From Desulfovibrionales bacterium (GTDB lineage: Bacteria > Desulfobacterota > Desulfovibrionia > Desulfovibrionales > Desulfovibrionaceae): 64,000 bases of DNA. Positions 1 through 64,000 of this stretch are shown one piece after another. The notes under the pieces are model-generated. The model was not told the origin of the DNA. It searched no databases and was given only the letters and a program-made list of their open reading frames with translations. The position numbers and the translations under genes are program-made. Positions within the stretch are counted from its first letter, which is position 1. Every line of letters begins with the position of its first letter. The stretch lies in the NCBI GenBank assembly GCA_030156255.1, contig JASGMV010000014.1, positions 1-64,000 of the forward strand. The letters are read 5' to 3'.

Positions 1-8
1 CCAAAAAA

Positions 9-569
9 CTAATGTTCCATCACCCCCGCCACCGCCTCGGCGCCGGCGGCGAGGGCTTGCGCGTTTTTGGGAATCAGGTGGCTGTAGTGGGAGGAAATGA
101 CGCTTTCCAGGCTATCGATGACGGTTTGCAGCGCCATGATTCCGGTGGCCTGGACGTAGGCTCCCAGAGCGACCATGTTGGCCATGCGGGCGTTGCCGAG
201 TTTGTCGGCGATTTCGTTCGCCGGGACCAGCACGGTTTTGACGCGCTCTTTTTCGGTCAATTCCGGGTCCGCAAGGGAGGAGTTGACCACTTGCACTCCG
301 CCGTCCAGGAGCCGTGACTGAAACTTGTCCAGGGAGGGGCGGTTCATGAGGATCAGGCTTTCGGGCCGGCGAATGAGCGGAGAACCTATCTGGTCGTCGG
401 AAAGCACCACGGTGCAGTTGGCCGTGCCGCCGCGCATCTCCGGGCCGTAAACGGGAATATAGGTGACGTTCAACCCCTGTCGCATGCCGGCGTAAGCCAA
501 CAGGTTGCCGATCAACAGCACGCCCTGGCCCCCGAATCCGGCGATGATGACGTCTTGGTACAGGCCCAT
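9..569 (-). CDS. 2-oxoacid:ferredoxin oxidoreductase, gamma subunit
   Basis: Gamma subunit of a cytoplasmic 2-oxoacid:ferredoxin oxidoreductase, which oxidatively decarboxylates a 2-oxoacid to the acyl-CoA and reduces ferredoxin. The N-terminus [18 protein letters not shown] is the hallmark of the gamma domain, and the 186-residue length is normal for a free-standing gamma subunit. The ATG at 569 has AGGAGG seven bases upstream and overlaps the stop of the beta gene in a TGATG, so translational coupling is likely. It is the last gene of a four-gene minus-strand operon (ferredoxin, alpha, beta, gamma). The substrate (2-oxoisovalerate or 2-oxoglutarate) cannot be read from this subunit. Confidence 0.9.
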
Positions 570-1330
570 CAACACGCCTCCTCTTGGCTCACGTCCTTAA
601 AAACCCCCAACGGGAAATAGGGGATCAGCTCGCTTGCGATGCGCTCGTTGGCCTCGATGGGCGTCATCTTCCAGTTGGTGGGGCAGGCGGCCAGAATTTC
701 GACGAAACCGAACCCCCTGTCCTCAAGCTGCGCCTGGAAGGCCTTGCGCATGGCCTCCTTGGCCTTTTTGACGTTCTTGACGTTGTTGACCGCCACGCGA
801 GCCGCATAGGCGACGCCGCCGAGTTGGGAGAGGAGTTCGGTCATCCTGATGGGCGACCCTTCGCGCTCCTGGCAGCGTCCGCCTGGGCAGGTGGTGGTCT
901 TCTGTCCGAGCATGGTCGTGGGCGCCATTTGTCCGCCGGTCATGCCGTAGACCGTATTGTTGACGAAGACAGTGGAGACGCGCTCGCCGCGGTTGGCGCA
1001 ATGCATGATCTCGGCCATGCCGATGGAGGCCAAGTCGCCGTCGCCCTGATAGGTGAAGACGAAATTGTCCGGCCGCGCGCGTTTGACGCCGGTGGCCGCG
1101 GCCGGCGCCCGGCCATGCGGCGCCTCCACGCAGTCCACCTTGTAATAGTCGTAGAGAAACACCGAGCAGCCGATAGAGGAAACGGCGATGGCCTGGTCGG
1201 CGAGGCCCATCTCGTCAAGCAGCTCCGCCAGAATGCGGTGGGCGACGCCGTGGTGGCAGCCGGGGCAATAGTGCATGTAGTGGTCCGTCATGGAGGCGGG
1301 ATGCCCAAAAACGAGTTCTTCCTGATACAT
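569..1330 (-). CDS. 2-oxoacid:ferredoxin oxidoreductase, beta subunit (TPP-binding)
   Basis: Thiamine-diphosphate-binding beta subunit, 253 residues. It carries the cysteine motif MHYCPGCHHGVAHR near residue 20, the TPP/Mg segment FTYQGDGDLASIGMAEI, and an asparagine-rich follow-up FVNNTVYGMTGGQMAPTT, all typical of the KorB/VorA/PorB family. Further cysteines (TTTCPGG, ILAACPTNW) match the cluster-binding pattern of the family. It lies three bases after the alpha gene and overlaps the gamma gene by one base. With the VorB-like alpha subunit the most likely substrates are branched-chain 2-oxoacids, but 2-oxoglutarate is possible. Confidence 0.92.
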   Translation of the reverse strand: MYQEELVFGHPASMTDHYMHYCPGCHHGVAHRILAELLDEMGLADQAIAVSSIGCSVFLYDYYKVDCVEAPHGRAPAAATGVKRARPDNFVFTYQGDGDLASIGMAEIMHCANRGERVSTVFVNNTVYGMTGGQMAPTTMLGQKTTTCPGGRCQEREGSPIRMTELLSQLGGVAYAARVAVNNVKNVKKAKEAMRKAFQAQLEDRGFGFVEILAACPTNWKMTPIEANERIASELIPYFPLGVFKDVSQEEAC

Positions 1331-1333
1331 GGC

Positions 1334-2401
1334 TCAACCCCCCAGACTGTTGCGGATAGGATCCTCGAACTCTTCAGGCGAAGGCAGATCGCCGGGATAG
1401 ACGCTGAACTGGTCCGAATCGGCGACGCCGCGGATGCTCAAGCGCACGTCTTCGACCATCTGCCCGAGGTTTTGCTCGATGGTCAAAAACCGTTTGCCCT
1501 GCACGGCCAGGTCGCGGAGGGCCTGGGCGGGAAAAGGAAACAGCGTGACGGGACGCGCCAACCCGACCTTTAAGCCTTCCTTGCGCAACTTGCGAACGGC
1601 GCTCTTGGCGATGCGGCCGATGGAGCCGTAGCCGACCACTACGAGGTCCGCGTCGTCCACCTCGAAAAGCTCGATCAGAATCTCCTGCGCCATCTCCTTG
1701 TACTTCTGTTGGAGATGGCGGTTGTGCGCGGCCAAAACGCCCTCCTCCAAGAGCAGGGACCGCAGGATGCGGTGCTTGCGGCCCTTCGCGCCCGTAAGCC
1801 GCCAGGATGCGCCCTCGTCCGGGTCGGGTTGGGCCGGCTCCCAGGGCGATACGGACTCCTTCATCTGGCCCAGAATGGCGTCGCCCAGGATCATCACAGG
1901 GTTCCGGTACTTGAAGGCCAGGTCAAAGGCCTTGATGGTCAAGTCGTAGGCCTCCTGGCAGGTTCCGGGCGCCAGAACCAGCAGCTTGTAATCGCCGTGC
2001 CCGCCGCCTTTGACCGCCTGGAAATAGTCGCCCTGGCTGGGGCCGATGTCTCCAAGCCCCGGGCCGCCGCGGGCCATGTTCACGATAACGGCCGGCAGTT
2101 CGCTGCCCGCCATGTACGAGATGGCTTCCTGCTTGAGGGAAATTCCGGGGGACGACGAGGACGTCATGGCCCGAACGCCTGCGGCCGTTGCGCCGAGCAG
2201 CATGCTAGCCGCCGCGAGTTCGCTTTCGGCCTGGACGAACTGGCCGCCCCGGTCGACCAACTCCTTGGACAAGTATTCGGGAATCTCGTTCTGCGGCGTG
2301 ATGGGATAGCCGAAGTAGCACTTCAGGCCTGCATTGAGCGCTCCCAAGGCGATCGCCTCGTTGCCCTTGATAAAAATTCTTGCGGGCGAACTATCCGGCA
2401 T
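1334..2401 (-). CDS. vorB: 2-oxoacid:ferredoxin oxidoreductase, alpha subunit (VorB type)
   Basis: Alpha subunit of 355 residues. The N-terminus KGNEAIALGALNAG, the segment YFGYPITPQNEIPEY, and SSSSPGISLKQEAISYMAG followed by GGPGLGDIGPSQGDYFQA are typical of VorB-type alpha subunits of archaea and sulfate reducers. A longer open frame runs to 2566, but its first 55 residues are basic low-complexity sequence lying over the ferredoxin gene. The ATG at 2401 gives the right N-terminus and overlaps the end of the ferredoxin gene by 11 bases. The VorB name comes from the recalled family pattern; substrate preference is inferred. Confidence 0.9.
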   Translation of the reverse strand: MPDSSPARIFIKGNEAIALGALNAGLKCYFGYPITPQNEIPEYLSKELVDRGGQFVQAESELAAASMLLGATAAGVRAMTSSSSPGISLKQEAISYMAGSELPAVIVNMARGGPGLGDIGPSQGDYFQAVKGGGHGDYKLLVLAPGTCQEAYDLTIKAFDLAFKYRNPVMILGDAILGQMKESVSPWEPAQPDPDEGASWRLTGAKGRKHRILRSLLLEEGVLAAHNRHLQQKYKEMAQEILIELFEVDDADLVVVGYGSIGRIAKSAVRKLRKEGLKVGLARPVTLFPFPAQALRDLAVQGKRFLTIEQNLGQMVEDVRLSIRGVADSDQFSVYPGDLPSPEEFEDPIRNSLGG

Positions 2402-2642
2402 GGCCCGTCTCCTCTTCTTTGACGTTCTTCGGAGTCCTGTACACATGAATGGCCACATCCGGACAGACCAAGGCGCAGAAGGCGCAGCCGATGCACTCTT
2501 CCTTTTTTTCGGCCGCCGCCTCGACGACCTTGTAACCGTGCTGGTTGATGCGCTCGGATTGCGCAATAACGCCCTTGGGGCAGGCCTGCGCGCACAGCAG
2601 GCACCCCTTGCAGCGTTCCTCCAGGACCTCGATGCGGGACAT
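2391..2642 (-). CDS. 2x[4Fe-4S] ferredoxin, delta subunit of the oxidoreductase
   Basis: An 83-residue bacterial-type ferredoxin with two full cluster motifs: CKGCLLCAQACPKG near the N-terminus and CIGCAFCALVCPDV in the second half. It is the first gene of the operon and the likely delta subunit that passes electrons from the catalytic subunits to free ferredoxin. An open frame continues to 2687, but the ATG at 2642 has AAGGAG eight bases upstream and starts directly at MSRIEVLEERC, so this start was chosen. Confidence 0.93.
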   Translation of the reverse strand: MSRIEVLEERCKGCLLCAQACPKGVIAQSERINQHGYKVVEAAAEKKEECIGCAFCALVCPDVAIHVYRTPKNVKEEETGHAG

Positions 2643-2709
2643 GCCGTTCTCCTTGGGACTTGGCGCCGAAGCGCCGGGGTTCATCAACAGCGGGCGGCTA
2701 TGCGCCCGG

Positions 2710-3801
2710 CTACAAAATCAGCATGGCGTCGCCATAGGAAAAAAAACGAAATCCCCGTTGCAGCGCCTTCCGGTACGAGGCGAGTACCCGCTCCCTGCCG
2801 GCCAAAGCCGAAATCATAATAAGAAGCGAAGACTCGGGCAAATGGAAATTGGTCAACAAATGGTCCACAACCAAAAATCTGTAGCCCGGACGGATATATA
2901 TGTTCACCGGCCCCGAAAACGGGGCGAGTTCCCCAAGCTGGCGGCTTACGCCCTCAAGGGTCCTGACGCTGGTGGTGCCCACGGCCAGGACCGGCCGGCC
3001 TTCGGACTTGGCCCGGACGATCGTTCGAGCGGCGTCCTCGGAAATTTCCACATGCTCCTCGTGCATGGCGTGGTCGCGAATGTCCTCGCAGCGCACCGGA
3101 CTAAAGGTTCCATAGCCCACATACAGCGTCACTTCGGCCCATTCGAATCCACGGCGGAGCAATTCGGCGCGCAGTTCTTCGGTGAAATGCAGCCCGGCCG
3201 TCGGAGCGGCCACGGCGCCGGTCTTGTCCTCTCGCGCATACACCGTCTGGTAGCGCTCCCGGTCTTCCTCCTGGTCTTCCCGGCGGATGTACGGAGGCAA
3301 CGGCGTGTGTCCGTTCTCCTCGAACAACCGGACCAGGCTCCCCGGCCACGACAGCTCCACCCGGGTTCGGCCAAAGGGGCCAAGCTGAAGAACCTGCGCC
3401 TCAAGCCCGCCGGAGAACCCCAGAATCTCTCCCTGCTTGGGCCGTTTGGAGGACTTGAGCAGGCATTCCGTAACCACGGAAAACCCGGCGCCGGCGGCCT
3501 TCGCTTTTTCCTGGACCAGAGGCGCCGGCTCCAGGAGCAAGAGCTCCACTTTTCCGCCCGTGCGCCTGGCGCCGAGGAGCCTGGCCGGCAGCACTCGCGT
3601 ATTGTTGGCCACGATGAGGGCGCCCTCCGGCAAAAGGTCCGGCAGGTCGTTGAAGACGCATTCACGGGTCGCGCTTAAGGCGCGGTCAAGCACCATCAAC
3701 CGGGAGTTCTCTCGGGCCTCGGCGGGATGCTGCGCAATGCGCTCAGGCGGAAGGTCGTAACGGTAGCTTTCCAACCGAAAATCTTCTGGTGTTGGCTGCA
3801 T
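2710..3801 (-). CDS. queA: S-adenosylmethionine:tRNA ribosyltransferase-isomerase
   Basis: QueA transfers and isomerises the ribosyl group of SAM onto preQ1-modified tRNA to make epoxyqueuosine. The protein starts LESYRYDLPPERIAQHPA and contains LPARLLGARRTGGKVELLLL, AREDKTGAVAAPTAGLHFTEEL, GTFSPVR, and a C-terminal TNFHLPESSLLIMISALAGR, all signature QueA segments. At 363 residues it is slightly longer than the usual 340-355. The frame runs to 3888, but the ATG at 3801 gives the conserved start. It lies about 67 bases upstream of the ferredoxin operon on the same strand and is probably transcribed separately or as a leader gene. Confidence 0.96.
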   Translation of the reverse strand: MQPTPEDFRLESYRYDLPPERIAQHPAEARENSRLMVLDRALSATRECVFNDLPDLLPEGALIVANNTRVLPARLLGARRTGGKVELLLLEPAPLVQEKAKAAGAGFSVVTECLLKSSKRPKQGEILGFSGGLEAQVLQLGPFGRTRVELSWPGSLVRLFEENGHTPLPPYIRREDQEEDRERYQTVYAREDKTGAVAAPTAGLHFTEELRAELLRRGFEWAEVTLYVGYGTFSPVRCEDIRDHAMHEEHVEISEDAARTIVRAKSEGRPVLAVGTTSVRTLEGVSRQLGELAPFSGPVNIYIRPGYRFLVVDHLLTNFHLPESSLLIMISALAGRERVLASYRKALQRGFRFFSYGDAMLIL

Positions 3802-3900
3802 AATCGATTCGGTTCCCAAAAGCGGAATCCGGCGGTGTCCGGTAGAAAAAGCATACGCCAAAGGCTCACGCCAAGCAAACCCCCTCATCCCGCGTCAGCC

Positions 3901-3929
3901 TTGATTCGTGACGAAATCATAGGTATAAA
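3901..3929 (+). promoter_or_regulatory. Sigma70-like promoter immediately before the 3935 gene
   Basis: TTGATT at 3901-3906, a 17-base spacer, and TATAAA at 3924-3929. The predicted transcription start (about 7 bases after the -10) falls on the ATG at 3935, which leaves no room for a ribosome binding site. Confidence 0.6.
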
Positions 3930-3934
3930 ACGAC

Positions 3935-4687
3935 ATGGAGTGGCTTTCCTTACTGGAAATCGCCGAGCAGGTCGGAGTCAGCGAAGAGGCCGCCCGCCGC
4001 TACGCCAGTGTTTTTAAAGATTTTCTACCCTGCAAAGATGCAAACGGCTCACCGGTGTATCCCCGGCAATCTGTGGAAATCTTCCGGCGCATCGTCGAGG
4101 CGGATAAGGAGAGCGGCGAAGACTTGGCCGAGCTTGTGGAAAATTCAAGATCCCTTGCGAAAAAACCGTTTCTCGCCGTCATGGAGCCCGACCGCCTCGA
4201 CGCTGAAAACGATTCCATGGACCTGTCCGAGACCCTAGGCCAGCTTATGGAAAGCGTTTCCAGATGTCTGATCGTCATCGCCGACCAGCGGGCCATTATC
4301 CAGGAACAGCGGGAAGATATCCACAAACTGAAGAACGGATTCGTTCTGCTGGCCCGGAGGCATAAAAAGCTGGCGCTCTCCACAGGCCGCAAGGAAGCGT
4401 ATTCGGTCGAATACATCGACCGCGTTGTCCGAGATTCCCTGGCCGGCCACGAGGCCCTGGCGCAAGAGCTTCTCGACAGGGACCAGGAATTCGAAGCCAG
4501 ATGCTCGCAACTCGAAAAAAGCCAGTCCGACGTCCTGGAAGAGGCGCAGCGGCTGGAAACCGGACAACAGGAGCTGCACTCCAAGCTCAACGTCCTGGAA
4601 GCCGAACTCGTCAGGCTTCGCAAGGACCGCCGCGAGATGGAAAAATATCTGACCGACAAGATCAGAAGACTCAAACAAACCGCCTGA
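3935..4687 (+). CDS. MerR-like helix-turn-helix/coiled-coil protein of unknown role
   Basis: 250 residues, function unknown. The first 70 residues resemble a MerR-type winged helix: LLEIAEQVGVSEEAARRYA is a plausible helix-turn-helix, followed by SPVYPRQSVEIFRRI, the usual wing and second-helix segment. From about residue 90 the protein is charged and probably forms a long coiled coil (RAIIQEQREDIHKLKNGF and the C-terminal segment from about residue 165). This DNA-binding head plus coiled-coil tail recalls chromosome- or plasmid-partition accessory proteins. The HTH sits at the very N-terminus, so the ATG at 3935 must be close to the real start, although no Shine-Dalgarno sequence precedes it. 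The gene is divergent from queA. Confidence 0.75.
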   Translation: MEWLSLLEIAEQVGVSEEAARRYASVFKDFLPCKDANGSPVYPRQSVEIFRRIVEADKESGEDLAELVENSRSLAKKPFLAVMEPDRLDAENDSMDLSETLGQLMESVSRCLIVIADQRAIIQEQREDIHKLKNGFVLLARRHKKLALSTGRKEAYSVEYIDRVVRDSLAGHEALAQELLDRDQEFEARCSQLEKSQSDVLEEAQRLETGQQELHSKLNVLEAELVRLRKDRREMEKYLTDKIRRLKQTA

Positions 4688-4698
4688 CGCCCGTCAGG

Positions 4699-4727
4699 TT
4701 GCAGTTTCGAGACCCGCGTTGTAAAAT
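4699..4727 (+). promoter_or_regulatory. Possible sigma70 promoter for the lipoprotein gene
   Basis: TTGCAG at 4699-4704, a 17-base spacer and TAAAAT at 4722-4727 (five of six consensus bases). It lies in the 93-base gap before the GTG at 4781. A weak inverted repeat GCGTTG...CAACGC (4716-4740) overlaps it and could instead belong to termination of the upstream gene. Confidence 0.4.
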
Positions 4728-4780
4728 TTTCGTTCAACGCAGGCGTTACTTGATTCAGCAAGCATCCACGGAGGTTGAAC

Positions 4781-5296
4781 GTGAAAAAAAATTTCCGGAC
4801 ATTTTGCCTGGCTTTGGCCGTCGTCTGCCTGACGTGCTCCTGCTCCGCTTTGCAGGGATCAAAAGGATCGACCACTTCGACCCCTCACGCCAGTTCGTCC
4901 GTGGCCCAGCAAGATCCCACGTACACCATCCCGGATTTTCCGTATCTGCCCATTCCCAGAGAGCTGGAGTACGATCCGCATGATAGCCTGGTCTTCGAGA
5001 CTACGAACTTCAAGACCGGCATCCTGATTCTCTCGGGCCGTGTCGACGCCGCCTCGCTCATCGAATTTTTCATCAACAATCTGTCCGCCAACGGCTGGTC
5101 GAAAAAGGGCTCCATCAAGACCAAGAAGTCCATCATCTTCTTTGAAAAGCCCAACAGGAGCTGCACCATTCAGATCGACGACCAGACCTTGACCACGGCC
5201 GTGCAGATCGTGATCATCGAAATCAAGAAAGACCAGTTGGCCAGCCAGAGCGCGCCCGTGGAGCAGGATCTCGGCGCCCAGGAAAAGGGTCTGTAG
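4781..5296 (+). CDS. Putative lipoprotein, exported, unknown function
   Basis: 171 residues. It starts with a basic tip and a hydrophobic stretch (MKKNFRTFCLALAVVCLTCSC), which looks like a lipoprotein signal, although the residues before either candidate cysteine fit the lipobox only loosely. The mature part is a small soluble domain with FETTNFKTGILILSGRVD and FFEKPNRSCTIQI, similar in style to DUF4810/LptE-like small envelope proteins, but no family can be named with confidence. The GTG at 4781 is preferred because GGAGG lies six bases upstream; a TTG at 4775 is also in frame. It sits seven bases before coaBC, so co-transcription is likely. Confidence 0.78.
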   Translation: MKKNFRTFCLALAVVCLTCSCSALQGSKGSTTSTPHASSSVAQQDPTYTIPDFPYLPIPRELEYDPHDSLVFETTNFKTGILILSGRVDAASLIEFFINNLSANGWSKKGSIKTKKSIIFFEKPNRSCTIQIDDQTLTTAVQIVIIEIKKDQLASQSAPVEQDLGAQEKGL

Positions 5297-5303
5297 CATC
5301 GCC

Positions 5304-6512
5304 ATGGACCATCTTCACTTTCCTTGCTTCCTGGGGAAAAGGGTTCACCTGGGGATAACCGGCTCCATCGCGGCCTTTCGCGCTCTGGAGCTTTTGCGCC
5401 TGCTGGTCGGACTCGACATCCAGGTCTCCGCTGCGCTGACCGAGGCCGCGCAGCAGTTCATCAGGCCCTTGAGCTTCGAGGCTCTGGGAGCCTCCCCGGT
5501 GCAACGGGGCATGTTCCAGGGAGAGGATCCGTTCCAGCATCTGGAGCCGAGCCACGTCTCCGATTGCATGGCCATCGCCCCGGCCACGGCGGACGTCATC
5601 TCTCGACTGGCCCACGGCATGGCGTCGGATTTGCTCTCCTGCCAAGCCCTGGCCTTTCGCGGTCCCCTGGTCGTGGCGCCGGCCATGAATCCGGCCATGT
5701 GGGCCGCCCCCGCCACCAAGGAAAATTGGAAAAAACTGCTGGATCGGGGCGTTATCGGCGTTGCGCCCGAATCCGGCCAGGCGGCCTGCGGGGACACGGG
5801 GCAGGGCCGTTTGGCCAAGCTGGAAGCCATTCTGGCCGAAATTCTCAAGGCCCTGGCGCCCAAGGACCTGGACGGGAAAAAAATCTTGATCACCTTCGGG
5901 CCGACCCGGGAGTGGTTCGACTCGGTTCGTTACTGGACCAACCCGTCCACCGGCCGCATGGGGGCCTGCCTGGCCGCGGCGGCGTGGATGCGCGGGGCGC
6001 GCGTCACGGCGGTCTGCGGGCCGAACGCCTTCTGGCTTCCCGAATCCGTGGAGCGCATCGAAGTGGAAAGCGCAAGCCAAATGCACCAGGCTTGCCAGGA
6101 ACTCTGGCCCGACATGGACATGGGTTGCCTGTGCGCCGCCGTGGCGGACTACCGGCCGAAACCCTGCGCCGACGCCAAGTTCAAGAAACGCAACGCTCCG
6201 GATGGGTTCGAACTCAAGTTCACACCCAATCCCGACATTTTGAAGTCTCTGGGGAAAAACAAGAAGCCGGACCAGATGCTTGTGGGTTTCGCCGCGGAGG
6301 CTGTGGATTTGCTGGACAACGCCGCGGCCAAGCTCGAATCCAAAAATCTGGACATGATCGTCGCCAACCAGGTGGGCCGCTCCGATTCCGGTTTCGCCTC
6401 CGCCACCAACGCCATCACCCTCTTGGACAGGGCCGGCCGCCGGGAGACGTGGCCCGTGCTTCCGAAGACCGAGGCCGCCTGGAAAATATGGGACGCCTTG
6501 CTGCAGCTCTAG
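5304..6512 (+). CDS. coaBC: Bifunctional phosphopantothenoylcysteine synthetase/decarboxylase
   Basis: Coenzyme A biosynthesis: the CoaB part joins 4'-phosphopantothenate to cysteine and the CoaC part decarboxylates the product. The N-terminal FMN-dependent CoaC domain has GITGSIAAFRALELLRLL, HVSDCMAIAPATADVISRLA and VVAPAMNPAMW. The C-terminal CoaB domain has ITFGPTREWFDSVRYWTNPS, STGRMGACLA, CAAVADYRP and KNLDMIVANQV. The length of 402 residues is typical. The last 25 bases overlap the next gene in another frame, suggesting coupled translation. Confidence 0.97.
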   Translation: MDHLHFPCFLGKRVHLGITGSIAAFRALELLRLLVGLDIQVSAALTEAAQQFIRPLSFEALGASPVQRGMFQGEDPFQHLEPSHVSDCMAIAPATADVISRLAHGMASDLLSCQALAFRGPLVVAPAMNPAMWAAPATKENWKKLLDRGVIGVAPESGQAACGDTGQGRLAKLEAILAEILKALAPKDLDGKKILITFGPTREWFDSVRYWTNPSTGRMGACLAAAAWMRGARVTAVCGPNAFWLPESVERIEVESASQMHQACQELWPDMDMGCLCAAVADYRPKPCADAKFKKRNAPDGFELKFTPNPDILKSLGKNKKPDQMLVGFAAEAVDLLDNAAAKLESKNLDMIVANQVGRSDSGFASATNAITLLDRAGRRETWPVLPKTEAAWKIWDALLQL

Positions 6513-7198
6513 ACATATCCGAGCGGCTCAGGCCCTGGGCTGCGGCCGGGGTGAGCCACCTGCTCCTGGGCGAGCGCGCTCAACAGTTGCGCTCAGCCAA
6601 GGCCAAAACGTCGTCGCGCCTTCAAGCCGCTGCGCCGCGGCCGGCCGTTCAGGCGGCCCCTGCGGCCAAACCCTTGGGGAAACCGGCGGCCCCCCGGCCT
6701 GTTTTCCCGACGGAGACCGCAACGCGCAACGCTTCCTCCGCGTCGAACGGGCTTCCGGAAAACTGGGAAAACATCATGAAGACAGTCCGCCCCGGGGTGA
6801 AGATTCTGTTCACCTACTTCGAACTGGGCCAGGACATGGGCGGAGAGCCGGACCCCGTGCGGCGCGAACTGCTCACAACGATCATCTATCTCTTGCGGCA
6901 ACCCAAAGGCGTCATCGGATTTTTGCCTCATACCGAACTCGTCGAGGGAACGCTTGCTCCAAAAGCGGACTACTTCCGCCAGGCGGCGGCTCGGCTCGGC
7001 GTCAAGGCGGCCGCGGTGTTCGGGGAGCGCTCTTTGCAAACCCTGATCCCCGGCGCCGACAAGACCCGCTTGATCCACTCCAGCAACTCCATGCATTTCA
7101 TCTCCATGCCCTCCACCGAAGAACTGAGGCAAAAGCCGTTCGAGCAATTGCTTCAGGATATCGAACCGCTACGCGCCTTCCTATTCGGGCTTGATTAA
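6488..7198 (+). CDS. Unknown protein overlapping coaBC; possibly related to uracil-DNA glycosylase family 4
   Basis: 236 residues from an ATG inside the end of coaBC. After a short N-terminal helix (ISERLRPWAAAGVSHLLLG) comes an Ala/Pro-rich linker (about residues 37-80), then a globular domain with KILFTYFELGQDMGG, TTIIYLLRQPKGVIGFLPH, LGVKAAAVFGERSLQTLIP and LIHSSNSMHFISMPSTEELR. The order of a beta-strand, a helix, a VFGERSLQTL strand-loop and a late HFISMPS segment resembles the C-terminal half of family 4/5 uracil-DNA glycosylases, but the Fe-S cysteines and the GEAPG motif are missing, so catalytic activity is doubtful. Its reading frame is open far upstream across coaBC; only the part after 6488 has protein-like character. 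Confidence 0.7.
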   Translation: MGRLAAALDISERLRPWAAAGVSHLLLGERAQQLRSAKAKTSSRLQAAAPRPAVQAAPAAKPLGKPAAPRPVFPTETATRNASSASNGLPENWENIMKTVRPGVKILFTYFELGQDMGGEPDPVRRELLTTIIYLLRQPKGVIGFLPHTELVEGTLAPKADYFRQAAARLGVKAAAVFGERSLQTLIPGADKTRLIHSSNSMHFISMPSTEELRQKPFEQLLQDIEPLRAFLFGLD

Positions 7199-7325
7199 TC
7201 CCGGCCCCGGCTCTACATTTACGCGATCTTTCCAGGCTGCTGAGAAACGCACAAGCGGCGCCGCGGCCAAGCCGAAACCCTCGCGTAGGCGGCTGCGGGT
7301 CGGCCTTGGCTTTTTCCTGCGCCGT

Positions 7326-7380
7326 GCATTTGAGCATTTTTGAACAGCCTGGCGAAAGACGTTTTTAACATTCAGTTACC
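7326..7380 (+). repeat. Dispersed intergenic repeat, copy A
   Basis: This stretch in the 224-base gap before ilvD shares ATTTTTGAACAGCCTG, then GACGTTTTTAACA and AGTTACC, with copies B (33488-33550) and C (39061-39120). A GC-rich arm upstream (about 7230-7320) is less conserved. It is too short and without coding potential, so it behaves like a REP-type element. Confidence 0.6.
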
Positions 7381-7422
7381 GCCAAGGGCTCTCGCGCTTT
7401 TGGACGCATCAAGGAGTTAGCT

Positions 7423-9090
7423 ATGCGCAGCCACAAAATGACCAAAGGACTGGAGCGCGCGCCGCACCGCTCTCTGCTTCACGCCCTGGGCTTGACCCGC
7501 AAAGAAATACAGCGCCCCATCATTGGCGTGGCGCACGCGACCAGCGAAGTGGTTCCGGGCCACAGCCATCTGGGCGACCTCACCCGAGCCGTCGAGGACG
7601 GCGTTCGCGTCGCCGGCGGAACGCCCATGGCCTTCCCTGTCATCGGCGTTTGCGACGGGATCGCCATGCACCACGAAGGCATGTACTATTCCCTGCCCAG
7701 CCGCGAACTCATCGCCGACTCCATCGAAATCATGGCCATGGCGCATCCTTTCGACGCATTGGTCCTGATTCCCAACTGCGACAAGATCGTCCCCGGCATG
7801 CTCATGGCCGCCATGCGGCTCAATATTCCCACCGTCCTGGTCAGCGGCGGCCCCATGATGGGCGGCGACCTCAAAGGACAGTCCGTCGATCTGATCACCG
7901 TGTTCGAGGCCGTGGGCCGCAAAAGCCGCGGCGACATGAGCGACGAGGAGCTGGAGGCTCTGGAAATGTCGGCCTGTCCGGGCTGCGGGTCCTGCTCCGG
8001 CATGTTCACGGCCAACTCCATGAACTGTCTGTCCGAGACCATCGGCCTCGCCCTGCCGGGCAACGGCTCGGCCCCGGCCGTCTCGGCCGAGCGGATCAGG
8101 CTGGCCAAAGCCTCCGGTTTCGCCGTGATGGACTTGCTGGAAAAAGACGTCAAACCGCGGGACATCGTGACGGAAAAAAGCCTGGAAAACGGCGTGACCA
8201 TGGACATGGCCCTTGGTTGCTCCACCAACACCGTCCTGCACCTGCCGGCCATCTTCCGTGAAGCCGGCATCAACCTCTCCCTGGACATTTTCGACCGTAT
8301 CAGCCGCATGACGCCCAACCTGTGCAAGCTTTCGCCCGCGGGCAAGCACCACCTGGAGGACCTCCACGCGGCCGGCGGCATCGCGGCGGTCATGTCCAAG
8401 CTCAACGAGAAGGGCCTGGTCCATCTGGACGCCATGACCGTCACCGGCAAGACCTGGGGCGAGAACCTTAAGGATCTCAAGGCCCGGGTGACCAATCCGG
8501 AGGTCATCCGGCCCCTGGACAACCCCTACAGCCAGGAAGGCGGCATCGCCATACTCCGCGGAAACCTGGCGCCGGACGGAGCCGTGGTCAAGCAATCGGC
8601 CGTGGCCCCGGAGATGATGCAACGGAAAACCACGGCCCGCGTCTTCGACAGCGAACAGGAAGCCGCAGAAGCCATTCTCGGCGGCAAAATCGTTGCGGGC
8701 GACGCCGTGGTCATTCGCTTTGAAGGCCCCAAAGGCGGCCCCGGCATGCGTGAAATGCTCACGCCTACCTCGGCCATCTCCGGCATGGGCCTGGGCGCCG
8801 ACGTAGCGCTGATCACCGACGGCCGGTTCAGCGGCGGCTCCCGCGGAGCCTCCATCGGCCACGTTTCGCCCGAAGCCGCCTCCGGCGGCCCCATCGGCCT
8901 GGTTCGCGACGGGGACGTCATCGAAATCGACATCCCGAACCGGAAGCTCGAACTTCTGGTGGACGAGAAGGAGCTTGAGCAGCGGCGGCAGTCGTTCAAA
9001 GTTCCGCCCAGGGAAATCAAATCCGGGTTCCTGCGCCGCTACCGCGCGCACGTCACCTCGGCCAGCAGCGGAGCCGTGCTGGAAGACTGA
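7423..9090 (+). CDS. ilvD: Dihydroxy-acid dehydratase
   Basis: Converts 2,3-dihydroxy-3-methylbutanoate and its homologue into the 2-oxoacid precursors of valine, leucine and isoleucine, using an Fe-S cluster. Key segments are visible: [102 protein letters not shown]. The cysteines in CDG, NCDK and PGCGSC are the expected cluster ligands. The 555-residue length is normal. The ATG at 7423 follows AAGGAG closely. It is transcribed alone or with the cytochrome gene behind a hairpin at 9100-9134. Confidence 0.98.
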
Positions 9091-9099
9091 AACTGAGAC

Positions 9100-9134
9100 G
9101 GCGGAAGGAGGCCTCCAAAGAGCCTCCTTCCGCC
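9100..9134 (+). terminator. Strong hairpin after ilvD (terminator-like, no U-tract)
   Basis: Thirteen-base perfect stem: GGCGGAAGGAGGC at 9100-9112 and its complement at 9122-9134, with a nine-base loop. The following bases TGCTTCCGTT are only weakly T-rich, so it may terminate poorly or protect the 3' end. Confidence 0.55.
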
Positions 9135-9189
9135 TGCTTCCGTTGGCGCTGTACGAACTTCGCCTCCAAACAATTCAAGGGAAAACGAC

Positions 9190-9474
9190 ATGCGCAACTT
9201 GACGCTCCTGCTCTTTATCTGCGGGGCTCTGTTCGCCGGAGCGCAACTGGCGGGGGCGGGCGACGCTTCGAAAGGTTCGGATATCGCCAAGGCCTACGGT
9301 TGCGAAGTCTGCCATCACAAGGACCTGGACGGGAAAAAAGAGGTGCGGATCAAAAACGACTTGATGGCGTTTCGAGACGGCGGGCGAACAAGGCCGCCGT
9401 CCATGGTGCGCAAGGCCCAGAATCTCTCCGATGAGGACATAAGCAATCTTGCGGCTTATTTTTCCGGAAAATAA
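9190..9474 (+). CDS. Small monohaem c-type cytochrome
   Basis: A 94-residue periplasmic cytochrome. It has a Sec signal peptide (hydrophobic core LTLLLFICGALFAGA, cleavage probably after AGA near residue 23), one haem-attachment motif CEVCH at residues 38-42, and a distal methionine in PPSMVRKAQNLSDEDI that is the probable sixth ligand, as in class I cytochromes. The C-terminal helix LSDEDISNLAAYFSGK is typical of cytochrome c553-like folds. The partner is unknown; there is no oxidase or dehydrogenase nearby. It is convergent with the HD-GYP gene. Confidence 0.88.
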   Translation: MRNLTLLLFICGALFAGAQLAGAGDASKGSDIAKAYGCEVCHHKDLDGKKEVRIKNDLMAFRDGGRTRPPSMVRKAQNLSDEDISNLAAYFSGK

Positions 9475-9524
9475 CGGACGGACTCTTTCGCAAAGTCGCT
9501 TGGCCACGCCATCAGAACCAGGCG

Positions 9525-10688
9525 TCAAAAAAACAGGCGGGAAACGTCTATCTTGTAATCGGCCGGATTGATGCAATCGGCAATCTCCAAATCAGGCTCC
9601 CGACCCGGCTCCGCCAAAGAGAGATCGACCATGCGGGGTGGATGCGCCCGCATTTTGGCGTCGAAAACAATTTTCACCTTGGGTTTGAGCGGTTGTTCGG
9701 CGTTGACGTCGCAAACAACGCCGTACTCTCCGCCCGTCAGGCGCACGAAACTCCCCACCGGATAAATTCCCATGCATTTGATGAAGGCCTCCACGTAGGC
9801 CGGGTCAAACTTGTCGCCCCGACCCGTGTACAGCATGGCCAGGGCTTTGCTCGGGGCGATGGAAGGCTTGTAGACCCGCTTGCTGGTCAACGCGTCGTAC
9901 ACGTCCACCACGGCGAGAATGCGGGAGAATGACCCTAAGTTTTCTCCTGAAACATTCAGTGGGTAACCGCGTCCATCAAACCGCTCGTGATGCTCCACCA
10001 CGCCCTTGAGGACTTCGGAATGGATCCCTTGGCCGCCTTGCAGGACTTTGTAGCCCTCAAGGGGGTGGGTCTTCATGATATTGAACTCTCGTTCCGTGAG
10101 TTTTCCAGGTTTGTTCAATATCTGCTCTGGGATGCGCGCCTTGCCCACGTCGTGGAACAACCCGGCCACTCCCAACAATTCCAGTTTATTTTGCTGCAAA
10201 CCAAGATTCTTGCCCAAAATGACGGCCAGAATCGAAACGTTTGTGCAATGGGTGAAGGTGTATTCGTCGAATTTGCGAAGTCGGGAAATGCTGGCCGCAG
10301 CCGATTCGTTGCGAAACACCGAGGCGATGAAGTGGTCCACCAGAGGCAAAGACTCTCGATAATCCAAGGGCTTGCCGCGGCGCACATCCTCCATGAAAAC
10401 CCGAGCGTAGGACACGGCTTCGGAATACAATTTCTCCGCTACGGGGAATTCCTCCTCCAACCCGACGGAGTCGTTTTCTTCTAAACCTTGTTCCGAATCG
10501 GACAACGGATGTCCTTTGTCCTTATCCACCACCACCCGGCCAATGTCCGGCGGAAGAGCATCCCGAATCTCCGCACGGCTCATCAGCCGGCGTTCAATGT
10601 GGACAAAAGGATCGGCAAAGGTACCCTGGCCGTAGCGGACGACGTACATCCCAGGCGCCAGTTCCTTGACGGATATGGACTTTTCCAT
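9525..10688 (-). CDS. HD-GYP domain phosphodiesterase (c-di-GMP hydrolase family)
   Basis: 387 residues. The N-terminal about 100 residues begin ISVKELAPGMYVVR, the usual DUF3391-like lead domain of stand-alone HD-GYP proteins. The catalytic domain follows: GLFHDVGKARIPEQILNKPG (HD at 179-180), MKTHPLEGYKVL, VVEHHERFDGRGYP (residues 231-243, with the GYP signature) and RILAVVDVYDALTSKRVYK. All metal-binding residues are present, so it probably cleaves cyclic di-GMP. The ATG at 10688 was chosen; an in-frame TTG at 10697 is an alternative. A good promoter lies just upstream at 10736-10764. Confidence 0.92.
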   Translation of the reverse strand: MEKSISVKELAPGMYVVRYGQGTFADPFVHIERRLMSRAEIRDALPPDIGRVVVDKDKGHPLSDSEQGLEENDSVGLEEEFPVAEKLYSEAVSYARVFMEDVRRGKPLDYRESLPLVDHFIASVFRNESAAASISRLRKFDEYTFTHCTNVSILAVILGKNLGLQQNKLELLGVAGLFHDVGKARIPEQILNKPGKLTEREFNIMKTHPLEGYKVLQGGQGIHSEVLKGVVEHHERFDGRGYPLNVSGENLGSFSRILAVVDVYDALTSKRVYKPSIAPSKALAMLYTGRGDKFDPAYVEAFIKCMGIYPVGSFVRLTGGEYGVVCDVNAEQPLKPKVKIVFDAKMRAHPPRMVDLSLAEPGREPDLEIADCINPADYKIDVSRLFF

Positions 10689-10735
10689 AGACGACAAAGA
10701 CCCCTTGTTCGCGCATGAAAGGAAGCTGCGATTCT

Positions 10736-10764
10736 ATCATACCCGGAAAATAAGATTCAGGCAA
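10736..10764 (-). promoter_or_regulatory. Sigma70-like promoter of the HD-GYP gene
   Basis: Read on the minus strand: TTGCCT (10764-10759), a 17-base spacer, TATGAT (10741-10736). The expected start near 10729 gives a leader of about 40 bases. The -35 box overlaps the stop codon of the upstream HAD gene. Confidence 0.6.
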
Positions 10765-11452
10765 TATGGTTATCTTTTGGCAATATCTCTAACGCTTTCA
10801 ACTGCCTCAAAAGATCCGCCGCATCCGGTGCGAGATAATCCGGATGCATGCGAGCCAAGTCCTCCGGACCGGTGCGCCCGGACCACACCGCCGCGCTCCT
10901 GGCGCCGGCGCTTTTAGCCGTCGCGACGTCCATGGGATGGTCGCCGACCATCAAAACCTTGTCCGGCTCCACTCCGAGAATGTGCAAAGCTTGAATCAAA
11001 TGCCCAGGATCGGGCTTCAGCTTCCGCGCGTCTTCTCTGGGCAGAAAAACTTGGCAATGCTCGCGAAGATCCGGAAAAACCTTGAGCACCGCGGGTGTAC
11101 AATTTCGCGTGATTACCCCGGATTTGACGCCGCTGCGCGCCAATTCGTCCAGGACGGCACGGGTAAAGGAAAAAAGTTTGCCGTGGCCCGCGGCTTCCAA
11201 CTCTGTAGCGGTCACGATAAGGCGGCCGCGGGAATGCAGCTCCTTGCCAAGATCGGAAGTCGGCGCTGAACTTTCCAACGCATCCAACCATTCGAGCACC
11301 GGAGTTCCATCCGGAGACACGTCCCGCTCCAGCAGGGCTGAGGCCACGGCGGCGATCCTTCTCTTCATCAAATCAAAATCTATGGTCAATTCAGCCAACG
11401 TGCCGTCAAAATCAAATAACACGGCGTCCAGTTTTGCGGAGCTATGCATCAT
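10757..11452 (-). CDS. HAD-superfamily hydrolase, phosphoglycolate phosphatase-like
   Basis: 231 residues with the four HAD motifs: motif I AVLFDFDGTLAEL near the N-terminus (both aspartates present), motif II as VITRNCTPA, and motifs III/IV as KLKPDPGHLIQALHILG and KVLMVGDHPMDVATAKSAG. The alpha-helical cap between motifs I and II is of the C1 type. The sequence fits small-molecule phosphatases such as phosphoglycolate phosphatase (Gph) or PpaX, but substrate cannot be assigned. It is divergent from the flavoprotein gene at 11568, sharing a 115-base intergenic region that holds a triple 9-base repeat. Confidence 0.88.
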   Translation of the reverse strand: MMHSSAKLDAVLFDFDGTLAELTIDFDLMKRRIAAVASALLERDVSPDGTPVLEWLDALESSAPTSDLGKELHSRGRLIVTATELEAAGHGKLFSFTRAVLDELARSGVKSGVITRNCTPAVLKVFPDLREHCQVFLPREDARKLKPDPGHLIQALHILGVEPDKVLMVGDHPMDVATAKSAGARSAAVWSGRTGPEDLARMHPDYLAPDAADLLRQLKALEILPKDNHIA

Positions 11453-11484
11453 TTCCGCCTCTCATGTACATCTAGGAGATTCTC

Positions 11485-11511
11485 CTTGCGATACTTGCGA
11501 TACTTGCGATA
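11485..11511. repeat. Three perfect tandem copies of a 9-base unit
   Basis: CTTGCGATA is repeated three times without mismatch in the intergenic region between the divergent HAD and flavoprotein genes. It could be a regulator-binding array or a short variable-number tandem repeat. Confidence 0.85.
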
Positions 11512-11567
11512 GTGCGTTGCAAAAGGTAAAGAACACTGTTCGGAAGGGAGCGAGCCAAGGAGTTGAT

Positions 11568-12710
11568 GTGTCGGATGCTTTTGACGCGGTTGTGGTGGGC
11601 TGCGGCCCGGCCGGCTCGGCGTCAGCCCGGATTCTGGCCCAGGCTGGGGCCAAAGTCGTCATGCTTGACCAACACGCCTTTCCCCGTCCTAAACTATGCG
11701 GAGGATTGATTACCTGGAAAAGCATCAAGGCGTTGTCGCGCATATTTGATGAAGACGTCAATTCACTGAAAAAAAAAGGTGTTATCAATAATTCTTCACA
11801 GAAATACTCCATCTACTACCGCGGCAACCTCCTTCACACCGATGAAGTAAGCTACCCGTTCCATTTTGTCGATCGCAAGTCCCTGGACCTGGAGCTTGTG
11901 CGCAAAGCGCAAGCCTCTGGGGCAGTGCTCAGAACCGGCGACAAAGTGGTCAAAATATCAACGGCCGAAGGTTGGGTGCGCACGGCTTCGGGGAAAACGA
12001 TCCAAGGGCGCTATATATTCGGCGCCGACGGCGCCAACAGCATCATTCGGCGCTCCATGCCCCTTGACCACAAAGCTTGGCTAAAAAATCTGGCCTCCAC
12101 CATCGAAATTTCCATTCCGGCGCAGCGCTTTCCTTCCGCCCCCGACCATCCCACTTTATACATCGGGTATGTGGACGCCGGTTATTGCTGGGTTTTCCCT
12201 CATGCAGAAAAGATCATCGTGGGCATTTGCGGACTCAAGCGCAGCAACAACAATTTCCGCAGCCTTTTCATCGAATTTTTGCGCAGTTTGGGGTTGGCGG
12301 GGTGGAAAGACATTGCATTCAAGGGGCATCCGTTGCCGTACGGCAACTTTCTGAAAGAGCCGTGCTTCCAAAAGGCGCTCCTTTGCGGAGACGCCGCCGG
12401 ATTCGTCGAACCTTTACTTGGTGAGGGAATCTTTTACGCCATGACCACCGGCCGTTACGCAGCGCAATCCGTTCTTGAGGGTGGAACGGATTATAAGGCG
12501 GTGGAAAGATTCTATATCAATCGCCTCAAAAAAAATATCTACCCAGAGCTTGTCTACTCCAGCCGCCTGCGCTGGCTTCTGCTTTTGAACCTGCGGTATT
12601 TCAGCCGCCTCTCTTTCAAACTCTTTTTTCGCACCCACACGCATCACTTGGCGGAGCTGGTGCACGGCATGCGCTCCTACCGCTGTTTTTTGAAAAAAGA
12701 GTGGGAATAG
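11568..12710 (+). CDS. Geranylgeranyl-reductase-family FAD-dependent oxidoreductase
   Basis: 380 residues. The N-terminal Rossmann motif VVVGCGPAGSASARILAQAG binds FAD; LDQHAFPRPKLCGGLI is the second conserved element of this family and IFGADGANSIIRR and ALLCGDAAGFVEPLLGEGI are the FAD-closing motifs of the geranylgeranyl reductase/halogenase group. It probably reduces isoprenoid or lipid double bonds or oxidises a related substrate; the substrate is not known. The open frame starts at 11082 inside the HAD gene on the other strand. The GTG at 11568, with AAGGAG five bases upstream, gives the natural N-terminus MSDAFDAVVVG. Confidence 0.88.
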   Translation: MSDAFDAVVVGCGPAGSASARILAQAGAKVVMLDQHAFPRPKLCGGLITWKSIKALSRIFDEDVNSLKKKGVINNSSQKYSIYYRGNLLHTDEVSYPFHFVDRKSLDLELVRKAQASGAVLRTGDKVVKISTAEGWVRTASGKTIQGRYIFGADGANSIIRRSMPLDHKAWLKNLASTIEISIPAQRFPSAPDHPTLYIGYVDAGYCWVFPHAEKIIVGICGLKRSNNNFRSLFIEFLRSLGLAGWKDIAFKGHPLPYGNFLKEPCFQKALLCGDAAGFVEPLLGEGIFYAMTTGRYAAQSVLEGGTDYKAVERFYINRLKKNIYPELVYSSRLRWLLLLNLRYFSRLSFKLFFRTHTHHLAELVHGMRSYRCFLKKEWE

Positions 12711-12723
12711 AATAGCCGTCCGC

Positions 12724-13143
12724 TCAGCTCCGGGCGTCCCTCGGATCCGTCTGCACATAGGTGTACGAACGCTGCTCCCGCCCATTATCGTACGTCTCCA
12801 GCTCTCCCAACTCCTGAAGGCTTTTGCAATCGATGCACAAGGTGGTCACGGGTCTGGCCTTGAGCCTGGGCAAGCTGATGTCGCCGCCGCATTCTTCGCA
12901 TATTCCATATTCACCGCGCTCAATGCGAATGAGGGCGTTTTTGATTTTGCGGATCAGCCTTTGCTCTCTTCCCCGCAACAGCAACGAAAAAGCTCTGTCC
13001 GACTCCGCCGAAGCCTGGTCGACGATATCCCTTTCGGCCTGATGCGACGCCATGTCCTCCATGGTGGTGTCGCCGCGGCCCAAGACTTCCTGCAACGCCT
13101 GCTCGAGCATGCGCTTGAACATGTCGAGATCTTTGTTGTCCAT
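12724..13143 (-). CDS. dksA: DksA/TraR-family zinc-finger transcription regulator
   Basis: 139 residues with an N-terminal coiled coil (MFKRMLEQALQEVLGRGD onward) and a C-terminal four-cysteine zinc finger, CEECGGDI followed by CIDCKSLQELGE. The middle segment RLIRKIKNALIRIERGEYG leads into the finger exactly as in DksA. It likely binds the RNA polymerase secondary channel and modifies the stringent response. The tip acidic pair is not at the canonical spacing but aspartates are present (GDTTMEDM). The ATG at 13143 has GGAGG six bases upstream. It is convergent with the flavoprotein gene, 13 bases apart. Confidence 0.9.
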   Translation of the reverse strand: MDNKDLDMFKRMLEQALQEVLGRGDTTMEDMASHQAERDIVDQASAESDRAFSLLLRGREQRLIRKIKNALIRIERGEYGICEECGGDISLPRLKARPVTTLCIDCKSLQELGELETYDNGREQRSYTYVQTDPRDARS

Positions 13144-13320
13144 GTCACGCCTCCTTTGGCGGACTTAAAAAACATGAGAATATTACCAAGATGGAAAATA
13201 ACCGGAGTGAGCCCCCAGTCAAGACGTGGGGATGAAAAAAAACAAGAAATATTAGAAAGAAAATGACGAAGACCGTCCAATAGGTTGAGCGGAAGCTAAT
13301 AAGGAGAGTTTTTGGAACGT

Positions 13321-13368
13321 TTTTCCCCGGAGAAACCATCCCGATGCGAATGGTTTCTCCGGGAAAAA
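13321..13368. other. Long inverted repeat after the DUF39 gene
   Basis: Arms TTTTCCCCGGAGAAACCAT (13321-13339) and its near-perfect complement (13350-13368) enclose a ten-base loop; one C is unpaired. It lies directly after the stop codon of the DUF39 gene. In both directions the T-run is on the 5' side and the A-run on the 3' side, the reverse of an intrinsic terminator, so it may stabilise the 3' end instead. Confidence 0.7.
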
Positions 13369-13370
13369 TT

Positions 13371-14540
13371 TCAAGTGGACTCGATAGGCTCCTGAGGCGT
13401 GGAGATCGTGAACGAACCGTCCTGAATCCAGGACTTCAGGGTGTCGGCGATTTCGAGGGACATGGTATAACTCGTGATGGGCACCGAAACGGTGCTCATA
13501 TCGCCCACCTTGATCTTGCCTGACTTGAGCTGCGCCAGCGTCGCATGTCCGAGAATGCGCGGCAGACCGTTGGGATAATCATATCCGTAATCCTTGATAG
13601 GCATATCGATGTCCTCGTCGGAAACGCCCGCGAACCAGGCGATCTCCTCATTGAGGATTGGAATGGGAATTCCCACTCCAACGGACAACGAACATCCGTA
13701 ACCGGTGATGGAAACGCCCCGGACATAACGAGGGCTCATCTTCTTGAGCGGCCCCTTGAGCATCAGCGTACCGGCCCCCACGGTGGGCACGCCCCGATCG
13801 TTGCGTTGCGGCCTGGGATTGTGCTGCGTCCCGGCGCCGATGACCCACCCCACGGCTCCGCCGAGGAAAATCCGCGTTCCCAGGCCGATGGTCCGGAAAT
13901 AGGGATCGTTCAAAAGCGGCGAAAGCTGACCGGCCGTTGCAAAGTTGGCGTTGCGACAGTTGGGTTTCAGCGGACCCATGTACGTATAGATGGTCCGGCT
14001 GGACATGTTGACGGCGCAATTATAATTTTGATAACAATTTCGAGGATTAAGAAGCCAAGCATCGGGGAGGTCGGACAAAAAGACGTCTTTTTCCAAGGTC
14101 CGGCGAGGGTAGCAGTCGGTGCCGTAGGCCTTGGCCGAAATATGCACCCGTTTCCCCCGGAGCAAGTCCTCGATGACGTGGCCGCCGCCATAGGAAAAAC
14201 GCCCAGGATAGACTTTGTTGAGCGGATCGTCCGTAGCAGGCTCCGTAGCGCCCAGATAGGCGTCCACCGCGGCGAAACCGGAGTAGGCCGGCACGTTGTT
14301 CAGATAAAGCTCCGAAACCTTCATGACGGGCGGTTCCTGCCCGATATTGAACAATATGCCGGAAGAGCACATGGGAGAGAACGTGCCGGTGGTAACGACG
14401 TCCACTTCCTGGGCCGCCTTGACCTTGCCCTGCTCGCGCACGACCTTGACCATTTCCTCGGCGTTCAGAACAACGGCTTTACCTTTTTGAATTCGCTCGT
14501 TTATCTCGCTGATGGTCTTGTTGACGGAATAGCCGCTCAT
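13371..14540 (-). CDS. DUF39 protein, homocysteine biosynthesis (sulfide incorporation)
   Basis: 389 residues of the DUF39/COG1900 family, which in sulfate reducers and methanogens is needed to form homocysteine from aspartate semialdehyde and a reduced sulfur donor. Recognisable segments are MSGYSVNKTISEINERI, VDVVTTGTFSPMCSSGILFN, GGGHVIEDLLRGKRV, ISAKAYGTDCYPRRTLEKD and FLGGAVGWVIGAGTQHNP, with a conserved cysteine in the CSSG and GTDCYP motifs. The frame opens to 14666, but the ATG at 14540 has GGAGGAGAG just upstream. No CBS domains are fused. A DUF2133 or ferredoxin partner is not adjacent here. Divergent from dnaA. Confidence 0.9.
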   Translation of the reverse strand: MSGYSVNKTISEINERIQKGKAVVLNAEEMVKVVREQGKVKAAQEVDVVTTGTFSPMCSSGILFNIGQEPPVMKVSELYLNNVPAYSGFAAVDAYLGATEPATDDPLNKVYPGRFSYGGGHVIEDLLRGKRVHISAKAYGTDCYPRRTLEKDVFLSDLPDAWLLNPRNCYQNYNCAVNMSSRTIYTYMGPLKPNCRNANFATAGQLSPLLNDPYFRTIGLGTRIFLGGAVGWVIGAGTQHNPRPQRNDRGVPTVGAGTLMLKGPLKKMSPRYVRGVSITGYGCSLSVGVGIPIPILNEEIAWFAGVSDEDIDMPIKDYGYDYPNGLPRILGHATLAQLKSGKIKVGDMSTVSVPITSYTMSLEIADTLKSWIQDGSFTISTPQEPIEST

Positions 14541-14646
14541 TTCTCTCCTCCTGATCAACGCTAAAGGGAGCGATAGTGCTCTTTTTCCGTCTTGATAGCA
14601 ATGCCTCATATCCGCATAAGTTCGGTGAAGACTTGGCTTCAGAGCT

Positions 14647-14674
14647 ATTTTAGGGTAAGAAAGCAAAGTTTGAA
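14647..14674 (-). promoter_or_regulatory. Possible promoter of the DUF39 gene
   Basis: On the minus strand TTCAAA (14674-14669), a 16-base spacer and TAAAAT (14652-14647). The leader to the ATG at 14540 would be about 100 bases, but no known riboswitch pattern was recognised in it. Confidence 0.4.
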
Positions 14675-14752
14675 TGATCCTGAACGACCAAGAATCAACA
14701 CCCTCTTTTTTTTATAAATAAGCGAAAAAACTCACCTGGGACGTCTGGCGCC

Positions 14753-16060
14753 GTGCAGAAAAAACAACTTCGGGATCATCTTTTAAAAACCTGCTCAGAA
14801 AAAGAGCTGAAATGCTGGTACGATCCCTTGCACTTCACCTTCGCCCCGGAGGAGAAACGGGTCACCGTCTCTTTTCCCCACTCTTTTTTCTTGCAATGGT
14901 TCCAAAAAAACGCTCAATCCATCTTTGAAGAGCAATTGAACGTTTTTCTCGGCAACGGCTACGAAATCCGCTACGACCACGCCCCCCAGCGAGGCCCACG
15001 CTCCAACGGCGGCCCTCACCGCTCCCTCACCAAGAGCATCGATCTGCCTTATGGCAGGCAATTCACCTTTGACTCTTTTCTCACCAACAAGAAAAACTAC
15101 TTTCCGCTCGCTTCGGCCCGGGAGGTTGTCCGCCAACAGGAAGTGGTTTTCAACCCTTTTATCATTTGCGGAGACAACGGCTCCGGTAAAACTCATCTGC
15201 TCAAAGCCATCGGCAACGAACTCCACAAAAATTTCCAAAGCAAAAACGTCTATCTCGGCTCCATCGAAGACATCAACGACACATACAACGAGCGCTTCAG
15301 CGACTTCTTCAAAGCCCGAACGCATTTTCAATCTTTCGATTTCATGCTAGTGGACGATTTGCAGCTCTTGAGCCGCCGCCAACAACTGCAACAGGAGATT
15401 GTTCTGCTGTTCAACCACTTCTACGACAACCGCAAACAAATGGTCTTTTGCAGTACGGAAAAAATCCCTAGCCTGCAGTTTATGGATCCGACCTTGAAGT
15501 CCCGGCTGGAATGGGGGCTCATCGTCAATCTGAAAAAGCCTGACCTGGACATCCGGGTGGATTTCATCCGAAAGCAGTGCAAGCTTAAAAAACTGCCCCT
15601 CAGCAAGGAGCAAATCCTGACGCTCGGACAGCGGTTCAACGACTTCAGGCACCTTCAGGGAATCATGCTCAAGCTTTTCGCCTTCAAGGAGCTTCTACGG
15701 AAAGAAATCGGCCCGAAAGAATTCAAGAATATTCTGGAGCACAGTGAAGAACGCACCCACGAAGCGCTGACCGCCGACGGCGTCATAGCGACCGTCGCCC
15801 GCCGCTTCGAACTATCGCCCGAGGACATCAAAGGCTCGAAGCGCCGCCAGAACGTCGTGCTCGCGCGGCAGACGGCCATGTACCTCTGCCGGAAGCTCTT
15901 GGGAGCTTCGTATCCGGCCCTGGGTCGCATCTTCGGCGGCAAGGATCACAGCACAGTCCTATATTCAGTAAAAAAAATAGAAGAATTACAACAAGATGAT
16001 CAAGAAATAAACGACCTGTTGAAAGAACTTGCCGACCAGTGTCGGCAACAGGACGCTTAG
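14753..16060 (+). CDS. dnaA: Chromosomal replication initiator DnaA
   Basis: 435 residues from a GTG. Domain I is present but diverged (LKCWYDPLHFTFAPEEKRV and SFFLQWFQKNAQSIFEE). The AAA+ domain III has Walker A GDNGSGKTHLL at 140-150 and Walker B FMLVDDLQLLSRR. Domain IV ends with ARQTAMYLCRKLLGASYP and GGKDHSTVLYSVKKIEE, the double-stranded DNA-binding signature. Dnaa proteins of Desulfovibrio at this locus are similarly short. A TATAAA at 14713 may be its -10 element, but no convincing -35 is visible. It is the first gene of the replication block; no DnaA-box cluster flanks it. Confidence 0.95.
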   Translation: MQKKQLRDHLLKTCSEKELKCWYDPLHFTFAPEEKRVTVSFPHSFFLQWFQKNAQSIFEEQLNVFLGNGYEIRYDHAPQRGPRSNGGPHRSLTKSIDLPYGRQFTFDSFLTNKKNYFPLASAREVVRQQEVVFNPFIICGDNGSGKTHLLKAIGNELHKNFQSKNVYLGSIEDINDTYNERFSDFFKARTHFQSFDFMLVDDLQLLSRRQQLQQEIVLLFNHFYDNRKQMVFCSTEKIPSLQFMDPTLKSRLEWGLIVNLKKPDLDIRVDFIRKQCKLKKLPLSKEQILTLGQRFNDFRHLQGIMLKLFAFKELLRKEIGPKEFKNILEHSEERTHEALTADGVIATVARRFELSPEDIKGSKRRQNVVLARQTAMYLCRKLLGASYPALGRIFGGKDHSTVLYSVKKIEELQQDDQEINDLLKELADQCRQQDA

Positions 16061-16201
16061 AGGGGGTATGGTCTTGGAATTGACGGTTTCATCCTTTTCA
16101 GCGACACCGGCTGTTCTCAATAAAGCTCCTCATTTCAACATGTTGGTTATTTTTTCTACAAAGCGACAGCCATCTACTGCAAAGCACAAGGAGAAAGAAA
16201 T

Positions 16202-17371
16202 ATGTTATTGAAAGTCAATAGAGACGATATCATCGAAGGCCTCCAGAAATCGGCCAATATTATTCCAGCCAAGACGGGCGCCGCTTTCCTGCGAACCATA
16301 TGGCTCAAGGCCGAAGGCCAGAGCCTTCAGATCATGTCCACGGATTCGAACATCGAGTTTTGCGGATCATATCCCGCCACCATCGTGGAGGAAGGATTGG
16401 CCGGTATTCAGGGACGCTCCTTTTTCGATCTGGTCCGCAAGCTTCCTCAGGGCGAAATGACCGTTCGGACCGACCCGGAAGGGCAGCATGTGATCGTGGA
16501 GCACGGCCGGAGAAACTACAAGCTTCCCGTGAACGACCCCAATTGGTTCCAAAGCCTGTCCGCGTATCCGGAAACCGCTTCGGCCATGTGGTCCGGAGAC
16601 TTTTTGGACGAAGTCATCGAGAAGGTCTCCTATTGCATCAGCGATGAAGACTCCATGGAAGCCATCGCGTGCATGTTCATGGTTCCGGTCGCCGGGACTC
16701 CGGGAGAGGAGACGCGGATCGACGTTTGCGGCCTCAACGGCCACCAGTTCGCCATGGTCAGTTTCTTCAACGACGACATCAAGGAGCTGCTTCCCGATGA
16801 GGGAGTGCTCATCCAGAAGAAGTATCTCATGGAGCTCAAGAAGTGGCTGACTTTCGACGAGATCGACATGAGCCTCAGCGAAAAAAGGCTTTTCTTCCGC
16901 TCCACGGAAGGCCGCGAGACCTTCAGTTTTCCCTTGAGCTACTATCAGTACCCCAACTACAACAACTTTCTTTCAAAACTGGACGACGAAGACGTCTCTT
17001 CGTTTACGGCCAATAGGTCGGAGCTGATGGATGCTTTGGATCGAATCCTTATTTTCAATACGGACGCAAACAGGTGCACCTATTTCGATTTTTCCCCGGA
17101 GGAGGCGGTGCTCACCATTCAGGGATTGGAGCGCGGTTCTGCAGAAGAACGTATCGAGTGCGCTTTTTCCGGCGGCATCAAACGCATTGCTTTTCCGACG
17201 CGGAACCTCATAGACATTCTTGGGCATTTCAGCTCGGAGCAGGTGAAGCTTATCTTGACTGGCTCCGAGGCTCCCTGCGGTGTATTCGGCGAGAATGACC
17301 ATAATTACAAAGTCATCATCATGCCCATGAAGATTGAGGAAGAGACTTACTATAGCGAAGAAGAGGTATAA
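16202..17371 (+). CDS. dnaN: DNA polymerase III beta sliding clamp
   Basis: 389 residues, the processivity clamp of the replicative polymerase. It begins MLLKVNRDDIIEGLQKSANI and contains the usual clamp segments RSFFDLVRKLPQGEM, GRRNYKLPVNDPNWFQSL and KVIIMPMKIEEETYYSEEE at the end, where family members end in an MPMR/L-like stretch. Three similar clamp subdomains of about 125 residues each can be outlined. The ATG at 16202 has AAGGAG eight bases upstream. The stop codon abuts the ATG of gyrB, so the two are coupled. Confidence 0.96.
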   Translation: MLLKVNRDDIIEGLQKSANIIPAKTGAAFLRTIWLKAEGQSLQIMSTDSNIEFCGSYPATIVEEGLAGIQGRSFFDLVRKLPQGEMTVRTDPEGQHVIVEHGRRNYKLPVNDPNWFQSLSAYPETASAMWSGDFLDEVIEKVSYCISDEDSMEAIACMFMVPVAGTPGEETRIDVCGLNGHQFAMVSFFNDDIKELLPDEGVLIQKKYLMELKKWLTFDEIDMSLSEKRLFFRSTEGRETFSFPLSYYQYPNYNNFLSKLDDEDVSSFTANRSELMDALDRILIFNTDANRCTYFDFSPEEAVLTIQGLERGSAEERIECAFSGGIKRIAFPTRNLIDILGHFSSEQVKLILTGSEAPCGVFGENDHNYKVIIMPMKIEEETYYSEEEV

Positions 17372-19774
<2,403 letters not shown>

Positions 19775-19833
19775 GCGTCCGGCCGCATGGCCGACGGCCG
19801 GGCGTCCTTCTTTATTTTTTTGGAGGAAAGAAC

Positions 19834-22254
<2,421 letters not shown>

Positions 22255-22266
22255 GCGGATTTGGGA

Positions 22267-23052
22267 ATGCGCCGGTTAGGGCTTTTCTTGGCTTTGTGCC
22301 TTTGTTTGGGGTCCGTTCAAGCCTGCAATTCGCAAGACAAGCCCGTCAGCAGCTTGCAGGAGGCTCGGAGCGCCTTTGCCGAAGGTTATTTTCTCGCGGC
22401 GGAAAAGGCGTTTGAGACCTATTTGAAGGATAATCCCACAGGTAAAGACCGGTTGGAGGCCTGGAACCGGTTGGTTGAAATCGCCGTAAACGTCAAGGGC
22501 GATTCTCCGGCCGGCGTTGCTCTCTTGGAGGCCATGCTGCTTGAATACGGGGGCCAGCCGGATAAAGCCTGGTCCATTATGACGCAACTTGGGGAGTTGC
22601 TGCTGCATTCCCGCAATCTGGACAAGGCCGTTGACGTATGGCGCCGGCGCCTTGAAATTTCTGGCCTGACGCCTCATCAGAAGAGCCTCGCCCGTTTGGA
22701 TCTCGCTGTGTTGCTGCAGCGCAAGGGCGACTATAATTCCGCGCAGGAGATACTCCGGGAATGCATTCAAAACGCCGCAATGAACCAGGACAAAGCCGGT
22801 TGCCTGTTTGAGCTGGCGCAGGTTCGCTCTTTCCAGAAAGAAAATGATCAGGCGCGGTCGGCTCTGGAAGAGCTTCTGGCCTTGCCGCAGGATTCCATAT
22901 CCAAAGAAAGTCGCGCCCATGCTGCGTTCGCCTTGGCCGATCTGTATGAAAGCGCCCATGAATTCGAAAAATCCAAACAGTTGCTGCAGTCCATTCTTGA
23001 GGACCATCCCAATCCCAGAGCGGTGCGGGCTCGTTTGGGGCTGCTTCAATGA
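22267..23052 (+). CDS. TPR-repeat lipoprotein
   Basis: 261 residues. The N-terminus MRRLGLFLALCLCLGSVQAC is a lipoprotein signal with a good lipobox (VQA before Cys), so the protein is probably anchored in an outer or inner membrane. The rest consists of tetratricopeptide repeats, for example ARSAFAEGYFLAAEKAFETY, LARLDLAVLLQRKGDYNSAQ and HAAFALADLYESAHEFEKSK. It may be a scaffold for envelope assembly, as TPR proteins following gyrA are common in Desulfovibrio. A TTG at 22261 is in frame but the ATG at 22267 fits the signal peptide. It follows gyrA by 12 bases. Confidence 0.82.
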   Translation: MRRLGLFLALCLCLGSVQACNSQDKPVSSLQEARSAFAEGYFLAAEKAFETYLKDNPTGKDRLEAWNRLVEIAVNVKGDSPAGVALLEAMLLEYGGQPDKAWSIMTQLGELLLHSRNLDKAVDVWRRRLEISGLTPHQKSLARLDLAVLLQRKGDYNSAQEILRECIQNAAMNQDKAGCLFELAQVRSFQKENDQARSALEELLALPQDSISKESRAHAAFALADLYESAHEFEKSKQLLQSILEDHPNPRAVRARLGLLQ

Positions 23053-23098
23053 AGCCCGGCGAGTGGATTTTAGTGATCGTAAGAGAAATCGATGCGCA

Positions 23099-23127
23099 TT
23101 GACAGCCTGTCGCGGGCGATGTAGCAC
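23099..23127 (+). promoter_or_regulatory. Possible promoter of the fur-family gene
   Basis: A perfect -35 TTGACA at 23099-23104 is followed by a 17-base spacer and TAGCAC, a poor -10. The gene starts at 23170. Confidence 0.35.
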
Positions 23128-23169
23128 GAGGAAGGTCCGCAACGTAACCCTGCAGATACTGAAAAGGCC

Positions 23170-23616
23170 ATGAAATCCGCTAAAGAAGTTTTCACGATAT
23201 ACCTCTCCCGGCACGGCCTCAAGATTACTCCGCAGCGAATGGCTATCCTGGATGTTTTTGAGGAAGAAGACGGGCACCTGACTTCCGAGGAGCTCTACGA
23301 GCGGATCAAGCGTCTGGATCCCTCGATAGGACAAGCGACGGTCTATAGGACCTTAAAGCTTTTGGCGGAAGCCGGGTTGGCCAAGGCCGTGAATTTCGGC
23401 GACGGAGTGACCCGCTACGAGTTTTGCTACGGGCTGACGCACCACGATCATTTGATTTGCGAGCGCTGCCGCCGCAATATCGAAGTTGTGGACGACGACA
23501 TAGAGCGCTTGCAGGAAGAACTTGCGAAAAAGCACGGCTTCACGCTGACCCGCCACAAAATGTACTTATACGGCGTTTGCCCCGAGTGCCGGGACAAGGG
23601 CCGGGACGAAGATTAG
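23170..23616 (+). CDS. Fur-family metal-responsive repressor
   Basis: 148 residues, a ferric-uptake-regulator type DNA-binding protein. The winged helix (GLKITPQRMAILDVFEEE, TSEELYERIK, GQATVYRTLKLLAEAGLA) is followed by the metal-binding dimer domain FCYGLTHHDHLICERCR, with CxxC pairs CERC and CPEC that form the structural zinc site. The HHDH segment is the regulatory metal site. Whether it senses iron (Fur) or peroxide (PerR) cannot be decided from sequence inspection; the YRTL helix favours neither clearly. It lies between the TPR lipoprotein gene and the convergent phoR. Confidence 0.92.
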   Translation: MKSAKEVFTIYLSRHGLKITPQRMAILDVFEEEDGHLTSEELYERIKRLDPSIGQATVYRTLKLLAEAGLAKAVNFGDGVTRYEFCYGLTHHDHLICERCRRNIEVVDDDIERLQEELAKKHGFTLTRHKMYLYGVCPECRDKGRDED

Positions 23617-23804
23617 AGCGACTCGTTTGCTAAGAGCAGGCGGGGCGGAACGCATTTTCTTCTCGAATTTTCATTCTCTCCCTCTCCCTAAATTTATAGG
23701 GAAACGGCATGTAAGCCGGAAGACGGGTCTTCTCGCCTGAGAGGCTGTTCAAGAAAAATTGGGGGCAAATGCTCCGACACGGAGCTTGCGGCGCCTGCTC
23801 AGGC

Positions 23805-25214
23805 TCAGGTCGCCAAGGGCATGGTGAACAGGAAAGCGGTCCCGCTGGAGCCGCCGCTCTCGTGGGGGGTCTTCGGCGGACTTTCCAACCAGATATCTCC
23901 ACCGTGGTTGTGCACGATTCGGCGGCATATGGCTAAGCCCAGCCCGGTGGATCCGTTTTCGTTGCTTCGATACTTTTGCACGCTGTAAAAGCGTTCGAAC
24001 ACCCGTGGCTGGTCTTTTTTTGGGATGCCTGGACCTTTGTCCAGAATGGTGAAGCGGGCTTTATCGTCCACGACTTCGGCCAGAACAGTAATGCTTGAGT
24101 CCCGCGGTCCGAATTTCAAAGCATTTTCAAGAAGATTTCGGAAAATCCGAACCAGCTGATCCGGGTTGGCCATGACTTGCACGTCGCGTTCCGGGAATTT
24201 TCGCTCCAGACGGACGTTTTTGGAGTCCGCCAGCGAGGAGCAGGCTTCCCACGCGGTGGCCAAGGCGCCGTCCGGGCGGATAGGTTTTTTGGTGGGATCG
24301 CTGGCCGCCTCCAGCCGGGACAGGGAAAGCAGGTCGTCCACCATTTTGGCCATGTGGTTGGCGTTGCGGAGAATCACGCCCAGGAAGTTCCTGGCCATTT
24401 CCGGCGGCGGCGGTTCGTCCGCGAGCAGGGTTTCCGTGTAGCCTTTCACCGAAGTGAGGGGAGTGCGCAGTTCGTGGGACACGTTGGCCACGAAATCCCG
24501 GCGCATCTTTTCGAGCTTTCTTTGTTCGCTGATGTCGTGAAACACGGCCACGGCGCCGAGATCCGGGGTTCGGGTGGCGCGGACGACGTTCACTTCGAAC
24601 AAGCGCTCGCGCAAGTCTATCGTCAATGATTTCGAGTGCTTTTCATCCAGGGTCAGGACTTCCTGGCAAACACTCTGAAATTCTGGGCTGTGGATGGCTT
24701 CGAGAGGTTTGCGGCCCAGCATGGTTTCGATGTTGGGCTGGATTTCCCGCATGGAGCGGTTGATTTTCAGGACCTTTCCACTTCTGTCCAGAATCAAGAC
24801 GCCGTCCCACATGGCGTCCAATACGGCTTCCAGCGTCTCGTTTTGCCGATTGACGGTCTGAATCTGCTGGTGGAGGTTCTCGGCCATCCAGTTGATGGCT
24901 TCGGCGACCTGTTTGAGTTCGTTGTTGGGAGGCGGGCTGATGCGCCGGGTCAGGTTTCCGTCTCCGATGATCCGCGCGGATTCGGTGATGCAGCTGATGG
25001 ACCGCAGCAGGCCCCTCGTCAGCATGACGGCGAAGATGATGGATGCTCCGAAACAGACCGCCAGCAGGAAAATAAGCTCGTGGCGCAAGGGCGCGCCGCC
25101 GGTGGTCTCGGGAGGCAGGGAATGCAAAACGTAGAAGCCGGGAAGCAGCGAGCAGAGAGCGATAATGATCCAGAAAGAAAGCAGAAGCTTGGTCCGAAGG
25201 GACAGATTGGTCAT
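23805..25214 (-). CDS. phoR: PhoR-like sensor histidine kinase
   Basis: 469 residues, inner membrane. Two transmembrane segments (about 10-31 and 47-67) enclose a very short periplasmic loop, then HAMP (about 70-120), a PAS domain (130-230), and the kinase core with VSHELRTPLTSVKGYTE (His247), ENALKFG, DKGPGIPKKDQPRVFERF and GLGLAICRRIVHNHGG. This short-loop architecture and the adjacent phoB-type response regulator are typical of PhoR, which senses phosphate through the Pst system. The chosen ATG at 25214 starts at MTNLSLRTKLLLSF. It is 45 bases after phoB on the same strand. Confidence 0.88.
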   Translation of the reverse strand: MTNLSLRTKLLLSFWIIIALCSLLPGFYVLHSLPPETTGGAPLRHELIFLLAVCFGASIIFAVMLTRGLLRSISCITESARIIGDGNLTRRISPPPNNELKQVAEAINWMAENLHQQIQTVNRQNETLEAVLDAMWDGVLILDRSGKVLKINRSMREIQPNIETMLGRKPLEAIHSPEFQSVCQEVLTLDEKHSKSLTIDLRERLFEVNVVRATRTPDLGAVAVFHDISEQRKLEKMRRDFVANVSHELRTPLTSVKGYTETLLADEPPPPEMARNFLGVILRNANHMAKMVDDLLSLSRLEAASDPTKKPIRPDGALATAWEACSSLADSKNVRLERKFPERDVQVMANPDQLVRIFRNLLENALKFGPRDSSITVLAEVVDDKARFTILDKGPGIPKKDQPRVFERFYSVQKYRSNENGSTGLGLAICRRIVHNHGGDIWLESPPKTPHESGGSSGTAFLFTMPLAT

Positions 25215-25259
25215 GACTTGGAGCCTTTTTCCGCCCAAAGGCGCAGGCGGGTGGAGGGC

Positions 25260-25952
25260 TCAACCAGGGATGCGGAATTTATATCCAACGCCGCGAACGG
25301 TCTCGATCCAGTCAGCGTACTGTCCCAACTTCTGGCGCAATCGGCGGATATGCGTGTCCACGGTGCGGGAGTAGCCTTCGAAATGGGTGTCCCAGACCGT
25401 ATCCAGCAGGTGGTCGCGGGTTTGGACCTTTCCGCTTCCTAAGATAAGTTCGGTAAGCAGTTTGAATTCCGTCGCAGTCAGGGAAATGGGTTCGTTGTCC
25501 ACTTCCAGGCTGTGGGCTTCGAAGTCCACGCTGAGCCCCGCGTGTCGCCAGACCTTGAGCTTGGAGGGCGAATCCGGACCAAAGCGCCGCAGAATGGCCT
25601 TGATGCGCAGAACGATTTCTCTGGGGCTGAACGGTTTGACCACGTAGTCGTCGGCGCCCAACTCCAGGCCCACGATGCGGTCCACTTCCTCGCCCTTGGC
25701 GGTAAGCATCATAACAGGTATTTGAGATGTCTCTATTTTTTGTTTGAGCCTCCGGCAGACTTCCAAACCGTCCAGTCCCGGCAACATCAGGTCCAAGATG
25801 ATCAGATGGGGTTTTTCTTTACTCGCCAGCGTCAAAGCATCGTGCCCGTCGGATGCGGACACGACGTCAAAATCAGCGTTGCTCAGGTTATACTCCAGCA
25901 AATCTCGAGTATCTTTGTGATCTTCTACAACCAATACTTTTTCTTTCGACAC
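25260..25952 (-). CDS. phoB: PhoB-like response regulator (receiver and winged-helix)
   Basis: 230 residues. The receiver domain (MSKEKVLVVEDHKDTRDLL, phosphoacceptor in IILDLMLPGLDGLEVC, then MLTAKGEEVDRIVGLELGA and VVKPFSPREIVLRIK) is followed by an OmpR-type winged helix ending LRQKLGQYADWIETVRGVGY. Length and order match PhoB. The frame is open to 26324, overlapping the receptor gene, but the GTG at 25952 with AGGGGG seven bases upstream gives the natural start. It is followed by phoR, its cognate kinase. Confidence 0.92.
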   Translation of the reverse strand: MSKEKVLVVEDHKDTRDLLEYNLSNADFDVVSASDGHDALTLASKEKPHLIILDLMLPGLDGLEVCRRLKQKIETSQIPVMMLTAKGEEVDRIVGLELGADDYVVKPFSPREIVLRIKAILRRFGPDSPSKLKVWRHAGLSVDFEAHSLEVDNEPISLTATEFKLLTELILGSGKVQTRDHLLDTVWDTHFEGYSRTVDTHIRRLRQKLGQYADWIETVRGVGYKFRIPG

Positions 25953-26034
25953 GCTTAACCCCCTGCAAAGAATGAGCTGATTCATAGCATCGTCGAAATA
26001 GCGGAAAAAAGACAAAATCGTTACAATTAAGTGA

Positions 26035-27903
26035 CTATTCAGTAGGCGTTGCAGTATCGTCCGATTCAGCGTGGAACTTGTCCATCTCTTCAGTAAGTTC
26101 CTGGACGACGTTGTTGAGCCGCTCCGTTGTAATTTTAAATTCACGGATGGTGTCCGTGGTCTGCATGGCGGCTTCGCTGAGCATGGACATGGCTTCGGTA
26201 ATCTGATCGGCGCTTTGGGCTTGATGGTTGATGCCTTCTTTGGCTTGTTCGAAGTGGGGTTGCAGCGCCTGGACGTCTTCAAGCATCGATTCCAGACGCC
26301 GGCCGATTTTGACGACTTCCTCAACGCCCTGGCGTATGTCTTCGTTGAATTTGTCCATTTCCATGACGCCGGAGGATACGGCGCCGTGCATTTCCTTCAC
26401 CATCTGTTCGACGTCGTCGGCCGCAATGACCGTCTGGTCGGCCAGGCGCCGGATTTCCCGGGCCACCACGGAGAAGCCTTGGCCGTATTCTCCGGCCTTT
26501 TCCGCTTCGATGGCGGCGTTGAGCGACAGCAGGTTGGTCTGGTCCGCGATTTTGGCGATCGTGGTGATGATGGAGTTGATGTTGTTCGCCTTGTCGTTGA
26601 TGACCGAAAGCCGGGAGGAGATGGACAGCGTGGCCTTGACCAGATCGCGCATGGTCTGTTCGCGCGCGGAGATGCCTTCGCGCACGGAGTGGGCCACCGA
26701 GGAGGTTTCCTCCACGGTCGCGGCGACCTGCTCCATGGTTTCGACCAGATCCTGGGCCGTGGCCGATATCTGCCGGGTCGTCGCCGTGACTTCGTTGGTC
26801 GAGCTCGCCTGCTGGGACACGGTGGCTTCAAGTTCGCGGGCGGAGGCGGCGATGCCGGACGCCGAGGCCGAGACCTTCCGGTCCGCCGTCTGAAGTCTTC
26901 CCATCAGGGCGAGCAGATTTTCGTTCATGGTGGAGAAGGATTCCACCAAGCTGCCGATTTCATCTTCCGAAGAGATGAATCGGGACAGGGGATTAACGTC
27001 CTTCCGCTTGTCCGGGGATTCCGGCTTCTTGCCGGAGTCGGCGGAATTGCGCTTCAACCGGAACAACATGGACGCGGCCGAAGCCAGTTCGCCGGAGGCT
27101 ATGCGCTTGGCGACCCTGGTCACGGCCGCGACGGGATCGAAGATCGTTTTGAGCGCCCAATACAGGCTGAGGAGCGCGATCGCCAAGACGGAGAGGCATA
27201 GCCCCACCACCCAGGACATGACGCTCCAGGCCTGGCTCGCCACCTCTTGCAATGGAATGGAGACGATCATGGCCGACTCCACCCTATTGAGCTTGCGCCC
27301 GTAAGCGGCGTCGTTTTTGGAGGGGTAGAGGGCCAGCATCGCCTTGGGCGCTTTTTCCTTGGTGGAGTGGCACGTCATGCAGTTCGGCTTGTTCCACTCG
27401 CCGACAGCGATCAGATAGTGGGGTTGGCCGTTGATGTTTCGTACGCCGCTGAAGAAAGGCATGCCGGAGTTCATTTCCAGGGTTCCCTTGATTTTGGGAA
27501 GGGCTTCCTTGCTGTACAGCTTGTCCAAGGCGTGAATAATGTCCGCCTCGACGGGAGTTGCTTTGTTTTTCGGGTTGCGCGGTTTGATGGAGGCGGTTTT
27601 AAACGTCAGATCATGCTTGTACTGGGGAAGAATGCGGTTGAAGACCTGATTGGCCGTATAGGAGGTGGATTGCAGTACGGGATTGAAGGCGTCCGGCCCG
27701 AGGGCCTTGGCGGCCGCCGGCCGAATTTGGGAGCTGACCTGTTTGCGCACGGCCTTCATGGCGAACAGCATGAGTTCGGCCTTGTCCTTGTATTCGTCGA
27801 GCATGATCCGTCTCGTGCACCAGGATGCGAGAATGATCGTCGCCCCGGTCAGCAGGATGAAGAGGCTTGCGCCGACGATCATGTATTTCTTTTTGATGCT
27901 CAT
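26035..27903 (-). CDS. Methyl-accepting chemoreceptor with DUF3365-like c-haem sensor domain
   Basis: 622 residues. Transmembrane segment 1 at about 8-28 and segment 2 at 229-250 bracket a periplasmic sensor with a c-type haem motif CMTCH at 175-179, the pattern of DUF3365/Tll0287-like domains. A HAMP domain and then a methyl-accepting signalling domain follow. The hairpin tip [19 protein letters not shown] has the IEAEKAG form seen in WspA-type receptors. It is the last gene of the Wsp-like operon, 27 bases after the phosphatase gene. The haem could sense redox state or a gas such as NO, CO or oxygen; that is inference. Confidence 0.9.
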
Positions 27904-27930
27904 GATGCCTACCCGGAAGGTTGGAGGTGC

Positions 27931-29136
27931 CTACTCCTGAAAATCGAGCTGGACGATGGAGAAGTCGTCTTCATAAGCGTCGCAGCCCTGAAGCTTTTTG
28001 GTGTATTGTATGAGCCGGTCCATGGAGTTTTCGCCTTCAGGAGCCGGCTGGACCATGAAGTCTTCAAACTCGTGGAATTCCCACATGGCGCCGTCGCTGA
28101 CCTTTTTCAACTCGTAGACGCCGTCGCTGTAGAGAAAAAGCGTGGCCGGAGGCGCCAGCTCGATCTGGTCGGAGGAGAAAGAAGTGTCCGGCATGCCGCC
28201 GACGAACAGATTTTTCGTGCGCAATTCCGTGACAACTCGCCGTCCGTCCTGGTTTTGGATCAACAGCGCCGGAGGATGCCCTCCCGAGGCGTAGGACAGT
28301 TGATGCGTTTTGCGGTTCCAGACGCCGTACCAGATCGTAAAATAAAGATTGTTGTGGCGCTCCATTTGGAAGGTGTTGTTCAGGGCGGTGAGCACCTCTC
28401 CGGGATTCCTGAAATTCGCGTCGGGAAGCGTCTGCGAGGTCAAAACGTTCATGGCCGAGACGGAAAGCAGTGCGGAGCCCACGCCGTGGTCGCAGACGTC
28501 CAGGAGGAACATGGCGAAATGGTCGTCGTCGAGCCAGTGGTAGCCGAAGGAGTCTCCTCCCAGAGACGTGGAGGGAACGAATCTCCATTGGGCGAAGACG
28601 GGGGGCTCCTCCAGCGGCGCCGGCAGCTGGGACACCACGTAAGCCGCAGCCCGGGTCAATTCCTTTTTCAACTCCTTCTGGCTGGCCAATAGGGCCTGGT
28701 AGGCCTCGTCGCGCTGGAGCAGATTGATATAGGCCTTGGAGTGGTAGCGGATGCGCGCAATCAATTCGATTTTGTCAGGCAGCTTGACCAGATAGTCGTT
28801 GGCTCCCAGGGCGAAGGCCTCGGCTTTTGTCGAGGCTTCTTCCTTGGAGGAAAGCACGATAAGCGGGATATCCTTGAGCTTCGGGCTCTTGCGCATGAAC
28901 TTGACCAGGGTCAGGCCGTCGATCTCCGGCATGACCAAATCCTGCAGAATCACGGTGGGTTCGAGTTCCGTGGCGGTCTGCAACGCTTTGGCGGGGTCGG
29001 AGATAAAGTGAAAGTCGATGTCTCCCTCTCCGGCCAGCATGCGGCGCACTGCTTCTCCGACCATGGGCTGATCGTCTACAAGCAGCACCGAGATGCGGTG
29101 TTCGGTCAAGGAGGACTCTGTGGCGGCGGGCGGCAT
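27931..29136 (-). CDS. Receiver-PP2C (SpoIIE/RsbU-type) phosphatase, Wsp output
   Basis: 401 residues. The N-terminal receiver domain has the acid pair LLVDDQPMV (Asp21-22), the phosphoacceptor Asp66 in ILQDLVMPEIDG, LSSKEE and a conserved lysine in LVKLPD. A helical linker leads to a PP2C/SpoIIE phosphatase with SLGGDSFGYHWLDDDHFA, LLDVCDHGVGSALLS, YASGGHPPALL and LFLYSDGVYEL; the metal-binding aspartates are present. In the position where Pseudomonas has the diguanylate cyclase WspR, this protein is the probable target of WspE phosphotransfer. It likely dephosphorylates an anti-anti-sigma factor or a partner-switch protein; no such gene is adjacent. Separated by three bases from cheB/wspF. 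Confidence 0.9.
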   Translation of the reverse strand: MPPAATESSLTEHRISVLLVDDQPMVGEAVRRMLAGEGDIDFHFISDPAKALQTATELEPTVILQDLVMPEIDGLTLVKFMRKSPKLKDIPLIVLSSKEEASTKAEAFALGANDYLVKLPDKIELIARIRYHSKAYINLLQRDEAYQALLASQKELKKELTRAAAYVVSQLPAPLEEPPVFAQWRFVPSTSLGGDSFGYHWLDDDHFAMFLLDVCDHGVGSALLSVSAMNVLTSQTLPDANFRNPGEVLTALNNTFQMERHNNLYFTIWYGVWNRKTHQLSYASGGHPPALLIQNQDGRRVVTELRTKNLFVGGMPDTSFSSDQIELAPPATLFLYSDGVYELKKVSDGAMWEFHEFEDFMVQPAPEGENSMDRLIQYTKKLQGCDAYEDDFSIVQLDFQE

Positions 29137-29139
29137 AGT

Positions 29140-30204
29140 TCATTTCTCCCGGTTGGGTTCAGCGAGGAGGGCCGGCAATCCGGAGCGGGTCCTGAAATGC
29201 CGGAGCAGTGCGTTTCCTATTTCGGTGTCGGGCAAAATGCGAACGGCTGCGTCCAGCTCTACGGCCGCCTTGGGCATGCCGTAGACCGTGGACGTCGCTT
29301 CGTCCTGGGCGATGGTGAACCATCCGGCGCGCCGCAGGGCCAAAAGTCCCTCGGCGCCGTCGCGCCCCATGCCCGTGAGCAGGACGCCGGCCGACGGCGG
29401 AAAGGGATGGACGGCCAAGCTCTTGAAGAAAATGTCCACCGAAGGCCGATAGGGATATTTTTCCGGCTCCGGGGTGTAGCGCAGCAGGCGGTCCGGGCCG
29501 AAAATCAGGTGGTCGTCGGTGCCCGCAAGGAGCACCTCTCCTCTGGATAACGGCTCCCCCTCCCTGGCCACACGGACCGGCACGGCGCACTGATGGCTCA
29601 ACCAGTCGGCGAGCCCGCTGGAAAATTGTTTGTTCACGTGCTGGATGACCACGACGGCCATGGAGAGGTCGGCCGGCAAAATCGAGAGTACGTTGCCCAG
29701 CGCTTTCGGCCCGCCGGTGGACGAACCGATGGCCAGCAGCTTGGGCAGGGCCGCGGCGGCTTTGACGTCCAGCGCGCCGACGCGCCCGGCTTTGGGGCTT
29801 TTGTCCACGTGCCCGATGAGTTTGGAGACGGTCATGATTTTTTCCCGAAGCTCGGTCAGCCCGAGAAGCTCCCCGTACGAGCCCAGAGTGGGGATTCGGG
29901 CGGCGTCCAGGGCGCCGAACCCCATGGCTTCGAAGATTTTTCCCGTCTGGGATTCGGGATTTTCCGTGGCGATGAGCACGGCGCAAGGGGAGTCCTGCAT
30001 GATCGATTTGACCAACTGGGGTCCGCTGGGAGCAGGGCCCGCGAGGTCCGCCAGAACGATGTCCGGGGGGGACTCCCGGCAAAATTCCAGGCCTTCGGCG
30101 CCGTTGCGGGCCGCCCAGGCCACCGTCAAGCCGCCAATGGTTTTCACGGCTTGTTGCAGCGCCAGCCTGAGGCTATCGTCCGAATTGATGATCCCAACAC
30201 GCAT
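29140..30204 (-). CDS. wspF: CheB-type methylesterase of a Wsp-like system
   Basis: 354 residues. The receiver domain has NSDDSLRLALQQAVKTIGG, the phosphoacceptor Asp53 in DIVLADLAGPAPSG, and FEAMGFGALDAARIPTLG. The usual receiver lysine is missing and replaced by this GALDA..TLG ending, as in WspF of Pseudomonas. The methylesterase has the catalytic serine in LAIGSSTGGPKALGN (about 161), the histidine in VIQHVNKQF (His189) and the aspartate in TGMGRDGAEG. It removes methyl groups from WspA-type receptors and acts as a brake on the pathway. GGAG lies eight bases before the ATG; it starts directly after wspE. Confidence 0.93.
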   Translation of the reverse strand: MRVGIINSDDSLRLALQQAVKTIGGLTVAWAARNGAEGLEFCRESPPDIVLADLAGPAPSGPQLVKSIMQDSPCAVLIATENPESQTGKIFEAMGFGALDAARIPTLGSYGELLGLTELREKIMTVSKLIGHVDKSPKAGRVGALDVKAAAALPKLLAIGSSTGGPKALGNVLSILPADLSMAVVVIQHVNKQFSSGLADWLSHQCAVPVRVAREGEPLSRGEVLLAGTDDHLIFGPDRLLRYTPEPEKYPYRPSVDIFFKSLAVHPFPPSAGVLLTGMGRDGAEGLLALRRAGWFTIAQDEATSTVYGMPKAAVELDAAVRILPDTEIGNALLRHFRTRSGLPALLAEPNREK

Positions 30205-33200
30205 TTATGGTTCTCCGATGAGGTCGTAGACAGCCTGAAGCAGCGTTTCGTCGTGGAAACTTCCCTTTGTCAGATAGTAGTCGGCGCCGGCGTCCAACCC
30301 GGCCAGGCGATCCTCCTGGCGGTCCTTGTAGGAGACGATCATGATGGGGGTGGCGGCCAGCTCCGGATCGGCCTTGATCTTTCGAACCAGTTCGACGCCG
30401 TTCATGCGGGGCATGTCCACATCGGTAATGATCAGATCGAAGGAATCCAGACGGGCTGTATTCAGTCCGTCCATGCCGTTGACCGCGGTCTGCACGGAGA
30501 AACCGGCGTTCTCCAGGAGCTTGCGCTCCACTTCGCGCACGGTGAGGGAGTCGTCCACCACCAGGATATTCTTGGCGGCCGAGGACTGGCGCTCCGCTTT
30601 GCTCAAGCCGAGTTTTGCGAGCCGCTTTCCCTTGATCAGGCCGTCCACGGACCGGACGAGATCCTCCACGTCCAGAATGAAAACCGGGGAGCCGTCCCAC
30701 AGCCGGGCCACGGCGTAGACGTCTTGTATCTTTCCCAGCCGGCTGTCCACGGGGGTCACGACCAGAGCCCGTTCGCCCAGGAAACGGTCCACCGCGAGCC
30801 CGTAGCGATTCATGCGGTCGGAGATCACCACGATCCGGTGGAAGTCCGTCTCGGTCTGCTGCATGGGCAGCTCAAGAATTTGAGCGGCGTGCACCAGGCC
30901 GATGTTGGAGCCTTCCAGCACGAAGTACTGCTTGTCCTCCACCATGCGAACCTCGTCGAAGGGCAGGTTCAGAATGCGGTCCAGCCTGGTGAGCTGCAAG
31001 GCGAAGGGCTGGCCCGACACCTCCACGAGCAAGGTGCGCAGAACGGAAAGGGTCAGGGGCATCTGCATGCTGAAGGTCATGCCCTTGCCGGGCGTGGATT
31101 CGGCGCGCACGTTGCCGCCCACTTCCTGGATCATGGTGTGCACCACGTCCAGGCCCACGCCCCGGCCGGATATTTCCGTCACCGTGTCCGTGGTCGTGAA
31201 TCCCGGCAGGAAGAGAAATTCCATGAGCTCCGCCCGATTCATTTGCCGGGCCATCTCTTCGGACGCCATTCCTTTGGCGATGACTTTGGAGCGGATGCGT
31301 TCCGGGTCCATGCCGCGGCCGTCGTCCGAGACCGTGACCGCGAGCATGCCGGCGCTGTGGCGGGCCTCCAAGGTGATGACGCCGAGTTCCGGCTTTCCGG
31401 CTTCCCGCCGCTCCTCCGGCGTTTCCAGACCGTGGTCCACGGCGTTGCGCAAAATGTGGTTCAGGGGCGCTTCAAGGCGGTCCAGGATGTCCCGATCCAC
31501 CTGGGTGTCCTTGCCTTTGATCTTGAGCACGGCTTTTTTGTTCAAGGACTTTGCGATGTCGCGGATCAGCCGCGGAAACCCGTGCACGCCGTCGCCAAAG
31601 GGGCGCATCCGGCCGGCCAGCACGTGGTTGTGCAGCCTGTTGTGCAGGTTGTCCGAGCGGCGCACGAAGATGTCGAAATCTTCGATGTGCTCGACCAGGT
31701 TGCGCCGGCATTGGGACAGGCCATGGGCGGCTTGGTTCAGAATTTTTCCGAGGCCGGCGAAATCGTCTCTTTCCAGGCGCTCCTGCATCGCTTCAAGGAA
31801 CCCCGCCATTTCTCGTTGCTTGTTCTTGATTTGCAGGAGGGATTCGCTGAAAGGGGTCAATCGGGAGGTTTCCACCAACGTCTCGCCGGACAAGGCCATG
31901 AGCTGGCTCAGGTTGCGAGCGGAGATGCGCACCACGCCGTCCGTCTCCGCAACGGAGGGCGCGGCGGCGGGGGGTTGGGTCGGAGCGGCCGATTCGGTTG
32001 GTTCGGCCGGTTCTTTTTCCTCGGAGACCGCATACTCCGCGATCAGATGCTGCGCGGCCGGCGCTTCGCCCGAACGGATGGCCTGTCCGAGCTCCTCCAT
32101 GCGGGGAGCCAGCTCCACGGTCAGGGCCGGCAATTTTTCCGCCGGCGTCTTGCTCAACTGCGCCAGGACGTCCGTCCCCTTCAGGAGCAGGTCGATGTCG
32201 TTGCTGGAGAGCGTCCGCTCTCCGTGCTGGGCTGCGCTGAGGGCGTCCTCCATGGCGTGGGCCAGGCCCACGGCGTTGGCCAGCCCCACGATGCGGGCCG
32301 CGCCCTTGATGGAGTGGGCTGCGCGCATCAACGGTTCGACGCGTTCGGGCGACGCTCCGGCCGCCTCCAGCTCCACCAGGCCGGTGGAGAGCACTTGGGC
32401 GTTGCCTTCGGCCTCCACGCGGAAAAGCTCCAGCATGGAAGTGTCCAGCTCCGACTCCAGCGCGGAGGCTGCTTCGGATGCGGGCGCCGGCGCGGTTTTG
32501 GATTGGGGCGCCGCGCTTGAAGGCTGCTGCGCCCGGGCTTGGCCCGCGGCGCCCTCCGGAGGGCCGTGAAGGGCCTGAACCAGTTCCTGAATACGGCTTG
32601 AGAACGTCTCCAACCCTCCAGTCAGCTCGGCATCTTTGCAACGGGCGAGCTCCGCGAGCAGGTCCGCACCCTGCAACAGCTGGTCCACGCGCCCGGACAA
32701 TGCGTTCGGATCCTTCATCGAGGAGGTCAACACGTCCTCCATGGCGTGGGCCAGTTCGACCGGCTGGTTCAAGCCCACGATGCGCGCGGCGCCTTTGATG
32801 GAGTGGGCCGCGCGCATCAAGGATTCAAGGCGTTCGGGAGAGGCGCTGTGCTGCTCCAGCTCCACCAGGCCCGAGCTGATGGCCGCGGCGTTGTCCTGGG
32901 CTTCGGACCGGAAGAGATCCAGCATGGTTGCGTCGATGAGCGGGCCTGCGCCCGACGCGGGCGGTGATGACGGCTTGGGCTCCGGCGCCGGTTTGGGCGG
33001 GGACTTTTCTTGCGTCGCTGCGCGCCCGGACAGGGAGGCCGTCGCCGCCTCCGCTTTGCCCTTCAAGGATTCGATAAGCTGAGGCAACGCGTCGGGTTCG
33101 GCTTGGCCGATGGATGCGAAAATTTTGGCGGCCCGCACCAGGTTGTCCCGCAGCTCGCCGGAGGGTCGCCCCGCCTGCAAGCATTCCTCCATGAACCGGG

Positions 33201-33381
33201 CCAGTTCGGCCAGATCGGACAACCCCACGATGCGCGCGGCGCCGCGAATGGAGTGGGCCGCCCTGGGCAACTCTTCGGAACGCTCCTCGGCGTCCGGGGT
33301 CAATCCGGCGAGGAGGATTCGAGATGCCTCCTCGGCTTCCTGCCGGAAGAGTTCGAGCATGGAGGGGTCGTACTGGTCCAT
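30205..33381 (-). CDS. wspE: Hybrid CheA kinase with three HPt domains and a receiver (WspE-like)
   Basis: 1058 residues. Three phosphotransfer (HPt) domains carry their histidines at 43, 193 and 356 in AAHSIRGAARIVGL or AAHSIKGAARIVGL; the second and third copies are nearly identical over about 60 residues, while Pseudomonas WspE has one. They are separated by Pro/Ala/Ser linkers. A catalytic ATPase domain follows (HILRNAVDHGLETPEER, VSDDGRGMDPERI, ISGRGVGLDVVHTMI), a CheW-like coupling domain, and a C-terminal receiver with ILVVDDSLTVREVERK and IITDVDMPRMNGVELVRK. The ATG at 33381 is preceded by AGGA; an extended frame to 33465 covers only the intergenic repeat. It phosphorylates WspF and, by inference, the PP2C regulator. 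Confidence 0.94.
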   Translation of the reverse strand: MDQYDPSMLELFRQEAEEASRILLAGLTPDAEERSEELPRAAHSIRGAARIVGLSDLAELARFMEECLQAGRPSGELRDNLVRAAKIFASIGQAEPDALPQLIESLKGKAEAATASLSGRAATQEKSPPKPAPEPKPSSPPASGAGPLIDATMLDLFRSEAQDNAAAISSGLVELEQHSASPERLESLMRAAHSIKGAARIVGLNQPVELAHAMEDVLTSSMKDPNALSGRVDQLLQGADLLAELARCKDAELTGGLETFSSRIQELVQALHGPPEGAAGQARAQQPSSAAPQSKTAPAPASEAASALESELDTSMLELFRVEAEGNAQVLSTGLVELEAAGASPERVEPLMRAAHSIKGAARIVGLANAVGLAHAMEDALSAAQHGERTLSSNDIDLLLKGTDVLAQLSKTPAEKLPALTVELAPRMEELGQAIRSGEAPAAQHLIAEYAVSEEKEPAEPTESAAPTQPPAAAPSVAETDGVVRISARNLSQLMALSGETLVETSRLTPFSESLLQIKNKQREMAGFLEAMQERLERDDFAGLGKILNQAAHGLSQCRRNLVEHIEDFDIFVRRSDNLHNRLHNHVLAGRMRPFGDGVHGFPRLIRDIAKSLNKKAVLKIKGKDTQVDRDILDRLEAPLNHILRNAVDHGLETPEERREAGKPELGVITLEARHSAGMLAVTVSDDGRGMDPERIRSKVIAKGMASEEMARQMNRAELMEFLFLPGFTTTDTVTEISGRGVGLDVVHTMIQEVGGNVRAESTPGKGMTFSMQMPLTLSVLRTLLVEVSGQPFALQLTRLDRILNLPFDEVRMVEDKQYFVLEGSNIGLVHAAQILELPMQQTETDFHRIVVISDRMNRYGLAVDRFLGERALVVTPVDSRLGKIQDVYAVARLWDGSPVFILDVEDLVRSVDGLIKGKRLAKLGLSKAERQSSAAKNILVVDDSLTVREVERKLLENAGFSVQTAVNGMDGLNTARLDSFDLIITDVDMPRMNGVELVRKIKADPELAATPIMIVSYKDRQEDRLAGLDAGADYYLTKGSFHDETLLQAVYDLIGEP

Positions 33382-33387
33382 GTCGAT

Positions 33388-33550
33388 CCTGCCTAACGGG
33401 CCGGCCCAAAATGGCGGTCTGCTGCGTTGTGGTGAAAACTCCAAATCCTTTGGTGCGTTATGCACGCGTTGGTTTCGGGGCTTTTTTGCGTCTTGCGTCT
33501 CACCATTTTTGAACGGCCTGCGATAAATATTTTTTCAACAGCCGGTTAAC
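33388..33550 (+). repeat. Dispersed intergenic repeat, copy B, between wspD and wspE
   Basis: The 164-base gap inside the operon contains the repeat. Its core TTGCGTCTCACCATTTTTG and GAACGGCCTGCGAT, then TTTTTTCAACAGCCGGTTAAC, matches copies A and C; the arm from 33409 (GGCGGTCTGCTGCGTTG) also aligns to copy C. The last bases form the stop codon of wspD on the minus strand. Confidence 0.65.
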
Positions 33551-34214
33551 GGATGATTTTATCCAATGAGCTGAAAAGCAATTCCTCGTCCAGGACGCCT
33601 ACCCGTTTATCGCGCAGGGCCAGGATGCCCTTGATGTAGGCGGCGGGCGACCTGGAAACGGTCATGGGCGGCTGCTCCAGAGTATTTTCATTGAAACGGA
33701 CGACGCCCTGAACTTCGTCTACGGGAAAAATAACGGTCTCCGCCTCCTTTTTGCCGGCCGCCAGGAAGCGTTTGAAAATTCGCAGGCTGCGCTTGGTCCC
33801 TCCGGCCTCGGGCAAGACGCCCAGCAGGCCGTGGACGGAGATGCAGGGGTAAATCTGCCCCTGGGCGACGCTGACGCCGAGCAGCAGCTTGCCGGTGCGA
33901 TGCGGAATGGGCCGAATGGTTCGCTCCTCAAAGACGCCCCGCAGGCTCGGCGTAGGCAATCCCACCCATTCGCTCCCCAGGCGAAACACCATGACGCTCT
34001 GTTCGGCCCGGGCGTGGGAGGGCTTGCCTTGGGACAAAAGGGCGGCCGACTCCTCAAGATAACCCTCGGGCGGCTCCCGATCGAGCAGCCCATGCCCGGC
34101 CCGGATAAAGACGGGGCAGTTGCGGCAATGGACGAGCTCTTCCAATCGGGGGCAACTCATGTCCCCGGCGAACCCGATTTCCCGCCAACAGGTTTGGTTT
34201 TCCGTTTCGAACAT
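33546..34214 (-). CDS. wspD: WspD-like CheW adaptor
   Basis: 222 residues from the ATG. The first 70 residues carry a conserved cysteine-rich lead (CWREIGFAGDMSCPRLEEL and VHCRNCPVFIRAG), typical of WspD. The CheW domain follows, with VFRLGSEWVGLPTPSLRGVF, KLLLGVSVAQGQIYPCISVH and VIFPVDEVQGVVRFN. It couples receptors to the kinase in the signalling array. A GTG at 34220 is in frame six bases earlier; neither start has a clear Shine-Dalgarno site. It is separated from wspC by 98 bases that include an inverted repeat GCAAGGA...TCCTTGC. Confidence 0.88.
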   Translation of the reverse strand: MFETENQTCWREIGFAGDMSCPRLEELVHCRNCPVFIRAGHGLLDREPPEGYLEESAALLSQGKPSHARAEQSVMVFRLGSEWVGLPTPSLRGVFEERTIRPIPHRTGKLLLGVSVAQGQIYPCISVHGLLGVLPEAGGTKRSLRIFKRFLAAGKKEAETVIFPVDEVQGVVRFNENTLEQPPMTVSRSPAAYIKGILALRDKRVGVLDEELLFSSLDKIIR

Positions 34215-34312
34215 GCTCACGCCGTTTCGTTAGAGCATTTCGCGGCAAGGAGTTGCGAGCGAATCCTTGCAGAGCGATCCAACGTGTTCCAAGTCAAAGC
34301 GCTCCATGGCCG

Positions 34313-35650
34313 TTATCCGCTGGATTCAACCGCGGCCCGTTCCTTGAGCCGTTTCAGCCTCTGGCGCAGCGCTGCCGCCTGCTTCGCCTTGCCCGAACGT
34401 TCGCAAAGCAAGGCCAGGTGCACCAGTGTTTCCTCGCGTCCGGGCTCCAGGTAAAGAGCCTTCTTGAAGTGCTCTTCGGCCGCTGCGAACCGCTGCGCCG
34501 CCTCCTCCACCAGACCCAAAAGATGATAGACGTCCGCTTCGGGGCGCCCCAGCTTGAGCCGCTGTTCGCACAGCCGCCTCGCGTCGTCCAGACGGCCTTC
34601 GTCCGCCAGGCGCCGGGCCTGCTCCATGTCGTCCGCCGCGATGTTCGGCGCGGCCTCTTTCGCCTGGGGGCTGCTCACCGAAGTTTCGCGCAACGGAGGG
34701 GAGTCCTCGCGCCGCCGTTTGATCGGCTCGGAACGGGTGGCGGCGCGCGCGGGCCTCGTGCGCCGAGGGAGCGGCGCGGCGACCGGTCCCGGCGTCAGGT
34801 CGGCCGTTCGGGGCGCAGGCGCGTCGGGCTGCGTCGCGTCGTCTCTGTTTTTGAGAAAGGCGAACGCCCGGGGGCGGTTGGTGGAGTGGAAGTGCTCATA
34901 GAGCAGCGGCAGCGACTCCGCATGGCCGACGAACAGCACCCCGTCCGGCTTGAGCAGGCGCCAGAGGCGCTTGATGGTGGCGGTTTTGACGTCCGGTTTG
35001 AGATAGATGAGAAAATTTCGGCAAAAAATGGCGTCGTAGGACTGGTTGGCGGGGAAGCCGTCGGGGTCCACAAGATTCGTCTGAAAAAAACGCACCTGGC
35101 GCCGCACCTCGGCGCGGACGGCCCGCCCTTCTTTGTTTTTTTCAAAGTAGCGCTCGGCTTCGAACGGCGCTTGTCCCCGGAAGGAGTTTTTCCCGAAAAC
35201 GCCCTGTTGGGCGCGTTGGAGCGAGGAGCGCGAGATGTCCGCCGCGTCGACGTGGAATTTGTTCGGGTCGAAACCCGACTCCAGCAGGGCCATGGCGATG
35301 GAGTAGGGTTCCTCTCCGGTGGAGCAAGGCGCGGACAAGACGGAATAGAACGCTCCGGTGGCGCGGGCGGCCGCGCTGATTTCCTTGAGCAGGACAAACG
35401 GTTCGAGGTCCCGGAAGAACCAGGTTTCGGGCACGACGATGCGCTCCACCAACTCGTCGAGTTCATCGGGCCGGCAGCGCAAGAGATTTTGGTAGGCGCT
35501 CCAGGTCGGGCTTTTCGTTTGCCGCCGCCGCTCGGCCAGAACGCGCTCCAGCAAGGCGGGGCCGACGGAGTCGGGGTCCATGCCGATGGCCTTGCCAAGT
35601 ATGGCTTGGGCCAGCTCCAGGGCGTCCTGCTTGTCCGATTTAAGCGGCAT
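34313..35650 (-). CDS. wspC: WspC-like chemoreceptor methyltransferase with C-terminal TPRs
   Basis: 445 residues. The CheR core has VVPETWFFRDLEPFVLLKE, the SAM site LSAPCSTGEEPYSIAMALLE, and DAIFCRNFLIYLKPDVK. A Pro/Ala/Arg-rich linker leads to a C-terminal TPR region (MEQARRLADEGRLDDARRL, FAAAEEHFKKALYLEPGREE). A CheR with C-terminal TPRs is the WspC architecture. It methylates the WspA receptors with SAM. The start ATG overlaps the end of wspB by 11 bases. Confidence 0.93.
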   Translation of the reverse strand: MPLKSDKQDALELAQAILGKAIGMDPDSVGPALLERVLAERRRQTKSPTWSAYQNLLRCRPDELDELVERIVVPETWFFRDLEPFVLLKEISAAARATGAFYSVLSAPCSTGEEPYSIAMALLESGFDPNKFHVDAADISRSSLQRAQQGVFGKNSFRGQAPFEAERYFEKNKEGRAVRAEVRRQVRFFQTNLVDPDGFPANQSYDAIFCRNFLIYLKPDVKTATIKRLWRLLKPDGVLFVGHAESLPLLYEHFHSTNRPRAFAFLKNRDDATQPDAPAPRTADLTPGPVAAPLPRRTRPARAATRSEPIKRRREDSPPLRETSVSSPQAKEAAPNIAADDMEQARRLADEGRLDDARRLCEQRLKLGRPEADVYHLLGLVEEAAQRFAAAEEHFKKALYLEPGREETLVHLALLCERSGKAKQAAALRQRLKRLKERAAVESSG

Positions 35651-36104
35651 GTCCTTCCTCGGAATACAGCAGGTTGCGGACGTCGGCGTCGAGGATGTCC
35701 TCCACCTGGACGAACTGGGCCAGACCGTCTTCGGTTTTGAATACGTCGCCCAGATATCGGGCGTCAGGCAGGGCCAGCCCCGAAGGATTCAGGTCGAGTT
35801 CATTGACGACCGTGGTGTCCGTGACCTGCTCCGCCAGGAGGCCGATGGTTCTGTGGATGGCCGGCGCTGGGTTGTAATCGGCGATAATGATGCGCGTGCT
35901 CATGAGGCGACGGCAGGGCCTGCCCATGATGAGCCGGCAGAGGTCGATAATCGGGATGATTTCGCCGCGGTAGTCCAGCAGGCCGGCGACGTAGTCCGGA
36001 GCCTTGTGGGTTTTCATGAGGACGGAGAGGGGGGCGATTTCGCGGACGATCGACGCCGGAGCGGCGAAGCGGTCCTCGCCCAGGGTGAAGACGACCGCAA
36101 GCAT
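35640..36104 (-). CDS. wspB: WspB-like CheW adaptor
   Basis: 154 residues, one CheW domain: MLAVVFTLGEDRFAAPASI, APDYVAGLLDYRGEIIPIID and a C-terminal ILDADVRNLLYSEEG. It links the WspA receptors to the kinase. The second CheW of the operon (WspD) is different in having a Cys-rich lead. Spacing to wspA is three bases, and it overlaps wspC, so translation is probably coupled. Confidence 0.9.
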   Translation of the reverse strand: MLAVVFTLGEDRFAAPASIVREIAPLSVLMKTHKAPDYVAGLLDYRGEIIPIIDLCRLIMGRPCRRLMSTRIIIADYNPAPAIHRTIGLLAEQVTDTTVVNELDLNPSGLALPDARYLGDVFKTEDGLAQFVQVEDILDADVRNLLYSEEGHAA

Positions 36105-36107
36105 GTC

Positions 36108-38339
36108 TTACGAACTCACCTTGAATCGCGTTACTTCGGACTGCAGCGCCTGAACCGCCTGGTTGAGCTGGGCCGCGACCTGATTGAACGCCCGGACCGC
36201 CTCGGACGCGTGCTGGGCCGCGGTGGACAGGTCCGCCATGGCGCGGCTGATCTGGGACGCGCCTTCGGATTGCCCCCGGGCGCCTTCGCTCACCGTCTCC
36301 AGCCGGGGCTCCAGGTCCTGGACCCGCAGCATGATTTCCTCCAGCGAGCCTCCGATTTTATGGGTTTCGTCCACGCCGTTTTTCACGTCCGTCGTGAAAC
36401 GCTCCATTTCGTCGACGCCTTCGCTCACGGCGTCGAGCATTTCATTGACCCGCTTTTCGATATCCAAGGCGGCCACGGCGGTCTGGTCCGCCAGCCGGCG
36501 GATTTCCCGGGCCACCACGGCGAAACCCAGGCCGTAGTCGCCGGCTTTCTCCGCCTCGATGGAGGCGTTCAGGGAGAGCAGGTTGGTCTGGTCCGCCACT
36601 TTGGTGATGGTGCTGATGATGGATACGACATCGTTGGCCTTGTCGAACAGGTCGGCCAGCTTGCCGGTGATGGAGTCCGTGGAGGAGGAAAGAGCGCCCA
36701 TGGTCCGGGCCATCTGGCTGAGGTCCTTGCGGCCTTTGGCCGCCAGGGCGGCGGTCTTGTTCGTGGACTCCAGAACGTTTCTCACCGTTTCCAGCAGGTT
36801 TCTGGACGTGGCCGTGATTTCGTTGACCGCGGAGCTCACCTCCGCGGTATTGGCGCCGTTGCTCTCCACCGTGGCCTCCATTTGGCGGGCGGAGGCGGCG
36901 ATTTCGGTGGAGGAGGTGGTCACCTGCACGCCGGAGCGTTGGACTTGTCCGACCAGGGAGTTCAGGTTGTTGATCATGCCCAGCATGGCGATGTAAAGCT
37001 GGCCCGTCTCGTCCAGGCCGGACGAGCTGCCGATTTCCGCTTTGCGGCTCAGCGCCGGCTGAGACAGGGCCAACTCGCTCATCCGCTCTCCCGCGGACTC
37101 GACGTCGCATTCGGCCACGTCCTGGGCGATGGTCACCATGCGCCGTATGGGGTCGGTGATCATGCTCCCGTAATGGAAGGACAGGATCAGCACGATGAAC
37201 AGAACAACGCCGCCGCACGCGAGCACTTGCTGGGTGTACGCCTCCATGGACGTGCGCATCGCCATGCGCGCGTCGTGGTAATCGTCCAGGTAGGCGCCCG
37301 CGCCCACGACCCAGTCCCACGGGGCGAAATAAGTGAAGGCGGCGAGCTTGGTGCGCTCTTCGGGATCGCCGGGGTTTTTCCAGTTGTATTGCTTGTAGGA
37401 TATGTGGCCGGGATTGACGCTTTCCCGCCGGGCGTCGCTGATGATTTCCTGGACGAAGCCGCGCCCCGCCGCGTCCGTTGCATTGAGGATGTTCTCTCCG
37501 TTGCGCAGGTTGTCCTGGGACAGGATGTATTGCCCCTTGTCCTTGCCATCGGCGCCCAGCACCCACACGTACCCGCTCTTTCCTACGGAGGTGTCCGACA
37601 ACGCCTTGAGAACGTTGTGCATGATGTTCATGGACAACGACACTTCCATCATGCCGATAACGTCGCCGTTGGGGGAAAACACGGGTTCGAAGTTCCTGAT
37701 CGTCGTCTCAAGGTCGGGAAGAACTTCCTCGTGGTAATTTTGCATTTGCAGGGCGGCTTGAATGGCGGGATTCATGCGGCCGTCGGCCGTCTTCGCCGGG
37801 AGAATGCGCCCGATGGTTCTGCGGCCGTCCGCGTTGGTTGTGGTGGCGGCCGCCTGAAGCATGTCGCCTTCCGCGTTGATGCGCTGATAAAGCGAGCAGT
37901 CGGCTCCGGTCAGGCGTTTGACCTTGTCCACGACGGGGGAGTCTTCGGTCAGGGAGGTCTGCTTGCCGATCCATTCGCCGCCGATAGCCAGGGCGGGGAG
38001 CTCCAACGTGCTGTTCCGGTTCGTCAGAGGATTGTAGGCCTTCCAGCGTACGTTTTTTTTCAGCAGGCTGGCGCCGCCGTCCTCCTCCAGAATCGTGCTG
38101 GCCGCGACCCTCGCCTTGATCACCCGGTCCACCTGCAGTTGGTGCACGGTGCTGCAAAGGCGGTAGACGTCCTCCGCGATTTGCCCCACGTTGTCTTGCG
38201 CCAGCCCGTCCAACTCGTCGCTGAGCTGATTTTCGAGGCGCTTTTCCAGGCCCGGCGTGATGATGGAGATCAATAGAAAGGGGATCAACGCGGCCAGAAA
38301 GGCCAGCCCGATGATTTTATAGCGCAACGACAGCCGCAT
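36108..38339 (-). CDS. wspA: WspA-like methyl-accepting chemoreceptor with Cache sensor
   Basis: 743 residues, inner membrane, the first gene of the Wsp-like operon. Transmembrane 1 is at about 9-29 (IIGLAFLAALIPFLLISII). A periplasmic sensor of about 330 residues follows; segments such as LSDTSVGKSGYVWVLGADG and FTYFAPWDWVVGAGAYLDD have the look of a Cache domain, which binds small molecules. Transmembrane 2 (QQVLACGGVVLFIVLILSF), a HAMP-like linker, and the signalling domain with [20 protein letters not shown] complete it. IEAEKAG and [19 protein letters not shown] match WspA-type receptors. The frame opens to 38471, but ATG at 38339 gives a natural start. Its sensed ligand is unknown. Confidence 0.92.
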   Translation of the reverse strand: MRLSLRYKIIGLAFLAALIPFLLISIITPGLEKRLENQLSDELDGLAQDNVGQIAEDVYRLCSTVHQLQVDRVIKARVAASTILEEDGGASLLKKNVRWKAYNPLTNRNSTLELPALAIGGEWIGKQTSLTEDSPVVDKVKRLTGADCSLYQRINAEGDMLQAAATTTNADGRRTIGRILPAKTADGRMNPAIQAALQMQNYHEEVLPDLETTIRNFEPVFSPNGDVIGMMEVSLSMNIMHNVLKALSDTSVGKSGYVWVLGADGKDKGQYILSQDNLRNGENILNATDAAGRGFVQEIISDARRESVNPGHISYKQYNWKNPGDPEERTKLAAFTYFAPWDWVVGAGAYLDDYHDARMAMRTSMEAYTQQVLACGGVVLFIVLILSFHYGSMITDPIRRMVTIAQDVAECDVESAGERMSELALSQPALSRKAEIGSSSGLDETGQLYIAMLGMINNLNSLVGQVQRSGVQVTTSSTEIAASARQMEATVESNGANTAEVSSAVNEITATSRNLLETVRNVLESTNKTAALAAKGRKDLSQMARTMGALSSSTDSITGKLADLFDKANDVVSIISTITKVADQTNLLSLNASIEAEKAGDYGLGFAVVAREIRRLADQTAVAALDIEKRVNEMLDAVSEGVDEMERFTTDVKNGVDETHKIGGSLEEIMLRVQDLEPRLETVSEGARGQSEGASQISRAMADLSTAAQHASEAVRAFNQVAAQLNQAVQALQSEVTRFKVSS

Positions 38340-38738
38340 GGCGTTCTCCTCGGCGACGGGCGAGAAATAGCCCCAGGTCCAAGCAAACATCCTGGTTGTA
38401 TGTGCTTTGCGCTGTGAAATCAATCTCCCGCCCGAAATCCGCTGGAGCTTTGGCCGGGCGCCCGTCCCCAAGCAAGTATTTCAAGTGTAATTTGCTCGAA
38501 TAGGAGCACAAAATTTGTAACAAATTTTGTGCTCCTATTCAGCCTGCGCGGGAAGCGGATTCCCGCGTGTCTTCGTTGGCGCGTTCGGTTTTGCGCGGCG
38601 ACTCATGGAATCGGAAAGTTCGGATATTTCCGCTCCCATGAGTAAAGGCCCGGCGCGCACGGCCGATAAGACAGGCGTGTGAAGGACTGCTTTGAAGACG
38701 ATCAACAGATTCCGGGCCATGGGCCGCGGAGGATGCGC
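38340..38738. other. Intergenic region upstream of the Wsp-like operon
   Basis: This 399-base gap separates wspA from the small plus-strand gene at 38739. It must hold the promoter of the operon, but no clear -35/-10 pair was recognised. Its main feature is the 41-base palindrome at 38499-38539. The open frame at 38535-38744 (minus) looks non-coding (low-complexity, no start signals). Confidence 0.8.
38499..38539. promoter_or_regulatory. Perfect 19-bp palindrome with a 3-base centre
   Basis: AATAGGAGCACAAAATTTG at 38499-38517 and its exact complement at 38521-38539 around TAA. There is no T-run on either side, so it is unlike an intrinsic terminator; it is more likely an operator or a strong structural element in the region upstream of the Wsp-like operon. 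Confidence 0.75.
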
Positions 38739-38948
38739 ATGCAATACTATCCTATTCTTTCCGGCGATATGGATACCGCCCGTAGGCCGTGGACCAGTTA
38801 CGACGATGACCTGGTCTCTTTGCTTTTCAGCAAAATCGCTAATCGGACCGCTTTGACGGCTGAAAATAGAGAGGCGCTTGAAAAGGAGATCGCGGGCAAC
38901 CTGTTCGATTTATGCCTGTTCATCAACAAAGACGCCCATCATTGTTGA
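38739..38948 (+). CDS. Small hypothetical protein (69 residues)
   Basis: No function recognised. The protein starts MQYYPILSGDMDTARRPWTS, with a predicted helical middle (DDDLVSLLFSKIANRTALTA) and an acidic helical region ending FINKDAHHC. No signal peptide or membrane segment is seen. The ATG at 38739 has GGAGG six bases upstream, a strong sign that it is translated; another ATG lies at 38733. It is divergent from the Wsp-like operon, which may mean shared control, but this is only position. It could also be a small regulator or an adaptor. Confidence 0.55.
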   Translation: MQYYPILSGDMDTARRPWTSYDDDLVSLLFSKIANRTALTAENREALEKEIAGNLFDLCLFINKDAHHC

Positions 38949-39114
38949 GTCCGGGGCGGAGCTAACCGGCCGCCCCACAACGGCGATTTGCTCCGTCAGC
39001 GAAAAAGTCCAGACGCTTCTGTCTGCGCAATACACTGCGCGCCCTGAATTTTTTCACTTTCTCGCATCTCACCGTCTTTGAACGGCCTGTGTCCGAGGAG
39101 TTTTTTAACAGCAA
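38949..39114 (+). repeat. Dispersed intergenic repeat, copy C
   Basis: The gap between the small protein and the CII-like gene. The core TCGCATCTCACCGTCTTTG and GAACGGCCTG, then GAGTTTTTTAACAGCAACTAAAC, parallels copies A and B; the upstream arm (about 38980-39060: ACGGCGATTTGCTCCGTC, GTCTGCGCAATACACTGCGCG) aligns to copy B. The core reaches the stop codon of the minus-strand gene at 39115. Confidence 0.65.
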
Positions 39115-39573
39115 CTAAACCTGTTGTGAACAATCCCGGTTGCGGCGGATCGCTTCGGTCAGGGTGGCCATGGCCGAGGCGACGTCGCTTTGGGCGTCCT
39201 GCATCTGCAACAGGGTCTCCAAGGTGGGTTCGCGTTCGTCTATAGCGCGGCGCACGGCCGCGCAGAATCGGCCCACGCCTTCCGCAATGTCCAGCAAATG
39301 CTTTTCGCGGCTTTTCTCCGTACTGGGACGTATGGTGAGCGGCGTCACGGCGTAGTTCAGGGATCGGGCCAAATGCGCCAACGGAGCGATGTCCCCCGTG
39401 GCGCGCATGATCGCCGCCAGGGACTCCACCCCGATCTTCGCCCGGAGGTCCGCCGGGTTGATCTCACGCATGAACAGGGGATAGGGCTTGCCGACTTCCT
39501 TGGCCACCTCCCGGGCGGAGCGGCGGCATTCTTGAACGCTTTGCTGAATGATCCGGGTCAATTCTCCTTGCAT
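39115..39573 (-). CDS. CII-like helix-turn-helix regulator of unknown target
   Basis: 152 residues. The N-terminal half has a helix-turn-helix-like pattern: IIQQSVQECRRSAREVAKEV then KPYPLFMREINPADLRAKIG and VESLAAIMRATGDIAPLAHL. This arrangement (two helix pairs, then AIMRATGD) resembles the phage regulatory CII family (PF06892), which also occurs as stand-alone genes in Desulfovibrio. The C-terminal part is predicted helical and may dimerise. It lies on the same strand, about 326 bases after the hybrid kinase gene, so it may be regulated separately. Family assignment is from pattern only. Confidence 0.65.
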   Translation of the reverse strand: MQGELTRIIQQSVQECRRSAREVAKEVGKPYPLFMREINPADLRAKIGVESLAAIMRATGDIAPLAHLARSLNYAVTPLTIRPSTEKSREKHLLDIAEGVGRFCAAVRRAIDEREPTLETLLQMQDAQSDVASAMATLTEAIRRNRDCSQQV

Positions 39574-39899
39574 CTAAACTCCCGAGGGCGAAGGTTTCAT
39601 CCTTTGGGGAGAGCGAAAAACATGCCAGCTCATCCTTGTTTTTCGAGTTAATGATTCCAGTTGGTTGACCGCCAGCCCGCCGAAGGCTTGCCTGGCGTTG
39701 GGCCGCCAAACAGCACAAGTGCTGTTTGGCGCGCGACAGCGACGGCTTCGCGAAAAACGCATTCCTGCATTTTCCGGACGCCGCGGCGAGGCGATGTGGG
39801 ATTTCAGGTCGGGCTTGCCCTAACAGGCGGTTGGACGAGTCATTTGCTGAGGCGGTTGAAAACGGACGGTCTGCTAAGGCAGTTCAAGCGTAAGATGCT
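39574..39899. other. Intergenic region between the hybrid kinase and the CII-like gene
   Basis: A 326-base gap without a convincing gene. It holds a 13-bp perfect inverted repeat (39704-39731, CGCCAAACAGCAC with a two-base loop), and from about 39830 a run of loosely similar GGCGGTT/GGACGGTCTGCT units. The hairpin has no T-run on the minus strand, so it would be a weak terminator for the kinase gene. Confidence 0.75.
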
Positions 39900-42800
39900 C
39901 TAAAGGCGCTCCAGCTGGGCGATAAGGACGAAGGCTTGGTCGTAGTCGTAGGCGGCGACGGCTTCTTCGAGGCGCAGCAACTGGTCATACGCTTCCGAGG
40001 GCTGGCGCAGCGTCGTCTTGAGTTTTTGGATGACCAACCCGACCTCCAGGGGGTCGAAATTCGCCAAGTGGGCGGACAACTCTGCAATCAGGGGAAGCGC
40101 TTCCTCCCTGTCCCGGGCGCTGGGATTCTGGTCGCCGGAAGAGGGCTCCTTCGAATCCCGGGCGTTGGCGTCGCTCATGGCCTGTATGCAGGTTTTTGCT
40201 GCGGTGAAGACGTCCTCAAGGCCGGGCAGCAGCTCCAAAACGCCGTCCCAGTCGCCTTGTCTGCTGCGCGACTCTGCGACTTTGGCCGCTTCATAGAGTC
40301 GCTGGGCCGAAAGGTTGCCGGCGGAGCCCTTGAGGGAGTGAATGGCGCGGACGGCTTCCTCGTCGCGCCGCTCTTCCATCAGGCGAGGAAGCTCCACGAA
40401 AAAGTTGGCGTATTGCTGCAGAAAATCGCCAGCAATCTCAAGATATAAGGACATATCGCCGCCCAGGCGAGCCAGGCCGGACTCTATGTCCAGGTCTTGG
40501 GGGACGTGGGCGGATTTCTTTGGCGAGGCTTCGGTTGCGGGCGGGACCGCTTGGAAGTCCGCCGGTTTTTCCCGCACGTCTCCCGGCGATTCGCCCTGTT
40601 CCCGCCGAAAGGCGGAAGGCATGGCGCGAAGCAGGGCCGCAAACAGCTGCGGACGTTCGATGGGCTTGGCCACATAGTCCGTCATGCCGGCTTCGATGCA
40701 TCGCTCCCGGTCTCCGCGCATGGCGTTGGCGGTCATGGCGATAATGGGCAGGTCCGCAAGGCGCGGCTCCGTTCGGATGGCCCGGGTGGCCTCGTAGCCA
40801 TCCATTTCCGGCATCTGAACGTCCATCAGCACGGCGTCGTATTCGGCTTCGCACGCTTTGCGCACGCCTTCGATCCCGTTGCCGGCCACCTCGGTTTCCA
40901 GGCCCATGCTGCGCAGAATCTCCACCGCCACCCGTTGGTTGATCGCGTTGTCCTCGACCACCAGAACCCGCCGGCCGGCCAGAACCGTTTCCTCGGCCTC
41001 CGCGGATTGCCGCTCCCCGCTTCCGGACGAGGCGTAACCCAGCGCCTCCAACAGCGTCGTCGTCAGCACGGAGGGTTTGATCGGCTTGATCAAAAAGCCT
41101 TTGACTCCGGCGGCCTCGGCGCGCCGCATTTCCTCTTCGCGGCCGTAGGCCGTCATGATGACCACGGGAGGCGCCTTCCGGCCGTATTGGTCCTGGATGA
41201 TCGCCGCGGCTTGGATGCCGTCCAGGGCCGGCAGCCTCCAGTCCATGAGCACCAGATCAAAGGAACGCCCCGCGGCGTGCTCTTGTTGGAGCAGGCGCAG
41301 GCCGTCCTCGGCGCTTCCGGCCGTGGCCGCGTCCATGCCCTGCATGGACAGGATGCGCTCCATCACGAGCAGGCTGGGGGCGTTGTCGTCCACGGCCAGG
41401 ACCCTGAGCCCCTGCAGGCGCTCGGCCGCCTGGACAAGATGCGTCGACTCCTGGTCCGCGGCCAGCGGGAAGGGGACGGTGAAGCTGAAGGAGCTTCCTT
41501 CGCCCTCCTTGCTTTCCACGCGTATTTCGCCGCCCATGAGTTGTACGATGTTGCGGCTGATCGTCAATCCGAGGCCCGTGCCGCCGTATTTGCGGGTTGT
41601 GGAGCCGTCCGCCTGGGTGAAGGATTCAAAAAGCTGTTCTTGAACGCTGGCCGGTATGCCGATACCCGTGTCGCGCACCTCGAACCGGAGGCGCGACACC
41701 TCGTCCGACCTGCCGATCTCCTCGACCTTGATTTCAATTTCCCCCTGCTCCGTGAATTTGAAGGCGTTGGCCGTCAGGTTGACCATCACCTGGCGGAGCC
41801 TGAGGGGGTCGGACATTACTTGATTCGGAACGTCGGGATGAACGTTCATGATCAATTCGATTTCACTTTCCGCCACTTTTTCCAAAAAGAGATCGGACAC
41901 TTCCTCCAGCACGCTACGCAGTTCAAAGGGGATGGACTCCAGCTCCAGTTTGCCCGCTTCGATTTTTGAGACGTCGAGAATGTCGTTGATGAGTCCGAGC
42001 AGGGATCTCGCCGACGAGCGGATGATGTGCGCGTACTCGCGTTGGTTGGAGTCGAGGTCGGTGGTTGCGATCATATCCGCCATGCCGATGACGGCGTTCA
42101 TGGGGGTGCGGATTTCGTGGCTCATATTGGCCAGAAATTGGCTCTTGGTCCGGGTGGCTTCTTCGGCTTCGGCCCGCGCCTCTTCAGCCTCGGTGCGCGC
42201 TGCTTCGGCCTCGGCCCGCGCCTGCTCCAGTTCGTAGATGGCGTCGGCCAGCCGGGAGGCGTTCTCCTCCTGGACCTCCTTGGCCTCGTTGAGGTCCTCA
42301 AGGTAGCGCCTCATTTCGCTTGTGCGCTCGTCGACCGCCTCCTCGAGGCGTTGCCGGAATTCGGTGACGTTCACGGCGGCCAACTCGATGAACAACAGCC
42401 GCCCCGAAGGCGCGTGGACCGCGCGGGTTGAAAGAAGCGCCCAGATGGAGGCGTCGCCGTTGCAGGCCAGCTCCGCCTCCACGCGTTCGAGCACCCGGCC
42501 GTTTGTAACGGCTGTCAGCAACTCCCGAGCCCGCGCCTCGTCCACGAGCAGGGCCGCCGGGTCGTCCAGAGCCTCTCTGGCCGCTTCAGGGGAGGCGAAT
42601 CCCAGCAGGCGGGCCATCGCCCGGTTGACGCTTTCGATTTTTCCCTGGGGGGATAGCCGCAGCAGGTTCGCCAGGCTTCCCATGTAGGATTCGCGGTGGA
42701 CTTGGCCCTGCTCCTCGATGCGCTGGCGCAAGAAAAGCAATTCGGCGGCCAGGGCGCGTTCTCGCGCCTCCACGTCCTTCAGGCTCGTCCGGTCTTTCAG

Positions 42801-43082
42801 GCTTTGCGCCTCCAGCAGCAACGCCTGCTCCTGCCGGCGCTGCATGGGAGCCAGCAGCGAGGCGGCGCAGGGGACCAGCAGCAGTCCGGCGCCTGCGGTC
42901 AGACCCAGACCCAGGACGCCGGCGATCCACGGCCACTGCGACGCGCTCAGGCGCAGGGCCGCGACGCAGGTCATGGCCAGCACCGTCCCGAGGCCGGCGA
43001 TCAGGGCCAGCAGGCAAGCAAGAAAAAGCCTTTGGCCCGGAGAAAGGCGCTCCAGGCGTTTTTGAACCGCGTGCAGCGCCAC
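39900..43082 (-). CDS. Hybrid sensor histidine kinase with two receivers and an HPt (BarA/ArcB-like)
   Basis: 1060 residues. Two transmembrane segments (about 18-42 and 51-76) have almost no periplasmic loop, so the sensing part is probably cytoplasmic: a coiled coil, a PAS domain (about 130-240), then an Ala/Glu-rich coiled coil (265-315). The kinase core has [19 protein letters not shown] (His322) and [17 protein letters not shown]. Two receivers follow, [17 protein letters not shown] and [18 protein letters not shown] with [15 protein letters not shown], then an HPt with [17 protein letters not shown], and a charged tail. This multi-step phosphorelay needs a separate response regulator that is not next to it. 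GTG start with AGGA seven bases upstream. Confidence 0.9.
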
Positions 43083-43285
43083 AGGGTTATCCTTTCGGAA
43101 GTCTGTTTCGGGGGACGCCTTGGCGCCGTCTCGCCCGTGAGGCGCAGGCGAATTCGACCGCCCTGGACGGCCGGCGGTTCAGGGACGCCGCCCCCTGTTT
43201 CGGCATGGCGGCGCCTATGGCGCGCGCGGTTCGCCCGCCCTCGGAAAGGGTTTTTCCGCCGTTCGCCGGCGCGAGCCTGACGGGA

Positions 43286-44128
43286 TCAGCCAAGCCCCAC
43301 GGCCTCCAGGTTGAGTTGGCCGACGAACACGATCTCGGCGGCGCCTTCCAGGACCACGCCGTCTTCGGCGAGTTGAACGCCCAGGATTTCTCCCCCCGAT
43401 GTTTTGAACTCGCCCGACTCGCCGGCCAGGCCCAGAGCGTTGGCGAGGATCAATGATGCGCACGACCCGGTGCCGCAGGCGTAGGTTTCGTCCTCCACGC
43501 CGCGCTCATAGGTCCGAAGCAGGTGGGGTCCCTGCTTCGAAAGCTGCAGGAAGTTGACGTTGGTCCCTGCCGGAGCGAAATGCGAATGATAGCGCACGGC
43601 GGGGCCCAGGGTTTTGATGTCCACGGCCGCCGCGTCCGGAACCACGATGACCGTATGCGGCACGCCGGCCACCGTGAAGTTGGCGGAAATCTTTTCCCCG
43701 TCGATGTCCAGGGGGATGTCCAGCTCCGGCGGGCTCCACGGACCGAGCTTCACCCGGACCCGCTCTCCTTCACCCAGCACTTCCGCCTGCACAGGGCCGG
43801 CGTCCGTGCCCAGGACGTGGCGTTTGGGCGCCATGCCCGTCAAATAAGCCAGCTTGGCCGCGCACCGCGAGGCGTTGCCGCACATCTCGGCCCGGGAGCC
43901 GTCGGCGTTGTAGAACTGCCAGCGGTAATCAACCCCCGGCTGGGAGGAGTTCTCCAGAAAGAAGACTCCATCGGCTCCAACCCCGAAGGCCTTCGCGCAT
44001 ATCCGTTTGGCCCACTTGGGCATGTCTTCCGTGGGGACGCGCAGTTCGCGGTTGTCGATGGCCGCAAAATCGTTGCCGCAGCCTTGCATTTTGTGAAAAT
44101 TGACCGTGCGGCCCAAAGGAACGCTCAT
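43286..44128 (-). CDS. dapF: Diaminopimelate epimerase
   Basis: Converts LL- to meso-diaminopimelate for lysine and peptidoglycan synthesis, cofactor-free. 280 residues. Both catalytic cysteines are visible: one in RAEMCGNASRCAAK and one in DETYACGTGSCASLILANA. The N-terminus NFHKMQGCGNDFAAIDN and the GADGVFFLE segment also fit. GGGAG lies about six bases upstream of the ATG at 44128; a slightly longer frame reaches 44140. It is followed 80 bases later on the same strand by no linked gene, while the EamA gene lies upstream on the same strand. Confidence 0.96.
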   Translation of the reverse strand: MSVPLGRTVNFHKMQGCGNDFAAIDNRELRVPTEDMPKWAKRICAKAFGVGADGVFFLENSSQPGVDYRWQFYNADGSRAEMCGNASRCAAKLAYLTGMAPKRHVLGTDAGPVQAEVLGEGERVRVKLGPWSPPELDIPLDIDGEKISANFTVAGVPHTVIVVPDAAAVDIKTLGPAVRYHSHFAPAGTNVNFLQLSKQGPHLLRTYERGVEDETYACGTGSCASLILANALGLAGESGEFKTSGGEILGVQLAEDGVVLEGAAEIVFVGQLNLEAVGLG

Positions 44129-44208
44129 TGGCTCTCCCAATCCTTATTAAATTAATTGATAGCAAAAAATCTCCACATGACAGTGGCAAAAAAGCGGGTA
44201 GGGGTCAA

Positions 44209-45099
44209 TCATGGCCTGAGCTGGGAGGCGAGCATGCCCGCAAGCATGAGGGCGCAGCCGGCGACGGCCCGGCCGCTCATCATTTCGTCGAGGAAAAGAT
44301 AGCCTCCGAGGGCTGCGAACACGGACTCCATGCTCAAGAGAATGGCGGCGTGGGTCGGCTCCGCCTTGCGCTGGGCCACGACTTGCAGCGTGTAGGCCAC
44401 GCCGACGGAAAGCAGGCCGCCGTACAAAATCGGCAAACCGGCGGCCGCGATCCCCGACCAGGCGACGTCCTCCATGGCTGCGGCCGTAATGAGGCTCAAG
44501 GCGCCGCACCAGGCGAACTGCAGGCAGGAAAGCGTGACGGGCTCCAGCCTGGGCGCCAGGTAGCCGATCAGCAGGACGTGCAGGGCGAAGCACACGGCGC
44601 AGGCCAGCACCAGCGCGTCGCCGTAGTTGATGGAGTCCATGGAGAAGGATTCGTTGATGCTGAGCAGGTACATGCCTACCGTGGCCGCAGAGGCGCCGAG
44701 CCATGCGCCGGCCCCGGGCCGTTGGCCCGCAAAGAGGCCTAGCAGGGGAACGAACACGACGTACAGACCGGTGATGAAACCGGCCTTGCCGGCCGTGGTG
44801 TACACGAGCCCCACCTGTTGCAGCGAGGCTCCGGCGAACAGGACGCATCCGGCCAACAGGCCGCCGACGGCGTACGCCCGGGGCGACGCCTTGGGCCTCA
44901 AGGCTTGCTTCGGGCCCTGCGAGCTTTGCACCCGCAGGACGACGGGGACCAGCGCGGCGGCGCCCAGCAGAAACCTGACGCCGTTGAAGGTGAAAGGCCC
45001 GACGTGCTCCATGCCGACGCGCTGGGCTGCGAATGCGAAGCCCCAAATGGCCGCCGTGAGAAGCAGCAGCAAGTCCGAGGCCAGCGTCTCCCTTTTCAT
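44209..45099 (-). CDS. EamA/DMT-family transporter
   Basis: 296 residues with about ten transmembrane helices in two EamA repeats, beginning with LLLLLTAAIWGFAFAAQRVG and containing ILYGGLLSVGVAYTLQVVAQ and the C-terminal SVFAALGGYLFLDEMMSG. Members export metabolites or amino acids; substrate is unknown. The ATG at 45099 has GGAGG six bases upstream; a longer frame to 45192 is unlikely. It lies divergent from the TPR gene at 45273 with 173 bases between. Confidence 0.88.
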   Translation of the reverse strand: MKRETLASDLLLLLTAAIWGFAFAAQRVGMEHVGPFTFNGVRFLLGAAALVPVVLRVQSSQGPKQALRPKASPRAYAVGGLLAGCVLFAGASLQQVGLVYTTAGKAGFITGLYVVFVPLLGLFAGQRPGAGAWLGASAATVGMYLLSINESFSMDSINYGDALVLACAVCFALHVLLIGYLAPRLEPVTLSCLQFAWCGALSLITAAAMEDVAWSGIAAAGLPILYGGLLSVGVAYTLQVVAQRKAEPTHAAILLSMESVFAALGGYLFLDEMMSGRAVAGCALMLAGMLASQLRP

Positions 45100-45272
45100 G
45101 AACACCTCCGCAAGGCCGAGGTCATGCACCATTTTTTCCTGGCGCGCAACGGCCGCGGGTCCGGCGCTCGGCAGGGGCGGAGCGAGTTGCAAACGCCTGC
45201 GCCTGCGTGTAAAGGAAATAATTATATAGGCGTAACGGTGTATTTTATGGACCCACGCTGGGAGAGTGTTCC

Positions 45273-46160
45273 GTGAGCGGCGACGGCCAAGAGAAAAAGA
45301 TCATCCCCGAAGAGCTGATGCGCCAAAAGATTTCCGGGGCCTTCTCCATCCAACGGGTGGAGAAAGTCGGCACCGGCGCCACCACCCGCAGGACCATCAG
45401 CAAAATGTATTATTTCGCCCAGGAGAACGATAAGGGCGAAGTCGAGGTCCGGGCGCTCAACACCCAGTTCGTCCCCGCCGGCCCGAAAGAGGAAATCGTC
45501 AAAGAAGAATTTTTGGCGAAATACAATCCGGAGCCGGAATTTTACGTCAAGACCGTCTATCCGAAAATCAAAGAACTCGAGGAAACGGTGAGCCGGGCCG
45601 AGGAGCACCGCAGGCAAGGCGCCATGTACAGCGCCGAATTCGAGTACTCTGCGGCCCTGGCCGTGGACGAAGAGAACGTGCGGGCGAACTTCGGTTTGGG
45701 ACTGACGTATCTGTCGCGCGGCGAGACGGCCAAGGCCAACGACATCTTCGAGCGGCTGGTGAAGCTCGACGCCGCCTTTGAAACCGAACACAAGCACCTG
45801 TTCAACGAATTCGGCATCAATCTGCGAAAAAGCGGCATGCACGAGCAGGCCGTGGATTACTACTCCCGCGCCCTGGAAATGACGCAGGACGACGAAAATT
45901 TGCATTACAATATGGCCAGAGCCTATTATGAACGCGGTCTGATTGCGAAATGCGTCGAGCACCTTCAGGCCGCATTGCAGCTGAATAAAGACCATAAGAC
46001 GGCCACCGAGTTCTTGACGTTTATCAAAACCAAAATCCCATCGGATAAATTGCAGCAAGCAGAGAATGGCGGCCAACCCAAAGAAGCCTCGAAACCTGAG
46101 GCCGCAAGCCGAGATAGCGGCGACGGCCAGGGGGCGACGAGCCTTTCTCTCAAGCTGTAG
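45273..46160 (+). CDS. TPR-repeat cytoplasmic protein
   Basis: 295 residues, no signal peptide. The N-terminal about 110 residues are a conserved lead (FSIQRVEKVGTGATTRRTIS and YNPEPEFYVKTVYP) of unknown function. Then come four or five tetratricopeptide repeats (AMYSAEFEYSAALAVDEENV, FGLGLTYLSRGETAKANDIF, GMHEQAVDYYSRALEMTQDD, AYYERGLIAKCVEHLQAALQ) and a low-complexity tail. It probably mediates protein-protein contacts; partner unknown. The GTG at 45273 was chosen because TPR lead residues follow it. Confidence 0.82.
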   Translation: MSGDGQEKKIIPEELMRQKISGAFSIQRVEKVGTGATTRRTISKMYYFAQENDKGEVEVRALNTQFVPAGPKEEIVKEEFLAKYNPEPEFYVKTVYPKIKELEETVSRAEEHRRQGAMYSAEFEYSAALAVDEENVRANFGLGLTYLSRGETAKANDIFERLVKLDAAFETEHKHLFNEFGINLRKSGMHEQAVDYYSRALEMTQDDENLHYNMARAYYERGLIAKCVEHLQAALQLNKDHKTATEFLTFIKTKIPSDKLQQAENGGQPKEASKPEAASRDSGDGQGATSLSLKL

Positions 46161-46300
46161 CGCGTTTTCTCCACGCTCCACTGGGCTGAGAATGTGCATT
46201 CGTTTTGCACAACGCTCACCGTATAGCCCCTTCCATACACAATGCTGTAACAGCCGCCGTGTAGGGTTGCGCCTTCGACAACCTCAGCAGGCTGGTAATC

Positions 46301-47752
46301 ATGATGGAGCTTGATGCGCAAACATTTCTCTTTTTGATCCTCTCGGTCGGCATCGCCTTGGGTTTCGAATTCATCAACGGCTTTCACGATACGGCGAACG
46401 CCGTGGCGACGGTTATTTACACCAAGTCCCTCAAACCAAGACTCGCCGTTGTCCTTTCGGGTTGTTGCAACTTTCTGGGGGTGTACATCGGCGGCATCGC
46501 CGTAGCCTACGCCATCGTGCACCTGCTGCCGGTCGACTTGCTGGTCTCGGTGAACAACTCCAGCGGCATGATCATGATCTACGCATTGCTGCTGGCGGCG
46601 ATGTTGTGGAACTTTGGAACCTGGTATCTGGGGTTGCCCGCCTCGAGTTCGCATACGTTGATCGGCTCCATCATCGGGGTTGGGCTGGTCCACGCCTTGA
46701 TCGAAGGCATGTCCGTCTCCACGGGGGTCAACTGGGCCAAGGCCTTCGAGGTTTTTCTGTCGCTGCTTATTTCTCCGGTCCTGGGGTTCCTCTCGGCGTG
46801 GTTGCTGCTGAAGGCGCTTCAACGGTTCGCTCCGGACCCCACCCTGCACAAGGCCCCCGAAGGCGAGACCCCGCCTCCGTTCTGGATTCGCATGCTTTTG
46901 GTGCTGACCTGCACCGGGGTGAGCTTCGCCCACGGCTCCAACGACGGGCAGAAGGGCGTGGGGCTCATCATGCTCATTCTCATCGGTATTCTGCCGGCCC
47001 ACTACGCTTTGAACCAAGCCAGCGACCAAGCCGAAATCAACACCTGCTGGGCCGCGGCGGCGAACCTTCAGAACTACGTCAACACGCACAGAGAGATCGT
47101 CGACCAGGCCATCGCGAAGGAAGACTTGTCGCTTTTGGAAAACCAGGAGCTGGAGTTCCCCGTCAATTGCGGCGTGCAGCACGCCTTGGATGCGGCGGCG
47201 AACATCGCCCAAAAACTGGGCGGGCTGACTTCCTTCTCCGATTTGAAGGATGAAGACCGGTGGAGCGTGCGGACCGACATTTTGTGCTTGGCGGACGCCG
47301 TGACCAAATTTTTGAAAATCGGCACGCTGCCGACTCAAGACCGCGATTCCCTGACAACTTGGCTGAAACAATTGCGGTCGCCCACGGAGTATGCGCCGGA
47401 CTGGGTGCTCATCGCCGTGGCGACCGCCCTGGGCCTCGGCACCATGATCGGCTGGAAGCGCATCGTCGTGACCATCGGCGAAAAAATAGGCAAGACCCAC
47501 ATGACGTACGCCCAGGGCGCTTCGGCCCAGGCCGTGGCCATGGCCACCATCGGATTGGCCGACGTCATGGGATTGCCCGTAAGTACGACCCACGTGTTGT
47601 CCTCCGGCGTGGCCGGAACCATGGCGGCCGGCAAGAGCGGGCTGCAGATGTCCACCCTGCGGTCCATCGCGCTGGCCTGGGTTCTGACTTTGCCCGCGGC
47701 CATGATTATCGCCGGCGGCTTGTACTACTTGTTTCACGTTTTCTTCTCCTAG
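46301..47752 (+). CDS. pit: PiT-family inorganic phosphate transporter
   Basis: 483 residues, inner membrane, about 10-12 transmembrane helices. The PiT signatures are FINGFHDTANAVATVIYTKS near the N-terminus and a second copy FAHGSNDGQKGVGLIMLIL; a hydrophilic central loop of about 170 residues (residues about 245-385) is typical. It moves phosphate with a proton or sodium ion as metal-phosphate. Start is ATG at 46301 or 46304. No Pho box was identified. It lies alone, with the Nif11-like gene 83 bases downstream. Confidence 0.93.
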   Translation: MMELDAQTFLFLILSVGIALGFEFINGFHDTANAVATVIYTKSLKPRLAVVLSGCCNFLGVYIGGIAVAYAIVHLLPVDLLVSVNNSSGMIMIYALLLAAMLWNFGTWYLGLPASSSHTLIGSIIGVGLVHALIEGMSVSTGVNWAKAFEVFLSLLISPVLGFLSAWLLLKALQRFAPDPTLHKAPEGETPPPFWIRMLLVLTCTGVSFAHGSNDGQKGVGLIMLILIGILPAHYALNQASDQAEINTCWAAAANLQNYVNTHREIVDQAIAKEDLSLLENQELEFPVNCGVQHALDAAANIAQKLGGLTSFSDLKDEDRWSVRTDILCLADAVTKFLKIGTLPTQDRDSLTTWLKQLRSPTEYAPDWVLIAVATALGLGTMIGWKRIVVTIGEKIGKTHMTYAQGASAQAVAMATIGLADVMGLPVSTTHVLSSGVAGTMAAGKSGLQMSTLRSIALAWVLTLPAAMIIAGGLYYLFHVFFS

Positions 47753-47835
47753 CCCCTTGTCCCGGCGCCGCAGAGACGATAGAAAACGTCCATAGCAGAA
47801 GGATCGCCGCGGGGTTGTAAACCAAGGAGTACGCC

Positions 47836-48018
47836 ATGGCGCAGGAAGCGCTGGACCTGTTTATGAAGTTTCTTGAGGAAAATCCAGAGGATATGGCGGC
47901 AGCCAAAGAGCTTCGCGGTCGTGAGATCGTGGGGTACGCACGGGCCAAAGGGTTCAGCTTCACCTGGGACGAACTTCAGGCTCGGCAGGCTCTTATCCAC
48001 ATGATTGAAGGAACTTGA
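47836..48018 (+). CDS. Free-standing Nif11-like small protein (60 residues)
   Basis: A 60-residue protein made of one Nif11-like module: MAQEALDLFMKFLEENPEDM, then EIVGYARAKGFSFTWDELQA. In the RiPP field this domain is a leader peptide, but here nothing follows it: no Gly-Gly cleavage site, no core peptide, no modification enzyme nearby. AAGGAG lies seven bases before the ATG, so it is probably translated. It lies between pit and pyk; only 24 bases separate it from pyk, so co-transcription is possible. Function unknown. Confidence 0.75.
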   Translation: MAQEALDLFMKFLEENPEDMAAAKELRGREIVGYARAKGFSFTWDELQARQALIHMIEGT

Positions 48019-48042
48019 AAGACTTAAGCAAGGAAGGCTAGC

Positions 48043-49464
48043 ATGCGAAGCAAAATCATCGCCACATTGGGGCCGGCCTCCATGAACCACCCGACCATGC
48101 GGGCCATGGTCGAGCACGGCGTCCGTATTTTCCGGCTTAATTTCTCCCACTCCGACGCCAATGCGTTCATTCCGGTCGTCAAAATCATCAGGGAAATCGA
48201 AAACGAGTTGGACGTACCCCTGACCATCCTCGGCGATTTGTGCGGTCCGAAAATCCGCATCGGCGAGGTCAAGGGGTCCCCCCGGCAGGTCGACAAGGGC
48301 GAGGCCGTGTGCCTGGGACTGGCCGACCAGCGGGACAAGTCTTCCTGCGAGGTCTTCGTTGAACTGGATATGCCCGAACTGCTCAAGGGCCTGGAGCCCG
48401 GCATGCCGGTTTCCTTGTCCGACGGCATGTTGCAGTTCAACGTCGCGAAGACGCTCAAGGCCGACGCCCTGTACGAAATGACCGCCAACAACGGCGGCAT
48501 TCTCACGTCGCACAAGGGCATCGCGTTTCCGGGCAAGTTCCACCCCATGCCAGCCCTTACGGCCAAGGACCGCAAGGACCTGCACGAGGCCCTGGACATC
48601 GGCGTCAACGCTTTGGCCATTTCCTTTGTCCAGTCCATGGACGATATCAAGGACATCAAGGACGAGATCAAACGGCACGGGGCGTGGGTTCCCGTGGTGG
48701 CCAAGATCGAGCGGGCCAACGCGGTGGACAATATCGACTCGATTTTGTCCCTCACCGACGTGATCATGGTCGCCCGCGGGGATCTCGGGCTGGAGTGCCC
48801 CATCCAGGACTTGCCCGTGATCCAGAAGCGGCTCATCCGCGCCGCCCGCCACGCGCAAAAGGGGTGCATCGTGGCCACGCAGATGCTGCTGTCCATGGTC
48901 AAGAACCCCATCCCTACCAGAGCCGAGACCACGGACGTGGCCAACGCCATCATGGACGGCGCCGACTGCGTCATGCTCTCCGAGGAAACCGCTATCGGTT
49001 CCTATCCCGTGGAGGCGGTCGCCTTCATGAATTCTTTGGCCGAAAGCGCCGAAGGCTATTATCTGGAGCGGCTGGACGGCCCGTACAAGCCCAGCCGCAG
49101 CTCGGACCCGGTCAAATTCCTGGCGTATTCAGCCGCGCTCATGGCCCAGTTCACCGAAGCCAAGGCCATCGTAAGCCACTCCACCAGCGGCGCCACGGCC
49201 CGGCTTCTCGCCAGCCGCAGGCCGGAGCAGCCGATTTACGCTTTGACTCCCGAGAAAAACGTGGTGCCCTATTTGAATTTTTTCTGGTCGGTGAATCCGC
49301 GTCTGACGGACACCGCCCTCGGGAGCCACGTGGAGCGCGTCGAGCAGTTCATTCAGGGCTGGGACAAGTTCGCCAAAGGCGACTGCGTCGTCATCACGTC
49401 GGGCCAGCCCACTCCGGGCCAGAAGACGACCCAGACCAACGAGCTGAAAGTCTACTATAAATAA
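48043..49464 (+). CDS. pyk: Pyruvate kinase
   Basis: Last step of glycolysis: phosphoenolpyruvate plus ADP to pyruvate plus ATP. 473 residues. It has the N-terminal SKIIATLGPASMNHPTMRAM, the substrate loop FRLNFSHSDA, KIENAxx-like AKIERANAVDNIDSIL, the metal-binding IMVARGDLGLECPIQDLPVI and the DCVMLSEETAIGSYPVEA element. The C-terminal effector domain is present (TSGATARLLASRRPEQPIYALTP order). The ATG at 48043 follows AAGGAAGG. A strong terminator follows at 49489. Confidence 0.97.
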   Translation: MRSKIIATLGPASMNHPTMRAMVEHGVRIFRLNFSHSDANAFIPVVKIIREIENELDVPLTILGDLCGPKIRIGEVKGSPRQVDKGEAVCLGLADQRDKSSCEVFVELDMPELLKGLEPGMPVSLSDGMLQFNVAKTLKADALYEMTANNGGILTSHKGIAFPGKFHPMPALTAKDRKDLHEALDIGVNALAISFVQSMDDIKDIKDEIKRHGAWVPVVAKIERANAVDNIDSILSLTDVIMVARGDLGLECPIQDLPVIQKRLIRAARHAQKGCIVATQMLLSMVKNPIPTRAETTDVANAIMDGADCVMLSEETAIGSYPVEAVAFMNSLAESAEGYYLERLDGPYKPSRSSDPVKFLAYSAALMAQFTEAKAIVSHSTSGATARLLASRRPEQPIYALTPEKNVVPYLNFFWSVNPRLTDTALGSHVERVEQFIQGWDKFAKGDCVVITSGQPTPGQKTTQTNELKVYYK

Positions 49465-49488
49465 AACGAAGAAGCGTTACGGAGATCA

Positions 49489-49522
49489 GGCGGAGCGGGC
49501 TTCAGGCCCGCTCCGCCTTTTT
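49489..49522 (+). terminator. Intrinsic terminator of pyk
   Basis: GGCGGAGCGGGC at 49489-49500 pairs with its complement at 49506-49517, closed by a short loop, then TTTTT at 49518-49522. Confidence 0.9.
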
Positions 49523-49538
49523 GTCATCCAGGGGGGCG

Positions 49539-50363
49539 TCAAAGATTGAAGAATGTTTTGGCGTTTTCCGCCGTCGCCAGCCAGGTCTGTGCGGGGTCCA
49601 GCCCCTTGGCCTCGGCCACGGCGAGGTTGGTGAAGCCGAGGTAGGACGGTTCGTTGCGTTTGCCTCGCCACGCCTGGGGCGAGAGGTAGGGGCAGTCCGT
49701 CTCCAGAACCAGCCGTTCCAGCGGAATGGTCCGCACGGCTTCGCGCAACGCTTCGTTTTTTGGATAGGTGACCGGCCCGGGGATGGAGATGAGCCAGCCG
49801 CGCGAAAGCAATTTTTCGGCCATGTCCGGACCGCCTCCGAAACAGTGCCAGAGAAGGGGGCGGCCGGCGAATCCCTCGTCGTCAAGGATCGGCAGCGCGT
49901 CGTGGTCCGCTTCCCGGCAGTGGATCACCACCGGCTTGTCCAGGTCGCGGGCCATGGCGAGCTGGCTGCGAAAGGTTTTGATTTGCACCGCCGGCTCCAC
50001 GTCCTTCCAATAATAGTCCAAACCGATCTCGCCCACGGCCTTCAGGCGGGGATCGTCGCGAAAGGCCGCCGTCATGGCGCCGCGCGTGGATTCGTCAAAG
50101 GACGCCGCATCCGTAGGGTGCGCGCCGAGCAGGAAAAAGACCTCGGGTCGGTCCTTGAAAAGAGACTTGCCCGCCGCATAGGCGGTAGGCCCGAGGAAGA
50201 CGTTGCCGATGGTTGCGACGCCGGCCTGGCGCGCGCGGGCCAGAACCTCTGGAAGTTCGCTTGCGAACTCCTCCAGGTCGAGGTGGGCGTGGGAGTCCAC
50301 GCCTCCGAGGGGCAGGCCGAGACCGGCCGGGTCCGGACGTTCCGTTGGCTTATTTTTCGACAT
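49539..50363 (-). CDS. tatD: TatD-family metal-dependent hydrolase (DNase)
   Basis: 274 residues of the TatD/amidohydrolase family: metal motifs GVDSHAHLDLEEFA, GEIGLDYYWKDVEP, VVIHCREADHDALPILDD and LLWHCFGGGPDMAEKLLSRG, ending LVLETDCPYLSPQAWRGKRN. All metal-binding His and Asp/Glu residues are visible. Such enzymes act as metal-dependent DNases; the cellular role is not settled. A long frame reaches 50891, but everything before 50363 lies in the glycosyltransferase gene in another frame. It starts six bases after that gene ends, so the pair is probably one transcript. Confidence 0.9.
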   Translation of the reverse strand: MSKNKPTERPDPAGLGLPLGGVDSHAHLDLEEFASELPEVLARARQAGVATIGNVFLGPTAYAAGKSLFKDRPEVFFLLGAHPTDAASFDESTRGAMTAAFRDDPRLKAVGEIGLDYYWKDVEPAVQIKTFRSQLAMARDLDKPVVIHCREADHDALPILDDEGFAGRPLLWHCFGGGPDMAEKLLSRGWLISIPGPVTYPKNEALREAVRTIPLERLVLETDCPYLSPQAWRGKRNEPSYLGFTNLAVAEAKGLDPAQTWLATAENAKTFFNL

Positions 50364-50368
50364 GGGGC

Positions 50369-51355
50369 TCAGTTGTGCGCCAGAGAGCGGAAGATGTCCA
50401 GGGCGTTCGCTTCGAAGGCCTGGGACGAATACGCCGCGGCGGTTTGCCCCGCCGCTTGGAGCGTTTCCTGGAGCTCCTTTGCGCCGCGTCTCCACCACTC
50501 CAGGGCGCGCTCCAGATTCAGGGCCGCATCCAGGACGTCCGCGTCCGCGGACCATAGGCCGTTGCCGGCCCAGGGGACGTCCCGCAACGGGTGGGGGGAG
50601 ACGAAGCGGGCGCCCGGCGCCTGGCGCATGTAGTCCTGTCCGCCGAAGCCGGTGAATCCGACCGTCAGGCAGCCGCAGGCCATGGCCTCCAACGGCGGCA
50701 AGGGGCAGCCTTCGGGAAAGCCTGTGGCCAAAAATACGTGGGCCGATCGCAGCCGGTCGGCCACCTGGCCGGGCCCCAGACCGTGGACTTCGATCCACTC
50801 CACGTCGCGGCTTTGGCCGCGGGACTCGAACACCGCCCGTATCTGGGCGGCCAACGCCTTGTTTTTCCGGGGCATGTAGGCCACCCGCCACGGCGGGCCC
50901 GGCTTGGACGGCGGCGCCTGGAAGGTCTCCAGGTTGACGCCCGGCCGCAGGATGTCCGGCTTGGCGGACAAGGATGCTTCGATGAACCGCGCGACGGGGT
51001 CGGAGACGGCCAGATACTCAACAGGGAGGTTGCCGAGGCGCAGTCCCGGCGGCAGGCTGGAAAAGAGGTAGGCCCAATTTTGGCAATAGACGACGCACCG
51101 CGCCTTGGCTTGCAGGCCCGGCGCCAGCGCGTTGACCCAGCCTTCGGGGGCGACCCAGACATCCTGCGGCGTCAGGGCCAGCTCGCTCCAGGCCGCCACC
51201 GGAGGCGGGGTCTCGTCGTCGGGGAGCCAACCCTCCTGGCGCAAAACCAGACGGGCCGGCAAGCCTGCCCGGTGCAACAGCGCCGCAAGCTTGACGATCA
51301 CCGCCACGCCGCCGGCCGGCCGTTTCACTGGAGGAAGGAAAAAATTGATGTGCAT
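50369..51355 (-). CDS. Glycosyltransferase, GT-B fold (family 4-like)
   Basis: 328 residues. The N-terminus MHINFFLPPVKRPAGGVAV is a first Rossmann domain, and FPEGCPLPPLEAMACGCLTV is the family 4 EGxPLxxLEAMACG motif where the nucleotide-sugar sits. No donor or acceptor can be named. Gene order does not help. It starts at the ATG 51355 and is followed directly by tatD. The upstream gap to 51795 is long and structured. Confidence 0.85.
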   Translation of the reverse strand: MHINFFLPPVKRPAGGVAVIVKLAALLHRAGLPARLVLRQEGWLPDDETPPPVAAWSELALTPQDVWVAPEGWVNALAPGLQAKARCVVYCQNWAYLFSSLPPGLRLGNLPVEYLAVSDPVARFIEASLSAKPDILRPGVNLETFQAPPSKPGPPWRVAYMPRKNKALAAQIRAVFESRGQSRDVEWIEVHGLGPGQVADRLRSAHVFLATGFPEGCPLPPLEAMACGCLTVGFTGFGGQDYMRQAPGARFVSPHPLRDVPWAGNGLWSADADVLDAALNLERALEWWRRGAKELQETLQAAGQTAAAYSSQAFEANALDIFRSLAHN

Positions 51356-51795
51356 GCTGCGTCCAAAAGATGAAACTCAAGGATGGCAGAGCACAATCCA
51401 CGGGTTTTGGCAAGAGGATGTGAGGCGGCGGCAAGGCGCGAAGGAGGAGACGCCTTGCCGCCGGAAGGGGGAGGAGCTTGTAGGTCGAAAAATAAAATCA
51501 GGGCGGGGGCGAGATCGCCTTGACGGCCGGGGTGCGATGAACCTTCCGGCTTCGCCTCGCGCCCGCCGCTGAAATTTTTTCTACAAATGCCGCCGCATGA
51601 CGGCGTCCCCGTTTTGGGGCGGCCTACGGGTGCATATCTATCCAGTCGGAAGGGCGAGAGCGCGTCGTTCCTGTGAACGTCCTGTGATCTTTTCGAACCA
51701 GTTCGCCGAACCTCGCATTGACGAGCATTTCAAGCTGGTTTAAAGAATTCGATGCCCTGCTGTCCATTCACTTCAGCGACAATGGAGACAGAGCC
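51356..51795. other. Intergenic region and leader upstream of nhaB
   Basis: 440 bases without a gene. It holds a 12-bp stem hairpin at 51427-51462 (GGCGGCAAGGCG), and in the last 210 bases a structured leader of nhaB: CGCCG-CATGA-CGGCG at 51591-51605, then CCCC-GTTTT-GGGG at 51607-51619, and AGCGAC near 51780. No clear promoter was identified. A Na+-responsive RNA is possible but not shown. Confidence 0.75.
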
Positions 51796-53415
51796 GTGCC
51801 CCATTCTCCTGCTCAAGCCTTCACCAGCAACTTCCTAGGTGAGTCGTCGACGTGGTATAAGCTGACGATTCTCGCCTTCTTGGTTTTGAATCCCCTGCTG
51901 TTGTTCACCGTCGGACCGTTCATCACAGGGTGGCTGCTCATCGTCGAATTCATCTTCACTCTGGCCATGGCCCTGAAGTGTTATCCGCTCACCGCGGGCG
52001 GCTTGCTCGCCATGGAGGCGGTGCTGCTGGGCATGACTTCTCCCGCCACCGTCTACGAAGAGGCGGCGCATAATTTCCCGGTGATCATGCTGCTGATCTT
52101 CATGGTGGCCGGCATCTACTTCATGAAGGACCTGCTGCTGTTCACCTTCACCAATATTTTGGTGAAGGTGCGGTCCAAGGTGTTCATCTCCCTGTTGTTC
52201 TGTTTCGCCGGAGCGTTTCTCTCCGCCTTTCTGGACGCCCTGACCGTCACCGCGGTCATCATCGCCGTGGCCTATGGATTCTATCAGGTCTACCATGCCT
52301 ACGCCTCGGGCGGCGAGGGCGGCGGGGACTTGCGGGACGACACCAAGGTTCCCGGAGAGTCCCTGGAGGAACTGCAGGAGTTCCGCGGCTACCTGCGCAA
52401 CCTGATGATGCACGGCGCCGTTGGCACGGCCTTGGGCGGCGTGACCACGCTGGTGGGCGAGCCTCAGAACCTGCTCATCGGACACGAGATGGGCTGGCAC
52501 TTCCCGGACTTCTTCGTCATGGTGGCGCCGGTCTCCATGCCGGTGCTCTTCGTCGGGCTGGCCACCTGCGCGCTGCTCGAAATGGTCAAGATTTTCGGGT
52601 ACGGCCACCAGATTCCGGAAAACGTGCGCAAGGTTCTGGTTCAGGACGCCGAAGCCAAGGCGGCCCAGCGGACCATGCGGTCCAAGATCAAATTGGTCGT
52701 GCAGGCGATGGTCGCCGTGTGGCTCATCGCGGCTTTGGGTTTTCACTTGGCGGAAGTGGGCATCATCGGCCTGTCCGTGATCATTCTGCTCACGGCCCTC
52801 AACGGCGTGACCGAGGAGCACCACATCGGCCCGGCCTTCATGGAGGCCTTGCCGTTCACGGCCTTGCTGGTCGTATTTTTCAGCGTCGTGGGCGTGATCC
52901 ACGACCAGCACCTCTTCGCTCCGGTGATTCACTGGGTGCTCAGCCTCCAGGGCAAGATCCAGCTGGCCGCCTATTACGGGGCCAACGGCCTGCTTTCCAT
53001 GATCAGCGACAACGTGTTCGTGGCCACGGTGTACATCACCGAGACCAAGATGCACTTCGCCAACCTGGTCAAGGCCGTGCCGAACCTGGGCATGGACGGC
53101 GGCGAATTGATGAAGCAGCTCACCGACCCGCACCTGTACCGGGCCGACGTGCTGGCCGCCTTGCCGCCCGAGGCCGCGGACAAGGTGCACCACATCATGG
53201 ACCAGTTCGACAAGCTCGCCGTGTCCATCAACACCGGTACGAACATCCCCAGCGTGGCCACGCCCAACGGACAGGCCGCGTTCCTGTTCCTGCTCACCTC
53301 GTCGCTGGCGCCGGTGATCCGTCTGTCCTACGGGGAAATGGTCAAGCTGGCCTTTCCGTATACCATAACCATGAGCATCACGGGCCTGCTGGCCACCTGG
53401 TATTTGCTCGCCTGA
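51796..53415 (+). CDS. nhaB: NhaB-type Na+/H+ antiporter
   Basis: 539 residues, about 12-13 transmembrane helices, pumping sodium out in exchange for protons. It shows the E. coli NhaB segments [60 protein letters not shown] and [20 protein letters not shown], and [17 protein letters not shown] later. The frame is open from 51718, but the GTG at 51796 has GGAG eight bases upstream and gives an N-terminus of 23 residues up to WYKL, as in E. coli. Its presence suggests a salty or alkaline habitat, consistent with marine sulfate reducers. A strong terminator follows. Confidence 0.93.
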
Positions 53416-53450
53416 CGAAAGCCGGGTTCCCGGCGAAAAAATGAGGAAAA

Positions 53451-53479
53451 GCGGGGCCGTAACGGCCCCGCTTTTTTTT
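53451..53479 (+). terminator. Intrinsic terminator of nhaB
   Basis: GCGGGGCCG at 53451-53459 pairs with CGGCCCCGC at 53463-53471, a three-base loop, then eight T (53472-53479). Confidence 0.92.
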
Positions 53480-53647
53480 GCGCATGCGTTTTGGCGAACG
53501 CCTCGAGATTTTGTCACTATAGCTGTCTAAAAAAGGAACAAGTTAAAAAATTATTTTGTGGCAAAGATGCTCTTGACGTGCAGGAAAGAACGCCATTACC
53601 AATGCAGTTATCTCCCATTGACGAAAAATAGAAGAAGAAATCTCGGT

Positions 53648-55545
53648 ATGCGAATGTGGTTAGTTTTTTTGCGCAAGGCTGCGGTTCTGCTGTGCTTGGC
53701 CCTTGGAGCGACCGCTCCGGCCATGGCCGCGCCGGGAGACGTGGCCTGGAGCCTCGACCTGCCCGGAGGCGTCAAGACGTATGGCTCCCCGGCGGTGTCG
53801 GCCAACGGAACCCTCTATATTGGGACGTATGACGGAGCGACCCGCGGCAATCTGACGGCGGTGTCGCCCGACGGGACCCGGGAATGGACGACCAGGCTGT
53901 GCTCCGGGACCATGCTTTCCGCGCCGGCGCTGTCGCCGAATGGGACGATCTATATCAGGACATATGGAGCCGGCGCCCTACGGAGGACAACCTGACGGCG
54001 GTGTCGCCCAACGGAACCAAGGCGTGGACGGTCAAGCTGGGCAAATCCAAGCTGCGTTCCTCGCCGGCAGTGTCGTCCAACGGGACGATCTACATCGGGA
54101 CGTATGGGCTCAGCGGGACCCAAGGCAACCTGACGGCCATCGCGCCGGACGGGACCAGGGAGTGGACGGTCCGGGTAGGTTCCTCAGTTATGGATTCCTC
54201 GCCGGCGCTGTCGCCGAATGGGACGATCTATATCGGGGTGTTCGGAGCCGTCGGCTCCCAGGACGGCAACCTGACGGCGGTGTCCGCTGATGGGACCAGG
54301 GAATGGTCGATTAGGGTGGGCTCAGACATGCGCTCCTCTCCGGCCGTATCGGCCAACGGAACCATCTACATCGGGGCGTACGGCTCCACCTTGATCCAAG
54401 GCAATCTGACCGCGGTGTCGCCCGACGGGAGCCGGGAGTGGACGGTTACGTTGTACGTCGCTCCCCAATATCTGTATTCGTCCCCGGCGGTGTCGTCCAA
54501 CGGGACCATTTACATCGGGACGTTCGACGCCTCCAATGGCAACCTGACGGCGGTGTCGCCGGACGGGAGGAAGGAATGGACGGTCAAGGTGGGCTCCTCC
54601 AACATGTATTCGTCCCCGGCCGTATCGGCCAACGGAACCATCTACATCGGGGCGAGTGGATCCGGCGACGGCAATCTGACGGCGGTGTCGCCGGACGGGA
54701 AGCGACAATGGACGGTCGAGCTGGGCTCCTCGGACATGTCTGCCTCCCCGACCCTGTCGGCCAATGGGACCGTTTATGCGGTGAACGAGGACGGCAACCT
54801 GGTCTCCATTGAGGGCGACGGCTCCGGGCTGCATGGCGCTTGGCCCAAATTCCACCAAGGTGGCTGGAGTACTGGCCGGTACGAGTTCGGAGTGGAGGTC
54901 GCTCCCGACCAGGAGAGCGGTGTGGCGATCGCGCTCGTCCGAACGAATTCCTCGGCCATCACCCCACGAACCCTGAGTGGAACGTATCACATTGGAGATT
55001 CTCCGGCCTCGGAGGAGAAGGCGTTTCGTGCGAAAATCACCCCGAACGGCGCGGTGGGCAAGTTCCGCTTCAAGCTGCTCGGTACGGACGCCGCGGCAAG
55101 TAATTCGAATCTTTACAAGCTGTTTGCCGACGGCTCCACCTTGAGATTCGACGGTTATGCATCCTCCGGTTGCGGCGCGTCGGACGGCGCGTGGTGGATC
55201 ACGGACGCCAACGGCCGTTATATGGAGCCGAACGCCAGGCTGAAGCCGGGTTCGATCTACTACGTGGAGTTCTACGTTCAGGACAACGGGAGCTACGACC
55301 TGGACGCCACCGCCGGCGTGATCGTGGACCCCTGCGTGCTGACGCAGGGATCGTCTTCGTCCTCTTCTTCCGGCTGCGTCCTCAATCCCGACGCGGAGTT
55401 CAGCCTGGAATGGCTGCTTCTGGCTTTGGCGCCGCTCCTGTGGATCGTGCGGCGCCGGGGGCGGTTAGGATGTGGTGGGAGGGAGGCGGATCATCCGCCG
55501 GAAAGCAAATCGTTCGGCTTCATGTCCAATCGTCAGCGCATGTGA
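53648..55545 (+). pseudogene. Exported PQQ-like beta-propeller protein with a frameshift
   Basis: One gene split into two frames. The first part (from ATG 53648, signal peptide core AVLLCLALGATAPAMA) ends at a stop at 53995; the second part is in the frame -1 relative to it and runs to 55545. The switch lies between about 53950 and 53985: the upstream frame reads TIYIRTYGAGA, the downstream frame resumes at EDNLTAVSPNG, so one base is missing relative to an intact gene. Counting both parts there are eight copies of a roughly 40-residue unit (WTV.VGSS...SSPAVS.NGTIYIGTYG), the number expected for an eight-bladed propeller; the downstream part alone has six. A C-terminal domain follows (55.0-55.3 kb), then SSSSSSG-C, a hydrophobic stretch and RRRGR, a sorting-signal-like ending. 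A sequencing error is possible. Confidence 0.8.
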
Positions 55546-56255
55546 AGAGGAAGGCGGCGGCCCAGGCTGATTTCCCTGTCCGAGAGATCGGCCTGGAGCG
55601 CCCAGGCCTTGACCCCGGCCCGGAGCGCTTCGACCATGAGTTCGGCGTAGGCCGGGTCGATGTAGTCCGCCGGGCCGAAGCAGCTGGCGTCCGGGCGCTG
55701 CACGAGAAAGAACAGGCCGACCACGGCGCCGCGTCCGGCCAGGGCGGTCAGTTCGCGCAAATGCTTGCGGCCCCGCTCCGTCTCGGCGTCGGGAAAGGCT
55801 GCGCGCCCGTCCTCCACCAGCGTGACGTTTTTGGCTTCCAGCCAGGCTTCCGGGAGGCCGCGCTCCGCCGGGACATGGCCGTCCAGGCGGCTTTGGCCCA
55901 CGGCGGCCTCGGCCTGGAATGACCGCGGTCCGCCAAGTTCGGGCAGGCGGCCGTGCGTGACGGCCAACCGAAGCATGCGGTTGGGCGTGAGGGTGTTCAC
56001 CCCGACCCAGAAGCCGTGGACCCGGACCATTTCCAGGGTCCACGGAAGCTTGCGCTTGGGGTTGTTCGCCGGGGAAAGCAGAATTTCGGCGCCCGGCCGC
56101 ATGAGGCCGAGCATGGCGCCGGTGTTGTTGGTGTGGGCGAGGAGCGGGCCGGCTTCGTTTTCGGCCTCTATGATGAACCGCTGGCGGCGTCGCGCCAGCC
56201 TTGCGCGGACGCACCCGTCCGGCAAGGGAAGAAAGGTCCGGGGAGGAGGCGTCAC
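55533..56255 (-). CDS. sfsA: SfsA (sugar fermentation stimulation) family nuclease-like protein
   Basis: 240 residues of the SfsA family, whose role (possibly a nuclease or DNA-binding protein) is not settled. Typical segments are AHTNNTGAMLGLMRPGAEIL, TLEMVRVHGFWVGVNTLTPN, EAWLEAKNVTLVEDGRAAFP and RGAVVGLFFLVQRPDASCFG. The frame opens to 56426, but GTG at 56255 overlaps the stop of the VOC gene in a GTGA, a normal coupled arrangement, and gives the usual 230-240 residue length. Its 3' end overlaps the end of the propeller gene by 13 bases tail to tail. Confidence 0.9.
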   Translation of the reverse strand: MTPPPRTFLPLPDGCVRARLARRRQRFIIEAENEAGPLLAHTNNTGAMLGLMRPGAEILLSPANNPKRKLPWTLEMVRVHGFWVGVNTLTPNRMLRLAVTHGRLPELGGPRSFQAEAAVGQSRLDGHVPAERGLPEAWLEAKNVTLVEDGRAAFPDAETERGRKHLRELTALAGRGAVVGLFFLVQRPDASCFGPADYIDPAYAELMVEALRAGVKAWALQADLSDREISLGRRLPLHMR

Positions 56256-56836
56256 GCCTTGCCTGTCCAGTCGAAATCCGCGCCTTCGCCCGGATACACC
56301 AGTTTGTCTTCTTGCGGAGTGGAGCGCTCGGGCTCGGGCCAGCGGCCCGGAATGGGGGCGGACCCTTCCAGGCCCCCCGGCGTCGGGCGCCTGTCGGCCA
56401 TTTTCGGATGGTCGCGCGGGTCGCACCCGGGCTGGTCCGTGCTGAACTCGATGGGAATATTGTTGGGGTCGAAGGCGTACAGGGAATGGATGAACCCGTG
56501 GTCGATGACCTCGGAGACCCAGAAACCGGCGGCTTCGAGCCGGTCCTTGATGCGCCAGAGGTCGTCTTCCTCCGCCAGTCCGAGGCTCAGGTGGTCAAAG
56601 GCGAAAGGCCCGGCGACCGGCGCGCCGTGGTCCTTTTCCGGAATTTTCTCTACGTCGGGCCACTCGAAGAAGGCGATGAGGTCGGTGGCGGAGAGTTCGA
56701 AGAAGTACTGGCGAAAACCCGGCCGCCCCAAGCCCGCCACGAGGCGCAGGCCGAGAAGGTCGCGCCAGAAATGGATCGTTGCGTCCATATCGTTGGTGGC
56801 CAGCGCCAAGTGGTTCAGACCGGTGAATTTGACCAT
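56252..56836 (-). CDS. VOC (glyoxalase/dioxygenase) superfamily protein
   Basis: 194 residues. The vicinal-oxygen-chelate fold shows as GLNHLALATNDMDATIHFWRD with a first histidine ligand, PFAFDHLSLGLAEEDDLW with a second, and HGFIHSLYAFDPNNIPIEFS ending in the third ligand glutamate. Glyoxalases, extradiol dioxygenases and many others share this fold, so the reaction is not assignable. The C-terminal 50 residues are Pro-rich and probably disordered. It precedes sfsA in a coupled minus-strand pair. Confidence 0.85.
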   Translation of the reverse strand: MVKFTGLNHLALATNDMDATIHFWRDLLGLRLVAGLGRPGFRQYFFELSATDLIAFFEWPDVEKIPEKDHGAPVAGPFAFDHLSLGLAEEDDLWRIKDRLEAAGFWVSEVIDHGFIHSLYAFDPNNIPIEFSTDQPGCDPRDHPKMADRRPTPGGLEGSAPIPGRWPEPERSTPQEDKLVYPGEGADFDWTGKA

Positions 56837-57071
56837 ATTATGATGATGTCCCCGCGGAGGGCGATTTCGGATAAAAAAATACTAGCCTTTTCCGTGCGGG
56901 TTGGGAAGGGGTAGTTGAAGATTGCGTGGCGAGTGTTACAAAGAGCGCAATCCGCGTGGATGCGCCGGAAACGGCTTGACCTTTTTGTTACGATTTGGGA
57001 TAGCTCGTCTCACGACAGCGGGGGCGGTTTTCCTGTAAAGTCTTCGCTGTCAAGGGCTGCAGGGGAAGTTC

Positions 57072-57605
57072 ATGGATTTGGCGCAACGTCTTGTGGAGGA
57101 GCGGACCGAGCTCGCGACCAAGTGGCTCGACCTATTGTTACAAACCTATCCAGAGCAAACGCAAAAGTTGTGGCGGCGGAACAAGGACCCTTTCACGAAT
57201 CCAGTGGGGCAAACGTTTCGCCAGGCTCTCTCCGAGTTGTTGGATTTGGTTTTGGATTGGAGCGACGCTGAGGCCGTCTCGGAGGCCTTGGACAAGATCG
57301 TCCGAATCCGAGCAGTCCAGGACTTCTCGCCTTCCCAGGCTTTGAGTTTTGTCTACCTGTTGAAACGCCTCGTTCGTGAGCGTTACTGGCGTGAGCTTGA
57401 AAAGGCCGGGGCGCTGAACCAACTTTGGAACTTTGAGACCCGTTTGGACAATTTGGCGCTTATGGCGTTCGACGTGTACACGAAATGCCGCGAGCAGGTC
57501 TACGAGATGCGGGTCTCAGAGGTGAAGCACGCGCAGCACAAGCTGCTGCTTCGGGCCAAGATGATCGTAGACATTCCGGCTGGGAAGGCCGAAGAGGCGG
57601 GATAA
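57072..57605 (+). CDS. RsbRD_N-domain protein upstream of dsrMKJOP
   Basis: 177 residues, all predicted helical, beginning LAQRLVEERTELATKWLDLL and resembling the RsbRD_N sensory domain (PF14361): WRRNKDPFTNPVGQTFRQAL, LDKIVRIRAVQDFSPSQALS and LVRERYWRELEKAG. No STAS domain is attached, which full RsbR proteins have. GGGGAAG precedes the ATG. It lies 51 bases before dsrM in the same direction, so it may be the first gene of the operon. A role in sensing cell state is inference; co-location with dsrMKJOP is seen in other sulfate reducers to my recollection. Confidence 0.8.
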   Translation: MDLAQRLVEERTELATKWLDLLLQTYPEQTQKLWRRNKDPFTNPVGQTFRQALSELLDLVLDWSDAEAVSEALDKIVRIRAVQDFSPSQALSFVYLLKRLVRERYWRELEKAGALNQLWNFETRLDNLALMAFDVYTKCREQVYEMRVSEVKHAQHKLLLRAKMIVDIPAGKAEEAG

Positions 57606-57656
57606 GCGGGTCATCAGGGAACCTTCAAACCAACTCTGAACCGAGGTGACGGTAGC

Positions 57657-58661
57657 ATGAATGCATTTTACTCACTCATCTTCGTTTTTGCCCTCGTGCT
57701 GATCGCCTTGTTCGGCGTCGGGGCGGCGCACCTGAGCTATTTCTTTGGTGTCATCCTTCCCCTGGCGGCCGTCATCGTGTTCATCGTGGGCATCGTCCTC
57801 AAAGTGCTGGGATGGGGTAAAAGCGCCGTGCCGTTCCGGATTCCAACCACCGGCGGCCAGCAACAGTCCTTGGACTGGATCAAGCAGAACAAGTGGGACA
57901 ATCCCTCGACAGCCTCGCAGACCTTTATACGGATGGTTTTCGAGGTATTGTTTTTCCGCTCCCTTTTCCGGAACACATCGGTAAGCCTCCGCAACGAGGA
58001 TGGCGTTCCGGTGGTCGCGTACTCCTCGGCCAAATGGCTGTGGCTCTTCGCCCTGATGTTCCACTACAGCTTTTTGATCATTGTTCTGCGCCACCTTCGT
58101 TTGTTCATGGACCCCGTTCCGTTCTTTGTGCCCGTTCTGGACTTCATGGACGGAATCCTGCAGATCGGGGCGCCCCGGCTGTACATGTCGGACCTTCTCA
58201 TCGTCGTCGGCCTGTCCTTCCTGCTCTTGCGACGCCTGGTGGTTCCGATTTTTCGCTACATCTCCAACGCGGCGGACTACTTTCCGCTGCTGCTCATCCT
58301 GGGTATCGCACTGTCGGGCATTTACATGCGGTATTTCGGCAAGGTGGACGTTATCGCCATCAAGGAGCTCACCATGGGGCTGGTCACCTTGAGCCCCAAG
58401 GTCCCCGCCGGCATTGACGCTTCCTTCTATGTGCACATCGCTCTGGTTTCGACGCTGCTGATCTATTTCCCCTTCAGCAAGCTGATGCACATGGGCGGCG
58501 TGTTCCTCTCTCCGACCCGGAACATGCCCAACAATACCCGGATCGTCCATCACGAGAATCCCTGGAATCCCGACGTCAAGCCTCACTCCTACGAGGCCTA
58601 TGAAGACGACTTCCGCGAGCACATGATCGAAGCAGGACTGCCCGTGGAGAAGCAGGCTTAA
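57657..58661 (+). CDS. dsrM: DsrM, cytochrome b-type membrane subunit
   Basis: 334 residues, NarI-like membrane cytochrome b with six or so transmembrane helices. Histidines in LFALMFHYSFLIIVLRHLRL and LVSTLLIYFPFSKLMHMGG are the probable haem b ligands. It oxidises menaquinol and passes electrons to DsrK. GAGGTG and start ATG are well spaced. It is the first gene of the dsrMKJOP operon, the membrane complex of dissimilatory sulfite reduction. Confidence 0.94.
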   Translation: MNAFYSLIFVFALVLIALFGVGAAHLSYFFGVILPLAAVIVFIVGIVLKVLGWGKSAVPFRIPTTGGQQQSLDWIKQNKWDNPSTASQTFIRMVFEVLFFRSLFRNTSVSLRNEDGVPVVAYSSAKWLWLFALMFHYSFLIIVLRHLRLFMDPVPFFVPVLDFMDGILQIGAPRLYMSDLLIVVGLSFLLLRRLVVPIFRYISNAADYFPLLLILGIALSGIYMRYFGKVDVIAIKELTMGLVTLSPKVPAGIDASFYVHIALVSTLLIYFPFSKLMHMGGVFLSPTRNMPNNTRIVHHENPWNPDVKPHSYEAYEDDFREHMIEAGLPVEKQA

Positions 58662-58720
58662 CGGCGCCGCGATGACGCCATATCCGTTCGCTGATAACCC
58701 GAACGTTGAGAGGGGACGCA

Positions 58721-60331
58721 ATGGCTGACTTCAAGACAAAACCCGATGAACTCTACAAGAGCATCGACCACACGCCTCCCAAGGCCGGCTGGATGGACGT
58801 TCCGGCGCAATTCCGGCCGGGCAACTGGTGTTACCCGGCCAAGCCCGAGGTGCTGGACTATATAGGCTTCCCCAACGGCCGGAAGTGGAGTCCCGCGGAC
58901 GAAGATTGGAAGCTGCCTGAAAACTGGAAGGACATCATTCACCAGGGCTTCCGGGAGCGCCTGGAGAAGTTTCGCAGCCTTAAGATTTTTATGGACGTCT
59001 GTGTGCGTTGCGGCGCTTGCGCGGACAAGTGCCATTACTTCATCGGCTCGGGCGATCCCAAGAACATGCCCGTGCTGCGGGCCGAACTGCTGCGGTCGGT
59101 CTACCGCAAGGACTTCACCACGGCCGGCAAGATTCTGGGCAAGCTGAACGGCGCGCGGGTCCTGGAGGAGGACGTCCTCAAGGAGTGGTTCCTCTACTTC
59201 TATCAGTGTACGGAGTGTCGGCGCTGCTCCCTGTTCTGCCCCTACGGCATCGACACCGCGGAAATCACCATGATGGCCCGTGAACTGCTGAACCTGGTGG
59301 GCTGCAACATCAACTGGATTCAGGAGCCGGTGGCCAACTGCCAACGCACCGGCAACCACCTTGGAATTCAGCCGCACGCCTTCAAGGACATTGTCGATTT
59401 CATGGTGGACGACATCGAGGAGGTCACGGGCAAGCGCATTCACGTGCCCATGAACGAAAAAGGGCACGAGATTCTTTTCATCACCCCCTCGGGCGACGTC
59501 TTCGCGGATCCCGGCATCTACACCTTCATGGGCTACCTGATGCTCTTCGACGCCATCGGCCTGGACTACACCATGTCCACCTACGCCTCCGAAGGCGGCA
59601 ACTTCGGTCTGTTCACCGACAACGTCGTGGCCAAGAAGCTCAACGCCAAGATGTACGCAGAAGCCAAGCGCCTGGGCGTCAAGTGGATTCTCGGCGGAGA
59701 GTGCGGCCACATGTGGCGGGTGATCAACCAGTACATGGACACCTTCAACGGGCCGCCGGATTTCCTGCAAATGCCCAAGAGCCCCATCACCGGCACGGTG
59801 TTCAAAAACGCCGCATCCACCAAGATGGTGCACATCACCGAATTCACCGCGGATTTGATCAAACACCGCAAGCTGAAACTCGATCCTTCGCGCAACGACC
59901 ATTTTACGGTCACCTTCCACGACTCCTGCAACCCGGCGCGCGGCATGGGCCTGCTTGAAGAGCCCCGCTACGTGATCAAAAACGTTTGCAACAACTTCTA
60001 TGAGATGCCGGCCCAGACCATCCGCGAGCAAACCTTCTGCTGCGCCGGCGGCGCCGGACTGGGTACGGACGAGTTCATGGACATGCGCATGCGCGGCGGG
60101 CTGCCTCGGGGCAACGCCCTGCGCTACGTTCGGGACAAGTACGGGGTGAACCGCATGGCCTGCATCTGCGCTATCGACCGGGCCACCCTCGTCCCCCTGG
60201 CCGACTACTGGGCCAACGGTGTGGACATTTCAGGCATCCACGAGTTGGTCGGCAACGCGCTCATCCTTGACGGAGAGAAAGAGCGCGAGGTCGACCTGCG
60301 ACAGGAACCCTTGCCGGGGAAGGAGGGTTAG
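58721..60331 (+). CDS. dsrK: DsrK, iron-sulfur catalytic subunit (HdrD-like)
   Basis: 536 residues, cytoplasmic, homologous to the HdrD subunit of heterodisulfide reductase. It has two 4Fe-4S motifs, CVRCGACADKC (94-104) and CTECRRCSLFCPYG (166-176), and later CCG-type elements, HDSCNPARGMGL and FCCAGGAGLGTDE, that hold the special noncubane cluster. It likely reduces the trisulfide form of DsrC with electrons from the membrane. ATG at 58721 follows GAGGGG; 58706 is an alternative. Confidence 0.95.
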   Translation: MADFKTKPDELYKSIDHTPPKAGWMDVPAQFRPGNWCYPAKPEVLDYIGFPNGRKWSPADEDWKLPENWKDIIHQGFRERLEKFRSLKIFMDVCVRCGACADKCHYFIGSGDPKNMPVLRAELLRSVYRKDFTTAGKILGKLNGARVLEEDVLKEWFLYFYQCTECRRCSLFCPYGIDTAEITMMARELLNLVGCNINWIQEPVANCQRTGNHLGIQPHAFKDIVDFMVDDIEEVTGKRIHVPMNEKGHEILFITPSGDVFADPGIYTFMGYLMLFDAIGLDYTMSTYASEGGNFGLFTDNVVAKKLNAKMYAEAKRLGVKWILGGECGHMWRVINQYMDTFNGPPDFLQMPKSPITGTVFKNAASTKMVHITEFTADLIKHRKLKLDPSRNDHFTVTFHDSCNPARGMGLLEEPRYVIKNVCNNFYEMPAQTIREQTFCCAGGAGLGTDEFMDMRMRGGLPRGNALRYVRDKYGVNRMACICAIDRATLVPLADYWANGVDISGIHELVGNALILDGEKEREVDLRQEPLPGKEG

Positions 60332-60334
60332 CCC

Positions 60335-60727
60335 ATGCAGTACGGTGGAAAAATCGTCATCGGACTGGTCATCTTCGTGGGCCTGCTGTTGCTGCCCACG
60401 GTTTACGATCTGGGCGCCGGAAGCGCCGGCTACAAGCAGCCCAAGCTCCAGATGCCCGCCCCTCCCAACGACAAGAATTGCGTTGAGGACACGGAGTGGA
60501 TGCGCAAGAACCACATGCAGCTCCTCAACGACTGGCGCGACTGGGTCGTGCGCGACGGCAAGACCGTTTACGTGAACAGCCACGGCGAGGAGTTCGAGAT
60601 CAGTCTGCAGAACACGTGCATGAAGTGCCACAACGACAAGGAGCAGTTCTGCGACAAGTGCCACGAAACCGCCGAGGTCACTCCGTATTGCTGGGATTGC
60701 CATCTGGCGCCAAAGGGGGCGAAATAA
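60335..60727 (+). CDS. dsrJ: DsrJ, periplasmic triheme cytochrome c
   Basis: 130 residues. An uncleaved N-terminal membrane anchor (IVIGLVIFVGLLLLPTVYDL) is followed by three CxxCH haem motifs: CMKCH (95-99), CDKCH (106-110) and CWDCH (119-123). Cys49 in KNCVED corresponds by position to the cysteine known as an unusual haem ligand in DsrJ of Allochromatium. It exchanges electrons on the periplasmic side of the complex. GGAGGG precedes the ATG. Its stop shares one base with the dsrO start (TAATG). Confidence 0.95.
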   Translation: MQYGGKIVIGLVIFVGLLLLPTVYDLGAGSAGYKQPKLQMPAPPNDKNCVEDTEWMRKNHMQLLNDWRDWVVRDGKTVYVNSHGEEFEISLQNTCMKCHNDKEQFCDKCHETAEVTPYCWDCHLAPKGAK

Positions 60728-61503
60728 TGAACAAGAGCAGAAGAAACTTCCTGAAATTAGCCGGCGGCGCCGCTGCGGGGCTTTGCTTCGGCTCGGCGGG
60801 GGTGGCTCTGGCCTCAGAAGGGGCCCACCGCGGTCCCTATGTGGAGGAGAGCCCCAAGGCCTTCACCGCCAAACGGTGGGCCATGGTCGTCGACACCCGC
60901 AAGCTGAAGACCGCGGAAGACATCCAGCCCCTGGTGGACGCCTGCCACTCCGTCCACAACGTCCCGGATATTCCCACCAAGCAGGATATCAAGTGGATAT
61001 GGAGCGACACCTACGAGCACGGCTTCCCCACCACGGAGAACAACCACCTCTCGGAAGACGTGGAGCATCGCGCATTCGCGCTGCTGTGCAACCACTGCGA
61101 GAATCCGCCGTGCGTTCGGGTCTGCCCCACCCAGGCCACGTTCCAACGGCCCGACGGCATCGTCATGATGGACTTCCACCGCTGCATCGGTTGCCGCTAC
61201 TGCATGGCCGGCTGTCCCTTCGGCGCCAGAAGCTTCAACTTCCAGGACCCGCGCCCGTTCATCAAGAAGGAGAACCCGGAATTCCCCACCCGCATGCGCG
61301 GCGTGGTCGAGAAGTGTACGTTCTGCTCCGAGCGGCTGGACAATGGACAGATGCCCGCCTGCGTCGAGGCGTCCAAAGGCGCCGTGCTCTTCGGGGACCT
61401 GACGGACAAGGATTCCGAGGTGCGCAAAGCGCTGCGCGAAAACTTCACCATCCGCCGGAAGCCGAGCCTTGGCACCGAGCCCGGCGTGTACTACATCATC
61501 TAG
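60727..61503 (+). CDS. dsrO: DsrO, periplasmic iron-sulfur protein (Tat-exported)
   Basis: 258 residues. A Tat signal is visible (SRRNFLKLAGGAAAG). The mature part has 4Fe-4S motifs of the DMSO reductase-type electron-transfer subunit: CNHCENPPCVRVCPT, CIGCRYCMAGCPFG and CTFCSERLDNGQMPACVEAS. It carries electrons between DsrP and DsrJ. An open frame from 60496 precedes it in dsrJ, but the ATG at 60727 starts with MNKSRRNFLK. Confidence 0.94.
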   Translation: MNKSRRNFLKLAGGAAAGLCFGSAGVALASEGAHRGPYVEESPKAFTAKRWAMVVDTRKLKTAEDIQPLVDACHSVHNVPDIPTKQDIKWIWSDTYEHGFPTTENNHLSEDVEHRAFALLCNHCENPPCVRVCPTQATFQRPDGIVMMDFHRCIGCRYCMAGCPFGARSFNFQDPRPFIKKENPEFPTRMRGVVEKCTFCSERLDNGQMPACVEASKGAVLFGDLTDKDSEVRKALRENFTIRRKPSLGTEPGVYYII

Positions 61504-61512
61504 GGGGCGGAT

Positions 61513-62682
61513 ATGCTTGAGAAAGCACTGCAAGGCAATTCCCGTTACTGGGGCTGGCTGGGCTTTCTGGTCCTGGTCATCGCCGTGTGCGGCGGCTTCT
61601 GGACCTTCCAGCTCCAGAAAGGTTTGACCATCACCGGCATGTCCCGCGACGTATCCTGGGGCTTCTACATCGCCCAGTTGACGTATCTGGTCGGCGTGGC
61701 CGCTTCCGGCGTTATGGTCGTGCTGCCCTACTACTTCCACCATTATCAAAAATTCAAGAAGATGGTCATTTTGGGCGAGTTCATGGCTATCGGGGCCGTG
61801 CTTATGTGCATGCTTTTTGTCGTGGTCGACCTCGGCCAGCCGCAACGCATGATCAACATCATCCTGCACCCCACGCCCAACTCCATTCTGTTCTGGGACA
61901 TGCTCGTGCTCAACGGCTATCTGTTCCTGAATCTGCTTGTGGGATGGGTCACGCTGCAGTCCGAGCGCATGCACGTGCATCCTCCCAAATGGATCTATTT
62001 CTTCGTGTACCTGTCCATTATCTGGGCGTTCTCCATTCACACGGTGACGGCCTTCCTGTACCAGGGGCTTCCGGGCCGCCACTATTTTCTCACCGCGATC
62101 ATGGCCGCCCGCTTCCTGTCCAGCGCCTTCTGCGCCGGACCGGCCATCTTGTTGTTGATCGCCTTTGCTCTCAAGCGGGTTGCCGGGTTTGATCCCGGCC
62201 GTGAGGCTATCCGCTCTCTGGCCAAGATCATCACCTACGCCATGTGTGTGAACGTCTTCTTCTTCCTGTTGGAGGTCTTCACTGCCTTCTACTCCAACAT
62301 TCCGGGCCACATGGCGCCTCTCAAGTATCTGTTTGTCGGGATGCAGGGCAAAACGAACATGGTCCCCTGGATGTGGACGTTTGCGGTGTTGGCCATTTTG
62401 TCCATAATTTTACTTGTTCCGCCCAAGCTGCGGGACAACCCCAAGCTGCTGCCCTGGTCGTTGGCGATATTGATTCTCGCCACCTGGATCGATAAGGGGC
62501 TTGGCCTGCTGATCGGCGGTTTCTCCGTGACGCCTTTTGAGACGATTACGGAATATGTTCCGACGTTCCCGGAGTTGATGATCTCTTTGGGCGTCTACGC
62601 CACAGGAGCCCTCGTGATTACGATCCTGTTCAAGGTCGCCGTGGGCATTCGCAGGGAGAACTTGGATCTCAAAGCCGAGTAG
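61513..62682 (+). CDS. dsrP: DsrP, NrfD-like integral membrane quinone subunit
   Basis: 389 residues, about ten transmembrane helices, of the NrfD/PsrC group: GMSRDVSWGFYIAQLTYLVG, HPTPNSILFWDMLVLNGYLF and PGRHYFLTAIMAARFLSSAF. It exchanges electrons with menaquinone and DsrO. It closes the operon, nine bases after dsrO, and is followed by a strong terminator. Confidence 0.94.
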   Translation: MLEKALQGNSRYWGWLGFLVLVIAVCGGFWTFQLQKGLTITGMSRDVSWGFYIAQLTYLVGVAASGVMVVLPYYFHHYQKFKKMVILGEFMAIGAVLMCMLFVVVDLGQPQRMINIILHPTPNSILFWDMLVLNGYLFLNLLVGWVTLQSERMHVHPPKWIYFFVYLSIIWAFSIHTVTAFLYQGLPGRHYFLTAIMAARFLSSAFCAGPAILLLIAFALKRVAGFDPGREAIRSLAKIITYAMCVNVFFFLLEVFTAFYSNIPGHMAPLKYLFVGMQGKTNMVPWMWTFAVLAILSIILLVPPKLRDNPKLLPWSLAILILATWIDKGLGLLIGGFSVTPFETITEYVPTFPELMISLGVYATGALVITILFKVAVGIRRENLDLKAE

Positions 62683-62707
62683 ACAGGTTTTGCGACAAGG
62701 AAAAAAA

Positions 62708-62738
62708 GCCCGCTCCCTTGATGGGAGCGGGCTTTTTT
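62708..62738 (+). terminator. Intrinsic terminator of the dsr operon (bidirectional)
   Basis: GCCCGCTCCC at 62708-62717 pairs with GGGAGCGGGC at 62723-62732; an A-run precedes and TTTTTT follows, so it works in both directions and also serves the convergent trmI gene. Confidence 0.93.
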
Positions 62739-62755
62739 CGTGCATGCGGAGAATG

Positions 62756-63655
62756 TCAGGCTTCGCCGCTCGGCGGGGTTTCCGGGGCGTCCCACCCGTT
62801 TTCGGGAGCGTCTTGTGCGCTCTCGAGCGGTTCTCCAAGCGGTTCCGTGGGGGCGTTTTCGCCGTCAGCGTCCTCGGCGAGGTCTTCCCGCTCCGCCTCC
62901 AAACACCGTGCGAAGACCAAAAAACCGGTGTGCGCCACCATCCTGTCCTCCGGGCGCAGGCGGTCGGCCACGGGCTTGTAGCGCCGCACCAGAATCTCCA
63001 CCACCTCGACGTCGCAGAACGGCCCCTGCTCCAACCCGCGCAGCAGGTCGCTGACCTGGTTGGTCGTGGGCAGCAGATAACCGGTCATGGCGCCCGGGAT
63101 CACGGCGGCCGGGATGTGCTCCAACACCTCCCAGGGCGTGCGCACGTCCAGGAACAGGGCGTCCGCGCCCGTGTGGACAAAGCCGTCCCGCACGTCGCGC
63201 AGCGTCTGCTCCACGCGGCCTTCAAGCCCCACCCGGGCCAGGTTCTTGCCCGCCAGGGTGAAGAACTCCTCCCGGCGCTCATAGGTGTACACCTTGCCGG
63301 TTTCGCCGACGTAGCAGGCCAGGGCCACGGTGAGGCCGCCGGACCCGCTGCCCGCCTCGATGACCCTGCAGCCGGGCGCAATGCCCATTTTGAGCAGGAG
63401 GTACCCGATTTCCTTGGGATACATGATCTGGGTGTGGCGCTTGACGCCTTTGATCAAATCATGGACCGTCGGCTTCAGGACTTGATAGGGCTTGCCGAGA
63501 TGGGTGCGCACCGTGCGTCCGAACCCGGCCTCGGCTACTTGCGCCATCAAGAGTTTTCCGTCATGGGTGTGCAGTTCGCCAGCGGGATCGAAACGCCGGA
63601 GGTAGCGCTTGCCGCGGGGGCTGACCAACAGCACCATCGAGTCCTTCGGGATCAT
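62756..63655 (-). CDS. trmI: tRNA (adenine-N1-)-methyltransferase, TrmI family
   Basis: Methylates adenosine 58 in the T-loop of tRNAs. 299 residues. The N-terminal small beta-domain (MVLLVSPRGKRYLRRFDPAG) precedes the SAM-binding domain with CRVIEAGSGSGGLTVALACY, VYTYERREEFFTLAGKN and DALFLDVRTPWEVLEH, and TNQVSDLLRGLEQGPFCDVE. A Pro/Glu-rich tail of about 45 residues is longer than usual. GGAG lies seven bases before the ATG at 63655. It is divergent from the radical SAM gene. Confidence 0.93.
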   Translation of the reverse strand: MIPKDSMVLLVSPRGKRYLRRFDPAGELHTHDGKLLMAQVAEAGFGRTVRTHLGKPYQVLKPTVHDLIKGVKRHTQIMYPKEIGYLLLKMGIAPGCRVIEAGSGSGGLTVALACYVGETGKVYTYERREEFFTLAGKNLARVGLEGRVEQTLRDVRDGFVHTGADALFLDVRTPWEVLEHIPAAVIPGAMTGYLLPTTNQVSDLLRGLEQGPFCDVEVVEILVRRYKPVADRLRPEDRMVAHTGFLVFARCLEAEREDLAEDADGENAPTEPLGEPLESAQDAPENGWDAPETPPSGEA

Positions 63656-63727
63656 GGCGATCTCCAGGTTGAGAGTGATCCCCGGGGGTATGTTGGCTGG
63701 CGAGGGAAGTCAAGCAGGAGTCGCAAA

Positions 63728-64000
63728 ATGGAAATGAGATATGTTTTCGGGCCGGTCATGTCCGGCCGTTTGGGGCGCTCCCTGGGGATCGACCCTCTGG
63801 GCCGCGCCATCTGTTCGCAGGATTGCCTGTATTGCGAAGCGGGAGCCACCCGCGTCCATACCGTCGAGCGGAAGGTCTACGCTCCGAAGGAAGCCATTCT
63901 GGCCGAATTGAAAGCCTGGGCCAAAGCCCCGCATCCTCCGCTGGACTACGCCACCCTGGGCGGCCTTGGCGAGCCGACCTTGAGCAGCGATATGGGAGTG
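63728..64000 (+). CDS. Radical SAM protein, truncated by the window edge
   Basis: The first 91 codons are seen; the rest lies beyond 64000. The SAM-cluster motif CSQDCLYCEAGA and the lead segment FGPVMSGRLGRSLGIDPLG match the COG0731-type radical SAM family; LGGLGEPTLSSD is the usual GxxGEPT motif. AGGAG is well placed before the ATG at 63728. Function and full length cannot be judged. Confidence 0.85.
   Translation, partial: MEMRYVFGPVMSGRLGRSLGIDPLGRAICSQDCLYCEAGATRVHTVERKVYAPKEAILAELKAWAKAPHPPLDYATLGGLGEPTLSSDMGV

What the first reader, a model, noticed from the sequence alone, without database searches (positions are those of the whole stretch)
26035..27903. c-type haem receptor as second input of the Wsp-like array
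The last gene of the operon is a chemoreceptor with CMTCH in a periplasmic DUF3365-like domain. Its signalling tip has the same IEAEKAG form as WspA, so both may join one array. Inference: the array integrates a Cache ligand and a redox or gas signal in an anaerobe.
Basis: partly seen in the sequence, partly recalled or inferred. Interest (0 to 1): 0.6.

Follow-up and report, generated by a model that had tools for sequence, protein, structure and literature searches.

The report
Haem receptor in Wsp-like phosphatase operon
In a sulfate-reducer-type bacterium, a cell-surface receptor predicted to carry a covalently bound haem is the second input of a chemotaxis-like signalling array that probably controls a protein phosphatase switch rather than swimming, so the cell could weigh a nutrient signal against a redox or nitric oxide signal.

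Summary
It has two TM helices, a Tll0287/DUF3365 domain (Pfam E 1e-28) with CMTCH at 175-179, and an MCP hairpin with IEAEKAG at the tip. The domain belongs to the recently named sCache_heme family, and c-haem MCPs are known (GSU0582, GSU0935, DcrA).

The array inference is well supported by comparison. (1) In 20 of 20 genomes of four genera the haem MCP directly follows the response regulator of the same Wsp-ordered operon; in another genus it sits beside the first MCP. (2) Its hairpin falls in the Wsp clade (100/100), while all nine unrelated haem MCPs fall in the chemotaxis clade. (3) In two genomes the tip segments of both receptors are 93% identical in DNA, above orthologue identity, while their flanks are only 65-71% identical: gene conversion at the partner-binding tip. 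(4) The length class matches WspA (40H), but that does not discriminate here.

Correction: the output is not WspR. The receiver is WspR-like (64%), fused to a SpoIIE/PP2C phosphatase. Relatives embed STAS and RsbW genes in the operon, pointing to a partner switch. Haem attachment and the ligand (NO or redox) remain untested.

The parts
26035..27903 (-). haem MCP (P0001, 622 aa): TM1, periplasmic sCache_heme/DUF3365 domain with CMTCH, TM2, HAMP-like segment with long connector, 40H signalling hairpin with EAEKAG tip
27367..27381 (-). CMTCH motif (residues 175-179)
27931..29136 (-). response regulator REC-SpoIIE/PP2C; receiver plus linker 64% identical to a WspR over 140 aa, GGDEF replaced by phosphatase
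29140..30204 (-). CheB/WspF-type methylesterase
30205..33465 (-). hybrid CheA/WspE-type kinase: three Hpt domains, HATPase, CheW, REC
33546..34220 (-). second CheW (WspD position)
34313..35650 (-). CheR with C-terminal TPR (WspC type)
35640..36104 (-). first CheW (WspB position)
36108..38471 (-). first receptor (WspA position): Cache_3-Cache_2 double Cache MCP with EAEKAG tip; the true start is probably downstream of the TTG of the listed ORF
25260..25958 (-). PhoB-type response regulator, conserved next gene in most relatives; possibly co-transcribed

Best explanation
The gene encodes a membrane chemoreceptor whose periplasmic Cache-type domain carries one covalent c-type haem (inferred). It is a dedicated second receptor of the Wsp-type (ACF) array encoded in the same operon. 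The double-Cache receptor and the haem receptor have interchangeable 40H hairpin tips, so they bind the same CheW proteins and the same hybrid CheA (inferred from comparative evidence). A change at the haem, either NO binding or oxidation with a change of the distal ligand, alters the helix pair feeding the HAMP segment and biases CheA (inferred from studied relatives). CheA phosphorylates the WspR-like receiver of a REC-PP2C regulator, whose phosphatase dephosphorylates a STAS anti-sigma antagonist and so flips an RsbW-type partner switch (inferred; STAS/RsbW genes sit in this operon in relatives). The cell thereby weighs a Cache ligand against a redox/NO signal in a non-motility decision.
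For: Domain: Pfam E 1e-28; AlphaFold2 model (pLDDT 78.5) whose only confident PDB match is Tll0287 5b82 (E 6e-07), with the GSU0935 sensor 3b42 among the next matches at weak E 0.012; invariant CxxCH; cytochrome c assembly proteins in the genome. Same array: the haem MCP directly follows REC-PP2C in 20/20 genomes of four genera and sits next to MCP1 in G068 and G036; hairpins align without gaps with MCP1 and WspA; Wsp-type clade 100/100, with 9/9 other haem MCPs in the chemotaxis clade; tip segment of the two receptors 93% nt identical, third positions 86-88%, versus 78% between orthologues and 65-71% nt in flanks, in two genomes. Output: receiver 64% identical to a WspR, SpoIIE E 3e-35, STAS and RsbW genes in the operon in three distant lineages including a Desulfovibrio.
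Against: No experiment. Operon mates need not share an array: Shewanella McpA and Aer2 share an operon but signal to different arrays (PMC9855816), although those two belong to different length classes. The 40H class is shared with chemotaxis MCPs here, so cross-talk with the chemotaxis array is not excluded. Gene conversion could reflect tandem proximity alone, and it is seen in only two genomes of one genus. The distal haem ligand is unresolved. No STAS/RsbW gene lies near the operon in this genome.
Confidence: 0.72

Rival explanations
1. The haem receptor is a chemotaxis receptor that only happens to lie beside this operon, and it signals to the flagellar array.
For: Most chemotaxis MCPs of this genome have the same 40H hairpin length. 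Operon mates that join different arrays are known (Shewanella McpA/Aer2, PMC9855816). Most DUF3365 MCPs in the order are of the chemotaxis type.
Against: Its tip and whole hairpin fall in the Wsp clade with 100/100 support; linkage holds in 20/20 genomes and survives a rearrangement; tip gene conversion is with MCP1.
Confidence: 0.12
2. The haem acts as a redox-potential sensor (redox-linked ligand and spin change, as proposed for GSU0582/GSU0935), not as an NO sensor. This is a rival to the NO reading of the input only, compatible with the array and output parts of the best explanation.
For: Closest published MCP relatives were interpreted this way, with potentials of -156 and -251 mV (PMC8396549); the host belongs to a family of anaerobes; Met49 is invariant in all 11 operon orthologues and could be a switchable ligand.
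Against: Signalling-associated sCache_heme of Pseudomonas azotoformans behaves as an NO sensor (PMC12889525). The domain lacks any Cys besides CMTCH, so the His/Cys ligation of the redox-type stand-alone proteins is not possible.
Confidence: 0.45
3. The domain keeps CxxCH but the haem is structural, and the real ligand is a small molecule at the Cache pocket.
For: Cache domains usually bind small ligands (PMC12889525).
Against: CxxCH is about 99% conserved across the family (PMC12889525) and invariant here; known relatives respond at the haem.
Confidence: 0.08

Closest known systems
sCache_heme / DUF3365 / Tll0287-like sensors (PMC12889525; MCPs GSU0582 and GSU0935, PMC8396549)
   Same: periplasmic Cache-type domain with one CxxCH, in an MCP
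   Different: published c-haem MCPs are treated as chemotaxis receptors; this one has a Wsp-type hairpin and belongs to a phosphatase-output operon
Wsp system (WspABCDEF + WspR) of Pseudomonas
   Same: gene order MCP-CheW-CheR(TPR)-CheW-hybrid CheA-CheB-regulator; 40H receptor class (WspA is 40H, PMC2577667); EAEKAG tip; WspR-like receiver
   Different: PP2C phosphatase instead of GGDEF; Cache and haem sensors instead of a four-helix bundle; two receptors; two extra Hpt domains in CheA
Shewanella Che1-CrsR/CrsA and Pseudomonas SiaABC-type switches (PMC9855816, PMC7647112)
   Same: phosphatase/partner-switch logic, in Shewanella linked to a chemosensory cluster
   Different: Shewanella Che1 is an F7 cluster and CrsR carries its own anti-sigma domain; here the regulator is REC-PP2C only and the array is ACF/Wsp type
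CheR-TPR/ACF clusters (PMC3447774)
   Same: the survey already lists REC fused to PP2C among ACF outputs
   Different: no haem receptor is mentioned there
DcrA of Desulfovibrio
   Same: c-haem MCP of a sulfate reducer
   Different: CHHCH motif (recalled for DcrA from general knowledge) with cytoplasmic PAS (PMC8396549) and a chemotaxis hairpin; two DcrA-like genes are present separately in this genome

Membership tests
sCache_heme (DUF3365/Tll0287-like, PF11845) | match to the family profile above its cut-off | tested here: met
   101 bits against a cut-off of 24.1
sCache_heme (DUF3365/Tll0287-like, PF11845) | CxxCH conserved, in an extracytoplasmic domain | tested here: met
   CMTCH 175-179 between two TM helices; invariant in 11 orthologues
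sCache_heme (DUF3365/Tll0287-like, PF11845) | Tll0287 fold | tested here: met
   top PDB match 5b82, E 6e-07, probability 1.00, TM-scores modest (0.48/0.57)
sCache_heme (DUF3365/Tll0287-like, PF11845) | covalently bound c-type haem | not testable with these tools
   assembly genes are present in the genome
signalling-type (NO-sensing) sCache_heme | no axial Cys; fused to a signalling output | tested here: met
   the only periplasmic Cys are those of CMTCH; MCP fusion
signalling-type (NO-sensing) sCache_heme | tight NO binding, no stable oxy complex | not testable with these tools
   needs purified protein
Wsp system | gene order MCP-CheW-CheR(TPR)-CheW-hybrid CheA-CheB-regulator | tested here: met
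   same order as a reference Wsp operon on a Mesorhizobium plasmid
Wsp system | 40H receptor with Wsp-type tip | tested here: met
   ungapped alignment with WspA and clade 100/100; WspA class from PMC2577667
Wsp system | terminal output WspR (GGDEF), or WspH in Burkholderia | tested here: not met
   SpoIIE/PP2C output; only the receiver is WspR-like
ACF chemosensory class | multidomain response regulator and CheR-TPR | tested here: met
   criteria from PMC3447774
PP2C/STAS/RsbW partner switch | SpoIIE phosphatase with STAS and RsbW partners | tested here: inconclusive
   phosphatase present; STAS/RsbW in the operon of L037, L073 and L078, but in this genome STAS-RsbW pairs lie elsewhere
DcrA-type c-haem MCP | CHHCH plus cytoplasmic PAS | tested here: not met
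   CMTCH, no PAS

The most novel reading that the evidence does not exclude
A chemoreceptor array takes the place of the sensory complex of an RsbU-type switch. A periplasmic c-haem NO/redox receptor and a Cache receptor share one Wsp-type array whose kinase drives a REC-PP2C phosphatase and a STAS/RsbW partner switch, and the array keeps its two receptors compatible by gene conversion at the tip.
Probability: 0.55. Interest if true: 0.62.

Novelty: new variant of a known kind. Interest (0 to 1): 0.5.

Why it matters
It would link two topics of current interest: the newly defined haem-bearing Cache domains, which so far lack a pathway beyond chemotaxis and kinases, and ACF arrays, whose signals and outputs are mostly unknown. 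It gives a compact, testable case of signal integration in one array (Cache ligand plus haem), with a predicted biochemical readout (phospho-STAS dephosphorylation), and it offers a comparative criterion (tip gene conversion) for saying which receptors share an array.

Tried and rejected
Hairpin length class as a discriminator: rejected, since nearly all MCPs of this genome are 40H. Finding the distal haem ligand by homology to GSU0935 Met60 or the Tll0287 axial Cys: the PDB profile searches align only the part around CxxCH, so the ligand stays open. His97 as ligand: not conserved. Whole-genome download was not available. Looking for the same haem receptor on plasmid Wsp operons: best hits are WspA-type receptors without CxxCH. 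The genome-contig scan returned mostly non-haem Wsp receptors; among them only two loci, both also among the genomes of the window's own family, carry the haem receptor. Promoter/terminator scan: no more sites than expected by chance, uninformative. A sensor-domain tree did not resolve the origin of the operon haem domains (65/99).

Full report
What is there. The gene of the finding is on the minus strand, 27903->26035, 622 aa. It closes a tightly packed minus-strand cluster: double-Cache MCP (38471-36108), CheW, CheR-TPR, second CheW, hybrid CheA with three Hpt domains and a REC, CheB, REC-SpoIIE/PP2C, then the haem MCP. A PhoB/PhoR-type pair follows. Pfam gives Tll0287-like (DUF3365) at residues 34-217 (E 9.7e-29) and MCPsignal (E 1.6e-31). 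CMTCH is at 175-179, between TM helices near 8-26 and 227-245. The genome has cytochrome c assembly proteins.

The sensor domain. An AlphaFold2 model from a three-sequence alignment (mean pLDDT 78.5, pTM 0.77) has one PDB match below E 0.001, Tll0287 (5b82, E 6e-07). The c-haem MCP sensor GSU0935 (3b42) ranks fourth but weakly. A 2026 preprint renamed this family sCache_heme, found CxxCH in about 99% of members, and showed that a signalling-associated member binds NO tightly and forms no stable oxy complex, while a stand-alone member looks redox-type with a His/Cys haem (PMC12889525). Two Geobacter MCP sensors were instead interpreted as redox-linked spin switches (PMC8396549). The window protein has no periplasmic Cys besides CMTCH, so His/Cys ligation is not possible. 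Met49 is invariant in the operon family but could not be shown to be the distal ligand. NO versus redox therefore stays open.

Same array? The hairpin aligns without a gap with the first receptor of the operon and with a genuine WspA taken from a GGDEF-output Wsp operon on a Mesorhizobium plasmid. WspA is classed 40H (PMC2577667). The test is passed but weak: the MCPs aligned from this genome are all of this length except three, which lack 21 residues on each side of the tip. Tip sequence discriminates better: 3 of 21 MCPs have EAEKAG (the two operon receptors and one orphan), the rest EAARAG.

A tree of hairpins separates two clades with 100/100 support. One holds all operon receptors, haem or Cache, WspA and the orphan; the other holds the chemotaxis MCPs and all nine other haem (DUF3365) MCPs examined, including one from this genome. 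So DUF3365 sensors occur on both kinds of hairpin, and this one is on the Wsp kind.

Linkage. Among 297 genomes of the order, 30 hold a full-length orthologue of the REC-PP2C regulator. In 20 of 20 genomes of four genera (g1, g14, g30, g37) the haem MCP lies directly after it. In genus g4 the haem MCP stands beside MCP1 at the start of the operon in G068, and in G036, where the operon is broken by contig ends; in G049 it lies about 1 Mb away. In g20 and g33 the operon has no haem MCP but still has two MCPs with EAEKAG tips: a 349-aa MCP without a recognised sensor in g20, an 806-aa one in g33. Two receptors per operon is thus the rule across the orthologues inspected, and the haem receptor is the commonest second one.

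Gene conversion. In G036 and G068 the segment from -60 to +60 residues around the tip is 93% identical in DNA between MCP1 and the haem MCP of the same genome (third positions 86-88%). Each gene compared with its orthologue in the sister genome gives 90-91% (78%). Outside that segment the two receptors are only 65-71% identical. In G049, where the genes are unlinked, the segment drops to 80%. The tree shows the same effect: g4 haem hairpins group with g4 MCP1 hairpins (99/98), not with other haem MCPs. Homogenisation restricted to the CheA/CheW-binding tip is what selection for a shared partner would keep, although proximity alone could produce it. A caution from the literature: two MCPs in the Shewanella che1 operon go to different arrays (PMC9855816), but they are of different length classes, unlike here.

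Output. The receiver plus linker of the response regulator is 64% identical over 140 aa to that of a WspR, but its effector is a SpoIIE/PP2C phosphatase (E 3e-35). Known Wsp outputs in beta- and gammaproteobacteria are WspR or WspH (PMC8552884). A survey of CheR-TPR clusters lists PP2C among ACF outputs (PMC3447774), so the swap is not without precedent. Among 80 named loci with Wsp-type receptors, 6 have REC-PP2C and 23 REC-GGDEF; the only two with a haem MCP, L071 and L136 (Desulfovibrio sp. Madre1), are the same contigs as G205 and G251 (judged from contig lengths and coordinates). In Madre1 a STAS and an RsbW gene precede the operon directly; RsbW/STAS pairs also flank such operons in a Methylacidiphilaceae bin and in bacterium SM23_31. 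In the window's genome, four RsbW-type genes pair with STAS genes; two pairs have their own PP2C gene (C91:65633, C102:828) and two do not (C91:15391-16113, C91:168116-168863). The operon-embedded pairs match these two orphan pairs best, so they are the predicted targets.

Mechanism. Shown by sequence: the parts, their order, the shared hairpin class, the conserved linkage and the REC-PP2C output. Inferred: covalent haem, NO or redox input, mixed array, phosphorylation of REC-PP2C, and a STAS/RsbW target.

Verdict. All modules are known, the combination was not found in the papers searched, and I rate it a new variant of a known kind.

Noticed in passing
L070:6515-8710 (+), genome contig C54 14.5-16.7 kb: Orphan double-Cache MCP with EAEKAG tip in the Wsp hairpin clade and no che genes nearby; a candidate third receptor of the same array.
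   Followed up: partly
L053:3228-5234 (-) and L054:4606-6618 (+): Two DcrA-like MCPs with CHHCH and chemotaxis-type tips; with L051 (DUF3365, CLACH) the genome has at least four predicted c-haem MCPs.
   Followed up: partly
L052:2690-5392 (+): Hybrid histidine kinase with a DUF3365 haem domain (CLKCH), the third DUF3365 protein of the genome.
   Followed up: no
L198 and L200 (genome contig C91): Two RsbW-STAS pairs without their own PP2C; best own-genome matches of the STAS/RsbW genes embedded in related operons.
   Followed up: partly
window 26035-27903 and 36108-38471: Both operon receptors have a stretched HAMP connector: about 58 and 47 residues from the AS1 Pro to the AS2 Glu, against 27 in the reference WspA; Pfam does not score a HAMP in either.
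   Followed up: partly
window 30205-33465: CheA has three Hpt domains with the AAHSIxGA motif; orthologues range from about 784 to 1410 aa, so the number of N-terminal Hpt copies seems variable.
   Followed up: partly
L073, L078, L084, L128: Wsp-ordered operons with REC-PP2C output in Methylacidiphilaceae, SM23_31, Riflebacteria and Acidobacteria bins, without a haem receptor.
   Followed up: partly
L191:6409-7458 and orthologues in genus g20: Short 349-aa MCP with EAEKAG-type tip and no recognised sensor, encoded just before the long MCP of the same operon type.
   Followed up: no
window 39115-39573 (-): Phage CII (CP76)-like regulator conserved between dapF and the operon in relatives; a possible regulator of the operon.
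   Followed up: no
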